This document shows, piece by piece, positions 1 to 64,000 of a stretch of 64,000 nucleotides of DNA; within the stretch, counting starts at the first letter, position 1; each line of letters begins with the position of its first letter. Below the pieces are notes generated by a model that was not told the DNA's origin, did not search any database, and saw only the letters and a program-made list of their open reading frames with translations. A program made the position numbers and the translations under genes. The stretch comes from Bacteroidota bacterium (lineage in GTDB: Bacteria > Bacteroidota > Bacteroidia > Flavobacteriales > Flavobacteriaceae), in assembly GCA_027621175.1 (NCBI GenBank), contig JAQCCM010000004.1, positions 1-64,000 of the forward strand, read 5' to 3'.

Positions 1-143
1 GAAATTTTACTATGTCCAAAGTACAAGCTAGAGAAGAGTTAATAAAGCTAAAAGAATTGCTTGATTTAGGGATAATATCAAGAAATGAATTTGAAACAAG
101 TGCAAAACCATTAAAAAAAATAGTTCTAAAATCTGGAAACTAA
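1..143 (+). CDS. SHOCT-like C-terminal tail, partial or small protein
   Basis: The frame is open from the window edge to a TAA at 141-143. An internal ATG at 12 would give a 43-residue protein. The segment EELIKLKELLDLGIISRNEF matches the SHOCT pattern (a short, usually C-terminal, helical oligomerisation motif of the form LkkLkeLlDxGiIsxxEF). SHOCT is normally the tail of a longer protein, so this is probably the end of a gene that begins outside the window. It is convergent with the integrase gene and abuts it exactly, with no gap, so it belongs to the same integrative element. Its function cannot be told from this fragment. Confidence 0.6.
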   Translation, partial: NFTMSKVQAREELIKLKELLDLGIISRNEFETSAKPLKKIVLKSGN

Positions 144-1202
144 CTAAACCATAGGCATATCTTCTTCTTTTAGTTCTGCTATTTCTAAACCTCTTAAATA
201 GGTTAGTGAAACGTTTAAACTTGAATGCCCCATAGCTCTTTGTAGCTTGTGTAATGACCCTGTTCTTTTGAATATCTCTATTGCTCCTGAATGCCTAAAA
301 GAGTATAGTGTTTGCCCTTGTATTAAGAGCCTACTTTTAGCTTTATATCTTCCCCATAGTGTTTTAAAATATTCAGGGTTTGGAGGGTCTACAAATCCTT
401 GAAATACACTTCCACAGTCTTCCTTTTGTAGAAAAGGTTTAATGTAACTTGGAATTGGTACAATTCTATTTCTTCCTGACTTATTTCTCTCACCAGAAAG
501 CCTAATCTCATTAAGCCCTTTTGATATGTCTCCCCAACATAATTCACGGATCTCTCTATGCGGTCTAAGTAAACATCCATAAGTGAGTAAACTACATAAG
601 TGTAAGTTTTTATTAAAGCTTTTTATCTCATCTAAAACAGCTCCTACATCATCAAAAGGTTTATGAAGTTTTGCCTTGTTTTTTTTTGAGGGAATACCTT
701 CCATTGGATTAGACTTCATCCCCTGTACTCTAGCCTCATTTATAAGGGCTTTTAGGTGCCGTTTAAGCGTGTTGTAAGACACTCCAGACGAATACCTTGA
801 CAGGACATTTTTAATGGCCTTAGAATCAACTTTTGAATTTTGGATTTCATCATGAATTAATCTGTAACAATAACTAAGCATGTCAGTATATTTTTTGGAA
901 TAACCACCACTTAGTTTTGTATCCAGGGCTTGCTTTAAATATTCAATGTCTGTGAACTTACCAGCTATAACTTTTTTAGATCTAAACTCTAAAAGTTTAC
1001 CATCATTTAAAAGGTGCTTGTAAACATCAGAAGCCAGAATCTTTCCCATTTCATATCTCTGCTCAATGGGGTGTCTGTTTGGATCAATGGATGAGTTGAT
1101 CCTCTTGCCGTTGTACAATCTAATCCTCTTTCCCTCTATAGAGAAAGACACATAAACAAGTTGTTTATTATCAATATGAACCTTTGGAAATCTTATTGTC
1201 AT
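144..1202 (-). CDS. int: Tyrosine recombinase / phage-type integrase
   Basis: Site-specific DNA recombinase of 352 aa that cuts and rejoins DNA through a covalent tyrosine intermediate. The N-terminal part looks like an arm-binding and SAM-like core-binding region. The C-terminal catalytic domain shows the first catalytic Arg in LLRPHRE (about residue 214), then YSFRH (Arg about 303, with Tyr in place of the usual His three residues earlier, common in Bacteroidota integrases), GHSS (His about 326) and the nucleophile Tyr in LTYLRG (about 335). It therefore looks intact. The start lies about 75 bp from a truncated tRNA-Ala gene, the expected place for an integrase beside its attachment site. 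Two TTTGCCAGT repeats lie between them. Confidence 0.93.
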   Translation of the reverse strand: MTIRFPKVHIDNKQLVYVSFSIEGKRIRLYNGKRINSSIDPNRHPIEQRYEMGKILASDVYKHLLNDGKLLEFRSKKVIAGKFTDIEYLKQALDTKLSGGYSKKYTDMLSYCYRLIHDEIQNSKVDSKAIKNVLSRYSSGVSYNTLKRHLKALINEARVQGMKSNPMEGIPSKKNKAKLHKPFDDVGAVLDEIKSFNKNLHLCSLLTYGCLLRPHREIRELCWGDISKGLNEIRLSGERNKSGRNRIVPIPSYIKPFLQKEDCGSVFQGFVDPPNPEYFKTLWGRYKAKSRLLIQGQTLYSFRHSGAIEIFKRTGSLHKLQRAMGHSSLNVSLTYLRGLEIAELKEEDMPMV

Positions 1203-1221
1203 TTGCCAGTGTTTTGCCAGT
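1202..1221. repeat. Paired TTTGCCAGT direct repeats, candidate integrase arm sites
   Basis: TTTGCCAGT occurs at 1202-1210 and again at 1213-1221, an 11-bp period or about one helical turn. The shorter TGCCAGT recurs at 1285-1291 inside the tRNA anticodon arm, where the chromosome/element junction lies. Repeats between an integrase gene and its att core are typical binding sites for integrase or excisionase. This role is inferred from position only. Confidence 0.45.
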
Positions 1222-1277
1222 TAATAATTATCTAACTGTGCACTTCACTGGAAATAAATAAGTTATAAAAGATTGGT

Positions 1278-1322
1278 TCTTGACTGCCAGTCAAGCGCTC
1301 TAGCCAACTGAGCTACATCCCC
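1278..1322 (-). pseudogene. tRNA-Ala(GGC), 5' half only; attachment-site junction
   Basis: On the minus strand the sequence begins GGGGATGTAGCTCAGTTGGC, continues through the D-arm, and forms an anticodon stem CTTGA/TCAAG around the loop CTGGCAG, giving anticodon GGC (alanine). The variable loop, T-arm and 3' acceptor strand are missing; after TCAAGA the sequence becomes AT-rich and unlike a tRNA. The tRNA is cut just past the anticodon stem on the side of the integrase gene. This is what insertion of an element at the anticodon arm would leave. The rest of the tRNA should lie at the other end of the element, outside the window. Confidence 0.8.
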
Positions 1323-1553
1323 AAATATTTTTTCGCCAACGGCGCCCTGCCGCTGATTTCAAGTATTTTTCTCTTTTTCGAGCATCAACTTGAGTAGCGT
1401 GTGTTTCAGTATGCACTACTTTCCAAGGCACATACGATTTTGTTGAGCGTACCTGACCTTTATTATGTGTTATAAGGCGTTGGAATACATTCTTCGACAT
1501 GCCCTATAATTGCAAGCTCCTTTTTCGCTATACAAGATATAAACAAAAAACAT
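1300..1553 (-). pseudogene. Frameshifted GIY-YIG nuclease-family gene (UPF0213-like)
   Basis: From ATG at 1553 the frame reads MFFVYILYSEKGACNY, a typical start of a small GIY-YIG protein. The rest continues in a different frame as GMSKNVFQRLITHNKGQVRS, then TKSYVPWKVV and DARKREKYLKSAAGRRW. The frames change exactly at the YIG motif, where one base seems to be missing, so the second half of the GIY-YIG signature is broken. The ORF-track start at 1500 is only the first ATG after the shift. The frame ends inside the tRNA-Ala gene: its last residues, GCSSVG, are encoded by the tRNA acceptor and D-arm, and the stop is the TAG of the D-loop. A sequencing error could explain the shift. Confidence 0.75.
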
Positions 1554-1570
1554 TTTCACACGATTTCAAT

Positions 1571-1658
1571 GAGCACTCCTCGCCCGTACCGAAGGCTACG
1601 TTCGGGCTGGTAACCAACTGAGCCCCGCCAGAACGATCTGTCGGGCTGGTACAGCCCC
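1571..1658 (-). pseudogene. Decayed tRNA-Ala 5' half split by two hairpin-forming insertions
   Basis: On the minus strand three segments match the downstream tRNA-Ala half in order: GGGGCTGTA (8 of 9), GCTCAGTTGGTTA (12 of 13) and GAGTGCT (6 of 7). They are separated by insertions of about 26 and 30 nt, each beginning CCAGCCCGA and each able to form a hairpin (for example CCGAA/TTCGG in the second). The promoter box at 1667-1674 lies just upstream, so this may be the original 5' end of the tRNA gene. The alignment was made by eye. Confidence 0.55.
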
Positions 1659-1666
1659 ATAGCAGG

Positions 1667-1674
1667 CAAAAATA
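1667..1674 (-). promoter_or_regulatory. TAnnTTTG promoter box (TATTTTTG)
   Basis: An exact match to the Bacteroidota -7 element TAnnTTTG on the minus strand, 8 nt upstream of the decayed tRNA-Ala half. It would transcribe that segment, the GIY-YIG frame and the tRNA-Ala half. No convincing -33 TTG was found. Confidence 0.5.
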
Positions 1675-1697
1675 ATCCTTTTTTCCTTTTGTTTTAT

Positions 1698-2462
1698 TTA
1701 TGCGGATAAATAGTGAGGTAAAGCAGCAATAGAGCTTATGATGCCATCGGGCCTAATTTGACTTTGATCAATAAGGTGTTTTCGATACTTCCCCGTTTGC
1801 ACCAATACGGCTTGATAGCCTGCATCTTGTGCGCCTTGAATATCATTTACTAAGTCATCACCTACCATTAATAGCTCATGGGGTTTTGCTTCGAGTAATG
1901 AACTGCCCATTTCAAAAAAAGCTTGGCTAGGCTTTCCTACTACATATGCTTTTTTCCCTGTTGCGTGTTCTAGCGCAGCTACAAACGCGCCACTGTCCAA
2001 TTGCAGTCCTGCTTCAGTTTGAAAATAACGCCCTTTGTGAAGTGCTATAAGCTCAGCACCTTCTAGGACTTGATTCATCAATTCATTGAGTAAATCGTAG
2101 TTCCAAGAATTTCCAATATCTCCAATTACAATGGCTTCGGGTTGCTGTAAAACATTTGGAGGATAATCTGATTGTGCGACTTCTGCGAGAATTAATCGGC
2201 AGCGTTGTACCCCCATTTTTTGTAGTTGTAAGACACCTGCATAGTTGGCACTGAGCAGCTCGTCTTCTTGAATGTTGAGCCCCAATCCCTTAAGTCTTGC
2301 TACAAGAGCACTTCGCGAAAGCGTGGTATTATTGGTGATAAATTGATATTTGATTCCCTGTTTACGCAACCATGAAAGCGTTTCGTTTCCGCCAGAAATC
2401 AATTGATTTCCTACGTAAAACACGCCGTCTAAATCAAACAATACTCCCGTAATGGATTTCAT
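1698..2462 (-). CDS. HAD-superfamily IIA phosphatase, NagD/LHPP-like
   Basis: A 254-aa cytosolic phosphatase-like protein of the haloacid dehalogenase superfamily, subfamily IIA. The N-terminal FDLDGVFYVG contains the Asp nucleophile and the acid/base Asp (about residues 9 and 11). FITNNT supplies motif II, GKPS the motif III lysine, and MVGDDLVNDI the C-terminal Mg-binding acidic loop. The order and length fit NagD or LHPP-type phosphatases acting on small phosphate esters; the substrate cannot be told from sequence. It is transcribed divergently from the crotonase gene. Confidence 0.88.
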   Translation of the reverse strand: MKSITGVLFDLDGVFYVGNQLISGGNETLSWLRKQGIKYQFITNNTTLSRSALVARLKGLGLNIQEDELLSANYAGVLQLQKMGVQRCRLILAEVAQSDYPPNVLQQPEAIVIGDIGNSWNYDLLNELMNQVLEGAELIALHKGRYFQTEAGLQLDSGAFVAALEHATGKKAYVVGKPSQAFFEMGSSLLEAKPHELLMVGDDLVNDIQGAQDAGYQAVLVQTGKYRKHLIDQSQIRPDGIISSIAALPHYLSA

Positions 2463-2484
2463 AACCTATCAATCGTTTATTCCG

Positions 2485-2492
2485 TATTTTTG
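2485..2492 (+). promoter_or_regulatory. TAnnTTTG promoter box (TATTTTTG)
   Basis: An exact -7 box in the divergent gap between the HAD gene and the crotonase gene. The expected transcription start, about 5 nt downstream, falls on the TTG at 2498 that the ORF track uses as a start. This favours the ATG at 2516 as the true start codon, although a leaderless TTG start is not excluded. Confidence 0.6.
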
Positions 2493-2515
2493 CCTCGTTG
2501 GATTACAACAAATAT

Positions 2516-3289
2516 ATGGGGAATCAAAAAATATCCGAGGGCATACATGTGCATAGCGAAAATGCTGTGGCTGCCATTACGTTTGCCCACCCCAAGCACA
2601 ATTGTTTTCCACAAGAACAACTTCGTGCTTTGACTGCTGCCATTGATTCCTGTGATAAAGACGAGGCGGTTCATGTTATTTTACTTCAAAGTGACCCTAG
2701 CAAAGCTTTTTGTGCTGGCGCTTCTTTTGACGAGCTTCTTGCCGTAAAAACACCCGAACAGGGGAAGACCTTTTTTATGGGTTTTGCAAAGCTTATCAAC
2801 GCCATGCGAGTGTGCAGAAAGCCTATCGTTGGCCGTATTCACGGCAAGGCAATTGGTGGAGGCGTGGGTATTGTTGCGGCTTGTGATTATGCGATTGCAA
2901 CGCAAAGCGCTCAAGTACGTCTTTCTGAATTGGCTATTGGTATTGGACCTTTTGTTATTGCCCCTGCAGTAGATCGCAAGATTGGCACAGGCGCCTTAGC
3001 CTCATTAGCCCTACAGCCCAAACAGTGGAAGTCTGCGGATTGGGCGTTGCAACATGGACTTTTTACGGAGGTTTACGCAGATTTTGATGCAGCAAATAAT
3101 GCAGCTATTGCAAAAGCTACACAGTTGGCAAGCTTTGCGCCCGAAGCCGTTGCCGAACTCAAAAAAACACTTTGGGCAAATACCGACCATTGGGCAGAAC
3201 TTCTACTAAAAAATGCCGAAATTTCAGGCAGACTCTTACTTTTGCCACAAACACAGGCGACACTTAATCAACTTAAATCGAACGGATGA
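2516..3289 (+). CDS. Enoyl-CoA hydratase/isomerase family protein
   Basis: Crotonase-fold protein, 257 aa from the ATG at 2516 (the track's TTG start adds 6 aa). The oxyanion-hole motifs are present as FCAGASFDEL and GKAIGGGVGIVAACDYAIA. The second catalytic glutamate of enoyl-CoA hydratases is visible in RLSELAIGIGP. The first, normally in GGGxELxxxCD, is replaced: GGGVGIVAACD has Gly there. The protein may therefore be an isomerase, lyase or other crotonase member rather than a hydratase. Its stop overlaps the queD start by 4 bp (ATGA), which suggests translational coupling. The substrate is unknown. Confidence 0.85.
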   Translation: MGNQKISEGIHVHSENAVAAITFAHPKHNCFPQEQLRALTAAIDSCDKDEAVHVILLQSDPSKAFCAGASFDELLAVKTPEQGKTFFMGFAKLINAMRVCRKPIVGRIHGKAIGGGVGIVAACDYAIATQSAQVRLSELAIGIGPFVIAPAVDRKIGTGALASLALQPKQWKSADWALQHGLFTEVYADFDAANNAAIAKATQLASFAPEAVAELKKTLWANTDHWAELLLKNAEISGRLLLLPQTQATLNQLKSNG

Positions 3290-3735
3290 GCAAAATTCGC
3301 ATTACCAAAAGCTTTTCATTTGAAACCGGACACGCACTTTACGGCTATGATGGGCTTTGCAAAAATGTACACGGCCACAGCTATAAACTTGACGTTACGG
3401 TTATTGGCACACCCATACGGGACTCTAACAATGTCAAGTTTGGGATGGTCATTGATTTTAAAGACCTCAAAGAAATAGTGAAAGACGAGATTGTAGATGT
3501 CTTTGATCACGCTACCGTTTTTAATCAAAACACACCTCATGTTGCCTTAGCAAATACATTAGAGCAAAGCGGGCATAAAGTGTTATTAGTGGATTATCAG
3601 CCTACTAGTGAGGAGATGATTATCGACTTTGCCGCAAAAATTCAAGCAAAACTCCCCCAACAAATCAAGCTGCATCACTTGCGATTGCAAGAAACCGCCA
3701 CTTCCTATGCCGAGTGGTACGCTGCCGACCAGTAA
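3286..3735 (+). CDS. queD: 6-carboxy-5,6,7,8-tetrahydropterin synthase (QueD/PTPS family)
   Basis: A 149-aa enzyme that converts dihydroneopterin triphosphate to 6-carboxytetrahydropterin in queuosine/7-deazaguanine synthesis. The zinc ligands are the His of FETGHALYG and the two His of NVHGHSY, and the catalytic Cys sits before them in GLCKNVHGH. VIDFKDLK and LQETATSYAEW are the usual substrate-binding and C-terminal motifs. It overlaps the upstream crotonase gene by 4 bp. The GLCKNVHGH pattern fits QueD better than eukaryotic-type PTPS. No other que genes are in the window. Confidence 0.9.
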   Translation: MSKIRITKSFSFETGHALYGYDGLCKNVHGHSYKLDVTVIGTPIRDSNNVKFGMVIDFKDLKEIVKDEIVDVFDHATVFNQNTPHVALANTLEQSGHKVLLVDYQPTSEEMIIDFAAKIQAKLPQQIKLHHLRLQETATSYAEWYAADQ

Positions 3736-3739
3736 TTCT

Positions 3740-3747
3740 TATTTTTG
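3740..3747 (+). promoter_or_regulatory. TAnnTTTG box 4 nt before the lpxH ATG
   Basis: TATTTTTG ends 4 nt before ATG 3752. Transcription would start at or next to the start codon, giving a leaderless or nearly leaderless mRNA. Confidence 0.6.
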
Positions 3748-3751
3748 TACC

Positions 3752-4513
3752 ATGAACATACCCAAAGGAAAAAAAGTCTATTTCGCTTCTGACAATCATT
3801 TGGGCGCACCCAATCATCAAAAAAGCAGGGTCCGTGAAAAGCAATTTGTCGTTTGGCTCGATACCATCAAAGCTGATGCTGCCGCAATTTATTTAATGGG
3901 CGATTTGTTTGATTTATGGATAGAATACAAAAGAGTTGTTCCCAAAGGTTTTGTTCGCGTGTTGGGCAAACTTGCCGAACTTGCCGATAGCGGTATTCCG
4001 ATATACTTTTTTGTAGGCAATCACGACATGTGGATGCAAGATTATTTTGAAACTGAATTGGGAATACCAGTGTATTACGAGCCGCAACAAATCACACTTA
4101 ACAACACCTCTTTTTTTATTGGGCATGGCGATGGCCTAGGACCCGGAGACAAGGGCTATAAACGCATGAAAAAAGTATTCCGAAATCCATTTATTCAATG
4201 GCTCTATCGTCTTGTTCACCCCGATTTGGGACTGCGTATTGCACAACATATGTCGTTAAAAAATCGTTTGATTTCAGGCGATGATGATAAAATTTATAAC
4301 GGTCCAGACAGCGAATGGCTGGTACATTACTGCAAGGAAAAGCTAAAAACCCAAAGCACGGACTATTTTATTTTTGGGCATCGTCATTTACCTTTAAATA
4401 TTGAACTATCCAAAACTTCGCGCTACATCAATTTGGGCGATTGGCTTGAATACAACACCTATGCCGTTTTTGATGGCAATTCGGTTACCCTAAGCACCTG
4501 GGAAACGTCATGA
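3752..4513 (+). CDS. lpxH: UDP-2,3-diacylglucosamine diphosphatase (LpxH-like)
   Basis: Metallophosphoesterase, 253 aa from ATG 3752; the track start at 3629 lies inside queD and is rejected. In lipid A synthesis LpxH cleaves UDP-2,3-diacylglucosamine to lipid X at the inner face of the cytoplasmic membrane. The metal motifs are in order: ASDNHLG (Asn in place of the usual His of DxH), GDLFDLW, GNHDMW, HGDG and GHRHLP. The Asp/Asn at the first site and the RYINLGDWLEYNTY tail match Bacteroidota LpxH homologues. Its stop overlaps hflX by 4 bp. Confidence 0.85.
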   Translation: MNIPKGKKVYFASDNHLGAPNHQKSRVREKQFVVWLDTIKADAAAIYLMGDLFDLWIEYKRVVPKGFVRVLGKLAELADSGIPIYFFVGNHDMWMQDYFETELGIPVYYEPQQITLNNTSFFIGHGDGLGPGDKGYKRMKKVFRNPFIQWLYRLVHPDLGLRIAQHMSLKNRLISGDDDKIYNGPDSEWLVHYCKEKLKTQSTDYFIFGHRHLPLNIELSKTSRYINLGDWLEYNTYAVFDGNSVTLSTWETS

Positions 4514-5721
4514 TAGAACAAAAAACACACGACTACGAATATGCGGTGCTTGTTGGGATTATCAATCAACAGCAAAACGAACAACAAGTTCAAGACTATA
4601 TGGACGAGTTGGCATTTTTGACACTTACGGCAGGTGGCGAGGTTAAAAAACGCTTTACCCAAAAACTGGATACACCAAATCCCAAAACCTTTATTGGAAG
4701 TGGTAAAATGGAAGATGTACGTGCTTTCGTAAAAACACATGATATCAGTACTGTTATTTTTGACGATGAATTGACCCCTGCCCAACAAGGAAACATTGAA
4801 GAACTTTTAAAGTGTAAAATTTTAGACCGTACAGGACTTATTTTAGACATTTTTGCCCAACGCGCCAAAACCAGTTATGCCCGAACTCAGGTAGAATTGG
4901 CACAATATCAATATCTATTACCACGACTAAAAGGACTTTGGACGCACTTGGAACGTCAACGTGGAGGTATTGGAATGCGTGGTCCAGGGGAAACTGAAAT
5001 TGAAACGGATCGTAGGATTGTTCGCGACAAAATTTCATTGCTCAAAAAGAAACTTACGACCATAGACCGCCAAATGGAAACCCAGCGTGGTAATCGTGGT
5101 GCGCTGGTGCGTGTTGCTTTGGTGGGCTATACGAACGTAGGAAAATCCACCCTAATGAATGTGTTGAGTAAAAGCGATGTATTTGCCGAAAACAAACTCT
5201 TTGCTACACTCGATACCACAGTGCGTAAAGTAGTGGTCGAAAACCTGCCTTTTTTACTCTCCGATACGGTCGGATTTATTCGCAAACTACCCACCCAATT
5301 GGTAGAAAGTTTTAAAAGCACATTGGACGAAGTACACGAAGCCGATTTGCTCTTGCATGTGGTTGATTTGGCACATCCACAGTTTGAGCAGCATATTGAT
5401 TCTGTAAACGAATTGCTAGCCGAACTCAAGGCACAAGACAAACCCACATTGATGGTGTTTAATAAAATTGACGCATATGCTCCAGAGGCTTTTGGCGAAA
5501 CCGATTTGATTGCTGTTCGGGGGAGTGAACACTATTCCCTTGAGGAATGGAAAGACACGTGGATGGCAAAAACCGAAGGCGAAGCTGTATTTATCTCCGC
5601 AGCAAAAAAAACCAACCTACAGCACTTTAGGCAACGCCTTTACCAAAGCGTTCGAGCGCTTCACGTAACCCGCTTTCCATACAATCACTTTCTCTACCCC
5701 GAAATTGAGGTGGAGGAATAG
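4510..5721 (+). CDS. hflX: Ribosome-associated GTPase HflX
   Basis: A 403-aa TRAFAC-class GTPase that binds the 50S subunit and can split stalled or hibernating 70S ribosomes. The N-terminal HflX domain contains the glycine-rich segment FIGSGKMED and the conserved ERQRGGIGMRGPGETEIETDRR. The G domain follows with P-loop GYTNVGKST (about residue 208), switch LFATLDTTVR, G3 DTVGFI and G4 NKID. The start codon overlaps the lpxH stop in ATGA. Length and domain order are normal. Confidence 0.96.
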   Translation: MIEQKTHDYEYAVLVGIINQQQNEQQVQDYMDELAFLTLTAGGEVKKRFTQKLDTPNPKTFIGSGKMEDVRAFVKTHDISTVIFDDELTPAQQGNIEELLKCKILDRTGLILDIFAQRAKTSYARTQVELAQYQYLLPRLKGLWTHLERQRGGIGMRGPGETEIETDRRIVRDKISLLKKKLTTIDRQMETQRGNRGALVRVALVGYTNVGKSTLMNVLSKSDVFAENKLFATLDTTVRKVVVENLPFLLSDTVGFIRKLPTQLVESFKSTLDEVHEADLLLHVVDLAHPQFEQHIDSVNELLAELKAQDKPTLMVFNKIDAYAPEAFGETDLIAVRGSEHYSLEEWKDTWMAKTEGEAVFISAAKKTNLQHFRQRLYQSVRALHVTRFPYNHFLYPEIEVEE

Positions 5722-5822
5722 CAGTTGACGACTTTTTTATTATATTAGCATGGAACATACCCCAAATCTGTTCTTACCATTCACATTGCATTCTAGAACG
5801 TTTTTGGGGCCATAAAAGCCTA

Positions 5823-6251
5823 ATGTTAGCAATGAAAAAAAGAGAACCCATTCAACACATCATGACACCAAACCCCATTGTTTTAAACTTAAATGATGGC
5901 CTTAGTCAAGCTGAAATTTTATTTAAAACCCATAAAGTTCGCCATTTACCAGTGGTTTCTGGCGATGAAATTAAAGGTATTTTAAGCATGACCGATCTGG
6001 CACGGATCAGTTTTGTAGACAGCTATGATCCCGAAAACTTTGCTGTGGACACTTCCGTATATTCCATGTTTACTTTAGAACAAATTATGGTGCGTAACCC
6101 ACAGTGTATTTCACCAGACGCAACCATTAAAGAAGCCGCAGAACTGTTTTTAGAGGTGGAATTTCACGCCTTGCCCGTGGTAGAAAACAACAAGCTGGTA
6201 GGGATGCTCACCACTACTGATTTGATTAAGTTTTTAGTAGAGCAATACTAA
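5823..6251 (+). CDS. Tandem CBS-domain protein
   Basis: A 142-aa protein made of one CBS pair (Bateman module). The first CBS runs about residues 8-62 (IMTPNPIVLNLNDG to GILSMTDLARI) and the second about 85-140 (IMVRNPQCISPDATIKEAAEL to GMLTTTDLIKFL). Stand-alone CBS pairs usually bind adenine nucleotides and sense energy charge; partner and ligand are unknown here. A second in-frame ATG at 5832 (MKKREP) is an equally good start. It lies 100 bp after hflX, and that gap has a 21-codon ORF and a TATATTAG near-promoter. Confidence 0.85.
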   Translation: MLAMKKREPIQHIMTPNPIVLNLNDGLSQAEILFKTHKVRHLPVVSGDEIKGILSMTDLARISFVDSYDPENFAVDTSVYSMFTLEQIMVRNPQCISPDATIKEAAELFLEVEFHALPVVENNKLVGMLTTTDLIKFLVEQY

Positions 6252-6325
6252 AAATAAATTCGCGGCTTTTTTCACGTACCGAATATTTTGTGAATAAACA
6301 GTTGCGATCACATTTAAATATAACA

Positions 6326-7144
6326 ATGGAATTTACTCCCGAACACCTCACGGCTATTAAAAGCAGGAAGGATGCTATTCGTATTGCGAATCAAAATAAC
6401 ATTTCAATTGCCAAAACATTAAGTAAACTGAAATACGAAGCCGAGTTACGAAAATTACAATCCGAGTTAGTAACCTTACAGCAATGGATTGCAAAAACCA
6501 AAAGGCGTGTGGTCGTTATTTTTGAAGGGAGAGACGCTTCAGGAAAAGGAGGAGCTATTAAGCGTTTTAAAGAACATTTAAACCCCAGATCTTCACGAGT
6601 GGTAGCCCTCACAAAACCCACTGCAGTTGAGCAAGGACAGTGGTATTTTAGACGCTATATCAAAATGTTACCCAATCCAGGCGAAATTGTTTTTTTTGAC
6701 CGAAGCTGGTATAATCGCGCTGTGGTTGAACCCGTCATGGAGTTTTGCACTAAAGATCAGTATGATCAATTCATGACTCAAGTTCCTGAGTTTGAACATT
6801 TGTTACATGAGGACAACTTAAAAATCATCAAATTTTGGTTTTCCATTTCAAAAGAGGAACAACAGAAACGGTTTGAATCTCGTCTAGACAACCCACTCAA
6901 GCGATGGAAATTTAGTCCAGTCGATGTACAAGGGCAAAAACTTTGGGATAAATACACCCATTACAAATCACAAATGTTTAGTAAAACCCATGCCAATTTT
7001 AGCCCGTGGATAATTGTGAAAACAAACAGCAAAAAGCAGGCACGCTTATAGAGTATGCGTTATGTACTCTCTCAATTTGATTATGATCAAAAAGGAGTTA
7101 TATATAACGAATTGCTTCCGGACCCCAATATTATAATGCGCTAA
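6326..7144 (+). pseudogene. Polyphosphate kinase 2 (PPK2), interrupted by in-frame TAG
   Basis: PPK2-family kinase, which transfers phosphate between polyphosphate and nucleoside diphosphates. Walker A is FEGRDASGKGG, the lid is RWKFSPVDVQG, and the catalytic DRSWYNRAVVEP is present. Translation stops at TAG 7049-7051 after KKQARL, giving 241 aa from ATG 6326 (the track starts at GTG 6290). The same frame then stays open for 30 more codons, beginning SMRYVLSQFDYDQKG, to a TAA at 7142-7144. This tail aligns with the tail of PPK2 proteins (ARLxxxRHLLSQxxYE) and with the neighbouring paralogue (RARIKAITHILD). A single GAG-to-TAG change would explain it. The catalytic core is whole, so the short form could still be active. 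Confidence 0.8.
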
Positions 7145-7177
7145 CACCGAAGCAGCATACAAATAGATATTTAAGCT

Positions 7178-7969
7178 ATGCCATCTCAATATACCAAGCA
7201 AGAAATAGAACTGCTCAATTCAAAGAATGGGCGTTATATGTTATTGAAAAGTAAAAACACGAACATAGCTAAAGCCATAGAAGACACCAAGCATGACATT
7301 GATCTTAAAATTAAACAAGAAGAACTTATAAAGCTTCAAAATTGGGTTATTCAAAACGATAAGAAGGTGGTCATTCTTTTTGAAGGAAGAGACGCTGCAG
7401 GTAAAGGGGGGGCTATTCGAAGGATTACAGAGCATATTAACCCCAGACATTTTAGAGTGGTTGCCCTAGATATTCCCACGGCTGATGAAAAAAAACAATG
7501 GTTTTTTCAGCGGTACATCAATCATTTACCAAAGCCCGGTGAAATCGTATTTTTTGATAGAAGTTGGTATAATCGAGCGGTAGTTGAACCTGTAAACACC
7601 TTTTGTACAAAGGAAGAATATACTGTTTTTATGAGGCAAGTTAATCCTTTTGAAAGGATGTTAGTGGAATCAGACACCCATATAATTAAGTTGTATTTTT
7701 CGATACACAAAGAAGAACAAGCTAAACGTTTTGAGGAAATTAAAAACAACCCCCTAAAGCGGTGGAAAATAACAGATGTGGATGAAAAAGCACAGGATTT
7801 ATGGGATAAGTATTCGCAATACAAATTGAAAATGTTTGAAAAAACAAACACGAAAACGGCTCCTTGGGTAATTATTGATGCAAATAAAAAATCTAGAGCA
7901 CGAATAAAAGCAATTACACATATTTTAGATGTAATTCCCTACAACAATTCACATGAAAAAACTTCTTAA
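7178..7969 (+). CDS. Polyphosphate kinase 2 family protein (PPK2)
   Basis: A 263-aa kinase of the PPK2 family, a tandem paralogue of the preceding gene. A short helical N-terminus is followed by Walker A (FEGRDAAGKGGAIRR), the conserved ERYINHLPKPGEIVFFDRSW region read here as QRYINHLPKPGEI, the Walker B-like DRSWYNRAVVEPV and the lid KRWKITDVDEKA. The C-terminus is complete (ARIKAITHILDVIPY). It presumably makes NTPs from NDPs using polyphosphate, or the reverse. PPK2 class and nucleotide preference cannot be assigned by eye. This copy shows no damage, unlike its neighbour. Confidence 0.92.
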   Translation: MPSQYTKQEIELLNSKNGRYMLLKSKNTNIAKAIEDTKHDIDLKIKQEELIKLQNWVIQNDKKVVILFEGRDAAGKGGAIRRITEHINPRHFRVVALDIPTADEKKQWFFQRYINHLPKPGEIVFFDRSWYNRAVVEPVNTFCTKEEYTVFMRQVNPFERMLVESDTHIIKLYFSIHKEEQAKRFEEIKNNPLKRWKITDVDEKAQDLWDKYSQYKLKMFEKTNTKTAPWVIIDANKKSRARIKAITHILDVIPYNNSHEKTS

Positions 7970-7975
7970 AAAGTC

Positions 7976-8845
7976 TTATAATTTCATATTGATGCCAATC
8001 CCGAATACTTCTCTTACTTGTAAGGCTTCTACGGCATTGTCGTCATAAACAAGGTGTAAAATCAGATTAGCAGAAATGTTTTTATTTACTGTCATATTAA
8101 GTGTAGCTTGATAATCTAAATCCACATTTTGGGGCTTATCTAAATAATTACTATACAACCCCAATCGCTGCTCAAAGCTTATGTTTTCAAAAAGAGTAGC
8201 AAGCCAAAAAGCGTTTAGCGCAGCGCCAAATTCAAGACGCGAACTTTTCCCTTTTTCGACGCCAAAAAAAGTTTCGTCAACACTTAAATTTTCTGTAAAA
8301 AATTTATTTACGAGCGTATATCGTGGGCTTACTGGTGAAATATTCATCCATAAGTTGTCATGCTCTTTCCAACTAAGTCCAAGCCCTAACTGCAAATAAG
8401 CAGGGGATAAAAATGCTGACTTTTTAGTGCGTATTTCATCTCCTTTTGCATCTGTGTTGTAGTCATAACCGTTAGAGAAAGCTGTTCTAAATCCAAAAAA
8501 AGCAGAGTAGCTCCATAGTTTGGATAAGCGTTTTCCAAGCAATGACTGTACTTCAAAGCGATCACTTGTTTTTTTATAAAATTGGCTTCCACTTGTTTTT
8601 GCAAGACCGTAGTCTACCAAAAAAGTGGTGTCCCAAGGCCAGACATCTTTTTTATAATGGAATGTATAATTGGTTAAAAAGTTAAGTGAAATATTATCTG
8701 CTCCTCCTGAAACCCAATTGCTAAAAGTAGCATGATTAAATAATAGCGAAGCATTTCCGCTTTTGTTCCAATGCTTGGTTTCGGTTTCGTTTTGTGCAAA
8801 AGTGAGGGCGCTACAAAGTAGGGTTATACACACTATATATCTCAT
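7976..8845 (-). CDS. DUF3078 domain-containing protein (copy 2)
   Basis: A 289-aa exported protein with an N-terminal signal peptide (MRYIVCITLLCSALTFAQ). The mature part is rich in alternating aromatic/polar strands, as expected for an outer-membrane beta-barrel, and matches Bacteroidota DUF3078: WNKSGNASLLFNHATFSNWV near the N-terminus and LVYDDNAVEALQVREVFGIG at the end. Function unknown. The neighbour at 8933 is a tandem paralogue with the same opening and closing motifs. The stop is 6 bp from the PPK2 stop (convergent). Confidence 0.85.
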   Translation of the reverse strand: MRYIVCITLLCSALTFAQNETETKHWNKSGNASLLFNHATFSNWVSGGADNISLNFLTNYTFHYKKDVWPWDTTFLVDYGLAKTSGSQFYKKTSDRFEVQSLLGKRLSKLWSYSAFFGFRTAFSNGYDYNTDAKGDEIRTKKSAFLSPAYLQLGLGLSWKEHDNLWMNISPVSPRYTLVNKFFTENLSVDETFFGVEKGKSSRLEFGAALNAFWLATLFENISFEQRLGLYSNYLDKPQNVDLDYQATLNMTVNKNISANLILHLVYDDNAVEALQVREVFGIGINMKL

Positions 8846-8932
8846 GATGTAATGATTTGGGTTACGCCATAAAGATATAAAAGAAATGACTAAAACATCT
8901 CAGCGCCGATATGTATTCTTGAAAAACCGAAG

Positions 8933-9817
8933 TTACTTCAACGCCATGCGAACACCAACACCAAAAACTTCACGGACTTGTAAGTTTTGAACGGCGTTGT
9001 CGTCATAAACCAACTGCAGAATAAGATTGGTAGAAACATATTCGTTCACCCGTAACTCGGCAGCAATTTGGTAGTCGACATCTATGTTTTCTGCCTTATC
9101 CAAATAATCTGAATACAAACCAAGACGTTGTTCTAAGATCATATTTTCCATAGGGGAAAACTTATAAAATGCATTTACAGAAGCACCCAATTCAAAGCGG
9201 TGGTTATCGCCTTTTCGTACCCCAAAATACTTTTTACCATCGGGTAACTCCATGGTAAACTTTCGACTTACTAACGTCAGTCGTTGGGTAAAAGGAGCAA
9301 TGTTTACCCATAAATCTTTGGATTTTTTCCAATATAAACCCACCCCTAACTGAATATAAACAGGGGAGAAAAAATGGGTTTTAAGGTCTCGGATTTCATT
9401 ACCTTCATCATCTTCTCCGTATTTGAAGCCGCGTGCAAATTGCGTTTTGATTCCGAAAACGGTGGAGTAATTCCAAGTGGAACTAAATTTTTTCCCTAAG
9501 AAAGATTGTAAATCAAAACGGTCGTTTGTTTTACGCAAAAACTTTGTACCGCTGAGTTTTGTTAGCCCAAAATCACCTAGAAATTTGGTGTCCCAGTTCC
9601 AGCCATTTTTACTGTAGCTGAGATCATAATCTGTGTGAAAACTCAAGGAAACACTGTTTTGACCTCCAGAGGCCCATTCACTAAAGGCTGTTTGATTAAA
9701 CAAAAGTTTGGCAATACCACCTCTTTTCCAATCCTTTTCAGGGTTTTGAACGGAGTCGGTTTGGGCATAAAGCATGGCATTTAGAACGATAAAACAAAGT
9801 GCAACGCTTTTTTTCAT
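8933..9817 (-). CDS. DUF3078 domain-containing protein (copy 1)
   Basis: A 294-aa exported protein with a signal peptide (MKKSVALCFIVLNAMLYAQ) and predicted beta-strand repeats, consistent with an outer-membrane barrel. It shares with its paralogue the segments LLFNQTAFSEWASGGQNSVS, the middle FSPVYIQLGVGLYWK and the terminal LVYDDNAVQNLQVREVFGVG. It ends in Lys, one residue after the usual barrel end. It starts only 6 bp after the DUF2480 stop, so it may be read with the suf-associated run. Function unknown. Confidence 0.85.
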   Translation of the reverse strand: MKKSVALCFIVLNAMLYAQTDSVQNPEKDWKRGGIAKLLFNQTAFSEWASGGQNSVSLSFHTDYDLSYSKNGWNWDTKFLGDFGLTKLSGTKFLRKTNDRFDLQSFLGKKFSSTWNYSTVFGIKTQFARGFKYGEDDEGNEIRDLKTHFFSPVYIQLGVGLYWKKSKDLWVNIAPFTQRLTLVSRKFTMELPDGKKYFGVRKGDNHRFELGASVNAFYKFSPMENMILEQRLGLYSDYLDKAENIDVDYQIAAELRVNEYVSTNLILQLVYDDNAVQNLQVREVFGVGVRMALK

Positions 9818-9823
9818 AAACAG

Positions 9824-10333
9824 TTATTTTGGTTTCGAATATAAAGGAACAGAAGAGCAGGCTTCACCATAAGACAACTTTCGCACCACTGGAATTAGTT
9901 TTGCTGTCAATATGCCCATGGCTTGTTGCGGAACGGGTTTGTTTGCACAGCCCTTTATCATTACCAATCCATTTTTGTAAGGAGTGATATCAAAAACGGC
10001 TAATTTTTCAGTAAATAGAAAACGCTCCAAATCATCAATAGTACCAACCACAACAGCTTTTGTAACGGGTTGCAAATAGCGAATCAAGAGCAATGTGGCC
10101 CATTGGGGCACCAACACATCTTCGGGGCAATGTACCGCAACAAAATGATCCTTGTAAGCGGTCCAGTCGTGGGAACTAAGTCGTTCCCGAAACGATTGTT
10201 CGCGTAACAGCACACCATCGTCTAAAAAATCGGTAATAGAAAGTAATGTTCGTGTTCCGTCAAGATAGAATTCTTCCAAGTCAATCACTTGAAGGGCACT
10301 CCCTGCCACACGATTGATAATCTCTCCTGCCAT
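9824..10333 (-). CDS. DUF2480 family protein
   Basis: A 169-aa soluble protein with no signal peptide or membrane span. It matches the Bacteroidota DUF2480 family: opening MAGEIINRVAGSALQVIDLE, a central FVAVHCPEDVLVPQWATLLL, and a late MIKGCANKPVPQQAMG whose Cys is conserved. It is the gene directly after sufT (the start overlaps the sufT stop by one base), and the family commonly lies in suf clusters, so a role in Fe-S assembly or repair is a fair guess. No activity is known to me. Confidence 0.82.
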   Translation of the reverse strand: MAGEIINRVAGSALQVIDLEEFYLDGTRTLLSITDFLDDGVLLREQSFRERLSSHDWTAYKDHFVAVHCPEDVLVPQWATLLLIRYLQPVTKAVVVGTIDDLERFLFTEKLAVFDITPYKNGLVMIKGCANKPVPQQAMGILTAKLIPVVRKLSYGEACSSVPLYSKPK

Positions 10334-10647
10334 TACAGAAACCCGAGTTCAAGTTTGGCTTCCTCGCTCATCAAATCGCGCGTCCACGGTGGGTCAAAAG
10401 TAAGTTCCAATTCCACTTCATTAACCTCGTCCAAAGAGCGTACTTTTTCTTTTACTTCTTGTGGAAGAGATTCCGCCACTGGGCAATTGGGCGTGGTAAG
10501 GGTCATCAGTATTTTCACATCGTTGTCCTCATTGACAAACACATCATAAATAAGGCCCAATTCATAAATATCCACAGGAATTTCAGGGTCGTAAATGGTC
10601 TTTAAGGTCTTGACAATTTTTTCTCCAAGTGCAGCAGTATCCATCAT
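10333..10647 (-). CDS. sufT: SufT / MIP18-family Fe-S assembly protein (DUF59)
   Basis: A 104-aa DUF59 protein, an auxiliary factor for maturation of Fe-S proteins. Visible motifs are the opening helix KTLKTIYDPEIPVDIYELGL, the conserved DPEIP and YELGLIYD, the Cys-containing LTTPNCPVAESLP, and the closing FDPPWTRDLMSEEAKLELG. Its ATG overlaps the sufE stop by 4 bp. Context in the suf operon supports the SufT name over PaaD-like alternatives. Confidence 0.9.
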   Translation of the reverse strand: MMDTAALGEKIVKTLKTIYDPEIPVDIYELGLIYDVFVNEDNDVKILMTLTTPNCPVAESLPQEVKEKVRSLDEVNEVELELTFDPPWTRDLMSEEAKLELGFL

Positions 10648-11069
10648 GATGTAAGTTGCGTTTGGTACGCTATGGCGTACATTTTTAGTTGTTTAATCAT
10701 GGAAACCAAACCATTTGCGCGCGTAGGGGAAAGATGCTCTTTTAGTCCAATTTCGTCAATAAATCCGGTATCGGCAGCTAAAATATCTTTGGGATGTTGG
10801 TTTGAAAACACACGAATAAGAATAGCAATAATTCCTTTTGTGATGATGGCATCGCTATCAGCTGTAAATGCAATTTTATCTTTTTCGAGTTCGGCGTGTA
10901 CCCAAACTTTACTCTGACATCCTTTAATAATGTGATCGTCCGTTTTGTATTCTGGGGCTATTAACGGTAATGATTTTCCAAGTTCAATCATGTATTCGTA
11001 ACGTTGCATCCAGTCGTCAAACATGGCAAATTCGGATACAATTTCTGCTTGTTGTGCTGCTATATTCAT
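10644..11069 (-). CDS. sufE: SufE Fe-S cluster assembly sulfur acceptor
   Basis: A 141-aa SufE-like protein that takes persulfide sulfur from SufS and passes it to the SufBCD scaffold. The conserved acceptor Cys is in IKGCQSKVWV (about residue 50). MFDDWMQRYEYMIELGKSLP is the typical N-terminus, and LSPTRANGLVSMI the typical C-terminal helix. It lies 16 bp after sufS and overlaps sufT by 4 bp, so it is part of the operon. Confidence 0.94.
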   Translation of the reverse strand: MNIAAQQAEIVSEFAMFDDWMQRYEYMIELGKSLPLIAPEYKTDDHIIKGCQSKVWVHAELEKDKIAFTADSDAIITKGIIAILIRVFSNQHPKDILAADTGFIDEIGLKEHLSPTRANGLVSMIKQLKMYAIAYQTQLTS

Positions 11070-11085
11070 AGGTTAAAGATACGGA

Positions 11086-12312
11086 TTAACGCAACATACT
11101 AACTGCTTTTTCAACGCCCGTTACAAATCGTTCTACTTCTTCGTGGGTGTTGTAAAACGCAAACGAAGCGCGCACCGTTCCAGGAATTTGATAAAAATCC
11201 ATAATGGGTTGGCAGCAATGATGTCCTGTTCTAACGGCAATTCCCATTTTGTCAAGGAGCGTTCCTATATCGTAGGGATGTAATCCTTCCACATTAAATG
11301 AAATTACGGCTACTTTGTTTTGCACATCCCCGTATATACGTAAACCTTCAATTTCTTTTAGCTTTTTTGTGGCGTGTTGTAGCAAGTCGTTTTCGTGTGC
11401 TGCAATGGCATCAAAACCAATATTGTTCATATAATCGACAGCAGCACCAAAGCCCACACCACCCGCAATGTTAGGTGTGCCTGCTTCAAATTTATGTGGC
11501 AAATCGGCGTAGGTTGTTTTTTCAAAGGTTACTTGGTCTATCATTTCGCCACCTCCTTGATAGGGTGGAAGTTTACGCAACCACTCTTCTTTGCCGTACA
11601 ACATACCAATTCCTGTTGGACCGCAAATTTTATGTGCGGATGTAGTATAAAAATCTGCGTTTAGTGCTTGCAGATCCGGAACCAAATGCGGTGTGGCTTG
11701 AGCACCATCGATAAGTACGGCAGCGCCAACCGCATGCGCTTTTTCAATAATATGTTCAATGGGATTGATAATCCCCAATGCGTTTGAAACATGATTCACA
11801 AAAACCACTTTGGTACGGTTGTTTACAAGTTGGTCAAAAGCGTCCATATCTAGGATTCCCGCATCTGTCATTGGAATAACCTTGAGCGTTGCGCCTGTGC
11901 GCTCGCAAAGCATTTGCCATGGAACAATATTAGCATGATGTTCTAATGCAGATACTATGAGTTCATCCCCTTGTTTTAGTAAGGATGCAAATCCATTTGC
12001 CACCAAATTAATGGCGTGGGTAGTGCCCGATGTTAAGATAATTTCGTACGCTTGCTTGGCATTAAAATGCCGCTGAATTTTTTGTCTAGCTGCTTCAAAC
12101 AGATCGGTAGCTTCTTGGCTTAATGCATGAACGCCTCTGTGGATATTGGCGTTGGTGTGTTTATAATAATCACTAATTGCATCAATGACTGGAAGTGGCG
12201 TTTGCGATGTTGCAGCGTTATCCAAATACACCAATGGCTGTCCATTAACCTGACGGTGTAAAATGGGAAAGTCATTTCTAATGTTCACTAAATTAAGCGT
12301 GGTGTTATACAT
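11086..12312 (-). CDS. sufS: Cysteine desulfurase SufS
   Basis: PLP-dependent enzyme that removes sulfur from cysteine as an enzyme-bound persulfide. From ATG 12312 it is 408 aa; the track start at 12321 is a TTG. Motifs: substrate-side YLDNAATSQTP, the PLP-ring His in ALEHHANIVPW, PLP lysine in TTSAHKICGPTG (about residue 224), and the catalytic Cys in RTGHHCCQPIM. This group II (SufS) pattern needs SufE as acceptor, which is the next gene. It overlaps the sufD stop by 8 bp. Confidence 0.95.
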   Translation of the reverse strand: MYNTTLNLVNIRNDFPILHRQVNGQPLVYLDNAATSQTPLPVIDAISDYYKHTNANIHRGVHALSQEATDLFEAARQKIQRHFNAKQAYEIILTSGTTHAINLVANGFASLLKQGDELIVSALEHHANIVPWQMLCERTGATLKVIPMTDAGILDMDAFDQLVNNRTKVVFVNHVSNALGIINPIEHIIEKAHAVGAAVLIDGAQATPHLVPDLQALNADFYTTSAHKICGPTGIGMLYGKEEWLRKLPPYQGGGEMIDQVTFEKTTYADLPHKFEAGTPNIAGGVGFGAAVDYMNNIGFDAIAAHENDLLQHATKKLKEIEGLRIYGDVQNKVAVISFNVEGLHPYDIGTLLDKMGIAVRTGHHCCQPIMDFYQIPGTVRASFAFYNTHEEVERFVTGVEKAVSMLR

Positions 12313-13621
12313 CAAACCCAATATTTACACCTAGTTTATTTGCAATCAATTTATTAATGCGTTTTTTAACCGAATCAATTTGTACACTTTGCAACACATT
12401 ATTAGCAAAGGCATAGGTGAGCAGCCCGCGTGCTTCCTTTTTTGGAATACCACGAGATTGGAGATAAAAAAGGGCATCTTCATCCAATTGACCAATGGTA
12501 CAGCCGTGGCTACATTTGACGTCGTCGGCAAAAATTTCAAGCTGTGGTTTTGTGTTAATGCTTGCCTTGTCATCCATCAAAATATTGTTGTTTTGTTGGA
12601 AGGCATTGGTCTTTTGTGCTTCTTTTTCAACAATAATTTTTCCATTGAAAACACCCGTTGCATTTTCGGCATAGATGCCTTTGTAGTCTTGATGACTTTC
12701 ACTGTTAGGCTGTGCGTGATGCACGAGTGTATGGTGATCTACAAACTGCTTTCCCTCAATAAGAGTAATACCTTTCATCGTCGAGTTGATTTCGGGTGCC
12801 TTGTGATAGAAATTTAGGTTATTCCGTGTAAGTTTTCCACCAAATGAGAACGTATGTACTTTGGCGTGACTGTGTTTTTGTTGCGAAATATAGGTGCTAT
12901 CTATAAGCGTTGCCTCAACGTTGTCGTTTTGGATTTTATAGTAATCCAATTGGGCGTTTTGTTCCGTAAAAATTTCAGTAACCACATTGGAAAACGTAGC
13001 CTCGGCAGTCAGACTTTGATGCCGCTCTACAATTTGTATTTCAGCATTTTTCTCCAACACAATCAAATTGCGAGGCTGCAGAATCATATTTGGATTTTTA
13101 TCTGTGGCAAAATGAATAATCTGCACAGGCTTTTCTACCACCTTTCCTTCGGGAACATAAATATATGCACCTTCTTTGGTAAAGGCCGTGTTGAGTGCTG
13201 TTAGAGACGCTTCCTTATCAGCAATTTGGTTAAAGTATTTTTTGATTACGGGCGCAAATTTTCGTTTAGTCAATGCTGCAGACAACAAACAAACATCCAC
13301 ACCATCGTGTGTAGTTTCAGACAAATATGCGTTGTAAACACCATCAACAAATACAATTTTATAGGTGTCAACATCCTGTAAAATGTATTGTTTAACCTCT
13401 TCGAGTTTTAGGTTTACATCCTCTTTTGGAAATACAGAAAAATGGGTTTTTGTAAGTGTTCTAAGCGAGGTGTATTTCCAATCCTCTTGCTTTATAGTGG
13501 GAAAGCCTTGTTGTTCAAATACTTCAATGGCAGCGGCGCGCTCGTCTTGCAATTTACGCTGTGGACCGTCTTGGGCATCAAATGCCAAATACGAAGACAA
13601 TAAGGTTTCTTTTAAATCCAT
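12305..13621 (-). CDS. sufD: Fe-S cluster assembly protein SufD
   Basis: A 438-aa SufBD-family scaffold partner that forms the SufBC2D complex. It has the beta-helix core with EKNAEIQIVERHQS, SFGGKLTRNNLNFY and the C-terminal DDVKCSHGCTIGQLDEDALFYLQSRGI motif in which the conserved Cys and His lie at the SufB-SufD interface. Its start overlaps the sufC stop by 1 bp. Length is normal. Confidence 0.94.
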   Translation of the reverse strand: MDLKETLLSSYLAFDAQDGPQRKLQDERAAAIEVFEQQGFPTIKQEDWKYTSLRTLTKTHFSVFPKEDVNLKLEEVKQYILQDVDTYKIVFVDGVYNAYLSETTHDGVDVCLLSAALTKRKFAPVIKKYFNQIADKEASLTALNTAFTKEGAYIYVPEGKVVEKPVQIIHFATDKNPNMILQPRNLIVLEKNAEIQIVERHQSLTAEATFSNVVTEIFTEQNAQLDYYKIQNDNVEATLIDSTYISQQKHSHAKVHTFSFGGKLTRNNLNFYHKAPEINSTMKGITLIEGKQFVDHHTLVHHAQPNSESHQDYKGIYAENATGVFNGKIIVEKEAQKTNAFQQNNNILMDDKASINTKPQLEIFADDVKCSHGCTIGQLDEDALFYLQSRGIPKKEARGLLTYAFANNVLQSVQIDSVKKRINKLIANKLGVNIGFDV

Positions 13622-14367
13622 TATGCGCCTTGTTTTATCCAGTCGTAGCCTTTTTCTTCAAGTTCCAAAGCCAAGTCCTTGGTTCCAGATTTTACAATTC
13701 TCCCTTCGTGCAATACATGTACAAAATCGGGAACGATATAATCTAACAATCGCTGGTAGTGCGTAATCACCACAATTGCGTTGTCCTTGCCTTTAAGCTT
13801 GTTTACGCCATTGGCTACAATGCGTAGCGCATCAATATCAAGTCCCGAGTCTGTTTCATCTAAAATGGCAAGTTTGGGTTCAAGCATTGCCATTTGAAAA
13901 ATTTCATTTCGCTTTTTTTCGCCGCCAGAAAATCCTTCGTTTAGCGAGCGAGATAAAAACCGCGAATCGATTTCTAAAAGGGCTGCTTTTTCACGAATTT
14001 TCTTAAGCATTTCGTTGGCAGGCATATCATCAAGTCCTTTTGCTTTGCGGTTTTGGTTGATTGCCGTTTTGATAAAATTAGTTACCGATACTCCAGGGAT
14101 TTCCACAGGATATTGAAACGATAAAAAGATACCAAGATGGGCGCGTTCGTCTGCGCTAAGTTCTGAAATATCATCGCCATTAAATAAAATGCTTCCTTGC
14201 GAAACATTATATTCTTCGTGTCCAGCAATCACGGTTGAAAGGGTGCTTTTACCAGAGCCGTTTGGACCCATAATGGCATGTACTTCGCCAGCTTTTACGT
14301 CCAAATTAATTCCTTGAAGAATGGTTTTGCCTTCGCAACCGGCATGTAAATTATCAATGCTTAGCAT
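13621..14367 (-). CDS. sufC: Fe-S cluster assembly ATPase SufC
   Basis: A 248-aa ABC-type ATPase of the SufBCD scaffold; no membrane domain. Walker A GPNGSGKST (about residue 35), Q-loop LSFQYPVEIPGV, signature GFSGGEKKRNEI, Walker B LAILDETDSGLD and switch His VVITHYQR are all present. The FSGGEKKR and TDSGLDIDAL forms are specific to SufC. It follows the small lipoprotein gene by 3 bp. Confidence 0.96.
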   Translation of the reverse strand: MLSIDNLHAGCEGKTILQGINLDVKAGEVHAIMGPNGSGKSTLSTVIAGHEEYNVSQGSILFNGDDISELSADERAHLGIFLSFQYPVEIPGVSVTNFIKTAINQNRKAKGLDDMPANEMLKKIREKAALLEIDSRFLSRSLNEGFSGGEKKRNEIFQMAMLEPKLAILDETDSGLDIDALRIVANGVNKLKGKDNAIVVITHYQRLLDYIVPDFVHVLHEGRIVKSGTKDLALELEEKGYDWIKQGA

Positions 14368-14370
14368 GTG

Positions 14371-14724
14371 TTAGTTGGGTTTGAGAATAGAGTTGTCTGT
14401 GGGATTCACCAATGAATCTATAGATGTGATTTTAATACGTTTGTCCCAACCCTCTTCTTCGGGTTGTTTGTTTTCTACTTTTCCTTTAATGTAAACAGGA
14501 ATCATGTCGTATTCGTCTTGCTTTAATGGGGTGCACAAATCGTGTAGCTCATGCATTTGTTCGTCGATAATAACGCCATAAATTTCAGTACCGGTGTTGA
14601 GTACTGCTGCATCCGCCAAGTATAAAAATTCGCCGTAGAATTGCGGATTAGCATCTGATTTTTTAGGTGTTTGCGTGCAGGAGGCTGCAAACGCAATAAT
14701 TAAAATAAAGGGTAATATTCTCAT
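14371..14724 (-). CDS. Small lipoprotein inside the suf operon, function unknown
   Basis: A 117-aa protein with a lipoprotein signal (lipobox FAASC, Cys about residue 16), so it should be anchored to a membrane, outside the cytoplasm. The mature part is acidic, with a possible small beta-fold (EIYGVIIDEQMHELHD, MIPVYIKGKVENK, KRIKITSIDSL). I do not recognise a family with certainty. It sits between sufB and sufC, 10 bp and 3 bp from each, so it must be co-transcribed with genes for a cytosolic machine. Why an exported lipoprotein is there is unclear. Confidence 0.75.
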   Translation of the reverse strand: MRILPFILIIAFAASCTQTPKKSDANPQFYGEFLYLADAAVLNTGTEIYGVIIDEQMHELHDLCTPLKQDEYDMIPVYIKGKVENKQPEEEGWDKRIKITSIDSLVNPTDNSILKPN

Positions 14725-14734
14725 GATTTAGGAT

Positions 14735-16180
14735 TTATCCAACAGAACCTTCAAGTGAAATTTCAAGTAGTTTTTGTGCTTCCACAGCAAACTCCATTGG
14801 AAGTTTATTTAGTACTTCTTTGCTAAAACCATTTACGATAAGCGCAATGGCTTTTTCGGTATCGATGCCTCGTTGGTTACAGTAAAAAATTTGGTCTTCA
14901 CCAATTTTACTGGTCGTGGCTTCGTGTTCAATTTTTGCCGTTTTGCTTTTTGCTTCGATGTATGGGAACGTGTGTGCACCACATTTATTTCCCATCAGAA
15001 GCGAATCACATTGTGAAAAGTTCCGGGCATTTTTGGCATTGGCACCTATTTTTACCAAGCCGCGGTAGCTATTTTGCGATTGCCCCGCAGAGATCCCTTT
15101 GGAAATAATCGTACTCTTAGTACGTTTACCCAAATGAATCATTTTGGTGCCTGTATCGGCTTGTTGAAAATTGTTCGTAAGTGCAATGGAGTAAAATTCC
15201 CCAATGCTATCATTGCCTTTCAAAATGCACGATGGATACTTCCATGTAACGGCAGAGCCTGTTTCGACTTGTGTCCAAGAAATTTTTGAACGTTCGTGGC
15301 AAATCCCACGTTTGGTCACAAAGTTAAATACCCCTCCTTTTCCATCTTTATCGCCTGGAAACCAGTTTTGAACGGTAGAGTATTTGATTTCAGCGTCGTC
15401 AAGGGCAATAAGTTCAACAACCGCCGCATGCAACTGATTTTCATCTCTTGCGGGTGCGGTACATCCCTCCAAATAACTGACGTAACTGCCTTCGTCTGCA
15501 ATCACTAATGTACGTTCAAACTGCCCAGTTCCCGCCTGATTAATTCGGAAATAGGTAGAGAGCTCCATCGGGCAATGTACCCCTTTTGGAATATAACAAA
15601 ATGATCCATCTGAAAATACAGCTGAGTTTAGTGCTGCATAATAATTATCGGTACGCGGAATCACAGATCCAATATATTTTTGAACCAATTGGGGATGCTC
15701 CTTAATGGCTTCTGAAATAGAACAAAAAATAATGCCTTTTTCAGCCAAAGTATCTTTAAAAGTGGTGGCTACCGAAACGGAATCCATTACAATATCAACG
15801 GCAACACCTGCTAATTTTTTTTGTTCCTCAAGCGAAATTCCCAGTTTTTCAAAGGTTTTGAGTAGTTCGGGATCTACTTCATCTAGGCTGTCGTATTTCA
15901 CTTGCGACTTGGGCGCAGAGTAATAAGCGATACTTTGTAAATCGGGCTTTTTGTATTTGACATTTGCCCAATCGGGTTCTTCCATTTGTTGGAATTTTTC
16001 AAAGGCTTCTAGGCGCCATTTGGTCATCCAAGCAGGTTCGTTTTTGCGCGCCGAAATAGCACGGACAATGTCTTCGTTTAGTCCAACAGGAAACGTATCA
16101 GATTCAATATCGGTGTAAAAACCGTATTCATACTCTTTGGTTTCGAGTTCTTTTTTTAATTCTTCTTCCGTGTATGCCAT
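14735..16180 (-). CDS. sufB: Fe-S cluster assembly protein SufB
   Basis: A 481-aa core scaffold subunit of the SufBC2D complex. Characteristic segments: the N-terminal [54 protein letters not shown] and [20 protein letters not shown], followed by [13 protein letters not shown]. The conserved Cys of the C-terminal core (CNQRG region and CTAP) are kept. It starts 9 bp after sufA. Confidence 0.96.
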
Positions 16181-16189
16181 AGCATTTTT

Positions 16190-16519
16190 TTAAAGTGAAA
16201 AACTTTCACCACACCCACAAGTTCTGTTGGCGTTTGGATTGTTAAAAACAAACCCTTTGCCGTTTAACCCCCCTGAATACTCTAGGGTAGTTCCAACAAG
16301 ATACAAAAAGCTTTTCTTATCTACTACAATGCGCACGTCATTGTCTTCGAAAATTTTGTCGTTTTCACCCAAAGCTGCATCAAATGTGAGCTCATAAGAC
16401 AAGCCAGAGCATCCACCACTTTTAACACCAACGCGCACAAAATGGGTCTGCGAGTCAACGCCGTCTTGTTGCATCATCTGCACCACTTGGTTTCGGGCTT
16501 CTGGAGAAACTTTTATCAT
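16190..16519 (-). CDS. sufA: A-type Fe-S carrier (SufA/IscA family)
   Basis: HesB-like protein, 109 aa from ATG 16519 (MIKVSPEARNQV). The track start at 16558 precedes the promoter box and is rejected. The three cluster ligands are visible: Cys in KSGGCSGLSYE and the paired Cys in NRTCGCGESF. It accepts clusters from SufBCD and passes them on to apo-proteins. It is the first gene of the suf operon. Confidence 0.94.
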   Translation of the reverse strand: MIKVSPEARNQVVQMMQQDGVDSQTHFVRVGVKSGGCSGLSYELTFDAALGENDKIFEDNDVRIVVDKKSFLYLVGTTLEYSGGLNGKGFVFNNPNANRTCGCGESFSL

Positions 16520-16546
16520 AGGCTTATTTGGATTAATTCCAAAGTA

Positions 16547-16575
16547 CAAATATACCACATTTTACTACGATACAA
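16547..16575 (-). promoter_or_regulatory. suf operon promoter (TTG-N18-TATATTTG)
   Basis: On the minus strand, TTG (16573-16575) is followed after 18 bp by TATATTTG (16547-16554), close to the Bacteroidota consensus TTTG-N19-TAnnTTTG. It lies 27 nt upstream of the sufA ATG and would drive the operon down to at least sufT. No IscR- or SufR-like operator was recognised. Confidence 0.7.
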
Positions 16576-16651
16576 TAGTGTCACAATTGACTTTTCAAAT
16601 AGCACGATAACAGCTTGTTACTGCAGTAAAAAGAATCATCGTAAAATACGC

Positions 16652-16659
16652 TAAGTTTG
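16652..16659 (+). promoter_or_regulatory. TAnnTTTG box 4 nt before the thiL ATG
   Basis: TAAGTTTG ends 4 nt before ATG 16664, implying a leaderless or nearly leaderless thiL mRNA. Confidence 0.6.
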
Positions 16660-16663
16660 CAGC

Positions 16664-17701
16664 ATGATTGAAGACCAAAAACCTTCCAAAACCGCACTGG
16701 AATCGTTGGGCGAATTTGCCCTAATAGAACATCTTACAAAATCCGCAAAAACAACCTTACCTTCTACCAAATTGAGTATCGGTGACGATGCTGCCGTATT
16801 ATCTCACAACGGCGAAACTGTTATCAGTACAGACATGCTTGTCGAAGGTGTTCACTTTGACTTGGGCTATATGCCGCTAAAGCATTTGGGGTACAAAGCT
16901 GTAGTGGTAAACTTGTCGGATATCTATGCGATGAATGCACAAGCTACACAAATTTTACTGTCCATTGCGGTTTCCAACCGCTTCACCTTAGAGGCATTGG
17001 AAGCGTTATACGCAGGCGTGCATCTAGCGTGCAAAACCTATGGCGTTGACCTGGTAGGTGGCGATACCACCTCCTCCAAGCAAGGATTACAACTTTCGGT
17101 AACGGCCTTAGGTGTGGCACCCAAAACGGGAGCTGTGAAACGCAGCGGTGCTGCCGAAAGCGAACTTTTGGTGGTTTCCGGCGATTTGGGAGCCGCCTAT
17201 ATGGGGTTGCAAGTTTTGGCGCGTGAAAACGAGGTGTTTAAAGCCAACCCGAATCACAAGCCCGACTTAGATCCGTACACCTACTTGGTGGAACGTCAAC
17301 TAAAACCTGAAGCGCGAAAAGATATTGTTTCGCTTTTGGAAGTACTAGAAGTTACGCCCACATCTATGATTGACATCAGTGACGGGTTGTCTTCGGAAGT
17401 ACTTCATTTATGCAAACAAAGCGAAGTAGGGTGCAAGCTCTACGAAGAAAAAATCCCGTTAGACCCGCAGTTTATTGCGGTATGCGAGGAGTTTAACATC
17501 GACAGTACGACTATTGCCCTAAGTGGAGGTGAAGACTATGAATTACTCTTTACCATCAAACAAGAGGACTATGACAAAATAAAAGGCAATCCCAACCTTA
17601 GTGTGATTGGGCATATGACTTCTAAAGAAGAGGGCGCCAATTTGGTTACAAGAGGCAATGAAATTATTCCATTAAAAGCGCAAGGTTGGAAGGCGTTTTA
17701 G
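16664..17701 (+). CDS. thiL: Thiamine-monophosphate kinase
   Basis: A 345-aa ATP-dependent kinase that makes thiamine diphosphate from thiamine monophosphate, last step of the pathway. The N-terminal metal site SIGDDAAVL, the STDMLVEGVHFDL motif, the Asp-rich VNLSDIYAMNA, GGDTTSS, and the C-terminal MIDISDGLSSEVLH and LSGGEDYELLF are all present, as in the AIR synthase-related superfamily. No thi-box riboswitch was seen upstream, and no other thi gene is present. The stop overlaps the convergent pepP stop. Confidence 0.96.
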   Translation: MIEDQKPSKTALESLGEFALIEHLTKSAKTTLPSTKLSIGDDAAVLSHNGETVISTDMLVEGVHFDLGYMPLKHLGYKAVVVNLSDIYAMNAQATQILLSIAVSNRFTLEALEALYAGVHLACKTYGVDLVGGDTTSSKQGLQLSVTALGVAPKTGAVKRSGAAESELLVVSGDLGAAYMGLQVLARENEVFKANPNHKPDLDPYTYLVERQLKPEARKDIVSLLEVLEVTPTSMIDISDGLSSEVLHLCKQSEVGCKLYEEKIPLDPQFIAVCEEFNIDSTTIALSGGEDYELLFTIKQEDYDKIKGNPNLSVIGHMTSKEEGANLVTRGNEIIPLKAQGWKAF

Positions 17702-18981
17702 GCCTGCATCAACGCTTCAATTTCATCGGCTTCTATCGGAATATTTTCCATTAAATTTAAAGGCGCACCTGCTTCTTGTACCACCACATCGTCTTCAAGG
17801 CGTATGCCAAAACCTTCATCGGGGATATAAATACCGGGTTCTACAGTAAAGACCATATTGGCTTGCATGGGTTTGTCAAGAAGTCCGTAGTCGTGGGTGT
17901 CTAAGCCCAAGTGGTGTGAGGTGCCGTGCATAAAATACTTTTTATACGCCTCAGCGTTTTCGGAAACTTCGTTTTTGGTGAGTAGTTTTAAATCTATAAG
18001 TGCGCTGCTCATTAGTTTTCCCACTTCTTTGTGGTATTCCTTCCAAAGTGTGCCGGGCACTAATAATTTTGTAGCCTCGTTTTTGACCTTTAGCACGGCA
18101 TCGTAAACGGCGCGCTGGCGCGTATTAAATCGTCCAGACACAGGGATGGTTCGGGTCATATCGGACGAATAATTGCCGTATTCAGCACCTACATCTAAGA
18201 GTAACATATCGCCTTCTTTGCACCTGCGGCAATTTTCTATATAGTGCAATACATTACTATTGGCACCCGAAGCAATTATAGGGGTGTAGGCAAAGCCTTT
18301 GGAACGGTTACGCAAAAATTCATGCGCAAATTCAGCCTTTATTTCATGCTCCCAAACGCCTGGTTTGACAAAGCTTAAAATACGTCTAAAGCCTTTTTCA
18401 GTGATCTTACAAGCATGTTCGATCTGCGCAATTTCTTCAGGGTCTTTTACGCCACGTAATTCTTGTAAAATAAAATTACTTTTTTCGTAATGGTGGTTGG
18501 GAAACTGATCTTTGCACCACGCAATAAAACGATCTTCTCGTGTTTGGGTTTCTACCTTAGCACGGTAGTGTTCGTTGGTATTGATGTAGATGTTTTCAGC
18601 ATTATTTGCTAATTCCAAAAATATTTTTTCAAAGCTATCCGTCCACAAAACGGTTTCAACACCTGACACTTCTGTCGTTTCTTTTTGGGTGAGTTTGTGT
18701 CCTTCCCAAACGGCAATATGGGCATTGGTTTCACGGACAAAAACCAGTTCGCGCTGGGTAGGATTTTTTGCGTCGGGATACAGCACAAGTATGGTTTCTT
18801 CTTGGTCGATGCCGCTGAGGTAAAACAAATCGCGGTGTTGCGCAAAAGGCAAGGTGCTATCAGCACTAATGGGATAAATGTCGTTGGAATTAAAAACAGC
18901 AATGCTATTGGGCTTTAATTGTGCCATAAAGCGTTGGCGGTGTTGACTAAAAACAGATGCGGGCAGTGGTGTATATTTCAT
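17698..18981 (-). CDS. pepP: Xaa-Pro aminopeptidase (M24B family)
   Basis: Metallopeptidase that removes N-terminal residues preceding proline. It is 427 aa from ATG 18981 (MKYTPLPASVFSQ), which matches the usual N-terminus; the track start is 27 nt further upstream. The dinuclear metal ligands are Asp in LLLDVGAEYGNY and SSDMTRTIP, His in HGTSHHLGLDTHD, Glu in FTVEPGIYIP and Glu in IRLEDDVVV. An N-terminal creatinase-like domain (residues 1-170) precedes them. It is cytosolic and divergent from the propeller gene. Confidence 0.92.
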   Translation of the reverse strand: MKYTPLPASVFSQHRQRFMAQLKPNSIAVFNSNDIYPISADSTLPFAQHRDLFYLSGIDQEETILVLYPDAKNPTQRELVFVRETNAHIAVWEGHKLTQKETTEVSGVETVLWTDSFEKIFLELANNAENIYINTNEHYRAKVETQTREDRFIAWCKDQFPNHHYEKSNFILQELRGVKDPEEIAQIEHACKITEKGFRRILSFVKPGVWEHEIKAEFAHEFLRNRSKGFAYTPIIASGANSNVLHYIENCRRCKEGDMLLLDVGAEYGNYSSDMTRTIPVSGRFNTRQRAVYDAVLKVKNEATKLLVPGTLWKEYHKEVGKLMSSALIDLKLLTKNEVSENAEAYKKYFMHGTSHHLGLDTHDYGLLDKPMQANMVFTVEPGIYIPDEGFGIRLEDDVVVQEAGAPLNLMENIPIEADEIEALMQA

Positions 18982-19022
18982 ATCGTAAAGTAAAAAAATT
19001 ATCTTCACATAAAATTAGAGGC

Positions 19023-21842
19023 GTGAAACATATCTTACTACTACTTGGACTTTCGATTGCTACAGCACAACCCACCCCAACATCAGCTGATGAAATACGT
19101 GAGGCTACGGCTGAAATAGATTCATTAATTGCCAAATCGCTAGTGGCAAAATTGCCGCTTACGAATATGGGTCCTAGCGTGATGAGTGGTCGTGTTACCG
19201 ATTTGGCTGTAAACCCAAATGCTACTTATGAGTTTTATGTAGCCTATGCTTCTGGCGGATTGTGGTACACCAATAACAATGGCACGACATTTTCGCCTGT
19301 CATGGACAATAGCGCTACTCAAAATATCGGAGACATTGCGGTGCATTGGCCTACGCATACCATTTATGTGGGAACAGGGGAAAACAATGCCTCTCGATCA
19401 TCATATGCGGGAATTGGCATTTTAAAATCTACAGACCGAGGCGCAAGCTGGCAGTATTTAGGTCTGGAAGATGCACACCACATAGGAAAAATTGAAATCA
19501 ACCCTAACAATCCTGATGAAATCATTGTGGGGGTTACTGGACATTTATATTCAAAAAACCCGACACGTGGTATTTATAAATCTATTGATGGAGGGCAAAC
19601 ATGGCAGCAAACGTTAGCATTAAACAATACCACTGGAGTCATTGAAATTACAGTAGCTCCAGAAAATTTTAATATTCAATATGCAGCGGCGTGGGAAAAA
19701 GACCGCAAGGCGTGGCACTTTACCGGCAGCGGAAGTACTTCGGGAATTTATAAAAGTATTGATGGGGGAAATACATGGCAATGGATTACAACCCCAACCA
19801 GTGGCTTCCCACAGGGCAATGGCGTTGGACGTATAGGACTAGCCGCATTTGATGCGAATACCATTTACGCTATTGTTGACAATCAAGATAGACGACCTAG
19901 AAAAACCACCGCACAGAAGAAATTGACCAAAAAAGATTTTGAGGGTATTTCATTGGAGGCCTTTATGGCAATAGACTCCGAATTACTCGATAATTTTTTA
20001 AAAGACAATAGTTTTCCCAAAGAACATACCGCAAAAAGTATACGCAAGGCGGTCCGTAATGGTACGCTTAAACCTGCTGATCTTTCGCTATATCTAAGCG
20101 ATGCAAATGCGGATTTGTTTGATACGCCTGTTGTTGGCGCACAAGTGTTTAAAAGTGAGGACGGGGGACAATCTTGGGCCATAACACACGAAGGGTTTTT
20201 GGACGACGTGTATTATAGTTATGGCTATTATTTTGGTATGATTCACGTTACTCCTTCCAATAGCAATCGCATTTATATATACGGCGTACCTATGCTTACT
20301 TCAGCAGATGGGGGAAAAACATTTAGTACATTAGATGCGCCAAACGCGCATGTAGATCATCATGCACTTTGGATAAACCCCAACAATCCAAAACACCTTA
20401 TCAACGGAAACGATGGCGGTGTTAATATCAGCTATGATGGCGGTGCAAACTGGATAAAAGCAAATCAGCCATCTGTAGGGCAGTTTTATACGGTGTATGC
20501 CGATAGCCAAAAACCCTATCATGTATATGGTGGCTTGCAAGATAATGGTGTGTGGGAAGCACCTCACACTTCCAAAGAAAGTGTGGCGTGGCATCAAACC
20601 GGACACAACGCTTGGACGCGGATTATGGGCGGCGATGGCATGCAAATTCAAGTGGATAAGCGCAACGCGAATATTGTTTATACAGGGTATCAGTTTGGTA
20701 ATTATTTTCGAATAAACAGGGAAACAAATAAACGTACATACATTCAACCAAAGCATAAACTAGGCGAGGCACCACTGCGGTTTAATTGGCAAACCCCCAT
20801 TTTATTGTCGCCACATAATAATGACATACTGTATTTTGGAAGTAACAAGTTGCATCGTTCCATGAATAAAGGAGACGATTGGGCCGTAATTTCTGACGAT
20901 CTCACCAAAGACGGAAAAAAAGGGAACGTGCCATACGGTACGCTTACTGTCATTGACGAATCGATATTTAATTTTGGACATCTTGCGGTAGGTTCCGACG
21001 ATGGACGTATTCATCTTACTAAAGATAGCGGTGCCACTTGGGGATGCATCAGTAACGACTTGCCTCAAGACTTGTGGGTGAGCAGGCTACAATTTTCAAC
21101 ACACAACCCCTCAACCATTTACGCAACACTAAACGGGTATCGCTGGGATGACTTTACCCCTTATGTATATGTTTCAGACGATTATGGCACCACTTGGCGT
21201 AATATTTCTGCCAACTTACCTAACTCTCCTGTAAATGTTGTTCGTGAAGATCCTACTAACAAACAATTACTATATGTGGGAACAGATAATGGATTGTATG
21301 TTAGTGTAGATAGAGGCACAAGTTGGCATTTGTTTGATCAAGATATTCCACGGGTAGCGGTACATGATTTGTTTATTCAAAAAGAGGAAAATGATTTGCT
21401 TGTGGGTACGCACGGACGATCTATATATTTGTTGGAATTGGAAGCGGTACAACAATTACCAAAATTTGTTGAGCAACCTATTGTTATATTAAAGCCCGAG
21501 GCGATAAAGCACAGCAAAAGATGGGGGCAAAAAAGTAGGGTTTGGTATGATGCATATACACCGAAATTCAACTGGACTTTCTTTGCCGAAGCCCAAACGG
21601 ATGGTGTTTGGACATTAAATTCAGAAAAAGAGGTTGTGGTGTATGAGGAAGCAGTAGAACTTAGTAGAGGGCTTCAAAAAATTTCATATGCCTTGCGCAT
21701 ACAACCCGAAGCGGTCAAATCATATAATAGAAAACACAAAACGAATCTTACCCCAGCAGAGGACGGAAACGTTTATTTGCCTGAGGGCACTTATACCATT
21801 TCTTGGAATGATGAGCCTCAAGCTAGCTTAAAAATAGAGTGA
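19023..21842 (+). CDS. Secreted sortilin-like (VPS10/BNR) beta-propeller protein
   Basis: About 939 aa from GTG 19023, which starts directly at a signal peptide (KHILLLLGLSIATAQ); the upstream track start adds an unlikely 22 residues. The body holds repeated BNR/Asp-box units such as STDRGASWQ, SIDGGQTWQ, SIDGGNTWQ, SEDGGQSWA, SYDGGANW, TKDSGATW, SDDYGTTW and SVDRGTSW, which form one or two seven- or ten-bladed propellers like VPS10/sortilin and xyloglucanase folds. The end, after about residue 820, is a different domain. Such proteins are often labelled glycosyl hydrolases, but no catalytic residues were identified. Confidence 0.82.
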   Translation: MKHILLLLGLSIATAQPTPTSADEIREATAEIDSLIAKSLVAKLPLTNMGPSVMSGRVTDLAVNPNATYEFYVAYASGGLWYTNNNGTTFSPVMDNSATQNIGDIAVHWPTHTIYVGTGENNASRSSYAGIGILKSTDRGASWQYLGLEDAHHIGKIEINPNNPDEIIVGVTGHLYSKNPTRGIYKSIDGGQTWQQTLALNNTTGVIEITVAPENFNIQYAAAWEKDRKAWHFTGSGSTSGIYKSIDGGNTWQWITTPTSGFPQGNGVGRIGLAAFDANTIYAIVDNQDRRPRKTTAQKKLTKKDFEGISLEAFMAIDSELLDNFLKDNSFPKEHTAKSIRKAVRNGTLKPADLSLYLSDANADLFDTPVVGAQVFKSEDGGQSWAITHEGFLDDVYYSYGYYFGMIHVTPSNSNRIYIYGVPMLTSADGGKTFSTLDAPNAHVDHHALWINPNNPKHLINGNDGGVNISYDGGANWIKANQPSVGQFYTVYADSQKPYHVYGGLQDNGVWEAPHTSKESVAWHQTGHNAWTRIMGGDGMQIQVDKRNANIVYTGYQFGNYFRINRETNKRTYIQPKHKLGEAPLRFNWQTPILLSPHNNDILYFGSNKLHRSMNKGDDWAVISDDLTKDGKKGNVPYGTLTVIDESIFNFGHLAVGSDDGRIHLTKDSGATWGCISNDLPQDLWVSRLQFSTHNPSTIYATLNGYRWDDFTPYVYVSDDYGTTWRNISANLPNSPVNVVREDPTNKQLLYVGTDNGLYVSVDRGTSWHLFDQDIPRVAVHDLFIQKEENDLLVGTHGRSIYLLELEAVQQLPKFVEQPIVILKPEAIKHSKRWGQKSRVWYDAYTPKFNWTFFAEAQTDGVWTLNSEKEVVVYEEAVELSRGLQKISYALRIQPEAVKSYNRKHKTNLTPAEDGNVYLPEGTYTISWNDEPQASLKIE

Positions 21843-21929
21843 TTTTGTTTGATGTTTTTGAAACATATTTCTTTCTTTTTGAACAAAAAACGGAAAGCTT
21901 GTTAGAATTGTCCTAAATAAGCTAAATCC

Positions 21930-21961
21930 TTTGGCATTCAGGCGTTCAGCACCTAATTTTG
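21930..21961 (+). promoter_or_regulatory. sdh operon promoter (TTTG-N20-TAATTTTG)
   Basis: TTTG at 21930-21933 and TAATTTTG at 21954-21961, spaced 20 bp, match the Bacteroidota promoter consensus. The sdhC ATG is 21 nt further on. The gap from 21843 to this promoter shows no gene. Confidence 0.7.
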
Positions 21962-21982
21962 TACCGAACAAAAACCAAAACT

Positions 21983-22642
21983 ATGGGAGTTATCTTATCA
22001 TCAACCATTCTTAGAAAAGTAGCCATGGCATTGTCGGGCATTTTCTTAATGGTTTTTTTGCTACAACACTTTGTCATTAATATCACTTCTGTTTTTAGTG
22101 CAACTATATTCAATCAATTTTCGCACTTTATGGGTACCAATCCTGTGGTGCAGTTTTTACTACAACCAGTTCTTATTTTTGGTGTCATATTCCATTTTGT
22201 GATGGGGTTTGTCCTCGATATTCAAAATAGACGTGCCCGAGGCACACGCTATGCCGTTTATAAAGGCAGCGCAAATGCAAGCTGGGCTTCTCGAAATATG
22301 ATTATTTCTGGCGCTACGGTATTGGCATTTTTAGCACTACACTTTTACGATTTTTGGGTTCCTGAGATAAATTATAAATACGTTGAAGTGTTGCCAGAAG
22401 ACCCGAACCGCTACTACGAAGAATTGGTACATAAGTTTGAAGACCTAACACGTGTGGTACTCTATGTGGTTTCTTTTTTCTTTCTAGCATTACACTTGTC
22501 GCACGGTTTTTCATCCGCATTTCAGTCTATGGGATTCAATAATAAATACACACCTGCAGTAAAATCTTTTGGAAAACTGTACGCCGTTGGAATTCCTTTA
22601 GGATTTGCATTCATCGCTATTTTTCACTTTTTAAATCACTAA
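21983..22642 (+). CDS. sdhC: Succinate dehydrogenase cytochrome b subunit
   Basis: About 219 aa from ATG 21983 ([19 protein letters not shown]). It is the single membrane anchor of a type-B succinate:quinone oxidoreductase, with five membrane helices binding two hemes. Candidate axial His are in [24 protein letters not shown] and [10 protein letters not shown]. It carries electrons between the membrane quinone pool and SdhB. First gene of the sdh operon, one base before sdhA. Confidence 0.93.
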
Positions 22643-22643
22643 T

Positions 22644-24647
22644 ATGGCAACATTAGACGCTAAAATTCCCAAAGGTCCTATTGCCGAAAAGTGGACCAAT
22701 CATAAAAATAACATCAATCTTGTAAGCCCAGCGAACAAGCGTCTCATTGACGTTATTGTAGTGGGCACCGGACTTGCCGGTGGCTCTGCTGCAGCTACAC
22801 TTGCTGAATTGGGCTACAACGTAAAAGCATTCTGCTTTCAAGACTCGCCAAGACGTGCGCATTCCATTGCAGCACAGGGAGGAATAAACGCAGCAAAAAA
22901 TTATCAAGGTGACGGAGATTCTGTTTACCGCTTGTTTTATGATACTGTAAAAGGAGGCGATTACCGTTCCCGCGAAGCCAATGTACACCGCTTGGCAGAG
23001 GTGTCTACCAATATTATCGATCAATGTGTGGCACAAGGAGTTCCTTTTGCTCGTGATTATGGCGGTTTGTTAGATAACCGTTCATTTGGTGGGGTGCTGG
23101 TTTCCAGAACATTTTATGCCAAAGGGCAAACCGGGCAGCAGTTGTTGTTGGGAGCATATTCAGCGATGAACCGCCAAATTGGACGCGGAAAAATTAAAAT
23201 GTATAGCCGTCACGAAATGCTAGACCTTGTAAAAGTGGATGGCAAAGCGAGAGGGATTATCACACGTAATTTGGTAACTGGTGAAATCGAACGACATGCT
23301 GCGCATGCGGTTGTTATTGCTTCGGGAGGATACGGCAACTTGTTTTATTTGTCCACCAATGCTATGGGAAGTAACGTAACGGCAGGATGGAAAATCCACA
23401 AACAGGGAGCTCATTTTGCGAATCCGTGTTTTACACAAATCCACCCAACATGTATTCCCGTTTCTGGAGATCATCAATCTAAATTAACATTGATGTCTGA
23501 ATCGTTGCGTAATGATGGGCGTATTTGGGTGCCCAAAAAGAAAGAGGATGCAGCGGCTATTCGCGAAGGACGACTAAAACCCACCGATTTGGCAGAGGAA
23601 GACCGCGACTATTATTTGGAGCGTCGTTATCCTGCTTTTGGAAACTTAGTACCTCGTGATGTAGCATCTCGTGCAGCAAAAGAACGCTGTGATGAAGGCT
23701 ATGGCGTAAACAAAACAGGGGAAGCTGTTTTCCTTGACTTTGCAGATGCTATTGTGCGTTACGGAAAAGAAAAAGCTCATGTAAAAGGCTTGGACGAAAA
23801 CGACACGGCACTTGTACAAAAACTAGGAAAAGAAGTCGTTAAGGCAAAATATGGAAACTTATTCCAGATGTACGAGAAAATCGTAGATCAAAATCCTTAT
23901 GAAACGCCTATGATGATTTATCCAGCCGTACACTATACCATGGGCGGCGTATGGGTAGATTATAACTTGATGACTACTATTCCAGGTTGTTTTGCCATTG
24001 GCGAAGCCAACTTCTCCGATCACGGGGCAAACCGCTTAGGCGCATCGGCTTTGATGCAAGGATTGGCAGACGGTTATTTTGTATTGCCTTATACTATTGG
24101 TGATTATTTGGCAGACGATATTCGCACCGGACCAATTTCTACTGCTTCGCCAGAATTTGAAGAAGCAGAACAACGGGTAAAAGCTCAAATAGATGCGTTT
24201 ATCAACAATAAAGGCACCAAAACAGTGGATTATTTTCACCGTAAATTGGGTAAAATCATTTGGAACAAATGTGGAATGTCACGTAACGAGAAAGGGCTTA
24301 AAGAAGCCATGGCTGAAGTAAAAGCGCTCCGTGAGGAGTTTTATAAAGACGTATTTGTTCCTGGAACAGCAGATTCATTTAACGAGCCATTAGCGAAAGC
24401 ACTCCGTGTTGCGGACTTCTTAGAATTGGGCGAATTGTTTGCCAAAGATGCTTTAGTGCGTACGGAATCTTGTGGAGGTCACTTTAGAGAAGAATCCCAA
24501 ACACCTGAAGGAGAAGCACTTCGCGATGATGAGAATTTTACTTTTGTCTCTGCTTGGGAATACAAAGGAGAACCTAGTGATGCTGAACTTCATAAAGAAG
24601 CATTGAACTACGAAAATATTGAACTGAAAACAAGATCGTATAAATAG
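22644..24647 (+). CDS. sdhA: Succinate dehydrogenase flavoprotein subunit
   Basis: A 667-aa catalytic subunit that oxidises succinate to fumarate. It has the FAD-binding [17 protein letters not shown] (about residue 42), the covalent FAD histidine in [18 protein letters not shown], the active site HPTCIP with flanking TQI, and GGVWVDY...[21 protein letters not shown]. The long GDGDS and C-terminal features are of the type-B/Bacteroidota SdhA. The stop codon TAG at 24645-24647 lies inside the first GGCAATAG repeat of the downstream cassette, so the cassette may have reset the exact C-terminus (…KTRSYK). Confidence 0.96.
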
Positions 24648-25060
24648 GCAATAGTGAATAGGCAATAGTTAAAAAATGACACACATTCAATCATATAAAG
24701 ATTTATTGATTTGGAAAAAAGGGATGGCTTTGGTCAAATCAGTTTACCTGTTGTGTGAGCAATTACCTAAAGAAGAAGTTTTCGGTTTGCAAAGCCAGAT
24801 GAAACGTGCCGCTATTTCTATCCCATCTAATATTGCGGAAGGCTATGGTCGAAATTATACGCAAAATTATGTTCAATTTTTACGAATTACACGTGGCTCA
24901 TTACTTGAATTGGAAACCCAACTCATTATTTCTAAAGAGCTAAAATTAGTTGGAAACAAATTGTGCCAAAAAGTACAAGGGTTAATTACAGAAGAAAATA
25001 AAATGTTAAATGCCTTTATAAAGTCAATAAGCAAGGAAAGATAATTATTGCCTATTGCCT
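24643..25060 (+). mobile_element. Four-helix-protein cassette with GGCAATA inverted repeats, inserted in sdh operon
   Basis: Left border: two direct copies of AATAGGCAATAGT(G/T) at 24643-24656 and 24657-24670. Right border: the same word in reverse orientation with an extra half copy (25042-25060). The innermost copies form terminal inverted repeats of 15 bp with one mismatch: AATAGGCAATAGTTA at 24657-24671 against the complement of TAATTATTGCCTATT at 25042-25056. Between them is a single gene that starts 5 bp inside the left repeat and whose stop codon is the first triplet of the right repeat. The cassette sits between sdhA and sdhB, which are normally adjacent. No transposase is encoded. 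Confidence 0.6.
24676..25044 (+). CDS. Four helix bundle protein (S23 / 23S rRNA intervening-sequence family)
   Basis: A 122-aa cytosolic helical protein. The motifs KDLLIWKKGMALVKSVYLL, GLQSQMKRAAISIPSNIAEG and FLRITRGSLLELETQL are diagnostic of the S23/IVP four-helix-bundle family, also related in fold to the Avd protein of diversity-generating retroelements. The molecular role of the family is poorly known. Its position between sdhA and sdhB, closely flanked by inverted GGCAATA repeats, suggests it travels as a cassette. No sign of a private promoter; it would be read as part of sdh mRNA. Confidence 0.9.
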   Translation: MTHIQSYKDLLIWKKGMALVKSVYLLCEQLPKEEVFGLQSQMKRAAISIPSNIAEGYGRNYTQNYVQFLRITRGSLLELETQLIISKELKLVGNKLCQKVQGLITEENKMLNAFIKSISKER

Positions 25061-25080
25061 TTTGGCTATAAAACTAAAGT

Positions 25081-25827
25081 ATGAAACTGACATTAAAAAT
25101 TTGGCGTCAAGAAAACGCTACCGCAAAAGGAAGTATGCAAACCTATTCGTTGGACGGAGTTTCTCCAGACATGTCGTTTTTGGAGATGATGGATGTGCTT
25201 AACGAACAGCTGATGGAACAAGGTATAGATCCTGTTGCATTTGATCACGATTGTCGCGAAGGCATTTGTGGGTCTTGCTCTATGTTTATTAACGGTGAAG
25301 CTCACGGTCCCGATAGACTCGTTACCACATGCCAACTGCACATGCGCAAATTCAAGGACGGCGATACCATTCATATTGAGCCTTTCCGAGCGCAACCGTT
25401 TCCTGTTATTAAGGACTTGGTAGTTGATCGTTCCGCTTTTGATCGTATTCAGCACGCAGGAGGTTTTGTTTCGGTTAACACTTCGGGAAACACCCAGGAC
25501 GCAAACGCCATTCCTATAGAAAAAGCAGACGCCGATAAAGCCTTTGATGCCGCTGCATGTATTGGCTGTGGCGCATGTGTTGCAACATGTAAAAACGCTT
25601 CTGCAATGCTATTTGTTTCGGCAAAAGTTTCGCAGTATGCACTATTGCCACAAGGTCAAGTGGAAGCTACGGATCGTGTTCTCAATATGGTCAAGCAAAT
25701 GGACGATGAAGGCTTTGGAAATTGTACCAATACAGGTGCGTGCGAAGTAGAATGTCCAAAAGGAATTTCGTTAGAAAACATCGCCCGCATGAACCGTGAG
25801 TATCTCTCGGCGAACGTAAAGGGGTAA
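25081..25827 (+). CDS. sdhB: Succinate dehydrogenase iron-sulfur subunit
   Basis: A 248-aa electron-transfer subunit of complex II. The [2Fe-2S] ligands are in [16 protein letters not shown] with the fourth Cys in VTTCQLHM; the [4Fe-4S] and [3Fe-4S] ligands are in [13 protein letters not shown] and CEVECPKGI. It is separated from sdhA by 433 bp because of the inserted four-helix cassette, instead of the usual few bases, and must be reached by transcription through it. Confidence 0.96.
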
Positions 25828-25879
25828 AGCATTCAAAAGATAAACTACATTTCTCTACATAAATCAGTAGTTTTATCTG

Positions 25880-26653
25880 ATGGAAACCCTTCACACCGCC
25901 TTACTTCAAAACGATTTGCATTGGCACAACCCTGCTGAAAATCAATTTGCATTTGAGCAGCTTATGCAAAAATTACCTAAAGCTGTAAACCTTATTGTAC
26001 TGCCAGAAATGTGGGCTACGGGTTTTACCATGACACCTAATGAAGTGGCTGAATCCATGCGGGGAACCTCGGTAGCGTGGATGCAACACATGGCAAAACA
26101 GCACAATGCAGCCGTTTGTGGCAGTCTTGCCATTAAAGAAAAAGATGCGTTTTACAACCGATTTATTTTTGCGCATCCAAACGGTCAAATTGACACCTAT
26201 GATAAAGCACATCCCTATACGCCGTCTGGTGAAGCGCGGGTGTACAACGCTGGGAAAGGAAGTGTACTGATTGAATATGCCGGTTTTCGTATTCGTCCGT
26301 TGGTGTGCTACGATTTACGTTTTCCCGTATTTGCGCGTAACACAGACCAATACGATTTGCTTCTTTGTGTAGCCAATTGGCCTGTAGCACGTATTCAAGC
26401 ATGGAACACGCTGCTTTGTGCACGCGCGATCGAAAACATGGCTTTTTCAGTGGGTGTAAATCGAACGGGGAAAGACGCTTACCGACTGCAATATCCTGGT
26501 GCTTCTGCGGCATATAACGCCCTTGGCGATACGCTGGCTTTTGCCGATACGTCAGCATCTATTGCTACAGCTGAATTTGATAAAAAGGAACTCTACAAAC
26601 TGCGTGAAAAACTACCGTTTTTGAAGGACCGGGATGCGTTTACTCTAAAATAA
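25880..26653 (+). CDS. Nitrilase-family omega-amidase
   Basis: A 257-aa C-N hydrolase. The catalytic triad is visible: Glu in VLPEMWATGF (about residue 40), Lys in YDKAHPYTPSGE (about 111) and Cys in PLVCYDLRFPVFAR (about 146). The MWATGF and RFPVFARN context matches the YafV/Nit2 omega-amidase branch, which hydrolyses alpha-ketoglutaramate-type products of glutamine transamination. The start is preceded by TAGTTTTA 4 nt upstream. Its end overlaps the convergent lipoprotein gene by 14 bp. Confidence 0.88.
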   Translation: METLHTALLQNDLHWHNPAENQFAFEQLMQKLPKAVNLIVLPEMWATGFTMTPNEVAESMRGTSVAWMQHMAKQHNAAVCGSLAIKEKDAFYNRFIFAHPNGQIDTYDKAHPYTPSGEARVYNAGKGSVLIEYAGFRIRPLVCYDLRFPVFARNTDQYDLLLCVANWPVARIQAWNTLLCARAIENMAFSVGVNRTGKDAYRLQYPGASAAYNALGDTLAFADTSASIATAEFDKKELYKLREKLPFLKDRDAFTLK

Positions 26654-28235
26654 ATTGCTCTTGTAATTCCCAGTTGGCGCGTACGTCTAAAAGTGGCGGA
26701 AAGTGATATACCGCTTCGGGCTTTTTACCTTCCAAATAATTTCCAGTATCCCACTTGCCATTTGCGTTTTCGTCTATTCGAACGCGTACGTAGTATTTGT
26801 TTGGTAATAGGTAAGCAAACCGATATAAACCACGCTCTTCTTTAACATATACGCTGCGAATAATTTCCTCTTTTTCATTTGTTAAGTCAATAAAAATGGG
26901 ATATGATGGCACATTGGCTAAGCGCAATGAGAGGTTACCGTAATCCACCCTACTTTTGGTACTCATTGAAGTTGAAAGACTATCATTTTGGACATCAAAA
27001 AAATCTGTTACAGCACCAGGTAAAAGGTCGAATTGGTATTTTTCGTTTGGAAAAACATCAAACAAGACCTGTAGCTCATGCATGCCTTTTTGGGCAAGCG
27101 TAAAAGGTACTAAAGTAGAATCTTTGGCACGCAACTGCATGGAATCTTGTATAAATTGTTTTATAGGAGTATTGGCGATTAGCTTCAAGGTGTCGGTTAG
27201 GTGTAATGCTCCTTTTGGCTCAAAGGAAAGTTGTAATGAATCCGGTTCCGCTTTTCGAACACGATAGGTAAATTCTTTTGATAAGGTGTCGTGGCGTAAC
27301 GTAAAGCGGAGAGAATCGGTATCAATCCCTTTGAACCAATAGTAAAGGGTGTCTGTTTTGCGGTCGCGCGACACTACCGAAGCAAAGCTATCACCAACCA
27401 CTTCATTTAGTTCAATGGTAATGACATCACTACCCTTAAATCCAAATCCTATACGCTGCTTTCCCGCTTGGTAGGCTTTTCCAAAATCAAAAGCGATATC
27501 TTCTTTAAAAAGCGATAGCTGAAAAAGACTATCGTTTGGTAATGTAATGACGTGTTGTACAGCATCTATTTTATCCACCGAAGGATCAAACACATAATTT
27601 TTTGACACATCTTTAACCGCAGTCAAAAGATAATCTCCTGCTTTTAGATTGGGCATTGTAAATTCGGTTAGACTGTCGAGTGTGTTGGTGTAATAAAGCG
27701 GTTTGTTTTTGAAAACAACAGAGTCATTGTATGTGCTATCGATGGGATAAAGCATAACCGAAACAAAGGATTCGGGTTTGCGCGCAAAGGCATCTGAAAT
27801 ACTACCTCGAAGTGTAAGGGAATCAATGGTAGCACCTGTAGAAAACACATAAGAGAAATACGAAAACGGATTACCTTCATTATTGTCCACCACACTTTCG
27901 CCAAAATTGAACGTATAGGTAGTATTTGGTGCGAGTGAATCCAAAAATTCAACTTCAATATATTTTGCCGCTAGGCTTTGTGGTGAAATTATGTATGTGG
28001 TTTGCTCTAGTGGAGGCGAAACCACCAATTGATCATTTAATTTATTCAGTTTGATGTACTCATCAAAATAAATACGAATGCGATCTTTACTGAAATTCAC
28101 GGTTTTTTGTGGCGGGTCTGCGCGTAAGACTACCGGAGGAATTTCATCTTTTGGTCCACCCGTTGGTGCACCACGCCGGGCACATTGCACAAATATGGAG
28201 CAAATCAGAAACGCAATAAATAGCCGTTTAATCAT
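26640..28235 (-). CDS. Lipoprotein with N-terminal bacterial Ig-like domain
   Basis: A 531-aa surface or periplasmic lipoprotein: signal with lipobox IFVQC (Cys about residue 18), then ARRGAPTGGPKDEIPPVVLRA, the typical opening of Bacteroidota Ig-like (Big_5) proteins. The first domain (about 30-130) contains IRIYFDEYIKLNKLNDQLVVSPP and TYTFNFGESVVDNNEGN. The rest is beta-rich with a late prealbumin-like segment (YYVRVRIDENANGKWDTGNYLEG). Function unknown. Confidence 0.85.
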   Translation of the reverse strand: MIKRLFIAFLICSIFVQCARRGAPTGGPKDEIPPVVLRADPPQKTVNFSKDRIRIYFDEYIKLNKLNDQLVVSPPLEQTTYIISPQSLAAKYIEVEFLDSLAPNTTYTFNFGESVVDNNEGNPFSYFSYVFSTGATIDSLTLRGSISDAFARKPESFVSVMLYPIDSTYNDSVVFKNKPLYYTNTLDSLTEFTMPNLKAGDYLLTAVKDVSKNYVFDPSVDKIDAVQHVITLPNDSLFQLSLFKEDIAFDFGKAYQAGKQRIGFGFKGSDVITIELNEVVGDSFASVVSRDRKTDTLYYWFKGIDTDSLRFTLRHDTLSKEFTYRVRKAEPDSLQLSFEPKGALHLTDTLKLIANTPIKQFIQDSMQLRAKDSTLVPFTLAQKGMHELQVLFDVFPNEKYQFDLLPGAVTDFFDVQNDSLSTSMSTKSRVDYGNLSLRLANVPSYPIFIDLTNEKEEIIRSVYVKEERGLYRFAYLLPNKYYVRVRIDENANGKWDTGNYLEGKKPEAVYHFPPLLDVRANWELQEQFILE

Positions 28236-28262
28236 AGCGCAAAATAACGACTATTTTCTTGC

Positions 28263-28949
28263 TTACGGAAGAATGTTTTGCGCATACGCCATTCCCATGA
28301 CAGATATTTTATTACATGCGCCGTTCAATAAGGCATTCCCACAAGCAGTTAATGTGTCACCCGTGGTAATCACATCATCAACCAACAATAAGTGCTTGTA
28401 CTCCTTTTGTGGTTGAACTAAAAAGGCATTTTTCACTTCTTCCCAGCGTGCTTCACGAGACATACGCACCAATGTTTTGGTTTGGTTTTTTCGCAACAAC
28501 AGCTTGTCTAAATACGGCACATCTAAAACATTTGCCCAATATTGTCCAAAACCAGTTACTTGATTGTAGCCTCGTTTTCGTAGCCTCGAAGGATGTAGCG
28601 GTACAGGAACAATACCATCGCATTGCAACACAGGATGTTCTTTTGGAATGTGTTGGGCACTTTGTTGTGCAATCCAATGGGATACGTGCTTTTTCCCTTG
28701 ATATTTTAATGCATGAATAAGTTTCTGAATGGGTGAATGCTGTATAAAATAAAATGGGGCATAAGCGCCTTCCAAAGGGAGGTATTGTTTTAACATTGTT
28801 TTTATGGCGTTGTTTTCGTCCTGTTCAAAATAGGTTTTTGGAAGCTTAGATGCGCATCTCACACATAGCCATTTTTGTTCTTTAGCGAGCGGTTGTATGC
28901 AGTTCCAACAGCACTGCGGAAACCAAACGGAAAGCAAATCATTCAACAT
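28263..28949 (-). CDS. comF: ComF family phosphoribosyltransferase-like protein
   Basis: A 228-aa cytosolic protein related to ComFC, needed for uptake of transforming DNA in several bacteria. The N-terminal double zinc knuckle is CCWNCIQPLA...CVRCASKL, and the C-terminal PRPP-binding motif is LLVDDVITTGDTLTACG. The middle YNQVTGFGQYWA corresponds to the RGFNQ motif. Whether it acts in competence here is unknown; no other com genes are nearby. Confidence 0.9.
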   Translation of the reverse strand: MLNDLLSVWFPQCCWNCIQPLAKEQKWLCVRCASKLPKTYFEQDENNAIKTMLKQYLPLEGAYAPFYFIQHSPIQKLIHALKYQGKKHVSHWIAQQSAQHIPKEHPVLQCDGIVPVPLHPSRLRKRGYNQVTGFGQYWANVLDVPYLDKLLLRKNQTKTLVRMSREARWEEVKNAFLVQPQKEYKHLLLVDDVITTGDTLTACGNALLNGACNKISVMGMAYAQNILP

Positions 28950-28996
28950 AGGTTAAGGTTCTTATTGTGGCACGATGTAAATTAGTAAACTTATCC

Positions 28997-29004
28997 TATT
29001 TTTG
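28997..29004 (+). promoter_or_regulatory. TAnnTTTG box 4 nt before the glyQS ATG
   Basis: TATTTTTG ends 4 nt before ATG 29009, implying a leaderless or nearly leaderless mRNA for glycyl-tRNA synthetase. This position rejects the upstream track start at 28967. Confidence 0.6.
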
Positions 29005-29008
29005 CGCC

Positions 29009-30547
29009 ATGGCAGACCAAGATTTGTTTAAAAAGGTATTGTCCCATGCCAAGGAGTATGGGTTTGTGTTTCCTTCTAGTGAAATTTACGATGGGCTTAG
29101 TGCCGTATACGATTACGGTCAGCAAGGTGTTGCCCTGAAAAAAAACTTACGCGAGTATTGGTGGAAAGCTATGGTGCAACTCAATGAAAATATTGTAGGC
29201 TTAGACGCAGCAATATTGATGCACCCCACTACGTGGAAGGCTTCAGGTCACGTGGATGCATTTAACGATCCACTTATTGATAATAAGGATTCTAAAAAAC
29301 GCTACCGTGCTGATGTATTGGTGGAAGATTATGTAGCTAAGCTGGATACAAAAATTGAGAAAGAGGTAAAAAAAGCGGCCAATCGTTTTGGTGATGCATT
29401 CGACAAAGCACAATTTTTAAGCACCAATCCTAGAGTAGTTGGCTACAAAGAGAAAGGAGATGCCATTTTAAAACGCTTGGGAAAATCGTTAGAAAACGAA
29501 GATTTGGCAGACGTAAAGGCACTTATTGAAGAATTAGAGATTGTGTGTCCTTTGTCAGGTTCTAAAAACTGGACGGAAGTCAAGCAATTTAACCTGATGT
29601 TTGGCACTAAATTAGGCGCATCTGCCGAAACTGCTACCGAATTGTATTTACGTCCCGAAACTGCACAAGGGATTTTTGTGAATTTTCTGAATGTGCAAAA
29701 AACAGGGCGGATGAAATTGCCGTTTGGTATTGCCCAAACAGGAAAAGCATTCCGTAACGAAATTGTTGCACGCCAGTTTATTTTCCGTATGCGTGAATTT
29801 GAACAAATGGAAATGCAGTTTTTTATTCCTCCTGGAACACAAAAAGAGTGGTATGCGTATTGGAAAGAAACACGTCTAAAATGGCACCATTCATTGGGGT
29901 TAGGAGCGGAGAATTATCGTTTTCACGACCACGAAAAATTGGCACATTACGCCGATGCCGCTTGTGATATCGAGTTCCGTTTTCCATTCGGGTTTAAAGA
30001 ATTGGAGGGAATTCACTCCCGTACAGACTTTGACTTGAGTAGTCACGAAGAATATTCAGGCAAAAAATTACAGTATTTTGATCCAGAGCGACAAGAAAAC
30101 TATGTGCCTTATGTGTTGGAAACTTCGATTGGTTTAGACCGTTTATTCTTGGCAGTATTTTCAAATGCTTTGCAAGAAGAAACACTCGAGGACGGTTCTA
30201 GCAGAACAGTTTTACGCTTACCCGCTGTGGTTGCGCCAACCAAAGCAGCTGTATTGCCCTTGGTGAAAAAAGATGGCTTACCCGCTATCGCAAAAGATGT
30301 GGTAAATGACTTAAAGTGGGACATGGCAGTTACCTATGACGAAAAAGATGCTGTAGGTCGTCGTTATCGCCGACAAGATGCCTTGGGAACGCCTTTTTGT
30401 ATTACTGTAGATCATCAAACCTTGGAAGACCAAACGGTAACCCTTCGTCACCGTGATACCATGGCGCAAGAACGCATGAGCATAGCCGAAGCAAAAGCAA
30501 AAATCAGCGAAGCGACTGCTTTTCAAACATGGTTGGCAAACGGCTAA
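29009..30547 (+). CDS. glyQS: Glycyl-tRNA synthetase, single-chain (eukaryote-like) type
   Basis: Class II aminoacyl-tRNA synthetase, 512 aa from ATG 29009, the homodimeric alpha2 form. Motif-2-like FRNEIVARQFIFRMREFEQMEMQFF, class II motif 3 ETSIGLDRLFLAVF, the GlyRS-typical PRVVGYKEKGD, LYLRPETAQGIFVNFLN and the C-terminal anticodon-binding domain (APTKAAVLPLVKKDG...DEKDAVGRRYRRQDALGTPF) are all present. Stop overlaps the convergent DUF3575 stop by 4 bp. Confidence 0.96.
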   Translation: MADQDLFKKVLSHAKEYGFVFPSSEIYDGLSAVYDYGQQGVALKKNLREYWWKAMVQLNENIVGLDAAILMHPTTWKASGHVDAFNDPLIDNKDSKKRYRADVLVEDYVAKLDTKIEKEVKKAANRFGDAFDKAQFLSTNPRVVGYKEKGDAILKRLGKSLENEDLADVKALIEELEIVCPLSGSKNWTEVKQFNLMFGTKLGASAETATELYLRPETAQGIFVNFLNVQKTGRMKLPFGIAQTGKAFRNEIVARQFIFRMREFEQMEMQFFIPPGTQKEWYAYWKETRLKWHHSLGLGAENYRFHDHEKLAHYADAACDIEFRFPFGFKELEGIHSRTDFDLSSHEEYSGKKLQYFDPERQENYVPYVLETSIGLDRLFLAVFSNALQEETLEDGSSRTVLRLPAVVAPTKAAVLPLVKKDGLPAIAKDVVNDLKWDMAVTYDEKDAVGRRYRRQDALGTPFCITVDHQTLEDQTVTLRHRDTMAQERMSIAEAKAKISEATAFQTWLANG

Positions 30548-31116
30548 AACCTTTTCCCTATAGATATTCCAAAACGACCATGGGCTTCTGGCTGGGAAGG
30601 ATTAATTTTGCTATCCGTAAAGTAACGTCCTACACCAGCGAATATTTCAAAAGTAAAACCGTTTCGATTCACCCATTTTTTCCCCAACGCTACCCCCATA
30701 GAAAACTGGAATTCATTAGATTCCTTGTCTTTGTTTTCATCAAAATCGACAGATGAAAAAGAGCTAAACGCCTCAACAAAAAGTCCACTAGCACCAAAAT
30801 CTTTTCTATTTAAAAAATAGAACCGGTAATAGGGCGTAAGGGAAAAGTTTTGATAGCTTGTGTTGTTGTCTCCGATATTTGCAAATAGTGAAATTCCATA
30901 ACCGTTAGACTCATTAACAAGCCTTTCGTAGCTTATACTTAAGGCAGGATGCAGAATTAAATCAAATGCGTTTAGCCGAATTTCATTTTTTTCCAAAACC
31001 TTAACTCCTTCGTATTGATTTAGGATTTCGACTCGGGTAATATCTTCATTTTTTTCTTGTGCAGACACACCGAACACACCAAGCACAACAAAAGAAGTTA
31101 AAAGTATCTTATACAT
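30544..31116 (-). CDS. Outer-membrane beta-barrel protein, DUF3575-like
   Basis: A 190-aa exported protein with a signal peptide (MYKILLTSFVVLGVFGVSAQ). The mature part begins with a short periplasmic stretch, then alternating beta-strands such as FDLILHPALSISYERLVNESNGYG and FSLTPYYRFYFLNRKDFGASGLFVEAF, ending in the barrel-type GRFGISIGKRF with terminal Phe. The pattern suits the DUF3575 porin-like family. Function unknown. Confidence 0.75.
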   Translation of the reverse strand: MYKILLTSFVVLGVFGVSAQEKNEDITRVEILNQYEGVKVLEKNEIRLNAFDLILHPALSISYERLVNESNGYGISLFANIGDNNTSYQNFSLTPYYRFYFLNRKDFGASGLFVEAFSSFSSVDFDENKDKESNEFQFSMGVALGKKWVNRNGFTFEIFAGVGRYFTDSKINPSQPEAHGRFGISIGKRF

Positions 31117-31181
31117 GACAATAGGATTTAGTTATATCAAATATACACAAATTTCACTCCTTAGTTTGTATTTTAGCACTC

Positions 31182-31946
31182 ATGCAAATTATTTCATATA
31201 ATGTTAACGGAATTCGTGCCGCGCTTAACAAGGGTTTTTTGGATTGGCTAAAAGCAGCCTCGCCTGATATCCTTTGTTTACAAGAAACCAAAGCTCGACC
31301 AGAACAACTCGATCTTTCTATTTTTGACAACGCAGGCTATCCGTACCACTACTGGTTTTCGGCCCAAAAGAAAGGCTATAGTTCTGTGGCGATTTTATGC
31401 AAACAAAAACCTAAGCACATTGAATATGGTACGGGTATTGACTATATGGATTTTGAAGGACGCAATCTGCGTGTAGATTTTGACAACGTTTCTGTGATGA
31501 GTTTGTATTTACCGTCAGGAACCAACCCAGATCGTTTAGCCTATAAGTTTACATATATGGATGATTTTCAGGTGTACGTAAACAACCTAAAAAAAGAACT
31601 TCCAAATTTAGTCATTTGTGGCGATTACAATATTTGCCATGAAGCCATAGATATTCACGATCCAGTACGCAATGCAAAAGTTTCGGGCTTTTTGCCCGAA
31701 GAGCGCAGCTGGTTAGACGGTTTTATTCAAAATGGTTTTGTGGATTCATTTAGGCATTTAAATGTGGAGCCGCATCAATACAGTTGGTGGAGCTACCGCG
31801 CCAATTCCCGTGCTAATAATAAGGGCTGGCGCATTGACTACGCCATGGTTTCTGAACCACTAAAAAATAGTATTAAACGCGCCTTTATCCTACCCCAAGC
31901 AGTCCATTCTGACCACTGTCCTGTTGGCGTAACACTTGCAATTTAA
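31182..31946 (+). CDS. xth: Exodeoxyribonuclease III (AP endonuclease, XthA family)
   Basis: A 254-aa base-excision repair nuclease that cuts at abasic sites and removes 3' blocks. The metal and catalytic residues are in SYNVNGIRAAL, CLQETKARPEQ, CGDYNICHEAIDIH, WWSYRANSRANNKGWRIDY and the final HSDHCPVGV, the full order for the ExoIII/APE1 family. It is 3 bp upstream of the aldo/keto reductase gene, so the two are co-transcribed. Confidence 0.95.
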   Translation: MQIISYNVNGIRAALNKGFLDWLKAASPDILCLQETKARPEQLDLSIFDNAGYPYHYWFSAQKKGYSSVAILCKQKPKHIEYGTGIDYMDFEGRNLRVDFDNVSVMSLYLPSGTNPDRLAYKFTYMDDFQVYVNNLKKELPNLVICGDYNICHEAIDIHDPVRNAKVSGFLPEERSWLDGFIQNGFVDSFRHLNVEPHQYSWWSYRANSRANNKGWRIDYAMVSEPLKNSIKRAFILPQAVHSDHCPVGVTLAI

Positions 31947-31949
31947 CAG

Positions 31950-32987
31950 ATGAAATACACCATTATTCCGCACACTGATATTCGGGTGAGCAAAATTTGC
32001 CTTGGCACCATGACTTGGGGCAATCAAAACACACAAGAGGAAGCCTTTGAACAAATGGATTATGCCCTGGAAAAAGGGGTGAATTTTATTGATACAGCCG
32101 AATTATATCCTGTTCCAGCAAACGCAGAAACGTATGCCGATACGGAGCGCATTATAGGCCATTGGTTTGCCCAACAAAAAAACCGAGATAAGGTAGTGTT
32201 GGCGACCAAAATTGCGGGCCCTGGTGCTTATACCGCTCATATCCGTACAACGGGCTTTACTCCTGAAAGCCTTCGCGAAGGATTGGAAGGAAGTTTGACA
32301 CGCCTAAAAGCAGATTATATAGATGTCTATCAATTGCACTGGCCCGAACGAAACACTAATTTTTTTGGAAAACGGGATTATTTTCCAGATGAAAACGAGC
32401 AATGGGAAATCAATTTTCAGGAGGTTTTAGAAACGCTGGATGGCTTTGTTAAGGAAGGGAAAATTAGGCATATTGGTTTGTCTAATGAAACCCCCTGGGG
32501 TGCAATGAAGTATTTGAGCATTTCTGAATACAAAAATCTCCCCCGAGCGAAAACCATTCAAAACCCATATTCCTTGCTCAATCGTACTTTTGAGGTGGGA
32601 AATGCGGAGGTTTCGCATCGTGAGCAGTTGGGGCTTTTGGCATATTCCCCTTTAGCTTTTGGGGTGCTTTCTGGAAAATACCGCGGTGGAAATCTTCCCG
32701 AGAAAAGCAGGCTAAAATTATTCCCTCGCATGAAACGATACAGTGGAAATGAAGCTTTAGCAGCTACGGAAGCCTATGCTAAAATTGCTGAAAAGCATCA
32801 GCTATCACTTACGCAATTGGCGTTGGCTTTTGTTACCGATCGCCCTTTTGTCACGTCCAATATTATCGGTGCTACCACCATGGAACAGCTAGCGGAGAAT
32901 ATCGCTACTGCAAATGTTACATTATCAGATGACATTTTAGCAGAAATTGATGCGGTGCATAATCAAATGCCCAACCCTGCGCCTTAA
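31950..32987 (+). CDS. Aldo/keto reductase, Tas-like
   Basis: A 345-aa NADPH-dependent oxidoreductase with a TIM barrel. The tetrad is visible as Asp in NFIDTAELYPV (Asp about 48, Tyr about 53), Lys in VLATKIAGPG, and His in YQLHWPERN. TDSERIIG-like ETYADTERIIGHWF and the NIIGATTMEQLAENI cofactor-binding end are typical of the Tas/YakC branch. Substrate unknown. Its 3' end is the target of a small insertion: the last 72 bp are repeated after 874 bp next to radA. Confidence 0.93.
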   Translation: MKYTIIPHTDIRVSKICLGTMTWGNQNTQEEAFEQMDYALEKGVNFIDTAELYPVPANAETYADTERIIGHWFAQQKNRDKVVLATKIAGPGAYTAHIRTTGFTPESLREGLEGSLTRLKADYIDVYQLHWPERNTNFFGKRDYFPDENEQWEINFQEVLETLDGFVKEGKIRHIGLSNETPWGAMKYLSISEYKNLPRAKTIQNPYSLLNRTFEVGNAEVSHREQLGLLAYSPLAFGVLSGKYRGGNLPEKSRLKLFPRMKRYSGNEALAATEAYAKIAEKHQLSLTQLALAFVTDRPFVTSNIIGATTMEQLAENIATANVTLSDDILAEIDAVHNQMPNPAP

Positions 32988-32988
32988 A
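32917..32988. repeat. Left direct repeat (att-like), 3' end of aldo/keto reductase
   Basis: This 72-bp segment matches 33791-33862 at 68 of 72 positions, with a 43-bp exact core (32929-32971). It is the end of the aldo/keto reductase gene and includes its stop. It is taken as the left attachment-type repeat of the inserted 874-bp unit. Confidence 0.85.
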
Positions 32989-33050
32989 CGAGTTTTGTTA
33001 AGATTTATATATTCTTTCAGTCAAGTGGGGTTTAAATAGGATGAAATAAA

Positions 33051-33081
33051 AACCCCCGAAACGGCTCAAATTTCGAGGGTT
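33051..33081 (-). terminator. Rho-independent terminator for the DUF5053 gene
   Basis: Inverted repeat AACCCCCGAAA / TTTCGAGGGTT (one mismatch) with a 9-nt loop. On the minus strand the hairpin is followed by TTTTTATTT, 34 bp after the DUF5053 stop. On the plus strand there is no T-run, so it serves the minus strand. Confidence 0.7.
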
Positions 33082-33114
33082 AAGGTGTAATTAAAAAGTA
33101 AATTATAGAGCCAA

Positions 33115-33354
33115 TTATAAGCAGTCAGCGCATGCCTCTATACGTTTTGCTAAATCTTTTAATGCGTGTTTTAGCTGCTCTTTTTCTTCAAGTGATATTT
33201 CGGTTTTGGCACCGTTACTGTTAATGCCGTTAATTTTGTGGTTTAGCCACGAACGTGATTTTCCAAAGTATTTTTTTGAAACCTGCGCCCACGAAATATC
33301 CAATAATATATCGCTTACCGATTGCTTTAGAGATTGTGTTTTTGTTATGCTCAT
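33115..33354 (-). CDS. DUF5053 family protein
   Basis: A 79-aa soluble protein. The segment ILLDISWAQVSKKYFGKSRS followed by WLNHKINGINSNG and a charged helix EISLEEKEQLKHALKDLAKRI is the DUF5053 pattern, a small helical, possibly helix-turn-helix, family found mostly in phages and integrative elements of Bacteroidota. It lies inside the 874-bp insertion, 39 bp after a 46-aa ORF, and is likely the autoregulator or immunity-type protein of the element. That role is inferred. Confidence 0.75.
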   Translation of the reverse strand: MSITKTQSLKQSVSDILLDISWAQVSKKYFGKSRSWLNHKINGINSNGAKTEISLEEKEQLKHALKDLAKRIEACADCL

Positions 33355-33393
33355 ATTTGTGTTTTTGTGCCCTCTTTCAAGGGGATTTTGATG

Positions 33394-33534
33394 TTAATCC
33401 ATATCAAGAAGCTCGTCTAATAGGTTTCTTATGTACCATTCCAATTCAGGCTCGCCGTTTGGGCAGGATTTTTTATAGTTCCGTATGGTTTCTATTAAAT
33501 CTGCCTCTTGTTGTGTTACTTTCAGTGTTATCAT
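33394..33534 (-). CDS. Small 46-aa ORF upstream of DUF5053
   Basis: Too short for the ORF track. It reads MITLKVTQQEADLIETIRNY and ends LEWYIRNLLDELLDMD, i.e. a Lys/Glu-rich protein with two probable amphipathic helices. It begins 25 nt downstream of a consensus promoter and is followed after 39 bp by the DUF5053 gene in the same direction. Not assigned to a family. Start, promoter and spacing make it a credible gene. Confidence 0.6.
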   Translation of the reverse strand: MITLKVTQQEADLIETIRNYKKSCPNGEPELEWYIRNLLDELLDMD

Positions 33535-33558
33535 TAGTGTTACTTTCTAATTACAACA

Positions 33559-33589
33559 CAAACGTAATATACATTTGTATATTAAACAA
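33559..33589 (-). promoter_or_regulatory. Promoter with palindromic operator for the inserted genes
   Basis: On the minus strand TTG (33587-33589) and TACGTTTG (33559-33566) are spaced by 20 bp. The spacer holds a perfect inverted repeat, AATATACA-TT-TGTATATT (33566-33583), which touches the -7 box. A repressor bound here would block RNA polymerase, so this is a likely autoregulated promoter. Confidence 0.6.
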
Positions 33590-33790
33590 GGTTTATGCAG
33601 TTATTATTAAAAAAAATTCTATTGAGGGAGTTTGTTTTTGGTTGTTGTCTTTTTTTTTGGAAAGAAAACAAAAATGTTTGCTTTTCAACTAAACCTTATT
33701 AACAATGAAAATAACACTTCATTTCTTTGCGTTTTATTAAATTTTATGAATACCACATCATATAAGAGTAAAATATTGCTCCTGTTGATT

Positions 33791-33862
33791 TAACTTTATC
33801 AAATGACATTTTAGCAGAAATTGATGCGGTGCATAATCAAATGCCTAACCCTGCGCCTTAAA
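33791..33862. repeat. Right direct repeat (att-like), displaced gene end
   Basis: Second copy of the aldo/keto reductase 3' end (68 of 72 identical to 32917-32988). It still reads in frame as LTLSNDILAEIDAVHNQ and ends PNPAP-stop, but has no gene body attached. Its last bases overlap the radA stop codon, so before insertion the reductase and radA must have been directly convergent. Confidence 0.85.
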
Positions 33863-35207
33863 ACAAATGCGCTACTACTTCTTGTATTGTGGCCAATCGA
33901 ATAAGTTCTAAGCCTTTTGGCGGTTCAGCGACTTTTTGCGCCACCACCATACGCTCAAAGCCCAACTTTGTAGCTTCTTGCATGCGTTGTTCCATTTTGG
34001 GGACGTTACGCAACTCTCCAGAGAGTCCCACTTCGGCAGCAAATGTATAGCCTTTAGGAATGGCAACATCCAAACTGCTAGAGAGTATGGCAACCATCAC
34101 TGCCAAGTCTAACCCGGGATCGTCCAGGCGGATACCCCCCGCAAGGTTTAGAAATACATCTTTGGCGCCCAATTGAAAACCAGCCCGTTTTTCCAATACG
34201 GCTAACAGCATATTCAGCCGTTTATTATCAAAGCCCGTACTGCTGCGTTGTGGCGTGCCATATACGGCAGAACTTACAAGAGCTTGCACTTCTATAAGCA
34301 TGGGTCTAATACCCTCAACAGTAGTGCCAATGGCGTGTCCGCTAAGTCCCGCACTTTCTGAGGAAATAAGCAATGCGCTGGGGTTAGAAACAGGCAATAA
34401 TCCCTCTTGTGCCATGGTATAAATACCCAATTCGGCCGTCGTGCCAAATCGGTTTTTGTGTGCACGTAAAATGCGATATACATGATTTCTGTCGCCCTCA
34501 AAATGAAGTACGGTATCAACCATGTGTTCTAACACTTTAGGCCCTGCAATGGCACCATCTTTGGTAATATGCCCAACCAAAAATACAGGTGTTTGTGTGC
34601 TTTTCGCAAACTGGAGTAACTCGGCCGTACAGGCACGAATTTGCGATACACTGCCTGCAGTACTGTCAATGACATCGGAGTGTAGGGTTTGTATGGAGTC
34701 AATCACAACAACTGCCGGTTGAAGTTTACCCAAATGGTGCAATAGCGACTGCGTATGTGTTTCTGCAAGCAGATAGCATTCGCTGCTTTCTTCGGTTACG
34801 CGCGCGCTACGCAGTTTTATTTGTTGTTCGCTCTCCTCTCCCGAAACATAAACCACTTTCCCTTTTACAGAAAGGGCAACTTGTAACAGTAATGTAGATT
34901 TTCCAATGCCGGGTTCGCCACCCACAAGCATCATGGCTCCCGGAACAATACCGCCGCCCAACACACGATCTAACTCTGAATCTCCTGAAGGTAGTCGTTG
35001 AATCGCATCTATGGCCACATCTTGAATACGCACTGGGCTAGCTTTTGTTGGCGCAACTTTTTCGCTTTGCCAGGCCGGTGGTTTCGGGTTGTTCAACACT
35101 TCTTCTTGCAGCGTGTTCCAGCTTTTACAAGAGCTACATTGCCCTTGCCATTGCGTGTGTTGAGTTCCGCAATGGGTACAAAAAAATGCCTTTTTGACTT
35201 TTGCCAT
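33858..35207 (-). CDS. radA: DNA repair protein RadA
   Basis: A 449-aa RecA-like helicase that promotes branch migration in recombination. N-terminal zinc finger FFCTHCGTQHTQWQGQCSSCKSW, Walker A GGEPGIGKSTLLLQ (about residue 93), the RadA-specific KNRFG motif (RAHKNRFGTTAELG), and a C-terminal Lon-like domain (KDVFLNLAGGIRLDDPGLDLAV) are all present. Length is normal. Confidence 0.96.
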   Translation of the reverse strand: MAKVKKAFFCTHCGTQHTQWQGQCSSCKSWNTLQEEVLNNPKPPAWQSEKVAPTKASPVRIQDVAIDAIQRLPSGDSELDRVLGGGIVPGAMMLVGGEPGIGKSTLLLQVALSVKGKVVYVSGEESEQQIKLRSARVTEESSECYLLAETHTQSLLHHLGKLQPAVVVIDSIQTLHSDVIDSTAGSVSQIRACTAELLQFAKSTQTPVFLVGHITKDGAIAGPKVLEHMVDTVLHFEGDRNHVYRILRAHKNRFGTTAELGIYTMAQEGLLPVSNPSALLISSESAGLSGHAIGTTVEGIRPMLIEVQALVSSAVYGTPQRSSTGFDNKRLNMLLAVLEKRAGFQLGAKDVFLNLAGGIRLDDPGLDLAVMVAILSSSLDVAIPKGYTFAAEVGLSGELRNVPKMEQRMQEATKLGFERMVVAQKVAEPPKGLELIRLATIQEVVAHLF

Positions 35208-35220
35208 TGGGCGAAGCTAC

Positions 35221-36177
35221 TTATTTTTTAGAAAAAATGGGGAGTAGTAAAAAAGAAAGACTGCCAAAAATGACGATCATAATGGTTTGTCCTGTCCACA
35301 TCACCCAACCAAAAGCCAACGCATCGGGATAAGGCACATCAAAAGCTTGCAAAACCGCAGCTACAGCCAAGGGATATAAACCGATGCCGCCGTTGGTGGC
35401 AGACATGGCAAACCCTCCTGCAATAAATGCCGGGATAATCGCCGAGAGGGATAATCCACTTGTTTCGGGAAGCGCAAAAGTAACCACCCAAAACATCATC
35501 AAGTACATAAGCCAAATAAATAGGGTGTGTGCTATAAACGCCCATTTATTTTCCATAGAGCGTACCGAAAGCATTCCCGACCAAAGGCCATTAAAAAAGC
35601 CCATTAATTTTGTTGCCCATGCTTTTTGTGAGCGCTTCAGTTTTTTGATAAAAACAAAAAAAAGGACTGCGATACCTACTACCCAAAGCAGGATATATAC
35701 ATTAAGCGTAGGATTTCCAATGATGTCAAGTATTAATTCGCTGTGAAGTAAAAACCCCAAACCTATAAAGGAGAACAACAAAATAAGGTCGATAATGCGC
35801 TCAGTTACAATGGTACCAAATCCTTTTTGAAATGGAACACCGGCATAGGTTGCTAGTGCGGTAGCACGCAATACTTCTCCAGAACGTGGGATACCTAAGT
35901 TCGAAAAATAGGCAATCAGTACCGTTAAGGTTCTGATGGTAAAGGATGGTTGGTAGCCAAGCGGTTTAAGTAAAAAATTCCAGCGGTAAGCCCGCGATAA
36001 GTGGCTAAGCGCACCGAAAACCAGCGATAAAAACACAACGGTTAAATCGGCTTGTTTAATGGCAGCAAAAATTTGCAGGCGGTCTTCTTCAGAAGTATTC
36101 GCAAATGAAAAATATACCAAATAAAGTCCTAAACCTAAAGGAACTATATTTTTAAGAAGCTTTAGGGATTTAGCCAT
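35221..36177 (-). CDS. Flippase-like membrane protein (LPG synthase TM domain / UPF0104)
   Basis: A 318-aa integral membrane protein with about eight hydrophobic segments, resembling the transmembrane part of MprF and the AglD2-like UPF0104 family. Conserved signatures are ALSHLSRAYRWNFLL, NLGIPRSGEVLRATALA and GTIVTERIIDLILL near the first half and ATNGGIGLYPLAVAAVL near the end. It probably moves or binds a lipid, but the substrate is unknown. It begins 4 bp after the panD stop. Confidence 0.82.
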   Translation of the reverse strand: MAKSLKLLKNIVPLGLGLYLVYFSFANTSEEDRLQIFAAIKQADLTVVFLSLVFGALSHLSRAYRWNFLLKPLGYQPSFTIRTLTVLIAYFSNLGIPRSGEVLRATALATYAGVPFQKGFGTIVTERIIDLILLFSFIGLGFLLHSELILDIIGNPTLNVYILLWVVGIAVLFFVFIKKLKRSQKAWATKLMGFFNGLWSGMLSVRSMENKWAFIAHTLFIWLMYLMMFWVVTFALPETSGLSLSAIIPAFIAGGFAMSATNGGIGLYPLAVAAVLQAFDVPYPDALAFGWVMWTGQTIMIVIFGSLSFLLLPIFSKK

Positions 36178-36181
36178 GGAA

Positions 36182-36532
36182 TCAGTCCAAGGTATTGGTG
36201 GAGGTATTTGGGAAAATCAGCGTCGGTTTAAACGATTTGGCATCGTAAACGGACATACTGGCGTAGCTGATAATAATGACGACATCTCCTTTTTGTACTT
36301 TTCGTGCCGCAGGCCCGTTTAGTGTGATTTCACCTGAATCAGCAGCCCCTTCTATAACGTACGTTTCTAGACGTTCCCCGTTGTTTACATTCACCACCTG
36401 CACCTTTTCCCCTGCTATAATATTTGCAGCATCCATAAGGGTTTTGTCAATGGTAATACTACCGATGTAGTCTAACTCGGCTCCTGTAACTTTTACGCGG
36501 TGAATTTTAGATTTTAAAACCTCAATTTGCAT
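36182..36532 (-). CDS. panD: Aspartate 1-decarboxylase
   Basis: A 116-aa pyruvoyl enzyme that makes beta-alanine for pantothenate. The self-cleavage site is Gly-Ser in [19 protein letters not shown] (Ser about residue 25). The Lys near the N-terminus ([10 protein letters not shown]), Arg and NGAA-like [12 protein letters not shown] motif follow. It is next to panC, which uses the product. A TAnnTTTG box lies 4 nt before the ATG. Confidence 0.95.
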
Positions 36533-36536
36533 GGCA

Positions 36537-36544
36537 CAAATGTA
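36537..36544 (-). promoter_or_regulatory. TAnnTTTG box 4 nt before the panD ATG
   Basis: On the minus strand TACATTTG ends 4 nt before the panD start codon, implying a leaderless or nearly leaderless message and a promoter separate from panC. Confidence 0.55.
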
Positions 36545-36545
36545 C

Positions 36546-37382
36546 TTATTTTAATGCGATATTATCAATCAATCGAACCCCTTCAACAGAAGTTGCCACA
36601 AAGAGGCGTTGTTTATCTAGCGCATTGACTTCGGCAACTTCTTTAAGCGTCGTTTCGTCAACGCACAAGGCGTAGTGCAGTGTAAATGTAGGATGCTTGG
36701 CAAACATATTTGTAATATGGTCGTAAATGGCCTCTTTTTTCATACCGTTACTGGCGCACTGTTCTAGCGTTTTGTAAATAAAACCCGCTTCGGCTCTGGT
36801 AGCTTTTGTCAAAAGCTCGTTACGCGAACTCATGGCTAGCCCGTTGTTTTCTCTCACTATTGAGCAGGGGACAATTGTTGTGGGTATGTTTGCTGTTTTC
36901 ACCCAGTTCTTAATAATTTGCAATTGCTGAAAATCTTTTTCTCCAAAGTAAGCACGATTGGGGTTAATAACCTCAAAAAGCTTAGACACAATGGTGATAA
37001 CTCCGTTAAAATGATTTGGGCGATCTGCACCTTCCATCACAGCATCTAATCCGTTGCATGCATGCAATTCGGCATGAACTTGCTTGGGATACATATCCTT
37101 AATTGATGGCGCAAAAACATGAATATTTGGATTTATTTTATGAATGGCGTCCACATCTTCCTTAAGACGAACAGGATATGCATGTAAATCTGAAGGGTTG
37201 TTAAATTGGGTTGGATTTACAAAAATAGTTACCCAAACCGTTTCGTTTTCAATTTGTGCACGTTCTATCAGCGCAAGGTGTCCTTGGTGTAAGGCACCCA
37301 TAGTGGGTACCAATCCGCATTGATTTCCCAAATACTTTTTACGTTCGCGATGAAGTGCTTCTAAATTTTGATATAGTGGCAT
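36546..37382 (-). CDS. panC: Pantothenate synthetase
   Basis: ATP-dependent ligase joining pantoate and beta-alanine, 278 aa from ATG 37382 (MPLYQNLEA); the track start adds 9 upstream residues. The nucleotidyltransferase motif [15 protein letters not shown], the FVNPTQFN motif, [13 protein letters not shown] and the KMSKS-like MSSRNELLT are all present. It is followed by panD at 13 bp. Confidence 0.95.
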
Positions 37383-37468
37383 TGGTGTACTGAAACGAAT
37401 CAAACACAAAAGTCGTGTAAATTTTTAGTAAATTTGCTTTTTAATCCACAAATACGGTTAGCGCCTTT

Positions 37469-38272
37469 ATGAAAGACAAAAAGATATTATACATATCATC
37501 AGAGGTCGTGCCTTATCTACCGCATAGTGAACTTTCCAATTTGGCATTTGATATCCCAAAAATGGTTAATGACCGTGGAGGGCAAACACGTATTTTTATT
37601 CCAAAATATGGATTGATTAATGAGCGGCGTCATCAATTACATGAAGTAATTCGTCTTTCAGGAATGAATTTGGTTGTCAATGATATTGATATGCCTTTGA
37701 TCATCAAAGTTGCATCTATTCCTAAAGAACGCATGCAAGTTTACTTTATTGATAACGAAGACTATTTCAAAGGGCGTGGATTGTATGCGGAAGAAAATGG
37801 AAACCTCTATTCCGACAACGAAGAGCGTGCTATTTTCTTTGCCAAAGGCGTTATTGAAACAGTAAAAAAACTAAACTGGTCTCCAGATATTATTCATGTT
37901 CAAGGCTGGATTGCAACTTTAGTACCGTTGTATTGTAAGTTTTATTACAAAGACGAGCCTTTGCTTGCTCACACCAAAATTGTAACATCTTTCTTTGCGC
38001 CGCCTTTCAAAGGAAAGTTAGAGGGAGATTTATTTTCAAAAATTGCATTTGACGGTATAGAAGCCCACCAAATGGAAAACTTAAAAAACGCAACACTAGA
38101 TGAAATGCTTTTAAACGCTGTAAATCACTCCGATGGCATTATTCTTGCCAGTCCAGATATCAGCGATGCAGTGAAAAAGGCTGCGTATAGTAGCGCAAAA
38201 CCTATTTTAGAATTGAGTAAAGAAGCTGATATCCTTGATGCCCACGAAACCTTTTACCAGACTGAATTTTAA
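37469..38272 (+). CDS. Half-length glycogen/starch synthase-like protein (GT5 N-terminal domain only)
   Basis: A 267-aa protein that covers only the N-terminal Rossmann half of GT-B glycogen synthases: ILYISSEVVPYLPHSE at the start, GGQTRIFIPKYG, and PDIIHVQGWIATLVPLY. The ADP-glucose-binding KxGGL motif that normally follows SSEVxP is absent (SELSNLAF instead), and the C-terminal catalytic half is missing. It is unlikely to be a working synthase and may be regulatory or a structural relative. Forms like this recur in Flavobacteriaceae, I believe. The promoter TAAATTTG lies about 36 nt upstream. Confidence 0.75.
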   Translation: MKDKKILYISSEVVPYLPHSELSNLAFDIPKMVNDRGGQTRIFIPKYGLINERRHQLHEVIRLSGMNLVVNDIDMPLIIKVASIPKERMQVYFIDNEDYFKGRGLYAEENGNLYSDNEERAIFFAKGVIETVKKLNWSPDIIHVQGWIATLVPLYCKFYYKDEPLLAHTKIVTSFFAPPFKGKLEGDLFSKIAFDGIEAHQMENLKNATLDEMLLNAVNHSDGIILASPDISDAVKKAAYSSAKPILELSKEADILDAHETFYQTEF

Positions 38273-38279
38273 TACCCAG

Positions 38280-39998
38280 ATGATTAAAAAAATTATCCCA
38301 ATTGCACTTTTTCTTTCCCTAATATCGTGTGATAAAAAATTTAATGACCTTGGCTCTGAAGTGCTTCCTGAAATTTTAGTCCAAGGCAAAAAAGCAACGT
38401 ATCCAGCTAAGGTATCCCATGACTTATTGGATGTGGTTCAAACAAATGCTGGAGGCGTTTTGCAACTGGGGGAACGTCCTAATAACTTATTTGGATCGAT
38501 TTCTACCAACGTCGTTTCCCAGTTTAACTTAAGTGCTTATCCGCCTAAATTTGGAAACTTTACCCAAAAACGTGAAATTGATAGTACCTTTAATGAAATG
38601 GAAACCATTACGGATGTATGGTTGGAAATTCCATTTTTTACCAATAGGAATGATGCAGACAACGATGGTTTAATTGATGCATACGACATTGACGATGCTG
38701 ACGTTAACAGCGACTCGGACGGAGATGGCGCTAGTGATATTATAGAGCGAAACGCCGGAACAGATCCAACAAACCCAGATACGGACGGAGATGGTATTTT
38801 AGATGGGAATGATACGGAAACTAAGAATCCAAATCCCGATAAAAAACTCTATGACATAGACTCTCTTTTTGGCAATAGGGAAGCAATTTTTGATATTGAG
38901 GTTACGAAGCTCAATTACTTTTTACGTCAATTAGATCCTGATGCTAATTTTGAGCAATTCCAACCGTATTATTCCAATTTCAATTTCAATTCTTATAAAG
39001 GTCAACAATTGGCCAGTGAAACTATGCAACTGGATTTTGATGAAATTGATGTTGATGAGGAAGATGCCAAAAATTTAACGCCAAGACTTCGTGTTCCTTT
39101 GGATAAATCATTTTTTCAGCAACAGATTTTTGATAAAGAGGATGCAACGGAACTTTCAACAGCTGTATTATTTCAAGATTATTTCAGATCTGTTTCCATT
39201 GAAACACGTAACTTTAGTATGCCCTTACTTATGTTGCTTGATTTTAACAAAATGACCATTCGGGTTGCCTATACCTACAAGGCAAAAAAGGCAAATACCA
39301 ATCCCGTGGAAATTGAAGAAAAGAGCAAGGAATTTCTCATCAACGCAAGTGCTCTTAAATTTAATACGATAAATAGGACAGTACCAGCATCGCCCGTACT
39401 AAATGAGATCGTTACCACTTCTGAACCATCAAAAATTGCTTTAGGTGGCGGATTGGGAAGTGTTGCCACAATTCATCTTTTTGAAGACAATGAAAGCTTG
39501 GAAGCAATTAAAGGAAAAAAAGATTCTTGGCTCTTTAATGAGGCAAACCTTATATTTTATGTGGATAAACAAACCGTAGAACAATATGGATTAACACTAC
39601 CAGAGCGCTTGTATTTATACAATGCGGATACTAATGCAGCGATCCTAGATTTTTCACAAGACGTAACCACAACAAAAAAACACAACAAGGTGGTGTATGG
39701 CGGATTTCTTACAGAAGACGACGACAAACAATACTATAAAATTAGAATCACGGATTACCTCCGTAATATTGTTAAAAAAGACTCTACCAACGCACCTTTA
39801 CGCTTGGCAGTTGCCGATGCTTTTGCAACTCAAAGTCCCGTTCCCATGGCTAAAGCCAAAAACACTAGCCTTAATAAAATTCCCGCTACAACAATCTCTA
39901 CGCCAAAGTCAGTGGTATTTGTAGGACCAAACCCAACAGACCCAGCACTTGAAAATCTTAAGTTGCAGCTAGAGGTATACTATACAGAAATTGAGTAA
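38280..39998 (+). CDS. DUF4270 lipoprotein with calcium-binding type TSP3-like repeats
   Basis: 572 aa from ATG 38280 (MIKKIIPIALFLSLISC), a lipoprotein with lipobox LISC. DUF4270 family features: ILVQGKKATYPAKVS, GGVLQLGERPNNLFGSISTN, and a C-terminal LRLAVADAFATQSPVP. About residues 120-180 form Asp-rich loops (DADNDGLIDAYD, DSDGDGASDI, DTDGDGILDGND) like thrombospondin type 3 or EF-hand calcium sites. Likely surface-exposed. Starts 7 bp after the GT5-half gene. Function unknown. Confidence 0.85.
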   Translation: MIKKIIPIALFLSLISCDKKFNDLGSEVLPEILVQGKKATYPAKVSHDLLDVVQTNAGGVLQLGERPNNLFGSISTNVVSQFNLSAYPPKFGNFTQKREIDSTFNEMETITDVWLEIPFFTNRNDADNDGLIDAYDIDDADVNSDSDGDGASDIIERNAGTDPTNPDTDGDGILDGNDTETKNPNPDKKLYDIDSLFGNREAIFDIEVTKLNYFLRQLDPDANFEQFQPYYSNFNFNSYKGQQLASETMQLDFDEIDVDEEDAKNLTPRLRVPLDKSFFQQQIFDKEDATELSTAVLFQDYFRSVSIETRNFSMPLLMLLDFNKMTIRVAYTYKAKKANTNPVEIEEKSKEFLINASALKFNTINRTVPASPVLNEIVTTSEPSKIALGGGLGSVATIHLFEDNESLEAIKGKKDSWLFNEANLIFYVDKQTVEQYGLTLPERLYLYNADTNAAILDFSQDVTTTKKHNKVVYGGFLTEDDDKQYYKIRITDYLRNIVKKDSTNAPLRLAVADAFATQSPVPMAKAKNTSLNKIPATTISTPKSVVFVGPNPTDPALENLKLQLEVYYTEIE

Positions 39999-40059
39999 AA
40001 AACATATTAGCAAACAACCAATAAATTAATATTTTTAGAACATCCTATAATCTAAAAAT

Positions 40060-40326
40060 ATGGTAAACGGGGTACTTATTCTTGTCGCTACATTCCTTGC
40101 TCTACTGGCGTTAAATTATTTTTCTATTCGCGCTTTTAAACTTTCAAAACATAAGCGAGAACGGTTACGTGATATTTGGTTAATCATTTACGTTCTTTTT
40201 ACTGTTCTCTTAGGGTTGATTAATGTAGTTGTTGAGGAAAATGCTTTGATTGGCTGGGGGCAAATTGTTATCGGGGTAGCTTTCTTTTTTGCTGATAAAT
40301 ACGACAGAAAAAGAAAAAATTTATAA
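40060..40326 (+). CDS. Small membrane protein, function unknown
   Basis: An 88-aa protein with three hydrophobic segments (VLILVATFLALLALNYF, IWLIIYVLFTVLLGLINVVV, IGWGQIVIGVAFFFA) and basic loops and tail (KLSKHKRERLRD, KYDRKRKNL). No family recognised. It lies between DUF4270 and the convergent rpoN, overlapping the rpoN stop by 6 bp. Confidence 0.65.
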   Translation: MVNGVLILVATFLALLALNYFSIRAFKLSKHKRERLRDIWLIIYVLFTVLLGLINVVVEENALIGWGQIVIGVAFFFADKYDRKRKNL

Positions 40327-41769
40327 CTCTTTCCGTAATCGTGCAACGGGTGCGCCAATCATTTCGCGGTATTTTGCCACGGTTCTTCGGGCAATGGGAT
40401 AGCCTTTTTCGTTCATGATATGCATCAATTGCTCGTCGGTAAGTGGACTGGTTTTATCTTCAGCGGTAATCACATCGTTCAATGCTTTTTTTACTTCTAT
40501 GGTCGAAACATCTTCGCCAGCAGCGTTGGTGATACCTTCTGAGAAAAACCACTTTACCAATTTGGTACCATAGGGGGTGTCAACATATTTGCTATTGGCA
40601 ACACGAGAAACAGTCGAAATATCCATTCCAATACGATCGGCAATATCCTTGAGAATCATCGGTTTCAACTTTTGCTCATCTCCAGAAAGGAAATACGCTT
40701 CTTGAAACACCATAATGGTTTTCATGGTTTCATAGAGTGTGTGTTGTCGTTGTTTTATGGCATCAATAAACCACCGGGCAGCATCTAATTTTTGTTTGAT
40801 AAATTGCACGGCTTTTTGTTGTTCTTTACTTTTTTTGTTTGCCTCTTTATAACCTGAAAGCATGTTGCGATATTCAGAAGAAACATGCAGCTCTGGCGCA
40901 TTGCGCCCATTGAGAATAAGATTGAGTTGCCCATCAATTAGCTGAATGGTAAAATCAGGAACAATTTGGGCATTCATTTTGCTTTCGCCACCAAATGCAG
41001 CACCCGGTTTTGGGTTTAGTTTTTCGATTATATGCATACAGTCTTTTAACTGCTCATCATCAATTTTAAAGCGCGCTTTTATTTTATTAAAATGCTTTTT
41101 TGTAAAGGCTTCAAACTGCTCTTCAAGAAGCATAATTGCTGTTGTAACTGCTGGACTCTGTTGTTTACGTCTAAGTTGAATAAGCAAGCACTCTTGTAGG
41201 TTTAGTGCACCTACACCTGCTGGATCAAGCTGGTGTACCGATTCTAAAATTTTGCGTACTTCTTTCTCGTCAGTATAAATATTTTCGGTAAATGCCAGGT
41301 CATCAACAATATCTATCAACTCTCTTCTAATATAACCACTGGTATCAATGCTTCCCACTAAAAATGCGGCAATGCGGTATTCCTGTTCTGTGAAAGTAAA
41401 GGTGTCTAATTGTGCCATCAATTGCTGATGAAAGCTTATTCCTGCTGCATAAGGCACGTGTTTTTCCTCATCGTCTGAACTGTAGTTTTGCGAACGGAGG
41501 CGGTATTCAGGGATTTCGTCATCGCTTAAGTAGGCATCAATATCAATATCTTCAGCCTCAATAATTTCTCCGTTGTCTTCTTCAGCATTGCTAAATTCAT
41601 CTTGCTCATTTGCATCTTCTTTACCAGAGTCTAAAGCAGGATTTTCTTCAATTTCGCGTAATATTTGTTGCTCAAAAGACTGAATAGGCAATTGAATTAA
41701 CTTCATCAGCTGAATTTGCTGCGGAGATAACTTTTGAGATAGCTTAAATTGAAGGTGTTGCTTGAGCAT
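40321..41769 (-). CDS. rpoN: RNA polymerase sigma-54 factor
   Basis: A 482-aa alternative sigma factor that needs AAA+ activators. Region I is the Gln-rich QFKLSQKLSPQQIQLMKLIQLP; an acidic linker follows (residues about 45-85, SGKEDANEQDEFSNAEEDNG); the core-binding region is PAGVGALNLQECLLIQL; the HTH/-12 region is ADRIGMDISTVSRVANSKYVDTPYGTK; the RpoN box is IARRTVAKYREMI. Enhancer-binding activators are not in the window. Confidence 0.95.
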   Translation of the reverse strand: MLKQHLQFKLSQKLSPQQIQLMKLIQLPIQSFEQQILREIEENPALDSGKEDANEQDEFSNAEEDNGEIIEAEDIDIDAYLSDDEIPEYRLRSQNYSSDDEEKHVPYAAGISFHQQLMAQLDTFTFTEQEYRIAAFLVGSIDTSGYIRRELIDIVDDLAFTENIYTDEKEVRKILESVHQLDPAGVGALNLQECLLIQLRRKQQSPAVTTAIMLLEEQFEAFTKKHFNKIKARFKIDDEQLKDCMHIIEKLNPKPGAAFGGESKMNAQIVPDFTIQLIDGQLNLILNGRNAPELHVSSEYRNMLSGYKEANKKSKEQQKAVQFIKQKLDAARWFIDAIKQRQHTLYETMKTIMVFQEAYFLSGDEQKLKPMILKDIADRIGMDISTVSRVANSKYVDTPYGTKLVKWFFSEGITNAAGEDVSTIEVKKALNDVITAEDKTSPLTDEQLMHIMNEKGYPIARRTVAKYREMIGAPVARLRKEL

Positions 41770-41817
41770 GAATTTACGTTGGGTCCTTAAAAATACAAAA
41801 AACCCACATAATTTTTC

Positions 41818-43218
41818 CTAAAATGCGGCATTTAGCGGAGTTCTTGGGTATGGGATCACATCTCTGATGTTGGACATTCCTGTGGTGTAGAGTACCAAAC
41901 GCTCAAATCCAAGCCCAAAACCAGCGTGTACGGCAGTTCCAAAACGGCGTAAATCTGTGTACCACCACAATTCTTCTTCGTCTATATCCATGGCGCGCAT
42001 GCGCTCAATAAGTTTGTCAAGGCGTTCTTCACGCTGCGATCCGCCAACCATTTCGCCCACACCCGGGAACAATACATCCATTGCACGAACGGTTTTACCG
42101 TCTTCGTTCATACGCATATAAAATGCTTTGATTTCTGCTGGATAGTCAAATAAAATCACGGGACTGCTAAAGTGTTTTTCAACCAGATAACGTTCGTGTT
42201 CACTTTGTAAATCGGCACCCCAAGCATCAATAGGATACTTAAACTTCTTCTTTTTGTTGGGTTTTGAATTTCGTAAAATAGCAATGGCTTCGGTGTATGA
42301 AACCCGCATAAATTCATTTTTCGTAACAAACTCTAAACGCTCTATAAGTCCCATTGGACTGCGCTCTTGCTGTGGTTTTTTTGCCTCTTCTTGCGCAAAG
42401 CGTTGATCTAAAAACGCTAAATCTTCTTTGCAATTCTCTAATACATACGCCAAAACCGATTTGATGAAATCCTCCGCCAAGTCCATATTGTCGTCTAAAT
42501 CGTTAAAGGCAACTTCGGGTTCTATCATCCAAAATTCTGCTAAGTGTCTAGAAGTATTGGAGTTTTCGGCTCTAAACGTTGGCCCAAACGTATACACCTT
42601 ACCCAATCCCATGGCATAGGTTTCAGCTTCTAATTGTCCCGAAACAGTCAGGTTAGTTTCTTTACCAAAAAAGTCGGGCTCGTCTGATTTTTGGCTAGGG
42701 TCTTTTGTAGTTACACGAAACATTTCGCCAGCCCCTTCGGCATCACTTCCGGTAATGATGGGGGTATGCACTTGGTAAAATCCATGTTGTGTAAAGTATT
42801 GATGTACGGCAAACGATAGCGCAGCACGCACGCGCATAACGGCAGCAAAAGTATTGGTGCGTACACGCAAATGGGCTTTTTCGCGTAAAAACTCTAAGGA
42901 ATGTTTTTTTGGTTGAATGGGATATTCATCGGGGTTTGAACGGCCTAAAATAGTTACCGAGTCGGCTTGAACTTCAAACAGCTGTCCTTTTCCTTGACTT
43001 TCAACGAGCGTTCCTGAAATCTCTAGAGCAGCTCCTGTATTTATTTCGGCAAGCACTTCTTCTGGGGTTTTTTCAAAATCGACTACGCATTGCAAATTTG
43101 CCAAACAAGAACCGTCGTTAAGTGCAATAAAGCGGTTGGCACGAAAGGTGCGCACCCAACCGCGAACGGTAACTTTTTGATCTTTTTGTTCACCAGAAAA
43201 AAGTTGACGAATGTCCAT
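41818..43218 (-). CDS. asnS: Asparaginyl-tRNA synthetase
   Basis: Class IIb aminoacyl-tRNA synthetase, 466 aa from ATG 43218 (the track start is TTG). An N-terminal OB-fold anticodon domain ([22 protein letters not shown]) precedes the catalytic domain: [23 protein letters not shown], motif 2 [21 protein letters not shown] and motif 3 [39 protein letters not shown] favours AsnRS over AspRS. TATATTTG at 43241-43248 is the likely promoter box. Confidence 0.96.
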
Positions 43219-43240
43219 ACTCAAGTTAAATTAACAGTGG

Positions 43241-43248
43241 CAAATATA
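43241..43248 (-). promoter_or_regulatory. asnS promoter box TATATTTG
   Basis: Exact TAnnTTTG match on the minus strand, 22 nt before the asnS ATG. It lies in the 36-bp gap after the RND-exporter stop. Confidence 0.6.
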
Positions 43249-43254
43249 GCGGAA

Positions 43255-45639
43255 TTATTCTGCTTCGTTCTCGGGAAAAATCTTAAATTTTGGCTCTTTG
43301 AGCGTACGTTTATTCGCTATTTGCTTTTCAAGAGAAAGCAACAAAGAAGGCAATAAAATCAGGTTAGCAAGCATGGCAAAAAGCAAGGTTGCCGACACCA
43401 AACCACCAAGAGCTACCGTGCCACCATAGCTCGAAATCATAAAGACCGAAAAGCCAAAAAACAGCACAATAGAAGTGTAGAACATACTTACTCCCGTTTC
43501 GCGTAGTGCTGCATACACCGATTTTCTAACGTTCCATTTTGTAGCCTGCAGTTCTTGTCGGTATTTTACCAAGTAGTGAATGGTGTCATCTACCGAAATA
43601 CCAAAAGCAACGCTAAACACCAGTATGGTTGATGGTTTAATGGCTATACCCAAAAAGCCCATCATGCCCGCAGTAAGAATAAGCGGAATTACATTTGGCA
43701 ACAGGGAAATAAGAATCATGCGGAACGAGCGGAACATATACGCCATAAACAAGGCAATAAGCAAAATGGCAAGACTGAGCGACACCACCAAATTACGCAC
43801 CAAAAAGCGTGTTCCTTTGAGGTAACCTAAGGCTTTTCCTGTCATGGAAACCGCAAAAAGGTCGGCAGGGAAATATTTATCAATGCTTTTTTGTATTTGC
43901 TGCTCAATGGCTTCCATACGTTCGGTACTTACATCTTGAAGCATCACAGTAATTCGAGCAAATTGCCCTGTTTCATCTACCAATCGTGTTAAAAAACTGG
44001 CTTCATCGCTTAAGTTTTTAGCGTGCGCTCGGATAAAATTATTTTCTTGATTTGTAGGCAGTTGGAAGTATTTTGGATTTCCGTTATAGAAAGCTTGCTT
44101 TAAGTATTTTGCTACGGCAACGGCTGAAACGGGATTAGACAATTCTGGAATTTCACGTAAATCATTTTCAAGCCTATTCATACGGCTTAATGTTGAAAGG
44201 CGAGTTGCTCCGTTTTTGCGTTTGGTATCAACCATGATTTCAATGGGCATAACCCCTTTGAAGTGTGTTTCAAAAAAACGAATATCCTTATAAAACCCAG
44301 CTTTTTTGGGCATATCATCTACGATGGTCCCCGAAAGGCGAATTTCATACATCCCAACAATACTCAGCATTAGCGCAATAACCGATATAAAATATACTGC
44401 CACACGATGTTGCTTTACCATGCGTTCCATCCACGCTACAAAGCCTGACATCCACTTTCTGTTTAGATGTTTCAAATGCTTCTTATTTGGAATTGGCATA
44501 AAGCTGTAAATGATAGGAATCATTAACAACGACAATACAAATATCATCATGATGTTGATGGACGCTACTACACCAAATTCACGTAACAGTGTACTGTTCG
44601 TCATCATAAACGTGGCAAAACCACAGGCAGTGGTCATGTTGGTCATGAGTGTGGCGTTTCCAATTTTAGAAATAACCCGTTGTAACGACCGTGCTTGGTT
44701 GCCGTGTTTTTTGATTTCGTTTTGGTATTTATTGATAAGAAAAATACAATTGGGTACCCCAATCACAATGATTATAGGTGGGATGAGTGCTGTAAGCACG
44801 GTTATTTCATAACCCAATAAACCGATGATGCCAAAGGCCCACATGACACCAATAACCACAATGGACATGGAAATGAAGGTTGCTCGATACGACCTAAAAA
44901 AGAAAAAGAAAATAAGCGTTGTAACCAAGGTTGCTACTACGACAAACAATCCGATTTCATCTAAAATCATTTTGGCGTTTATGGTGCGGATATAAGGCAT
45001 GCCCGATACGCGTACATCAAGTTTGGTTTGTGCTTCGAAGGCTTCTATTTTTGGGATCAAAACATGGTCCACAAAGGCTTGTCGCTCGCCACTATTCACC
45101 ACCTCTGGACGCAGGTAAATCCCTGTTTGCACCACACCCGTTTCTTTGTTGAAAAGCAGTTCGTTGTAGAGCGGTTGTTGCTGAAACAACCATTTTTTTA
45201 ATGCGGTTGCTTCTTCGTTGGTTTTGGGCTGTTGATAGGGAATTGGTACCGTCTCAAACACTCTTTTTTTGGTATTCCGCTTGAGTTGGGTTAGTTCACT
45301 AATTCCCATGACATAAGCAATACTAGGTGATGCTGCTAAACTATCGCCAAGCGCTTTCCAAGCATGGAGTTTCTCAGGAGTAAAAAACTGCTTGTCTTGT
45401 ATGGCAATAACCACCATATTCCCCTCCTCGCCAAAACGGTCTAAAAAGTTTTCGTAAAACGTATTAAAGGGGTGATTGTCGGGCAAAAGATTTGCCTCGG
45501 TAAAGCTAAACCGAATGTTTCCCCACTGCGTAGAAAGGAAAAAAGTAGCAGCCAAAATGGCTGCTAAAAGCAATATACGGTTACGCAGGATAAGCCGTGC
45601 CACGCTTCCCCAAAAGCGTGTATTTATCCATTTTATCAT
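43255..45639 (-). CDS. RND superfamily exporter (MMPL-like)
   Basis: A 794-aa inner-membrane protein with two halves of similar design: one helix, a large periplasmic domain (about residues 40-215 and 430-600), then a block of five helices. The hydrophobic blocks include FVVVATLVTTLIFFFFFRSY and VSLSLAILLIALFMAYMF, and the RND-type proton-relay segments are FSVAFGISVDDTIHYLVKYR and IPPIIIVIGVPNCIFLINKY. This is the predicted-exporter/MMPL class, which often moves lipids or hopanoids; substrate unknown. Confidence 0.9.
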   Translation of the reverse strand: MIKWINTRFWGSVARLILRNRILLLAAILAATFFLSTQWGNIRFSFTEANLLPDNHPFNTFYENFLDRFGEEGNMVVIAIQDKQFFTPEKLHAWKALGDSLAASPSIAYVMGISELTQLKRNTKKRVFETVPIPYQQPKTNEEATALKKWLFQQQPLYNELLFNKETGVVQTGIYLRPEVVNSGERQAFVDHVLIPKIEAFEAQTKLDVRVSGMPYIRTINAKMILDEIGLFVVVATLVTTLIFFFFFRSYRATFISMSIVVIGVMWAFGIIGLLGYEITVLTALIPPIIIVIGVPNCIFLINKYQNEIKKHGNQARSLQRVISKIGNATLMTNMTTACGFATFMMTNSTLLREFGVVASINIMMIFVLSLLMIPIIYSFMPIPNKKHLKHLNRKWMSGFVAWMERMVKQHRVAVYFISVIALMLSIVGMYEIRLSGTIVDDMPKKAGFYKDIRFFETHFKGVMPIEIMVDTKRKNGATRLSTLSRMNRLENDLREIPELSNPVSAVAVAKYLKQAFYNGNPKYFQLPTNQENNFIRAHAKNLSDEASFLTRLVDETGQFARITVMLQDVSTERMEAIEQQIQKSIDKYFPADLFAVSMTGKALGYLKGTRFLVRNLVVSLSLAILLIALFMAYMFRSFRMILISLLPNVIPLILTAGMMGFLGIAIKPSTILVFSVAFGISVDDTIHYLVKYRQELQATKWNVRKSVYAALRETGVSMFYTSIVLFFGFSVFMISSYGGTVALGGLVSATLLFAMLANLILLPSLLLSLEKQIANKRTLKEPKFKIFPENEAE

Positions 45640-45663
45640 AGCAATCCTCTGTTCATGAACCGT

Positions 45664-46215
45664 TTAAACGGTCATGATTTCTTTTTCTTTTACCACATAT
45701 TTTTCTTCTATTGTGGCAATGTATTTGTCGGTCTTTTCTTGAACATCGAACTCAGCATTTTTAAGTTCGTCTTCAGAAAGATCCAGTTTTTTTAGTTCTG
45801 TATTGGCATCTTTTCGGGCATTGCGAATACCAACTTTGGCGTGCTCGGCCACTGCCTTCGCTTGTTTTACCAGTTCGCGGCGTCGTTCTTCGGTTAGTGG
45901 CGGAATACTGATGATGATTGACTCGCCATTGTTCATGGGATTAAAACCCAAATTGGCAACCATGATGGCTTTTTCAATTTCAGGAATTAGTGTCTTTTCC
46001 CAAGGCTGTACCGATAGGGTTTGCGCATCGGGTGTATTTACATTTGCCACCTGACTAAGCGGTGTTTGTGCTCCGTAATAATCTACTTTCACTGAAGAAA
46101 GCATCACAGGGTTTGCCTTTCCTGCACGGATATTAATAAAAGATTTGTCAAGATGCTCTAGCGCCTTGTCCATGGCTTCCTCCGTTGATTCGAGGACAAA
46201 ATTTAGTTCTTCCAT
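45664..46215 (-). CDS. frr: Ribosome recycling factor
   Basis: A 183-aa two-domain helical protein that, with EF-G, splits post-termination ribosomes. INIRAGKANPVMLSSVKVDYYGAQTPLSQVANV and the C-terminal ELKKLDLSEDELKNAEFDVQEKTDKYIATI are highly typical. It is 3 bp downstream of pyrH, a common bacterial pair. Confidence 0.97.
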   Translation of the reverse strand: MEELNFVLESTEEAMDKALEHLDKSFINIRAGKANPVMLSSVKVDYYGAQTPLSQVANVNTPDAQTLSVQPWEKTLIPEIEKAIMVANLGFNPMNNGESIIISIPPLTEERRRELVKQAKAVAEHAKVGIRNARKDANTELKKLDLSEDELKNAEFDVQEKTDKYIATIEEKYVVKEKEIMTV

Positions 46216-46218
46216 AGC

Positions 46219-46926
46219 TTATAAATTTACTAAAGTCCCGATGGGTTCGCCCATAACAACTTTTTTCAAATTACCGGGTTTGTTCATGTCAAATACAATA
46301 ATGGGTAGCTCGTTTTCTTGGCTTAGCGTAAACGCGGTCATATCCATAACTTTTAAGCCTTTACTGAGTACGTCACTGAAGGTAATGTTATCATATTTTT
46401 GTGCCGACTTGTCTTTTTCTGGATCAGCGGTATAAATACCATCTACGCGAGTTCCTTTTAGGATTACATCTGCGCTCACCTCAATAGCACGAAGTACGGC
46501 TGCAGAGTCAGTTGTAAAAAATGGATTTCCAGTTCCTGCGCCAAAAATGACCACACGTCCTTTTTCCAAATGGCGTACCGCACGACGTTTAATATACGGT
46601 TCTGCAATGGCTTCAATTTTTAATGCGGTTTGCAATCGGGAAGGTATTTCGGCGTCTTCTAATGCACTTTGAAGGGCTAAGCCATTAATACAAGTGGCCA
46701 ACATGCCCATATAATCGCCTTGAACGCGATCCATGCCGTTACTTGCTGCGGCAACGCCGCGGAATATGTTTCCACCTCCAATAACAACAGCTACTTCTAC
46801 TCCCAAGCCAACAATTTCCTTGATGTCTTGTGCGTATTCGGCAAGTCGTTTGGGATCAATGCCGTGTGTGCGGTCGCCCATAAGCGCCTCGCCGCTTAGT
46901 TTTAGAAGTATACGTTTGTATTGCAT
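46219..46926 (-). CDS. pyrH: UMP kinase
   Basis: A 235-aa hexameric kinase converting UMP to UDP. Motifs: [58 protein letters not shown], and the [11 protein letters not shown] segment. Followed by frr at 3 bp. TATATTTG at 46941-46948 is the likely promoter box. Confidence 0.97.
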
Positions 46927-46940
46927 GAAGTATGTTTATG

Positions 46941-46948
46941 CAAATATA
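46941..46948 (-). promoter_or_regulatory. pyrH-frr promoter box TATATTTG
   Basis: Exact TAnnTTTG match on the minus strand, 14 nt before the pyrH ATG. Confidence 0.55.
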
Positions 46949-46997
46949 GCAAGTTCGGGGTGATAGATGATGCATCATGTTGTGCTTCACGATTAAA

Positions 46998-48416
46998 TTA
47001 TTCTGTTGGAAAATCAGAGATGTAATTTTGAACATCCGATTTACTATAAAAATCTTGAGGAACAACACGATGTATTAGCTTAAATGCGTCAAACTCCTCC
47101 TGTGTAATCGAAGTAAATGAATTGAAATTTATGTTTTTCTGATACACTTCTTTGATACTGAAATTAACATCCATAGAGAGTACATTCTGCCTGTTTCTAC
47201 CCTTAACTACTTTATTTTTTTCAATGATTTTAAAGGGTCTTTTAAGACCTACTAATTGCTGATATTCTTCAAAAATATGATACAATGTGTATTTGCCTAA
47301 ATGGTTTTTTACAAAATTATAGGTCCTATTATTAAGTCGTCCTTCATAAAACAACCCAAACAATTTTACCCTTTTCTCGTGCTTATTGCTTTGATATAAT
47401 ATTTTATGTACGCCAAAATCTTCTACGTCAACCAGCAAGTAACCGTTATACTCTTTTTTCTTTTTGGAGCTAAAGCGGATTTTATACACGGGTACACTCA
47501 AATCATACACTATACCTTCATTTGAAAAGTTATATTTATTAGGATTCGCTAAAAAGGGCAAGACCCAGTTTTTTTCTTCAAATAGATTTTTAGTTGCCAA
47601 GCGTTGCAAGCCGCCAAGTTGATCTGCCGCATGTTTCTTTGGGGTTAGTTTTGATTCTTCTTGTTCTATAGAATCCACTTTTTTTGACGGATTATCAACT
47701 TTAGTAGTAATCAATGGTCCTGATTTTACTTTAAAATAAGAGTCTTTTTTCACTCTCTTTTTAAGGATTTCATTTATGGTTTTTTCCATAGAATCAAATT
47801 GATTACTCGTGAGTGAATCTTGAAGTGTTGCGGCTTGCAACACTTGTAGTTTATGGTGTTTTAACCCGCCACTATCTCTAAACCACTTGTTTTTTGTAAA
47901 AGATTCATCTCTTTCATTTTTTGGGACTTGTGCTAAAATTTCATCTACAAACGTTTGGTCAAGTTCTGGAATGGTTGACTTTTTAATTTCAATATCCATT
48001 TTTTTGAAATCAACCAAATCCGTTGCATGTACAAACACCTCACTTGATGAAAGGCCAAAATCAACAGTCTTTTCTGTATTTGCTTTTACACTATCAATGA
48101 TTTCTTCGGCGGTAAGTATTCGATTGCTGACTACTACGGGCATAAGTTCCATAGCTTTAGGAAGCATGTATAATGTATCCGAAACTTGGCTAACAGCCAC
48201 TTTTTTGGGCGCATATCCCAAGCACGACAAGGTTAAGCTATCGGATTGTTCTTGTTTCCAAAAAACGGCTCCATATGAATTGGATATGACGCCCTTTTTT
48301 CCATCAAACACGTGAACGAGCGAAATCGGTTCTTTGGATATGCTATCTAGAATAGTGATTTGTTGCGCGTGCGCAAAAACAAATGAAAGCGTGACAATAA
48401 TAGATAAGCATCTCAT
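46998..48416 (-). CDS. Exported carboxypeptidase-like regulatory domain protein
   Basis: A 472-aa protein with a signal peptide (MRCLSIIVTLSFVFAHAQ). The first domain (about 20-90: ITILDSISKEPISLVHVFD..GAVFWKQ..LTLSCLGYAPKKVAVSQ) is the CarboxypepD_reg-like beta-sandwich that Bacteroidota attach to outer-membrane proteins. The remainder includes EEIIDSVKANTEKTVDF and IRFSSKKKKEYNGYLLVDVEDFGV, which resemble the DUF5686-type neighbours but without a barrel domain. No TonB plug or barrel is seen. Function unknown. Confidence 0.8.
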   Translation of the reverse strand: MRCLSIIVTLSFVFAHAQQITILDSISKEPISLVHVFDGKKGVISNSYGAVFWKQEQSDSLTLSCLGYAPKKVAVSQVSDTLYMLPKAMELMPVVVSNRILTAEEIIDSVKANTEKTVDFGLSSSEVFVHATDLVDFKKMDIEIKKSTIPELDQTFVDEILAQVPKNERDESFTKNKWFRDSGGLKHHKLQVLQAATLQDSLTSNQFDSMEKTINEILKKRVKKDSYFKVKSGPLITTKVDNPSKKVDSIEQEESKLTPKKHAADQLGGLQRLATKNLFEEKNWVLPFLANPNKYNFSNEGIVYDLSVPVYKIRFSSKKKKEYNGYLLVDVEDFGVHKILYQSNKHEKRVKLFGLFYEGRLNNRTYNFVKNHLGKYTLYHIFEEYQQLVGLKRPFKIIEKNKVVKGRNRQNVLSMDVNFSIKEVYQKNINFNSFTSITQEEFDAFKLIHRVVPQDFYSKSDVQNYISDFPTE

Positions 48417-48444
48417 ATAAAAAGTTTGGGCACCTCTAAAATAT

Positions 48445-48474
48445 AAAAAGACCTCCGATTAGGAGGTCTTTTTA
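48445..48474 (-). terminator. Bidirectional rho-independent terminator after tsf
   Basis: Perfect stem AAAAGACCTCC / GGAGGTCTTTT with loop GATTA and T-runs on both sides. On the minus strand it lies 26 bp after the tsf stop. It can also stop any plus-strand read toward tsf. Confidence 0.85.
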
Positions 48475-48499
48475 TCATTTTTAACAAATCAAGAATGGA

Positions 48500-49327
48500 T
48501 TAACCCAGCGCTAAGCGCTTAAATCCGGTAACTTTTAAATCTGGGTTTACAGACTTCACATAGGTAGCAACGCTTTGCTTGCTATCTTTGATAAAGTCTT
48601 GATTTACAAGTGTATTGTCTTTAAAAAAGCGTTTTATTTTTCCTTTTGCTATGTTATCTAACATGGCTTCGGGCTTGCCTTCTTGACGCAATTGGTCTTT
48701 GGCAATTTCGATTTCCTTTTCAATAACCGCAGCATCAACGCCATCTTCGTCAAGTGCGATGGGATTCATAGCAGCAGCTTGCATAGCAACGTTCTTGGCG
48801 GCTTCGGCAGCACCTTCAACAGATGCGGATAAACTAACGAGCGTAGCAATTTTATTTCCAGCATGGATATACGATCCAACAAATGGCGCGTCCAGGCGTT
48901 CAAAACCTCCGATTTCAATTTTTTCACCAATCACACCTGTTTGCTCGGTAAGTTTGTCTGCAACCGTAAGGTCACCTTCAAAAGTATCCGCTAAAAAGGC
49001 ATCTTTAGAATCGTGAGCCAACGCAATATCGGCAAGCTTATTAGCCAGTTCCAAATAACTATCGTTTTTGGCAACGAAATCTGTTTCACAATTAACTGAA
49101 ACTACAACTCCAGCACTGGCATCATCGTTTATGCGAGCAATAACGGCCCCTTCAGACGAATCGCGATCGGCACGGTTTGCCGCCACTTTTTGTCCTTTTT
49201 TGCGGAGTAATTCAATAGCAGTGTCGAAGTTACCTTCGGCCTCTACTAAGGCTTTTTTACAATCCATCATTCCAGCACCCGTAGCTTGGCGCAATTTGTT
49301 TACTTCAGCAGCAGTAATTTTTGACAT
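48500..49327 (-). CDS. tsf: Elongation factor Ts
   Basis: A 275-aa nucleotide exchange factor for EF-Tu. The N-terminal UBA domain with VNKLRQATGAGMMDCKKALVEAEGNFDTAIELLRKKG, the VSVNCETDFVAKND core and the MNPIALDEDGVDAAVIEKE..IAKDQLRQEGKPEAMLDNIAKGKIKRFF C-terminus are all typical. It is the last gene of rplM-rpsI-rpsB-tsf and is followed by a strong terminator. Confidence 0.97.
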   Translation of the reverse strand: MSKITAAEVNKLRQATGAGMMDCKKALVEAEGNFDTAIELLRKKGQKVAANRADRDSSEGAVIARINDDASAGVVVSVNCETDFVAKNDSYLELANKLADIALAHDSKDAFLADTFEGDLTVADKLTEQTGVIGEKIEIGGFERLDAPFVGSYIHAGNKIATLVSLSASVEGAAEAAKNVAMQAAAMNPIALDEDGVDAAVIEKEIEIAKDQLRQEGKPEAMLDNIAKGKIKRFFKDNTLVNQDFIKDSKQSVATYVKSVNPDLKVTGFKRLALG

Positions 49328-49338
49328 AGCGTTTTTGT

Positions 49339-50286
49339 TTAGTTGTCTTCTGTTGGTTCTTCTGATTCTACTTCAGGAGTTTCTTCTTCGGTTGTTTCAG
49401 TAGCTTTATCTTCCGTTGCGGTAGGCTTAGCTACTTCCTCTGTAGCTTCAGCAACTACTTCAGCTACTTCTTCAATAACTTCCGTAGCAGTTGGCTCGAC
49501 TGAGGCTGCTTCTTTCACAGCTTTAGTAGCTTTGGTAGTTTTCGTTTCTGCAACTACTTCGCCTTCACTAGTAGCGGCATCTACCTCAGCTTTATCTTGT
49601 TTGCGCTCTTGCAATCCTTCTGCAATGGCATCGGTTACTAGTGACATAATTTTATCAATAGATTTTGATGCATCGTCATTGGAAGGAATTACGTAATCCA
49701 CTTCGCGCGGATCCGCATTGGTATCCACCATGGCAAATATGGGGATGTTCAATTTTTGCGCCTCTTTAACAGCAATGTGCTCGCGACGAGTATCTACAAT
49801 GAAAAGAGCTCCGGGAAGACGTGTCATATCTGAAATAGAACCTAAGTTCTTTTCAAGCTTTGCACGTAAACGATCTACTTGTAATTTTTCCTTTTTAGAT
49901 AAGGTATTAAATGTACCGTCGGCTTTCATTTTATCAATGGCTGCCATTTTTTTCACCGCTTTGCGGATGGTAACAAAATTGGTAAGCATACCACCAGGCC
50001 AACGCTCTGTAATGTAAGGCATGTTTACGTTTGCTACTTTTTCAGAAACGATATCTTTTGCTTGCTTTTTAGTAGCCACAAACAAAATTTTACGTCCCGA
50101 GGCAGCAATTTTCTTTAGCGCTTCGTTCGCTTCTTCGATTTTAGCAACCGATTTGTAAAGGTTTATGATGTGAATCCCATTGCGCTCCATGTAGATATAT
50201 GGGGCCATGTTTGGATTCCATTTGCGGGTAAGGTGACCAAAATGCACTCCGGCATCTAATAGGTCTTTAACTTCTATTTTAGACAT
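49339..50286 (-). CDS. rpsB: 30S ribosomal protein S2, with long acidic C-terminal tail
   Basis: 315 aa from ATG 50286 (MSKIEVKDLLDAGVHFGHLT). The ribosomal core ends near GLQERKQDKAEVD (about residue 235). The remaining roughly 80 residues are a low-complexity Ala/Glu/Thr/Val tail (EEVAEVVAEATEEVAKPTA), longer than the usual bacterial S2 (about 240-250 aa). Tails like this occur in Flavobacteriaceae S2 but their role is unknown. Start chosen because MSKIEVKDLL is the conserved S2 opening; 139-nt gap to rpsI holds a strong hairpin. Confidence 0.95.
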   Translation of the reverse strand: MSKIEVKDLLDAGVHFGHLTRKWNPNMAPYIYMERNGIHIINLYKSVAKIEEANEALKKIAASGRKILFVATKKQAKDIVSEKVANVNMPYITERWPGGMLTNFVTIRKAVKKMAAIDKMKADGTFNTLSKKEKLQVDRLRAKLEKNLGSISDMTRLPGALFIVDTRREHIAVKEAQKLNIPIFAMVDTNADPREVDYVIPSNDDASKSIDKIMSLVTDAIAEGLQERKQDKAEVDAATSEGEVVAETKTTKATKAVKEAASVEPTATEVIEEVAEVVAEATEEVAKPTATEDKATETTEEETPEVESEEPTEDN

Positions 50287-50312
50287 TTTTGTTGATAGTT
50301 TACGTTCCCTGA

Positions 50313-50362
50313 TTAGCAATACTTAAGTGGCGATGTCTCGGCCTTAAGTATTTAGATGCTAA
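50313..50362 (-). ncRNA. Structured hairpin in the rpsB leader (candidate ribosomal-protein leader)
   Basis: AATACTTAAG (50318-50327) pairs perfectly with CTTAAGTATT (50343-50352) across a 15-nt loop. TTAGC (50313-50317) pairs with GCTAA (50358-50362) across a 5-nt bulge. Together they make a 15-bp stem in the 5' region of the rpsB message, between rpsI and rpsB. There is no T-run, so it is not a simple terminator. S2 autoregulatory leaders are known in other bacteria; this one is a candidate. Confidence 0.5.
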
Positions 50363-50425
50363 ACTAATGGCAACAAATTAGTGGTAATTAAATGAACTTG
50401 ATGTTGCATAATTGCAACGGTGAGG

Positions 50426-50812
50426 TTAACGTTTCGAGAATTGGAATTTTTTTCGTGCCTTCTTTTGACCAAACTTTTTACGCTCCACCATTCTTGGGTC
50501 ACGTGTAAGTAGTCCTTCTGGTTTAAGTGCCAAACGGTGCTCTTCATCAATGGCACAAAGCGCTCTTGATATTGCAAGGCGTACGGCCTCAGCTTGTCCG
50601 TTAGGACCTCCACCAACAACAGTAGCAGACAGGTTGTATTGTCCTGCCGTTTCTGTTAAGGCAAAAGGTTGGTTTACTTTATATTGTAGTGTGGCAGGTG
50701 CAAAATACACGGCCAATGGCTTTTTATTTACAGTAATTTCACCTTTACCTTCTGTAAGGTAAACACGCGCGATGGCAGTTTTGCGGCGACCAATTTTGTG
50801 GATGGTTTCCAT
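50426..50812 (-). CDS. rpsI: 30S ribosomal protein S9
   Basis: A 128-aa S9 protein: METIHKIGRRKTAIARVYL at the start, the VVGGGPNGQAEAVRLAISRAL core, and the Lys/Arg tail ending FQFSKR, which contacts P-site tRNA. It starts 1 bp after rplM, the usual L13-S9 pair. Confidence 0.97.
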   Translation of the reverse strand: METIHKIGRRKTAIARVYLTEGKGEITVNKKPLAVYFAPATLQYKVNQPFALTETAGQYNLSATVVGGGPNGQAEAVRLAISRALCAIDEEHRLALKPEGLLTRDPRMVERKKFGQKKARKKFQFSKR

Positions 50813-50813
50813 A

Positions 50814-51269
50814 TTAGTTTAACTCGTTGATGTTTAATTCGTTAGGTTGCTGTCCGTCGTGTGTATGTGCTGCACCAGCAAACACATATAAGTTACGAAA
50901 CAATTCAGCACCTAATTTATTTTTAGGAAGCATACCCTTAACCGCTTTTTCTACTATGCGAGTAGGGTCTTTTTGAAACACTTCATTGGCAGTCAAACTA
51001 CGTTGACCACCTGGATAACCCGTGTGGCGGATGTATGTTTTTTCTGTCCATTTGTTACCGGTAAGTTTGATTTTATCGGCATTGATTACAATAACGTTGT
51101 CGCCACAATCCACGTGAGGAGTGAAGCTAGGCTTGTATTTGCCACGCAACAGCTTGGCTACTTTAGATGAAAAACGACCTAATACTTGGTCGGCGGCATC
51201 AACTACAACCCACTGTTTATCAGCGTTTTGCTTGTTGATGGATACGGTTTTATAACTTAATGAGTCCAC
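50814..51269 (-). CDS. rplM: 50S ribosomal protein L13
   Basis: A 151-aa L13 protein: WVVVDAADQVLGRFSSKVAKLLRGKYKPSFTPHVDCGD and YIRHTGYPGGQRSLTANEV, then VEKAVKGMLPKNKLG are diagnostic. First gene of the rplM-rpsI-rpsB-tsf run, with a consensus promoter upstream. Confidence 0.97.
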   Translation of the reverse strand: MDSLSYKTVSINKQNADKQWVVVDAADQVLGRFSSKVAKLLRGKYKPSFTPHVDCGDNVIVINADKIKLTGNKWTEKTYIRHTGYPGGQRSLTANEVFQKDPTRIVEKAVKGMLPKNKLGAELFRNLYVFAGAAHTHDGQQPNELNINELN

Positions 51270-51325
51270 TGTGTACGTTTTTGCTCGTTATTCCGCTACA
51301 ACATATACTTCTGTTTGGCGGGCTG

Positions 51326-51355
51326 CAAATGTACAAACTATCCCCAATATTGCAA
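51326..51355 (-). promoter_or_regulatory. rplM promoter (TTG-N19-TACATTTG)
   Basis: On the minus strand TTG (51353-51355) and TACATTTG (51326-51333) are spaced by exactly 19 bp, a full match to the Bacteroidota consensus. It lies about 56 nt upstream of the rplM ATG, leaving room for a leader. Confidence 0.75.
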
Positions 51356-51384
51356 ACGCTAATTTTAGATTTGTTTAATTGTTG

Positions 51385-54189
51385 TTAATGTGCTTCCAGC
51401 CAGTTCTGCCCAACGCCAATATCGACCGTGAGCGGTACTTGAAGTGTGTAGGCGTTTTCCATTTCCGTTTTTACAAGCTGTGTTAGGGCATTTAATTCCG
51501 ACTTTGGACATTCAAAAACCAATTCATCGTGTACTTGTAGCAGCATTTGCGCGCTGAATTGTTGTTCTCGCATCTTGTCATATATATGGAGCATGGCAAT
51601 TTTGATAATATCGGCAGCACTTCCTTGAATAGGTGCATTGATGGCGTTTCGCTCGGCAGCACCACGTACGATGGCATTTCTAGAATTGATATCTTTTAAG
51701 TACCTGCGCCTTCCTAGAACCGTGGTAACATAGCCATGCTCACGGGCAAAATCTACTTGTGCACTCATATACGACTTCAGTTTGGGGTAACTTTCATAAT
51801 ACATATCAATAAGTTCCTTAGATTCGGAACGCGAAAGCGTGGTTTGGTTGCTTAATCCAAAAGCAGACACACCATATATAATACCAAAATTGACCGTTTT
51901 GGCTTGGCTTCGTTGCTCTCGGCTTACTTCTGCCAGTGGTACACCAAATACTTTTGCTGCGGTGGCCGCATGAATGTCTTCATTGTTGTTAAACGCAGCT
52001 ACCATACTGGGGTCTTCGCTTAGCGAAGCAATAATACGTAGTTCAATCTGGGAATAATCCGCAGCCATAAGCACATGCTGGTCGTCTTTGGCTACAAAGG
52101 CTTTACGAACTTGTTGTCCACGTGGTGTTCGAATAGGAATGTTTTGCAAGTTAGGATGATTACTACTCAGTCGCCCCGTTGCTGCAACCGCCTGATTATA
52201 AATGGTATGCACACGATTCGAATGTGCGTTTACGTCTTGTGGCAATGCCCAAACATAGGTATTATTGAGTTTTTGGACGCTACGCCATTCTAGAATATCA
52301 GCAACAATGGGATGATTTTTGGCAAGAATAGATAACACATCTTCTGCGGTGGAGTATTGTCCTGTTTTGGTTTTTTTGGGTTTGTCTACTAGTTTAAGCT
52401 TGTCAAATAAGATAGGTCCCAATTGCTTTGGCGATGCCAAATTGAAAGTTTCACCGGCTTGTTCAAAAATGCGTTCCGCTAATTGTTGTGCTTCTTGCTC
52501 CAGTTTACCTCCCATTTCGTTTAGATAGGGAACGTCCAATGAAATCCCTGCCAATTCCATGGCTGCCAAAACGGGCACAAGTGGCAGCTCTACCTTATGC
52601 AGTAAATCGCGTTGTTCGTTTTTACCCAATTCTTCCTCAAAATGCTCCTTAAGTTGCCAGGTGATATCAGCGTCCTCGGCAGCATATTCGGTTTGTTGAT
52701 CTAATGGCACATGGCGCATTGATCCTTGATTTTTCCCTTTTTTACCAATCAAATCTGTAATAGGTTTTGGACGATATCCCAAATAAGTTTCGGCAAGTAC
52801 GTCTATATTATGACGCATATCGGGATTTATGATATAGTGCGCCAACATGGTATCAAAAAGTGGCCCTTTAACGGCAATGCCATGTTGATACATTACCTTG
52901 ATATCATACTTTAGATTTTGTCCCACTTTTTCAATGGATTCGTTGTTAAAAAAAGGCGCTATATCGTTTAGAATTTCTTGACGTTCGGCTTTATTTTCAG
53001 GAACAGGGACGTAATAGCCTGTGCCAGCTTGCCAACTAAAGGCAATGCCTACGAGCGAAGCACTGATGGCATCTAAGCCAGTGGTTTCGGTGTCAAAGCA
53101 AACGCTTTTTTGACGCATCATGGTCGCTATTAAAAGGCTGCGTTCCATAGGGGTTTGCACGCATTGATAATGATGAGGTGTGTTCTCAAGCGATTTAAAC
53201 TCGGAGGCGGATTCTTCCTGTCCACTACCAGGCTGATGGAATAAATCAAACGCAACAGGAGCTGTTTCGGGAGTAGTGGGCTCAGCTTGTGCAGGCGCTT
53301 CGTTGGGCGCAAATACTTTTATAAAAGTTTCGCTGAGACGTCTGAATTCCAATTCTTGAAAAAGCGCTTTCACCGCAGGGATATCGGGCTGGCTAAGTTG
53401 GTAACTTGCCGCATCGAATTGCACGGGCACATCTAATAAAATACGTGCTAGTTTTTTGGAAAGCAGCCCCAATTCTTTGTTGGCTTCAATCTTTTCTTTC
53501 ATCTTACCTTTTAGCTCGTGCGTGTTTTCCAGAAGCGCTTCCATGCTTCCATATTGCTTTAAAAATTTTTTTGCGGTTTTATCACCAACGCTAGGAAGCC
53601 CAGGGATATTATCCACTGCATCGCCCATCATGCCCAAATAATCAATGACTTGTTCGGGATATTCTACCTCGAATTTTTTTTGCACTTCAGGGATGCCCCA
53701 AATTTCAATGTCATTACCCATACGTGCAGGGCGGTACATAAAAATATTTTCTGAAACCAATTGGGCAAAATCCTTATCGGGTGTTACCATATACACTTGG
53801 AAAGCCTCCTTTTCTGCTTGTTTAGCAAGAGTACCAATAATATCATCGGCTTCAAATCCTTCCAATTCAACAACAGGTATATGTAAGGCTTTGAGTAAAT
53901 TTTGGATGTAGGGAACCGCAATTTTTATGGCTTCTGGCGTTTCAGAACGATTGGCTTTGTACTCAGGGAACATGTCGTTTCGTACCTGCGACCCTCCTTT
54001 GTCAAACGCCACGGCAAGGTAATCTGGTCGTTCACGTTTTATTACATCAAAAAGCGAATTGGTAAATCCCAGAATGGCGCTGGTATCCATGCCCTTGGAA
54101 TTGATGCGTGGGTTTTTGATAAAAGCATAGTAGCCACGAAAAATAAGCGCGTATGCGTCTAAAAGGAAAAGGCGATTTTGATTGGCCAT
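51385..54189 (-). CDS. polA: DNA polymerase I
   Basis: A 934-aa repair and Okazaki-fragment polymerase. The 5' nuclease domain comes first (LFLLDAYALIFRGYYAF, EGFEADDIIGTLA, GLPSVGDKTAKKFLKQYG). The 3'-5' exonuclease domain follows with its residues kept (CFDTETTGLDA, NLKYDIKVM, YAAEDADITWQL), so proofreading is expected. Polymerase motifs A (VLMAADYSQIELRI), B (SQAKTVNFGIIYGVSAFGL) and C (LLQVHDELVFECP) complete it. Confidence 0.96.
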   Translation of the reverse strand: MANQNRLFLLDAYALIFRGYYAFIKNPRINSKGMDTSAILGFTNSLFDVIKRERPDYLAVAFDKGGSQVRNDMFPEYKANRSETPEAIKIAVPYIQNLLKALHIPVVELEGFEADDIIGTLAKQAEKEAFQVYMVTPDKDFAQLVSENIFMYRPARMGNDIEIWGIPEVQKKFEVEYPEQVIDYLGMMGDAVDNIPGLPSVGDKTAKKFLKQYGSMEALLENTHELKGKMKEKIEANKELGLLSKKLARILLDVPVQFDAASYQLSQPDIPAVKALFQELEFRRLSETFIKVFAPNEAPAQAEPTTPETAPVAFDLFHQPGSGQEESASEFKSLENTPHHYQCVQTPMERSLLIATMMRQKSVCFDTETTGLDAISASLVGIAFSWQAGTGYYVPVPENKAERQEILNDIAPFFNNESIEKVGQNLKYDIKVMYQHGIAVKGPLFDTMLAHYIINPDMRHNIDVLAETYLGYRPKPITDLIGKKGKNQGSMRHVPLDQQTEYAAEDADITWQLKEHFEEELGKNEQRDLLHKVELPLVPVLAAMELAGISLDVPYLNEMGGKLEQEAQQLAERIFEQAGETFNLASPKQLGPILFDKLKLVDKPKKTKTGQYSTAEDVLSILAKNHPIVADILEWRSVQKLNNTYVWALPQDVNAHSNRVHTIYNQAVAATGRLSSNHPNLQNIPIRTPRGQQVRKAFVAKDDQHVLMAADYSQIELRIIASLSEDPSMVAAFNNNEDIHAATAAKVFGVPLAEVSREQRSQAKTVNFGIIYGVSAFGLSNQTTLSRSESKELIDMYYESYPKLKSYMSAQVDFAREHGYVTTVLGRRRYLKDINSRNAIVRGAAERNAINAPIQGSAADIIKIAMLHIYDKMREQQFSAQMLLQVHDELVFECPKSELNALTQLVKTEMENAYTLQVPLTVDIGVGQNWLEAH

Positions 54190-54214
54190 GGTAGAATTGC
54201 TGTGCAGTATGTTT

Positions 54215-54222
54215 CAAAAATA
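54215..54222 (-). promoter_or_regulatory. polA promoter box TATTTTTG
   Basis: Exact TAnnTTTG match on the minus strand, 25 nt before the polA ATG, in the divergent gap to the phosphoesterase gene. Confidence 0.55.
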
Positions 54223-54265
54223 GAATTAAATTTATAAAGATATGTTGCTTTGAAAAGATTCCTTT

Positions 54266-54273
54266 TACTTTTG
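54266..54273 (+). promoter_or_regulatory. TAnnTTTG box 4 nt before the phosphoesterase ATG
   Basis: TACTTTTG ends 4 nt before ATG 54278, another case implying a leaderless or nearly leaderless mRNA. Confidence 0.55.
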
Positions 54274-54277
54274 CCCC

Positions 54278-55492
54278 ATGTGGCGATATATTCTTTTTGT
54301 TTCTTGCTTCTTTTTAATCTCATGGTATGCTTTTCAGGCCATAAAAACACAAACTTCTATGAAGTGGCTTTTGGTGTTGTACTGGGGAATTTGTTTGGCA
54401 GTTGTTCTAAATTTCATAATCCAACTTAGATTTTTTAGCCATGTAGATAACGATGTGTCTAGGTTTTTCTCTTTTGGATATTTACTCATCTTATTCATCG
54501 TACAATTCATTTTAATTGTCTTTTTGGCAGCAGAAGACACCTATCGTATTTTCCGTGCGATAATCCATTTCATCTTTCCTTCTCCTTCAGAAACATGGGT
54601 TGGTCGTAGAGAATTTATCAGCAAAATGGCTCTTGGATTAGCTGCTATTCCCTTTGCAGGGCTTATGTACGGGATATTTAAAGGGCGCTATAATTATAAG
54701 GTTTTGCATCACACCATAGCATTTGATGACCTTCCGGATGCTTTTGATGGATACACCCTAACGCAAGTTTCCGACTTCCATTGTGGGAGTTTTGATCGGT
54801 ATGACAAAGTAAAATACGGTATCGATTTGATAAATGCGCAAGGCTCCGATGCCATTTTTTTCACTGGGGATATGGTCAACAATAAGGCCGCGGAGCTAAA
54901 CAAGTGGACTGAATTATTTTCCACCTTAAACGCCAAAGACGGAGTGTTTTCCGTATTGGGGAACCACGACTATGGTGATTATGTTTCATGGGAAAATGAA
55001 GAAAAAAAAGAGGAAAACTTAGTAAAACTTATTCGTCTTCAAAAACAGATGGGTTTTCAACTATTACGCAACGAACATACCACTATTCAACGCGGAGACG
55101 CTCAACTTGATGTGGTTGGCGTTGAGAACTGGGGTAAAGGGGGATTTAAAAAAGCGGGAGATATAGATAAGGCCCTCTCAAAATCCTCTTCAAATAGTTT
55201 TAAAATACTCTTGAGTCACGACCCTTCTCATTGGGAAATGATCGTTCGAGATCACCCTACACATATCCCTTTAACGCTTAGTGGGCACACCCATGGAATG
55301 CAGTTTGGTATCGATATTCCAGGTTGGATAAAATGGAGTCCAGCTAAATGGCGTTACCCGTATTGGTCTGGTTTATATAAAGAGAAAAAACAACACCTAT
55401 ACGTTAACCGTGGGTTTGGCTATTTGGCCTATCCGGGGAGGCTTGGCATGTGGCCCGAAATAACGGTAATTACGTTAAGAAAAGCAGTGTAA
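54278..55492 (+). CDS. Membrane-anchored metallophosphoesterase
   Basis: A 404-aa protein. The first 140 or so residues contain about three to four membrane helices (LFVSCFFLISWYAFQAI, WLLVLYWGICLAVVLNFII, YLLILFIVQFILIVFL), then a calcineurin-like domain with VSDFHCGSFD, FFTGDMVNNKA, LGNHDYGDY, LLSHDPSHWE and SGHTHGMQFG. The design resembles YkuE/YaeI phosphodiesterases. Substrate unknown; topology predicts the catalytic domain on the outer face or at the membrane. Confidence 0.88.
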   Translation: MWRYILFVSCFFLISWYAFQAIKTQTSMKWLLVLYWGICLAVVLNFIIQLRFFSHVDNDVSRFFSFGYLLILFIVQFILIVFLAAEDTYRIFRAIIHFIFPSPSETWVGRREFISKMALGLAAIPFAGLMYGIFKGRYNYKVLHHTIAFDDLPDAFDGYTLTQVSDFHCGSFDRYDKVKYGIDLINAQGSDAIFFTGDMVNNKAAELNKWTELFSTLNAKDGVFSVLGNHDYGDYVSWENEEKKEENLVKLIRLQKQMGFQLLRNEHTTIQRGDAQLDVVGVENWGKGGFKKAGDIDKALSKSSSNSFKILLSHDPSHWEMIVRDHPTHIPLTLSGHTHGMQFGIDIPGWIKWSPAKWRYPYWSGLYKEKKQHLYVNRGFGYLAYPGRLGMWPEITVITLRKAV

Positions 55493-55553
55493 CCTATTAT
55501 TTGGCTAAAAAATGTATTTTTGCTATAAACCAAATCATTATAAATAGCGTGTT

Positions 55554-55850
55554 ATGTCAAAATTTGGCGACTTAATTGATGCAAATATCCCAATTCTGTT
55601 GATTTTTTACACAGATTGGAATTATCCTTCTACGCAAATGCACCCCGTGCTTAGAGATGTAGCTGCTGCCATGGGCGATACTGGAAAAGTGGTTAAAATA
55701 GATGTGGACAAAAACCCCAAGTTAGCTGAAGCCCTTCGCATAAAAGGATTGCCAACGCTTATGATTTACAAATCGGGCGAAATGGTATGGCGTCAAAGCG
55801 GCGAACAAGATGCCAATACGCTTATCGGGCTAATGAAAGATTTCGTTTAA
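55554..55850 (+). CDS. Thioredoxin-fold protein lacking the CxxC motif
   Basis: A 98-aa protein with the thioredoxin layout: beta-strand LLIFYTDW, active-site helix, VVKIDVDKNPKLAEALRIKGLPTLMIYKSG with the cis-Pro loop (GLPT), and a final helix. Where thioredoxin has WCGPCKMMAPVL this protein has WNYPSTQMHPVL, so both catalytic Cys are replaced (Asn, Ser). There are no Cys in the protein. It cannot act as a dithiol oxidoreductase; a binding or scaffolding role is inferred. TATTTTTG lies about 37 nt upstream. Confidence 0.85.
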   Translation: MSKFGDLIDANIPILLIFYTDWNYPSTQMHPVLRDVAAAMGDTGKVVKIDVDKNPKLAEALRIKGLPTLMIYKSGEMVWRQSGEQDANTLIGLMKDFV

Positions 55851-58800
55851 TCTGTCGTATAGGGAGCAGTTGCTTTTCTAAAGGCTTTGTTTGCCTCGGA
55901 TACATGATCCAAGTCAGGCTCTAGGGTCTGGTAGCTTTCCAAAATTGTCTGATACGCTCTGATTTCAATTGCAATATTTTGTTTGTAATACGTGAGTTCC
56001 TCCTTAGGAACTTGACTAAATAAGGCTAATCGATTTTGATATACCTGTGCAATAGCATCATATAATAATCTTCCCGACTCAGGCATGTCAGCGGAAAATA
56101 ATACTGAAACATACGATGTCATGGGTGTATAATATTCATAAGCAGAATATAAGGGAGCAAACTGACGGGTATTTTCTATAAAGTCTTTGATTAGCGTGCT
56201 TGCTATAGCGTTGTCTTTGGCATCAACGGCTACATCCACGACTGCACGGTAGCGCTCTACATCAGACAAAATCGTTTCGGCATAAATTTGTTGATCTGCA
56301 GGGCTAAATGAGTCATAATACAACAGTTTGTCAGCATACTTCTCAGCCAGCTGTTTGATAAGCTGCCCGCCTTTTTGGGTGCTTTCAGCCCTGTAATATG
56401 TGGCTGCTATTGGAGTGAGTAAACTGTAATACCCAAAATATTCTAAAGGCATTTTTTCCATGGTCAAATCCAATATTTCAATGGCTTTTTTAGCTTGATT
56501 TTCATTGACGAGTTGCTCTGCCAATCGCGCCATATTACTACGGAATGAGATACTATTTTTACGTGTTTCAGGGTCGTGATAAATATCTGGGCTGTTGGCA
56601 TTTCCCCAGTCCCATTTCTTCACGATGTTGTACATACGCTCCGAATCTATGCGTCCCATTTGATATGGGTTTTGCGGGTTTTCAGGCGTTTTGATAGGAA
56701 CAAGTTTATATATCAATCCATCGAGTTGGAGGTATTCTTTCATCCAAATATACTCGTCGTCTTCGTAGCTACCACCCGTAAAATAAATAGGACGTTTCCA
56801 ATCGTTATTACGCAGAATATCCAACATCATAATTCTGTTTTTATACAACCCTGATGTAGGTAAATCGATATCAATAAAATCAACAATAAGGTCGGCATCT
56901 TCGGGTTTTACCACCCCGCTTTTAAGGACGTTTTCTTTGTTTACAGGTACCCTGACTTTATTGGTAGGATAATACACCAAGTTCTGCGTTCCTTCTGGAA
57001 TTTGACTTAAATCTACTTCGTATTGCTGCAACAGATGCTTGTAGCGTGTGCGTGGATTATCACTCGCCACCCAATCTACAAAATCGCCTAATCCCCAACG
57101 AACCGAGTCAATAATCGCTTCAAATTTGATATAATCGCGAGTGCCATATGCATATTGTTTATGTGTGAGTTGCGAAGGAATGGGTGTGCTTTCGTAGGTC
57201 TTGCGTTTGAGTTGATCAATGTACCAATCCGTAGCTAAAAGTTGGGTGTTAATACTACGCACATCGGTGCGATAGCCTTCAATTTCTTGTGCATACCACA
57301 GCGCAAAGGTGTCATTGTCGCCAATGGTAAAGATCAAAGCATCTTTGTCTTCATCAATAGAGTCTAGATAAGCTTTTGCTGTAGATTGCGCCGTATAGCG
57401 GTTGGATCGGTCGTGGTCGTCCCAATTTTGTGAGCCCATTAGCACGGGTACGGCAAGCAAGCAAAGCATTACAGAAAGGGGAGCTGCCACACGCAACGAC
57501 ACATATTTTTTAATCGATTCAGCCAGGGCAACCACGCCAATACCAATACACATGGCAAACACATAAAACGATCCAACGAGTGCATAATCGCGCTCACGTG
57601 GTTCAAAAACCCTTTCGTTGAGATATACCTTAAGAGCCAAACCTGTAAAAAGGAAAAATACCAACAATACCCAAAATCGTTTTTTGTCTTGCTGATATAG
57701 AAATAAAGCGCCAAGAACTCCTAAAAACAGGGGCAACATATAATAGGTGTTACGGCCTTTGTTGTTTTTAGCATCATCATAAAGATTTTTTTGCGGCCCC
57801 AAACGTAAGCTGTCTAGCCAAGAAATACCACTAATCCAGTTGCCATTAAAAGGATCTAATTTTCCTTGCTCATCGTTTTGTTTTCCTGCAAAATTCCACA
57901 TAAAGTAGCGGAAATACATATAATTGATTTGGAAAGTAAACAGGTAGTTTAGATTGTCAATTAGACTTGGTTTTTCAATGTCCAAATACGATCCAAACTG
58001 TTGTAGAAACTTATGATAGCCATTGGCATCTACTTCTCCGTTATTGACGCGTGAAATAAAATCATTGATGGCGTCTATAAGTTGTGTTTGACCGCGATAT
58101 TCGGGTTTTACATCAAAGTCAGGTGCCCCAAAATAGGTGATATAATTTACCGCATTTCCAGAACTCCACATGCGCGGAAGTAACCCTGTGTGTTTGCTGT
58201 TGGCGTTAATGCGCGCGTCTTCCCATGCATTCACTACCACATAGCGTCCTTTTTTGAGGTCTTTTTCGTATTTGGGTTTGTCATCTTTATATGGATCTTC
58301 ATCATCCTGACCTGCATACATATCGGAATACATGGGCCCATAGAATAAATGTGTTTCAGGATATTGTTCTAGGTTGTAATATGCTAAAAGTGAACGCGCA
58401 TCTGTGGGTGCATTTTCGTTGATAACCGTATTGGCATTGGCACGAATAGGTAACAAAATCCAAGACGAAAATCCAACTAAAACAAATACGACACACCACA
58501 AACCGGTATTGGCTTGCACCCATTTTTTTTGTTGTGTAAAACGTAATCCCCAAATAAAAAACGCCAAAATAGACAGTCCCGCAATGATGGTCCCTGAATT
58601 AAAAGGCAGTCCAAAACTGTTCACAAAAAACACTTCAGCGTTGCCAAAATATGCTAAGGTTAACGGTAGGAGTAGCTTAAAGATAAAAAGCAATACCGCT
58701 ACTGAAACCACATTTGCCACCACAAACGATTTCCACGAAAACGTATAATGCTTAAAATAGTACAACATGCCAATGGCGGGTACGGTGAGTAGTCCCATAA

Positions 58801-59368
58801 AATGCACCCCGAACGACAACCCAATCAAAAAAGCAATAAGCACCAGCCAGCGGTCGCCGTGAGGTTTGAGCATATCTTCTTCCCAGCGCAATCCGAGCCA
58901 AAACATGGCAGAAGTCATTAGCATCGCCATGGCATATACTTCAGCTTCTACGGCATTAAACCAAAAACTATCCGAAAAGGTGTAGCTAAGCGCACCCACA
59001 ACACCAGCCCCCAACACTAGAATGGCTTGTGCGCCAGTTGGGTTTACTTCTTTAATTACAAATTTTGTAATTATTCTAGTAAGTGACCAAAACAGAAACA
59101 ATATGGTAAAGGCACTTGCCAGTACGGACATCATATTTACCCAAAAAGCCACACGTTCTGGACTACTGGCAAAAGAGGAAAAAAATGCGCCCATCATTTG
59201 AAATAGTGGTGCGCCAGGCGGATGCCCAACTTGTAGTTTTGCCGATGTAGCAATGTATTCGCTACAGTCCCAGTAGCTTGCTGTAGGTTCTACGGTAAGG
59301 TAGTAGGTTACTAAGGCAACACAAAAAACAAACCAGCCCGTTAGGGTGTTTCCTTTGGAGTAGTTCAT
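55847..59368 (-). CDS. DUF2723 (TMEM260-like) membrane protein
   Basis: 1173 aa from ATG 59368 (MNYSKGNTLTGWFVF); the track start adds 15 residues. The N-terminal domain holds the DUF2723 signature VEPTASYWDCSEYIATSAKLQVGHPPGAPLFQ and about a dozen membrane helices. After about residue 570 comes a long outward-facing part with TIGDNDTFALWYAQEIEGYRTDVRSIN and a helical, TPR-like end. Related to GT-C/PMT-type O-mannosyltransferases; human TMEM260 of the same family is an O-mannosyltransferase. An extracytoplasmic glycosyltransferase role is inferred. The acidic pair in WDCSEY is conserved. Confidence 0.85.
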   Translation of the reverse strand: MNYSKGNTLTGWFVFCVALVTYYLTVEPTASYWDCSEYIATSAKLQVGHPPGAPLFQMMGAFFSSFASSPERVAFWVNMMSVLASAFTILFLFWSLTRIITKFVIKEVNPTGAQAILVLGAGVVGALSYTFSDSFWFNAVEAEVYAMAMLMTSAMFWLGLRWEEDMLKPHGDRWLVLIAFLIGLSFGVHFMGLLTVPAIGMLYYFKHYTFSWKSFVVANVVSVAVLLFIFKLLLPLTLAYFGNAEVFFVNSFGLPFNSGTIIAGLSILAFFIWGLRFTQQKKWVQANTGLWCVVFVLVGFSSWILLPIRANANTVINENAPTDARSLLAYYNLEQYPETHLFYGPMYSDMYAGQDDEDPYKDDKPKYEKDLKKGRYVVVNAWEDARINANSKHTGLLPRMWSSGNAVNYITYFGAPDFDVKPEYRGQTQLIDAINDFISRVNNGEVDANGYHKFLQQFGSYLDIEKPSLIDNLNYLFTFQINYMYFRYFMWNFAGKQNDEQGKLDPFNGNWISGISWLDSLRLGPQKNLYDDAKNNKGRNTYYMLPLFLGVLGALFLYQQDKKRFWVLLVFFLFTGLALKVYLNERVFEPRERDYALVGSFYVFAMCIGIGVVALAESIKKYVSLRVAAPLSVMLCLLAVPVLMGSQNWDDHDRSNRYTAQSTAKAYLDSIDEDKDALIFTIGDNDTFALWYAQEIEGYRTDVRSINTQLLATDWYIDQLKRKTYESTPIPSQLTHKQYAYGTRDYIKFEAIIDSVRWGLGDFVDWVASDNPRTRYKHLLQQYEVDLSQIPEGTQNLVYYPTNKVRVPVNKENVLKSGVVKPEDADLIVDFIDIDLPTSGLYKNRIMMLDILRNNDWKRPIYFTGGSYEDDEYIWMKEYLQLDGLIYKLVPIKTPENPQNPYQMGRIDSERMYNIVKKWDWGNANSPDIYHDPETRKNSISFRSNMARLAEQLVNENQAKKAIEILDLTMEKMPLEYFGYYSLLTPIAATYYRAESTQKGGQLIKQLAEKYADKLLYYDSFSPADQQIYAETILSDVERYRAVVDVAVDAKDNAIASTLIKDFIENTRQFAPLYSAYEYYTPMTSYVSVLFSADMPESGRLLYDAIAQVYQNRLALFSQVPKEELTYYKQNIAIEIRAYQTILESYQTLEPDLDHVSEANKAFRKATAPYTTD

Positions 59369-59431
59369 AGAATTTCTAAAGCCACTAAAGTACAATATAT
59401 TAGAAAACCACAAACAAGATTGCTTAAACTA

Positions 59432-59461
59432 TTGGTGCAACAAAAAGTTTGTTTATTTTTG
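59432..59461 (+). promoter_or_regulatory. tRNA-Gln locus promoter (TTG-N19-TATTTTTG)
   Basis: TTG at 59432-59434 and TATTTTTG at 59454-59461, spaced by 19 bp, fully match the Bacteroidota consensus. Transcription would start near 59467, at the edge of the decayed tRNA-Gln half, not at the intact tRNA 135 bp further on. Confidence 0.7.
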
Positions 59462-59469
59462 CAACCGCA

Positions 59470-59553
59470 TTGGCCTAAAGTTTAAGCTGCCAAAGGCAGC
59501 AAAGCTGGCAACACGCCTGCCTGCCGGCAGGCAGGTCTGATTCAAAATCAGAC
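59470..59553 (+). pseudogene. Decayed tRNA-Gln 5' half split by hairpin insertions
   Basis: Three segments match the intact tRNA-Gln below, in order: TTGGCCTA, CTGGCAACACG and GTCTGATT. They are separated by GCTGCC-AAA-GGCAGC (a perfect 6-bp hairpin with flanks) and by the perfect 20-bp palindrome CCTGCCTGCCGGCAGGCAGG (59516-59535). The end GTCTGATT-CAA-AATCAGAC (59535-59553) is another perfect hairpin. No 3' half is present. Confidence 0.55.
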
Positions 59554-59601
59554 TTTTCCGGCAGAAGTGTAGCTTCTACTTTTAATTGAAGCTTGATATA
59601 T

Positions 59602-59674
59602 TGGCCTATGGTGTAACTGGCAACACGTCTGATTTTGGTTCAGAAGAGTCTAGGTTCGAGCCCTAGTAGGCCAA
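59602..59674 (+). tRNA. tRNA-Gln (anticodon TTG)
   Basis: A complete cloverleaf: acceptor TGGCCTA/TAGGCCA, D-arm with GTAACTGGCAACAC, anticodon stem TCTGA/TCAGA around TTTTGGT giving TTG (reads CAA, glutamine), and T-arm CTAGGTTCGAGCCCTAG. The CCA end is not encoded. The U1-A72 start is a normal tRNA-Gln identity feature. A terminator follows immediately. Confidence 0.95.
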
Positions 59675-59680
59675 CAAAAA

Positions 59681-59708
59681 ACCCGCTCTAAATAGAGTGG
59701 GTTTTTTT
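59681..59708 (+). terminator. Rho-independent terminator after tRNA-Gln
   Basis: Stem ACCCGCTCTA / TAGAGTGGGT (one mismatched pair) with a 2-nt apex, followed by TTTTTTT. On the minus strand it is preceded by a T-run as well (AAAAAA at 59676-59681), so it can also serve the esterase gene, whose stop is at 59707. Confidence 0.85.
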
Positions 59709-60627
59709 ATTCAAACAAAAATCGCAACGGAATATCCAGTCTTTTGTTCCAATCGTTTTCGGTGTGTTCAGCTCCTTCAAACACCTTAGACTCCCAAATA
59801 AGTCCATCAATTTTTGCTGCTGCGATAATGCTATCAATGCTATTTTGCCCTAGTTCGTAAAGACTATCAAGGGTTTTGGTACCACGGTCTAAATATAATT
59901 TCTTGCCACGTAAAGTACGACTGTTATCGCTCACATATGAGGCAATGGCTTCTGGAAACGGATTGTCTTCTACATAAAACACCACAGGCCAATGCGTTGA
60001 CAAACAAGCAGCACCGCCAAAAACTTCGGGATATTCCAGTAGGGCATACAAGGATATTAATCCGCCCATACTGCTTCCTGCAATAAAGGTGTTGGCCATA
60101 TCCGTCTTGGTATTAAAAGTGGCGTCTATTTGTGGTTTTAGTTCTTCAACAAGGAATTTTAAATAGGCATCTGCATTCGGTTTTTCGGAAAAAAGTTTTT
60201 GTTCACCACGCATGGCAAAGCGCAGTATGGAGTCTAGCTTTGGCATAGCGTAATCTTCTACCACTTTTTGTGGAACAAAATTCGCATGTCTTGCCGCTGC
60301 ATTGTTCCAAATTCCCACTACTATGGGCAGTGGTTGTATGTCATTTTCCAATTTCGTTAAGACTTCATGCACACCCCATGCTTGACCATTCCACGTTTGG
60401 GATGCGTCAAAAAGCATTTGTCCGTCATGCATATACAACACAGGGTGATCTTTGCCTTGCGTATAGCTTTCGGGTAACCAAACATCTACATTTCGGGGGT
60501 CAATGTGTACCGATTTAAACGATGTGTAGGTTACCATTTTCCCCTCAGAAACATTGGGAGCTTTGCGGGTATTTGTGCAGCCAAATAAACAAAAAGCAAT
60601 AAGGGTTACAACAAGCATAGATTTCAT
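59707..60627 (-). CDS. Alpha/beta hydrolase, esterase D-like lipoprotein
   Basis: A 306-aa exported lipoprotein (lipobox LFGC, Cys about residue 17) with a Fes/esterase-D type alpha/beta hydrolase fold: VDVWLPESYTQGKDHPVLYMHDGQ, the nucleophile in FIAGSSMGGLISLYAL (Ser about 171), a late Asp in LYLDRGTKTLD, and the His in EGAEHTENDW. It probably hydrolyses an ester outside the cytoplasm; substrate unknown. The start is preceded by TATATTTA 5 nt upstream. Confidence 0.85.
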   Translation of the reverse strand: MKSMLVVTLIAFCLFGCTNTRKAPNVSEGKMVTYTSFKSVHIDPRNVDVWLPESYTQGKDHPVLYMHDGQMLFDASQTWNGQAWGVHEVLTKLENDIQPLPIVVGIWNNAAARHANFVPQKVVEDYAMPKLDSILRFAMRGEQKLFSEKPNADAYLKFLVEELKPQIDATFNTKTDMANTFIAGSSMGGLISLYALLEYPEVFGGAACLSTHWPVVFYVEDNPFPEAIASYVSDNSRTLRGKKLYLDRGTKTLDSLYELGQNSIDSIIAAAKIDGLIWESKVFEGAEHTENDWNKRLDIPLRFLFE

Positions 60628-60731
60628 ATGGCTAAATATATAAAATTAAGTCGCTGGTCTATTTTAGTATGTTTCATAACACAAGATTTAAGGCAGTGAA
60701 GGGTTAGGTTTAAGTATGGATTTTAAGGGCG

Positions 60732-60757
60732 ATTACATCAAATATACAAAATCCAAT
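60732..60757. repeat. Third copy of the TA promoter/operator repeat, no gene attached
   Basis: Contains AAATATACAAAATCCAAT (60740-60757), identical over 18 bp to segments at 61231-61248 and 61760-61777, where it forms the promoter/operator of two antitoxin genes. Here the minus strand has a perfect TATATTTG box (60739-60746), but no antitoxin frame follows it. It is either a remnant of a lost third pair or a borrowed promoter for the esterase gene. Confidence 0.7.
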
Positions 60758-60800
60758 AGTACTCTATAAATATGTCACATGTATAGAAAAAGCAACGGGC

Positions 60801-61034
60801 TTATTGATGATCAGAGATTGTAACTAAAAAACCGCCTTCTTTGTAAAATCCGCGACCACGATATTTAGTATTGATTCTAAATTGGTATTCTTTATGTTGT
60901 TTGGGCTTTAGCAATTTCAGACGTATCGCTTGTGGATGCCCTGCTTCGAAGTAGGATTTTGCTTTGAGGTATGGTTTAATGATGTTTCGCTTTCGTAAAT
61001 AACGGACTACCTCGTCTGTTTCATAGACTTTCAT
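60801..61034 (-). CDS. Putative RelE/ParE-like toxin (pair 2)
   Basis: A 77-aa basic protein. EVVRYLRKRNIIKPYLKAKSYFEAGH, the KLLKPKQHKEYQFRINTKYRGRG strand region and the closing VTISDHQ match the small RelE-like toxin downstream of it in copy 1 at equivalent positions. The RelE/ParE fold is inferred from size, the FRIxxKYR strand and pairing with an upstream small acidic gene. It overlaps that gene by 14 bp. It starts with its own ATG at 61034. Confidence 0.65.
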   Translation of the reverse strand: MKVYETDEVVRYLRKRNIIKPYLKAKSYFEAGHPQAIRLKLLKPKQHKEYQFRINTKYRGRGFYKEGGFLVTISDHQ

Positions 61035-61212
61035 CTGTCAAGTAGTTAAAATCAGCTAAGGGCTTGTCTTTTAGCTCTTGTGGCATTGGGGCAGATTCTT
61101 GCGTTTCTTTAAACTGGATAGCCATGAAGTTAAGTAGCTCTCGTAACTCTTCCCAGTTTTTAAATTCTTTTTGCGGAAGAGGGTTACCCTCATTTATTAT
61201 AATTGTAGTCAT
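61021..61212 (-). CDS. Putative antitoxin (pair 2)
   Basis: 63 aa from ATG 61212 (MTTIIINEGNPLPQKEF); the track's longer start reads into the operator and is rejected. It is acidic, with a helical core NWEELRELLNFMAIQFKET. Its opening MTTIIIN matches the pair-1 antitoxin, and both are preceded by the same repeat with an ATTTACAT-AAAT operator. Toxin follows with 14 bp overlap, which is typical of type II TA. Confidence 0.65.
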   Translation of the reverse strand: MTTIIINEGNPLPQKEFKNWEELRELLNFMAIQFKETQESAPMPQELKDKPLADFNYLTDESL

Positions 61213-61248
61213 CTTGTAGGATTTACATTTAAATATACAAAATCCAAT
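61210..61248 (-). promoter_or_regulatory. TA pair 2 promoter/operator
   Basis: ATTTACATTTAAAT (61221-61234, near-perfect palindrome) overlaps a TATATTTA promoter box on the minus strand. It is followed by the antitoxin ATG 9 nt later. The same layout occurs at pair 1, so autorepression by the antitoxin is likely. Confidence 0.6.
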
Positions 61249-61290
61249 GTTATCCCATAAATAACGCACTAACGATAAAAGATAAAATGC

Positions 61291-61527
61291 TTATTGATGG
61301 TCAGAGATTTCAAAAACGACAAGTCTGTTTTGTTCTTTTTTGGCGTAGTCACGATATTTTCGTGTAATTCTAAAATACCAAATACCACTGGAATACGGAT
61401 ATCGTTTTTTTAATTGAACTTGCTGATAATGGCCTTCTGTGATATATCCTTTTGCCTTTTTGTATTCCTTTAAGATGTGGCGACTTTTCAAATAAGTTAC
61501 GACTGTTTCATACTCAAAAACATCCAT
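61291..61527 (-). CDS. Putative RelE/ParE-like toxin (pair 1)
   Basis: A 78-aa basic protein, the paralogue of the toxin at 60801. VVTYLKSRHILKEYKKAKGYI, the SSGIWYFRITRKYRDYAKKE strand region and the ending VVFEISDHQ align with the other copy. GIWYFRIxxKYR is typical of RelE-like toxins from Bacteroidota that I have seen, but the fold is inferred. It begins 3 bp after the antitoxin stop. Confidence 0.65.
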   Translation of the reverse strand: MDVFEYETVVTYLKSRHILKEYKKAKGYITEGHYQQVQLKKRYPYSSGIWYFRITRKYRDYAKKEQNRLVVFEISDHQ

Positions 61528-61530
61528 TCA

Positions 61531-61740
61531 TTAAAGATTATGCAGTTTGGGGCTAGGATCATTTTCGTAAGCGTTCAAAGACTTCTGAAGATGTTCTGGC
61601 AATTTGTTTTCGTCGGCTTCCCAAAGAATAGCATATCCGTGTAGTTCGGCAAGGTCTTCCATCAAATCCTTGTAGTTATCGTACGGCTTTGCACTTAAGT
61701 TTTCTTTTAGCGAGTCGTCATTGATAGTAATTGTAGTCAT
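61531..61740 (-). CDS. Putative antitoxin (pair 1)
   Basis: 69 aa from ATG 61740 (MTTITINDDSLKENLSAKPY). Acidic, with the helical segment YKDLMEDLAELHGYAILWEADE. Similar to the pair-2 antitoxin in its first residues and its operator. The track's longer start (61866) runs through the rimP promoter on the other strand and is rejected. Divergent from rimP. Confidence 0.65.
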   Translation of the reverse strand: MTTITINDDSLKENLSAKPYDNYKDLMEDLAELHGYAILWEADENKLPEHLQKSLNAYENDPSPKLHNL

Positions 61741-61749
61741 CTTTGTAGG

Positions 61750-61777
61750 ATTTACATGTAAATATACAAAATCCAAT
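61750..61777 (-). promoter_or_regulatory. TA pair 1 promoter/operator
   Basis: The perfect 14-bp palindrome ATTTACATGTAAAT (61750-61763) overlaps a TATATTTA box (61759-61766, minus strand), and the 18-bp repeat AAATATACAAAATCCAAT follows. Antitoxin ATG lies 9 nt downstream. Probably the autoregulatory operator of the pair. Confidence 0.6.
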
Positions 61778-61785
61778 ATTATTCC

Positions 61786-61793
61786 TATATTTG
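61786..61793 (+). promoter_or_regulatory. rimP-nusA-infB promoter box TATATTTG
   Basis: Exact TAnnTTTG match, 49 nt before the rimP ATG. It leaves a leader of about 45 nt that holds the terminator-like hairpin. Confidence 0.6.
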
Positions 61794-61807
61794 CACCGTT
61801 TAACGGG

Positions 61808-61841
61808 AAGAGGTAGGGGGACAAAGTCCTCTTTTTTATTT
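61808..61841 (+). terminator. Terminator-like hairpin in the rimP leader (attenuator candidate)
   Basis: AAGAGG (61808-61813) can pair with CCTCTT (61828-61833), or AAGA/TCTT can stack on GGAC-AAA-GTCC (61819-61829). Both are followed by TTTTTTATTTT just before the ATG. An intrinsic terminator placed between promoter and first gene is the layout of an attenuator. The operon product NusA itself acts on hairpin termination, so autogenous control is plausible. Confidence 0.5.
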
Positions 61842-61842
61842 T

Positions 61843-62316
61843 ATGGAATTTACGAAAACCGTACATGATTTGCTAGACGAAGCACTCGCCGAACAGCCAT
61901 CGCTGTTTTTGGTGGATGCACATATCGATAGTGCATCACATATCCGTGTGGTTCTAGATGGTGACCAAGGCGTTACCCTAGAGCAATGCATGCAAGTAAG
62001 TCGCCATATCGAGCATAATTTGGATCGTGAAGAACATGATTTTTCGCTTGAGGTAGGTACTGCGGGTGCGGCTTCGCCGCTTACAATTCCACGTCAATAC
62101 AACAAACACGTAGGGCGTATTTTGGCCATTGTAACCAACGACGACCAAAACATAAAAGGTACACTCACCGACACAAACAAAGAAGGCATAACGCTGCAAT
62201 GGAAAGCACGTGAGCCTAAACCTATTGGAAAAGGAAAACATACGGTAACCAAAGAAGCCGATGTTCCCTTTACAGAAATTAAAAAAGCAACTGTTCAAAT
62301 TCAATTCAACAAGTAA
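61843..62316 (+). CDS. rimP: Ribosome maturation factor RimP
   Basis: A 157-aa protein for 30S subunit assembly. FLVDAHIDSASHIRVVLDGDQGVTLEQCMQVSRHIEHNLD, the DFSLEVGTAGAASPLTIPRQYNKHVGR signature (usual VSSPGLDRPL replaced by GAASPLTIPRQY, typical of Bacteroidota) and C-terminal SH3-like part are present. Two bases before nusA. First gene of the conserved rimP-nusA-infB operon. Confidence 0.94.
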   Translation: MEFTKTVHDLLDEALAEQPSLFLVDAHIDSASHIRVVLDGDQGVTLEQCMQVSRHIEHNLDREEHDFSLEVGTAGAASPLTIPRQYNKHVGRILAIVTNDDQNIKGTLTDTNKEGITLQWKAREPKPIGKGKHTVTKEADVPFTEIKKATVQIQFNK

Positions 62317-62318
62317 GT

Positions 62319-63554
62319 ATGGAAAATCTGGCACTTATAGAGTCTTTCTCGGAATTCAAGGATGAAAAATTCATCGACCGTGTAACACTCATGTCCATTT
62401 TGGAAGAAGTATTTCGTTCTACATTAAAGAAAAAATACGGGACCGACGACAATTTCGATATCATCATCAACCCAGACAAGGGCGATTTGGAAATTTGGCG
62501 TAATCGCATTGTGGTAGAAGACGGCGAAGTTGAAGACCCAAATGAAGAAATCGAACTTTCTGAAGCACGTAAAATTGAGCCTGATTTTGAGGTTGGTGAA
62601 GACGTTTCTGAAGAAGTGAAATTGGCGCAATTAGGTCGCCGCATGGTATTGTCGTTACGCCAAAACTTGGTAGCGCGTATTCACGAGCACGACAACACTA
62701 TTATTTACAAGCAATTTATTGATTTGATTGGGGAGATTTACACCGCCGAGGTGCATCATATTCGAAACCGTGTTGTCATTTTATTAGACGATGAAGGCAA
62801 TGAAATTATCTTACCTAAAGACCGCCAAATCCCATCTGATTTTTACCGTAAGGGAGACAATGTTCGCGGGATTATTGAAAGCGTAGAGCTTAAAGGCACC
62901 AAGCCAAGTATCATCATGTCAAGAACATCTCCTATGTTTTTGGAGAAACTCTTTGAGCAAGAAATTCCAGAGGTTTTTGATGGTCTTATTACCATTAAAA
63001 AAGCCGTTCGTGTGCCAGGTGAAAAAGCAAAAGTAGCCGTTGACTCTTACGACGACCGCATTGACCCAGTGGGTGCTTGTGTGGGAATGAAAGGATCACG
63101 CATTCATGGAATTGTACGTGAACTGGGTAATGAAAATATTGACGTTATCAATTACACCAACAACACCCAATTATTGATTACAAGAGCCTTGAGCCCAGCT
63201 AAGGTTACTTCTGTAAAAATAGATGAAGAAAACAAGCGTGTTGAGGTTATGATGGACCCGAGTGAGGTGTCGAAAGCTATTGGTCGTGGTGGATTTAACA
63301 TCCGACTAGCAGGTCAACTAACAGGTTACGAGATTGATGTGTATCGTGAAGGTATGGAGGAAGATGTAGAACTTACAGAATTCTCTGACGAAATCGAAGC
63401 ATGGATTATCGAAGAATTTAAAAAGGCAGGATTAGATACTGCAAAAAGCGTGTTGGAACAAGATGTAGAGGACTTAGTAAAACGTACCGACTTGGAGGAA
63501 GAAACCATCCAGGATGTACGTAAAGTACTAAGCGCAGAGTTCTCTAACGAATAA
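62319..63554 (+). CDS. nusA: Transcription termination/antitermination factor NusA
   Basis: A 411-aa factor that binds RNA polymerase and controls pausing and termination. N-terminal domain (residues about 1-125: LIESFSEFKDEKFIDRVTLMSILEEVF), S1 domain (about 135-200), then KH1 and KH2 with GACVGMKGSRIHGIVRELGNENIDVI and PSEVSKAIGRGGFNIRLAGQLTGYEIDVYRE. The C-terminal acidic repeats of proteobacterial NusA are mostly missing, which is normal outside that group. Confidence 0.97.
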   Translation: MENLALIESFSEFKDEKFIDRVTLMSILEEVFRSTLKKKYGTDDNFDIIINPDKGDLEIWRNRIVVEDGEVEDPNEEIELSEARKIEPDFEVGEDVSEEVKLAQLGRRMVLSLRQNLVARIHEHDNTIIYKQFIDLIGEIYTAEVHHIRNRVVILLDDEGNEIILPKDRQIPSDFYRKGDNVRGIIESVELKGTKPSIIMSRTSPMFLEKLFEQEIPEVFDGLITIKKAVRVPGEKAKVAVDSYDDRIDPVGACVGMKGSRIHGIVRELGNENIDVINYTNNTQLLITRALSPAKVTSVKIDEENKRVEVMMDPSEVSKAIGRGGFNIRLAGQLTGYEIDVYREGMEEDVELTEFSDEIEAWIIEEFKKAGLDTAKSVLEQDVEDLVKRTDLEEETIQDVRKVLSAEFSNE

Positions 63555-63567
63555 CCGCACATTTTTT

Positions 63568-63575
63568 TAATTTTG
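63568..63575 (+). promoter_or_regulatory. Internal TAnnTTTG box before infB
   Basis: TAATTTTG, exact match, 16 nt upstream of the infB ATG and 13 nt after the nusA stop. It may give infB an extra promoter. Confidence 0.5.
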
Positions 63576-63591
63576 AGCGCACAAACATTTT

Positions 63592-64000
63592 ATGGCTGAT
63601 TTAAAAACAATACGAATAAACAAAGTACTCCGCGAGTTAAACATCTCATTGGATCGTGCGGTGGAACACCTTGCTGAAAAGGGGTTTCAGGTAGAGGCAC
63701 GACCAACAACTAAAATTTCGCAGCAGGAGTATAATCTTCTTTTGGATGCGTTCCAAACGGATCGTTCAAAGAAGGAAGCTTCGCATGAAGTTTTTGAAGA
63801 AAAGCGCAAAGAAAAAGAAGCCATAAGAGAGCAAACTCAAAAAGCACCTTCGCCAGAACCACCAGCGCCAAAGCCTGACAAGGTAGTTCGTGCGCAAAGC
63901 AAATCGAGTGGCTTAAAAACATTGGGTAAAATTGATTTAAATCCAAAACCTACAACTAAAAAAGAAGAAGCCCCGAAGCCAGCTCCAACCCCCGCACCAG
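63592..64000 (+). CDS. infB: Translation initiation factor IF-2, N-terminal part (runs off window)
   Basis: Open from ATG 63592 to the window end (136 codons); not in the ORF track. The start MADLKTIRINKVLRELNISL followed by DRAVEHLAEKGFQVEARPTTKI is the IF2_N fold, and the next part is the Lys/Glu/Pro/Ala-rich linker usual in Bacteroidota IF-2. The GTPase domain lies outside. Position after nusA confirms the call. Confidence 0.95.
   Translation, partial: MADLKTIRINKVLRELNISLDRAVEHLAEKGFQVEARPTTKISQQEYNLLLDAFQTDRSKKEASHEVFEEKRKEKEAIREQTQKAPSPEPPAPKPDKVVRAQSKSSGLKTLGKIDLNPKPTTKKEEAPKPAPTPAP

Follow-up and report, generated by a model that had tools for sequence, protein, structure and literature searches.

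A small GIY-YIG nuclease gene that splits tRNA genes in bacteria: probable remnant of a tRNA-gene-invading mobile element

A GIY-YIG nuclease gene between two tRNA-Ala halves

We analyzed 64,000 nucleotides of DNA (the window) that start at base 1 of a contig in the genome of a Bacteroidota bacterium of the family Flavobacteriaceae; the assembly comprises 1.73 Mb in 42 contigs and is 86% complete. Near the start of the window, on the minus strand, a GIY-YIG nuclease gene lies between two copies of the 5' half of a tRNA-Ala(GGC) gene, with the following features in the order in which they are read. Genomes used for comparison are designated by G numbers.

1698 to 2462, minus strand: HAD-like gene upstream of the box, the synteny anchor to empty sites
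1666 to 1675, minus strand: promoter-like box TTATTTTTGC, separated by 7 nt from the displaced tRNA half and matching the box of the empty sites in G011 and G012
1571 to 1658, minus strand: displaced (original) tRNA-Ala(GGC) 5' half with two interruptions, placed by shuffle-tested alignment; orthologous copies in G001, G006, G007, and G014
1624 to 1649, minus strand: hairpin insert 1, after tRNA nt 9 (GTA^GCTC), located by alignment
1578 to 1610, minus strand: hairpin insert 2, in the D-loop (TTA^G), a site shared with 51 of 69 surveyed insertions
1323 to 1553, minus strand: GIY-YIG nuclease gene with two single-base deletions (Pfam PF01541); intact orthologues in G006, G007, and G014
1278 to 1322, minus strand: replacement tRNA-Ala(GGC) 5' half, nt 1 to 45, identical to the intact tRNA-Ala of relatives
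144 to 1202, minus strand: tyrosine recombinase of an island (PF00589)

Read from position 1658, the displaced half consists of GGGGCTGTA, a hairpin (1649 to 1624), GCTCAGTTGGTTA, and a second hairpin (1610 to 1578). Its alignment to tRNA-Ala scores 25, above all 300 dinucleotide-preserving shuffles (maximum 23) and 300 random segments of the window (maximum 24), a modest margin when taken alone. The displaced half of tRNA-Ala in G007 has 22/22 identity, and comparison with the same-genus orthologues settles the identity of the segment, in our judgment with certainty. The clean half (1322 to 1278) matches the Rfam tRNA model at 36.5 bits, over a span that takes in a chimeric, non-tRNA 3' side; ARAGORN called no tRNA at this locus. 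Beyond nt 45, where an island cuts the replacement tRNA-Ala, lie unrelated sequence and the tyrosine recombinase gene.

Compared with G006 and G007, the nuclease gene of the window lacks one base near 1507–1500 and one A near 1333–1328, and the profile match to its coding sequence contains two in-frame TAG codons. The 66-aa open reading frame at this position is therefore no more than a fragment of a frameshifted nuclease gene. Intact relatives terminate in ...GM*, with the stop codon TAG formed by tRNA nt 8–10, and the NIWGCSSVG tail seen in the window results from the second frameshift, the missing A. A preliminary description of this DNA had placed the promoter box, the broken half, the GIY-YIG gene, and the clean half on the minus strand, all of which we find where it put them. 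It had further made it a test of the model whether the upstream segment aligns to tRNA-Ala better than shuffled sequence does, which is the case by the small margin given above, and had taken fusion of the reading frame to the tRNA (GCSSVG) as fitting the joint of an element, a reading that the frameshift overturns. We also considered a group I intron carrying a GIY-YIG endonuclease and rejected it, as Rfam scans of the whole window, together with a permissive scan of 1000–1750, returned no intron family around the reading frame.

Empty, full, and scarred alleles in one genus

Within the genus, three states are seen at the locus that follows the HAD gene. In the empty sites of G011 and G012, the HAD gene is followed by the box, 7 nt, and a plain tRNA-Ala. 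G007 carries a full element together with an intact tRNA-Ala, G014 a tandem, and G006 an arrangement similar to these. The nuclease gene, which has no intron, is thus present in these three genomes and absent from the otherwise matching alleles of G011 and G012. Three further alleles are scars: G002 retains a hairpin-broken 5' copy and the final bases of the nuclease coding sequence, G008 just those final bases, and G001 a 5' copy broken by two hairpins, with the nuclease gene absent. The 7 nt between box and tRNA in the empty sites are matched, in G001 and in the window, by 7 nt between the box and the displaced half. This spacing and the allele states show that the displaced half is the original 5' end of the tRNA gene and that the clean half arrived with the nuclease gene.

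A second locus in the window is a scar, with these features:

59471 to 59542, plus strand: displaced tRNA-Gln 5' half with two hairpins (alignment score 33, reached by 0 of 300 shuffles)
59516 to 59535, plus strand: hairpin CCTGCCTGCCGGCAGGCAGG inside the displaced tRNA-Gln half
59602 to 59675, plus strand: intact tRNA-Gln(TTG) downstream of the scar (ARAGORN; Rfam 63.6 bits)

Positions 59471–59601 hold a promoter-like box and the displaced half and have no nuclease gene; they are the scar of a lost element of the kind present at tRNA-Ala. Elsewhere in the same genome (G000), downstream of an intact tRNA-Leu(TAG), lies a displaced 3' copy interrupted by two hairpins (L299, C29:6660-9679), a scar of the 3'-replacing form described below. 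A GIY-YIG array also lies at tRNA-Arg(TCT) in this genome (L011/L016, C28, near 52600–53300), where a perfect hairpin, TTCCGATTTCAAATCGGAA, stands in place of the anticodon arm in several displaced tRNA pieces.

Related genes beside tRNAs in two mirror forms

We surveyed related genes with protein profiles of tRNA-adjacent GIY-YIG genes, without using position as a search criterion, and obtained 259 distinct, near-full genes from de-duplicated loci, several of them in MAGs. A tRNA gene lies on the same strand within 150 nt of 161 of the 259, and an opposite-strand tRNA beside none (0/259). tRNA density was 1.80/kb near the surveyed genes versus 0.066/kb at distances of 600 nt or more. Adjacency also followed profile score, from 61 of 68 genes above 110 bits to 3 of 25 at 50–70 bits; it is a mark of a subfamily and not of GIY-YIG genes at large.

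The adjacent genes take two forms. Genes of the 5'-replacing form lie immediately upstream of an intact tRNA, and a displaced 5' part of the same tRNA is found ahead of 72 of these 82 genes. These copies start at tRNA nt 1–2 in 66 of 72 cases, and their median identity over matched bases is 100%. Genes of the 3'-replacing form come after an intact tRNA with its terminator; a displaced 3' part lies beyond the gene in 64 of 76 cases and finishes at the tRNA 3' end in 59 of those 64. These form counts are slightly blurred by ARAGORN calls of "tRNA-SeC" or "Stop" that resemble chimeric or displaced pieces (L021, L044, L049, and L269), and a few loci are assigned to the wrong form where chimeric pieces were read as tRNA-SeC. 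Tandem arrays occur as well; in G160, for instance, tRNA-Met is followed by five units of ~365 bp, and G075 has at least eight units.

Host tRNAs include those for Ala, Arg (several), Met, Val, Leu, Asp, Gln, Phe, Asn, Glu, Pro, His, and Ser. The genes range over Bacteroidota, Ignavibacteria, Planctomycetota, Neomarinimicrobiota, and the candidate phyla radiation; among the carriers are Gelidibacter, Arenibacter, Flagellimonas, Pseudozobellia, Ekhidna, Maribellus, and Terrimonas, Candidatus Scalindua, members of the Ignavibacteria and Neomarinimicrobiota, and Yanofsky-, Uhr-, and Lloydbacteria MAGs. Spread by way of sequenced phages was considered and rejected, since 50,697 phage records yielded a single weak match.

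The preliminary description had pictured a nuclease gene that came into the tRNA gene with a replacement 5' half and left the original one behind. The same-genus alleles support this core model, empty loci in relatives, which it had made a test, exist in G011 and G012, and at 72 of the 82 loci with the gene upstream of a tRNA, another 5' part of that tRNA comes before the gene. Two of its points hold in part. The half left behind is indeed displaced, but decay is not its usual fate: matched bases have a median identity of 100%, and it is cut by a hairpin instead. Restoration of the 5' part is borne out for the 5'-replacing form, and the mirror form that restores the 3' part is equally common.

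Hairpins in the displaced copies

A long insertion interrupts 61 of the 72 displaced 5' copies, and most of the others either contain a hairpin of shorter length or belong to arrays that were misassigned. Of 69 insertions, 51 lie at nt 20–23, in the D-loop, and 64 fold more strongly than their own shuffles; shuffle tests in this work used 20–300 shuffles each. In displaced 3' copies, the commonest insertion site is the T-loop, at GTTC^GA.

Conservation and phylogeny of the nuclease

The proteins have the features of the GIY-YIG superfamily, namely the GIY and YIG tyrosines, a central arginine, and a C-terminal glutamate, and the fragment in the window matches PF01541. Tyr5, Tyr16, Arg26, His30, and Glu62 are each kept in at least 159 of 161 tRNA-adjacent members, and median dN/dS over 51 pairs is 0.11. 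Conservation of the catalytic residues and the low dN/dS together indicate that the protein is maintained as a nuclease. By sequence profile, the nearest solved structures are the UPF0213-type entries PDB 1zg2 and 1ywl. Like the proteins here, UPF0213-type proteins are small and consist of a single GIY-YIG domain; they are recorded as hypothetical.

A tree of the proteins, built from few columns and poorly resolved, places at least eight changes between the 5'- and 3'-replacing modes on strongly supported branches, and host amino acid also switches often on this poorly resolved tree. Because both mode and host change repeatedly, the elements probably move between tRNAs.

Interpretation and alternatives

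We consider it likely that the window holds the remnant of a small mobile element that invades tRNA genes and is organized around a single-domain GIY-YIG nuclease of about 80–90 aa. Its anatomy is evident from the loci above: the gene sits within what was a single tRNA gene, the original part of which is left at the old promoter or old terminator and bears a hairpin, while a complete tRNA is reconstituted with the replacement part that is joined to the nuclease gene. Tandem copies and scars of the element are found, as are sites without it. Taken together, anatomy, distribution, and conservation most likely reflect intron-less homing by the nuclease. The nuclease would make a double-strand break in an uninvaded tRNA gene, and repair of the break would copy the element in. 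The carried replacement half would preserve tRNA function and so render the insertion harmless, and the hairpin would destroy the site of cutting in the half that is displaced. In the copy described here, the nuclease gene later decayed, and an unrelated integrase island split the rebuilt tRNA-Ala.

GIY-YIG homing in tRNA genes has a precedent in SegB of T-even phages, a homing endonuclease that cuts inside tRNA genes (PMC13096335; Brok-Volchanskaya 2008, cited there). SegB prefers RAWTSGAAC, the other strand of which, GTTCSAWTY, corresponds to the T-loop consensus; it also causes tRNA-segB units to amplify in tandem, helped by microhomology of the tRNA 5' end with the segB 3' end (PMC13096335). 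As with SegB and other free-standing GIY-YIG homing endonucleases, the nuclease gene here is found next to tRNA genes and is not encoded in an intron. SegB, as described there, is a phage protein within a tRNA cluster, whereas the element here is chromosomal and splits single tRNA genes; displaced halves, replacement halves, and hairpin breaks are features of this element that are absent from the passages on SegB consulted (PMC13096335). The SegB motif matches about half of the intact tRNAs in both forms (36 of 76 3'-replacing and 35 of 82 5'-replacing loci) and is still present in 17 displaced regions. It was therefore rejected as a clean discriminator of the two forms, and the parallel is only suggestive.

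A closer structural analogy comes from the mORFs of fungal mitochondria (for example, Allomyces atp6 and Glomus atp6, atp9, cox2, and nad3), whose endonuclease ORF supplies a new end for the gene that it enters (PMC3630166). There, as here, an inserted endonuclease ORF adjoins a replacement terminal part and a displaced native part (PMC3630166). mORFs lie in mitochondrial protein genes and replace C-termini, whereas the element here replaces the 5' or 3' part of bacterial tRNA genes and, unlike mORFs, has a hairpin that cuts the displaced part. Among open-access journal papers on GIY-YIG genes with tRNA genes in Bacteroidota, we found nothing on this element, and a 2006 survey of the GIY-YIG superfamily mentions tRNA in other contexts only. 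The element is apparently undescribed, with priority uncertain given this open-access scope.

Three other accounts of the whole locus deserve consideration. That a host GIY-YIG gene lies beside tRNAs by chance, the partial copies having arisen through tandem duplication by unequal recombination without any homing, strikes us as improbable: arrays do have periods of ~300–400 bp, and the promoter or terminator is duplicated as well at L062, L138, and L137, but copy boundaries coincide with tRNA nt 1 or the tRNA 3' end, a hairpin breaks nearly every displaced copy, related genes occur at dozens of different tRNA hosts, and empty sites keep an identical promoter spacing. We think it quite improbable that the genes form a functional module linked to tRNAs, acting in stress, as a toxin-antitoxin, or in phage defence, in which a co-transcribed nuclease senses or cuts tRNA and the insertion is regulatory. 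The purifying selection noted above would fit such a role, and low dN/dS would suit a host function equally well, which counts against the homing view; the fact that all 161 adjacent genes share the strand of their tRNA points the same way, as does the report that tandem amplification of tRNA and segB aids phage against tRNA-cutting defence (PMC13096335). Yet the genes are patchy within one genus, with scars and empty alleles, the 300–400 bp units have no partner gene, and PADLOC hits are only weak and partial.

Classical tRNA islands are integrase-based and rebuild the tRNA 3' end. The element here resembles tyrosine-recombinase islands in using a tRNA gene as its insertion site and in rebuilding the tRNA; it differs from classical islands in that its units hold a GIY-YIG gene only and one of its forms restores the 5' part. 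That such an island made the whole structure, with the tRNA halves as attachment sites and the GIY-YIG gene as cargo, is extremely improbable. It is true that an integrase adjoins the tRNA-Ala half and that the cut falls at nt 45, but the GIY-YIG gene accompanies an intact tRNA-Ala in G006, G007, and G014, and in G001 the island is present and the GIY-YIG gene is not; for the GIY-YIG part, these genomes refute the island integrase as the source of the duplicated half.

A further alternative concerns the hairpins only and is compatible with intron-less homing as the explanation of the remaining structure: ordinary REP-like repeats may have drifted into dead tRNA pieces, unrelated to the element. 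We regard this as unlikely. A 20-nt hairpin (3 mismatches or fewer) occurs merely seven times in the 1.73 Mb of the window's genome, and five of these sites are displaced tRNA copies (one in Gln, one in Arg, and two in Leu) or, in one case, the flank of another GIY-YIG gene, the Gln copy being the scar upstream of tRNA-Gln in the window; moreover, hairpins recur at the same tRNA position across unrelated genomes. In its favor, hairpins of the same type also lie away from tRNAs (C28:217244 and C29:38550).

We tentatively suggest a more specific version of the homing reading, one that is conceivable though we would not expect it to hold in every part: a widespread gene-drive-like bacterial system in which single-domain GIY-YIG nucleases would cut the conserved D-loop (5'-replacing form) or T-loop (3'-replacing form), supply a replacement half, and place or capture an immunizing hairpin at the cut site, with tandem tRNA-nuclease arrays and hops between isoacceptors to follow through the same nuclease. 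Displaced halves are interrupted by hairpins, yet the rebuilt tRNA retains the same sequence, including the presumed target, and self-protection must therefore rest on flanking sequence. On the homing reading, these loci would offer a concrete case of a selfish gene that sits inside essential bacterial tRNA genes and mends its own damage, in two mirror forms. The element may account for many small ORFs of the "GIY-YIG nuclease family" near tRNAs and for some tRNA pseudogene fragments.

The integrase island

The integrase is lacking from the GIY-YIG units (~300–400 bp), and the gene at 144–1202 belongs to a separate insertion. G001 shares this island junction, with 94% identity over 1.18 kb; with this island-only allele and the GIY-YIG genes beside intact tRNA-Ala in G006, G007, and G014, we conclude that the two insertions are independent. 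The clean 5' half has no 3' half of its own because the island entered at tRNA nt 45. The genome of the window (86% complete) yielded neither a 3' half of tRNA-Ala(GGC) nor an intact copy of this tRNA; as the 3' half was not found, the far end of the island is out of view.

In G016, a tRNA-Ala(GGC) 3' half (nt about 32–74, 91% identical, with a changed T-arm) lies at the far end of an island (L183/L215, C13), and this tRNA seems to be dispensable in the genus. At L214 in G001 (C29:11700-15926), the last 45–64 bp of the integrase gene are repeated after every cargo gene, at 1183–1232, 2858–2904, 3721–3784, and 4167–4210; the corresponding sequence in the window is at 141–233. The arrangement resembles an array of cassettes with copies of the 3' end of the integrase gene as their boundaries. 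Remnants also occur in G014, after tRNA-Ala, and in the genome of the window, close to tRNA-Met (L007).
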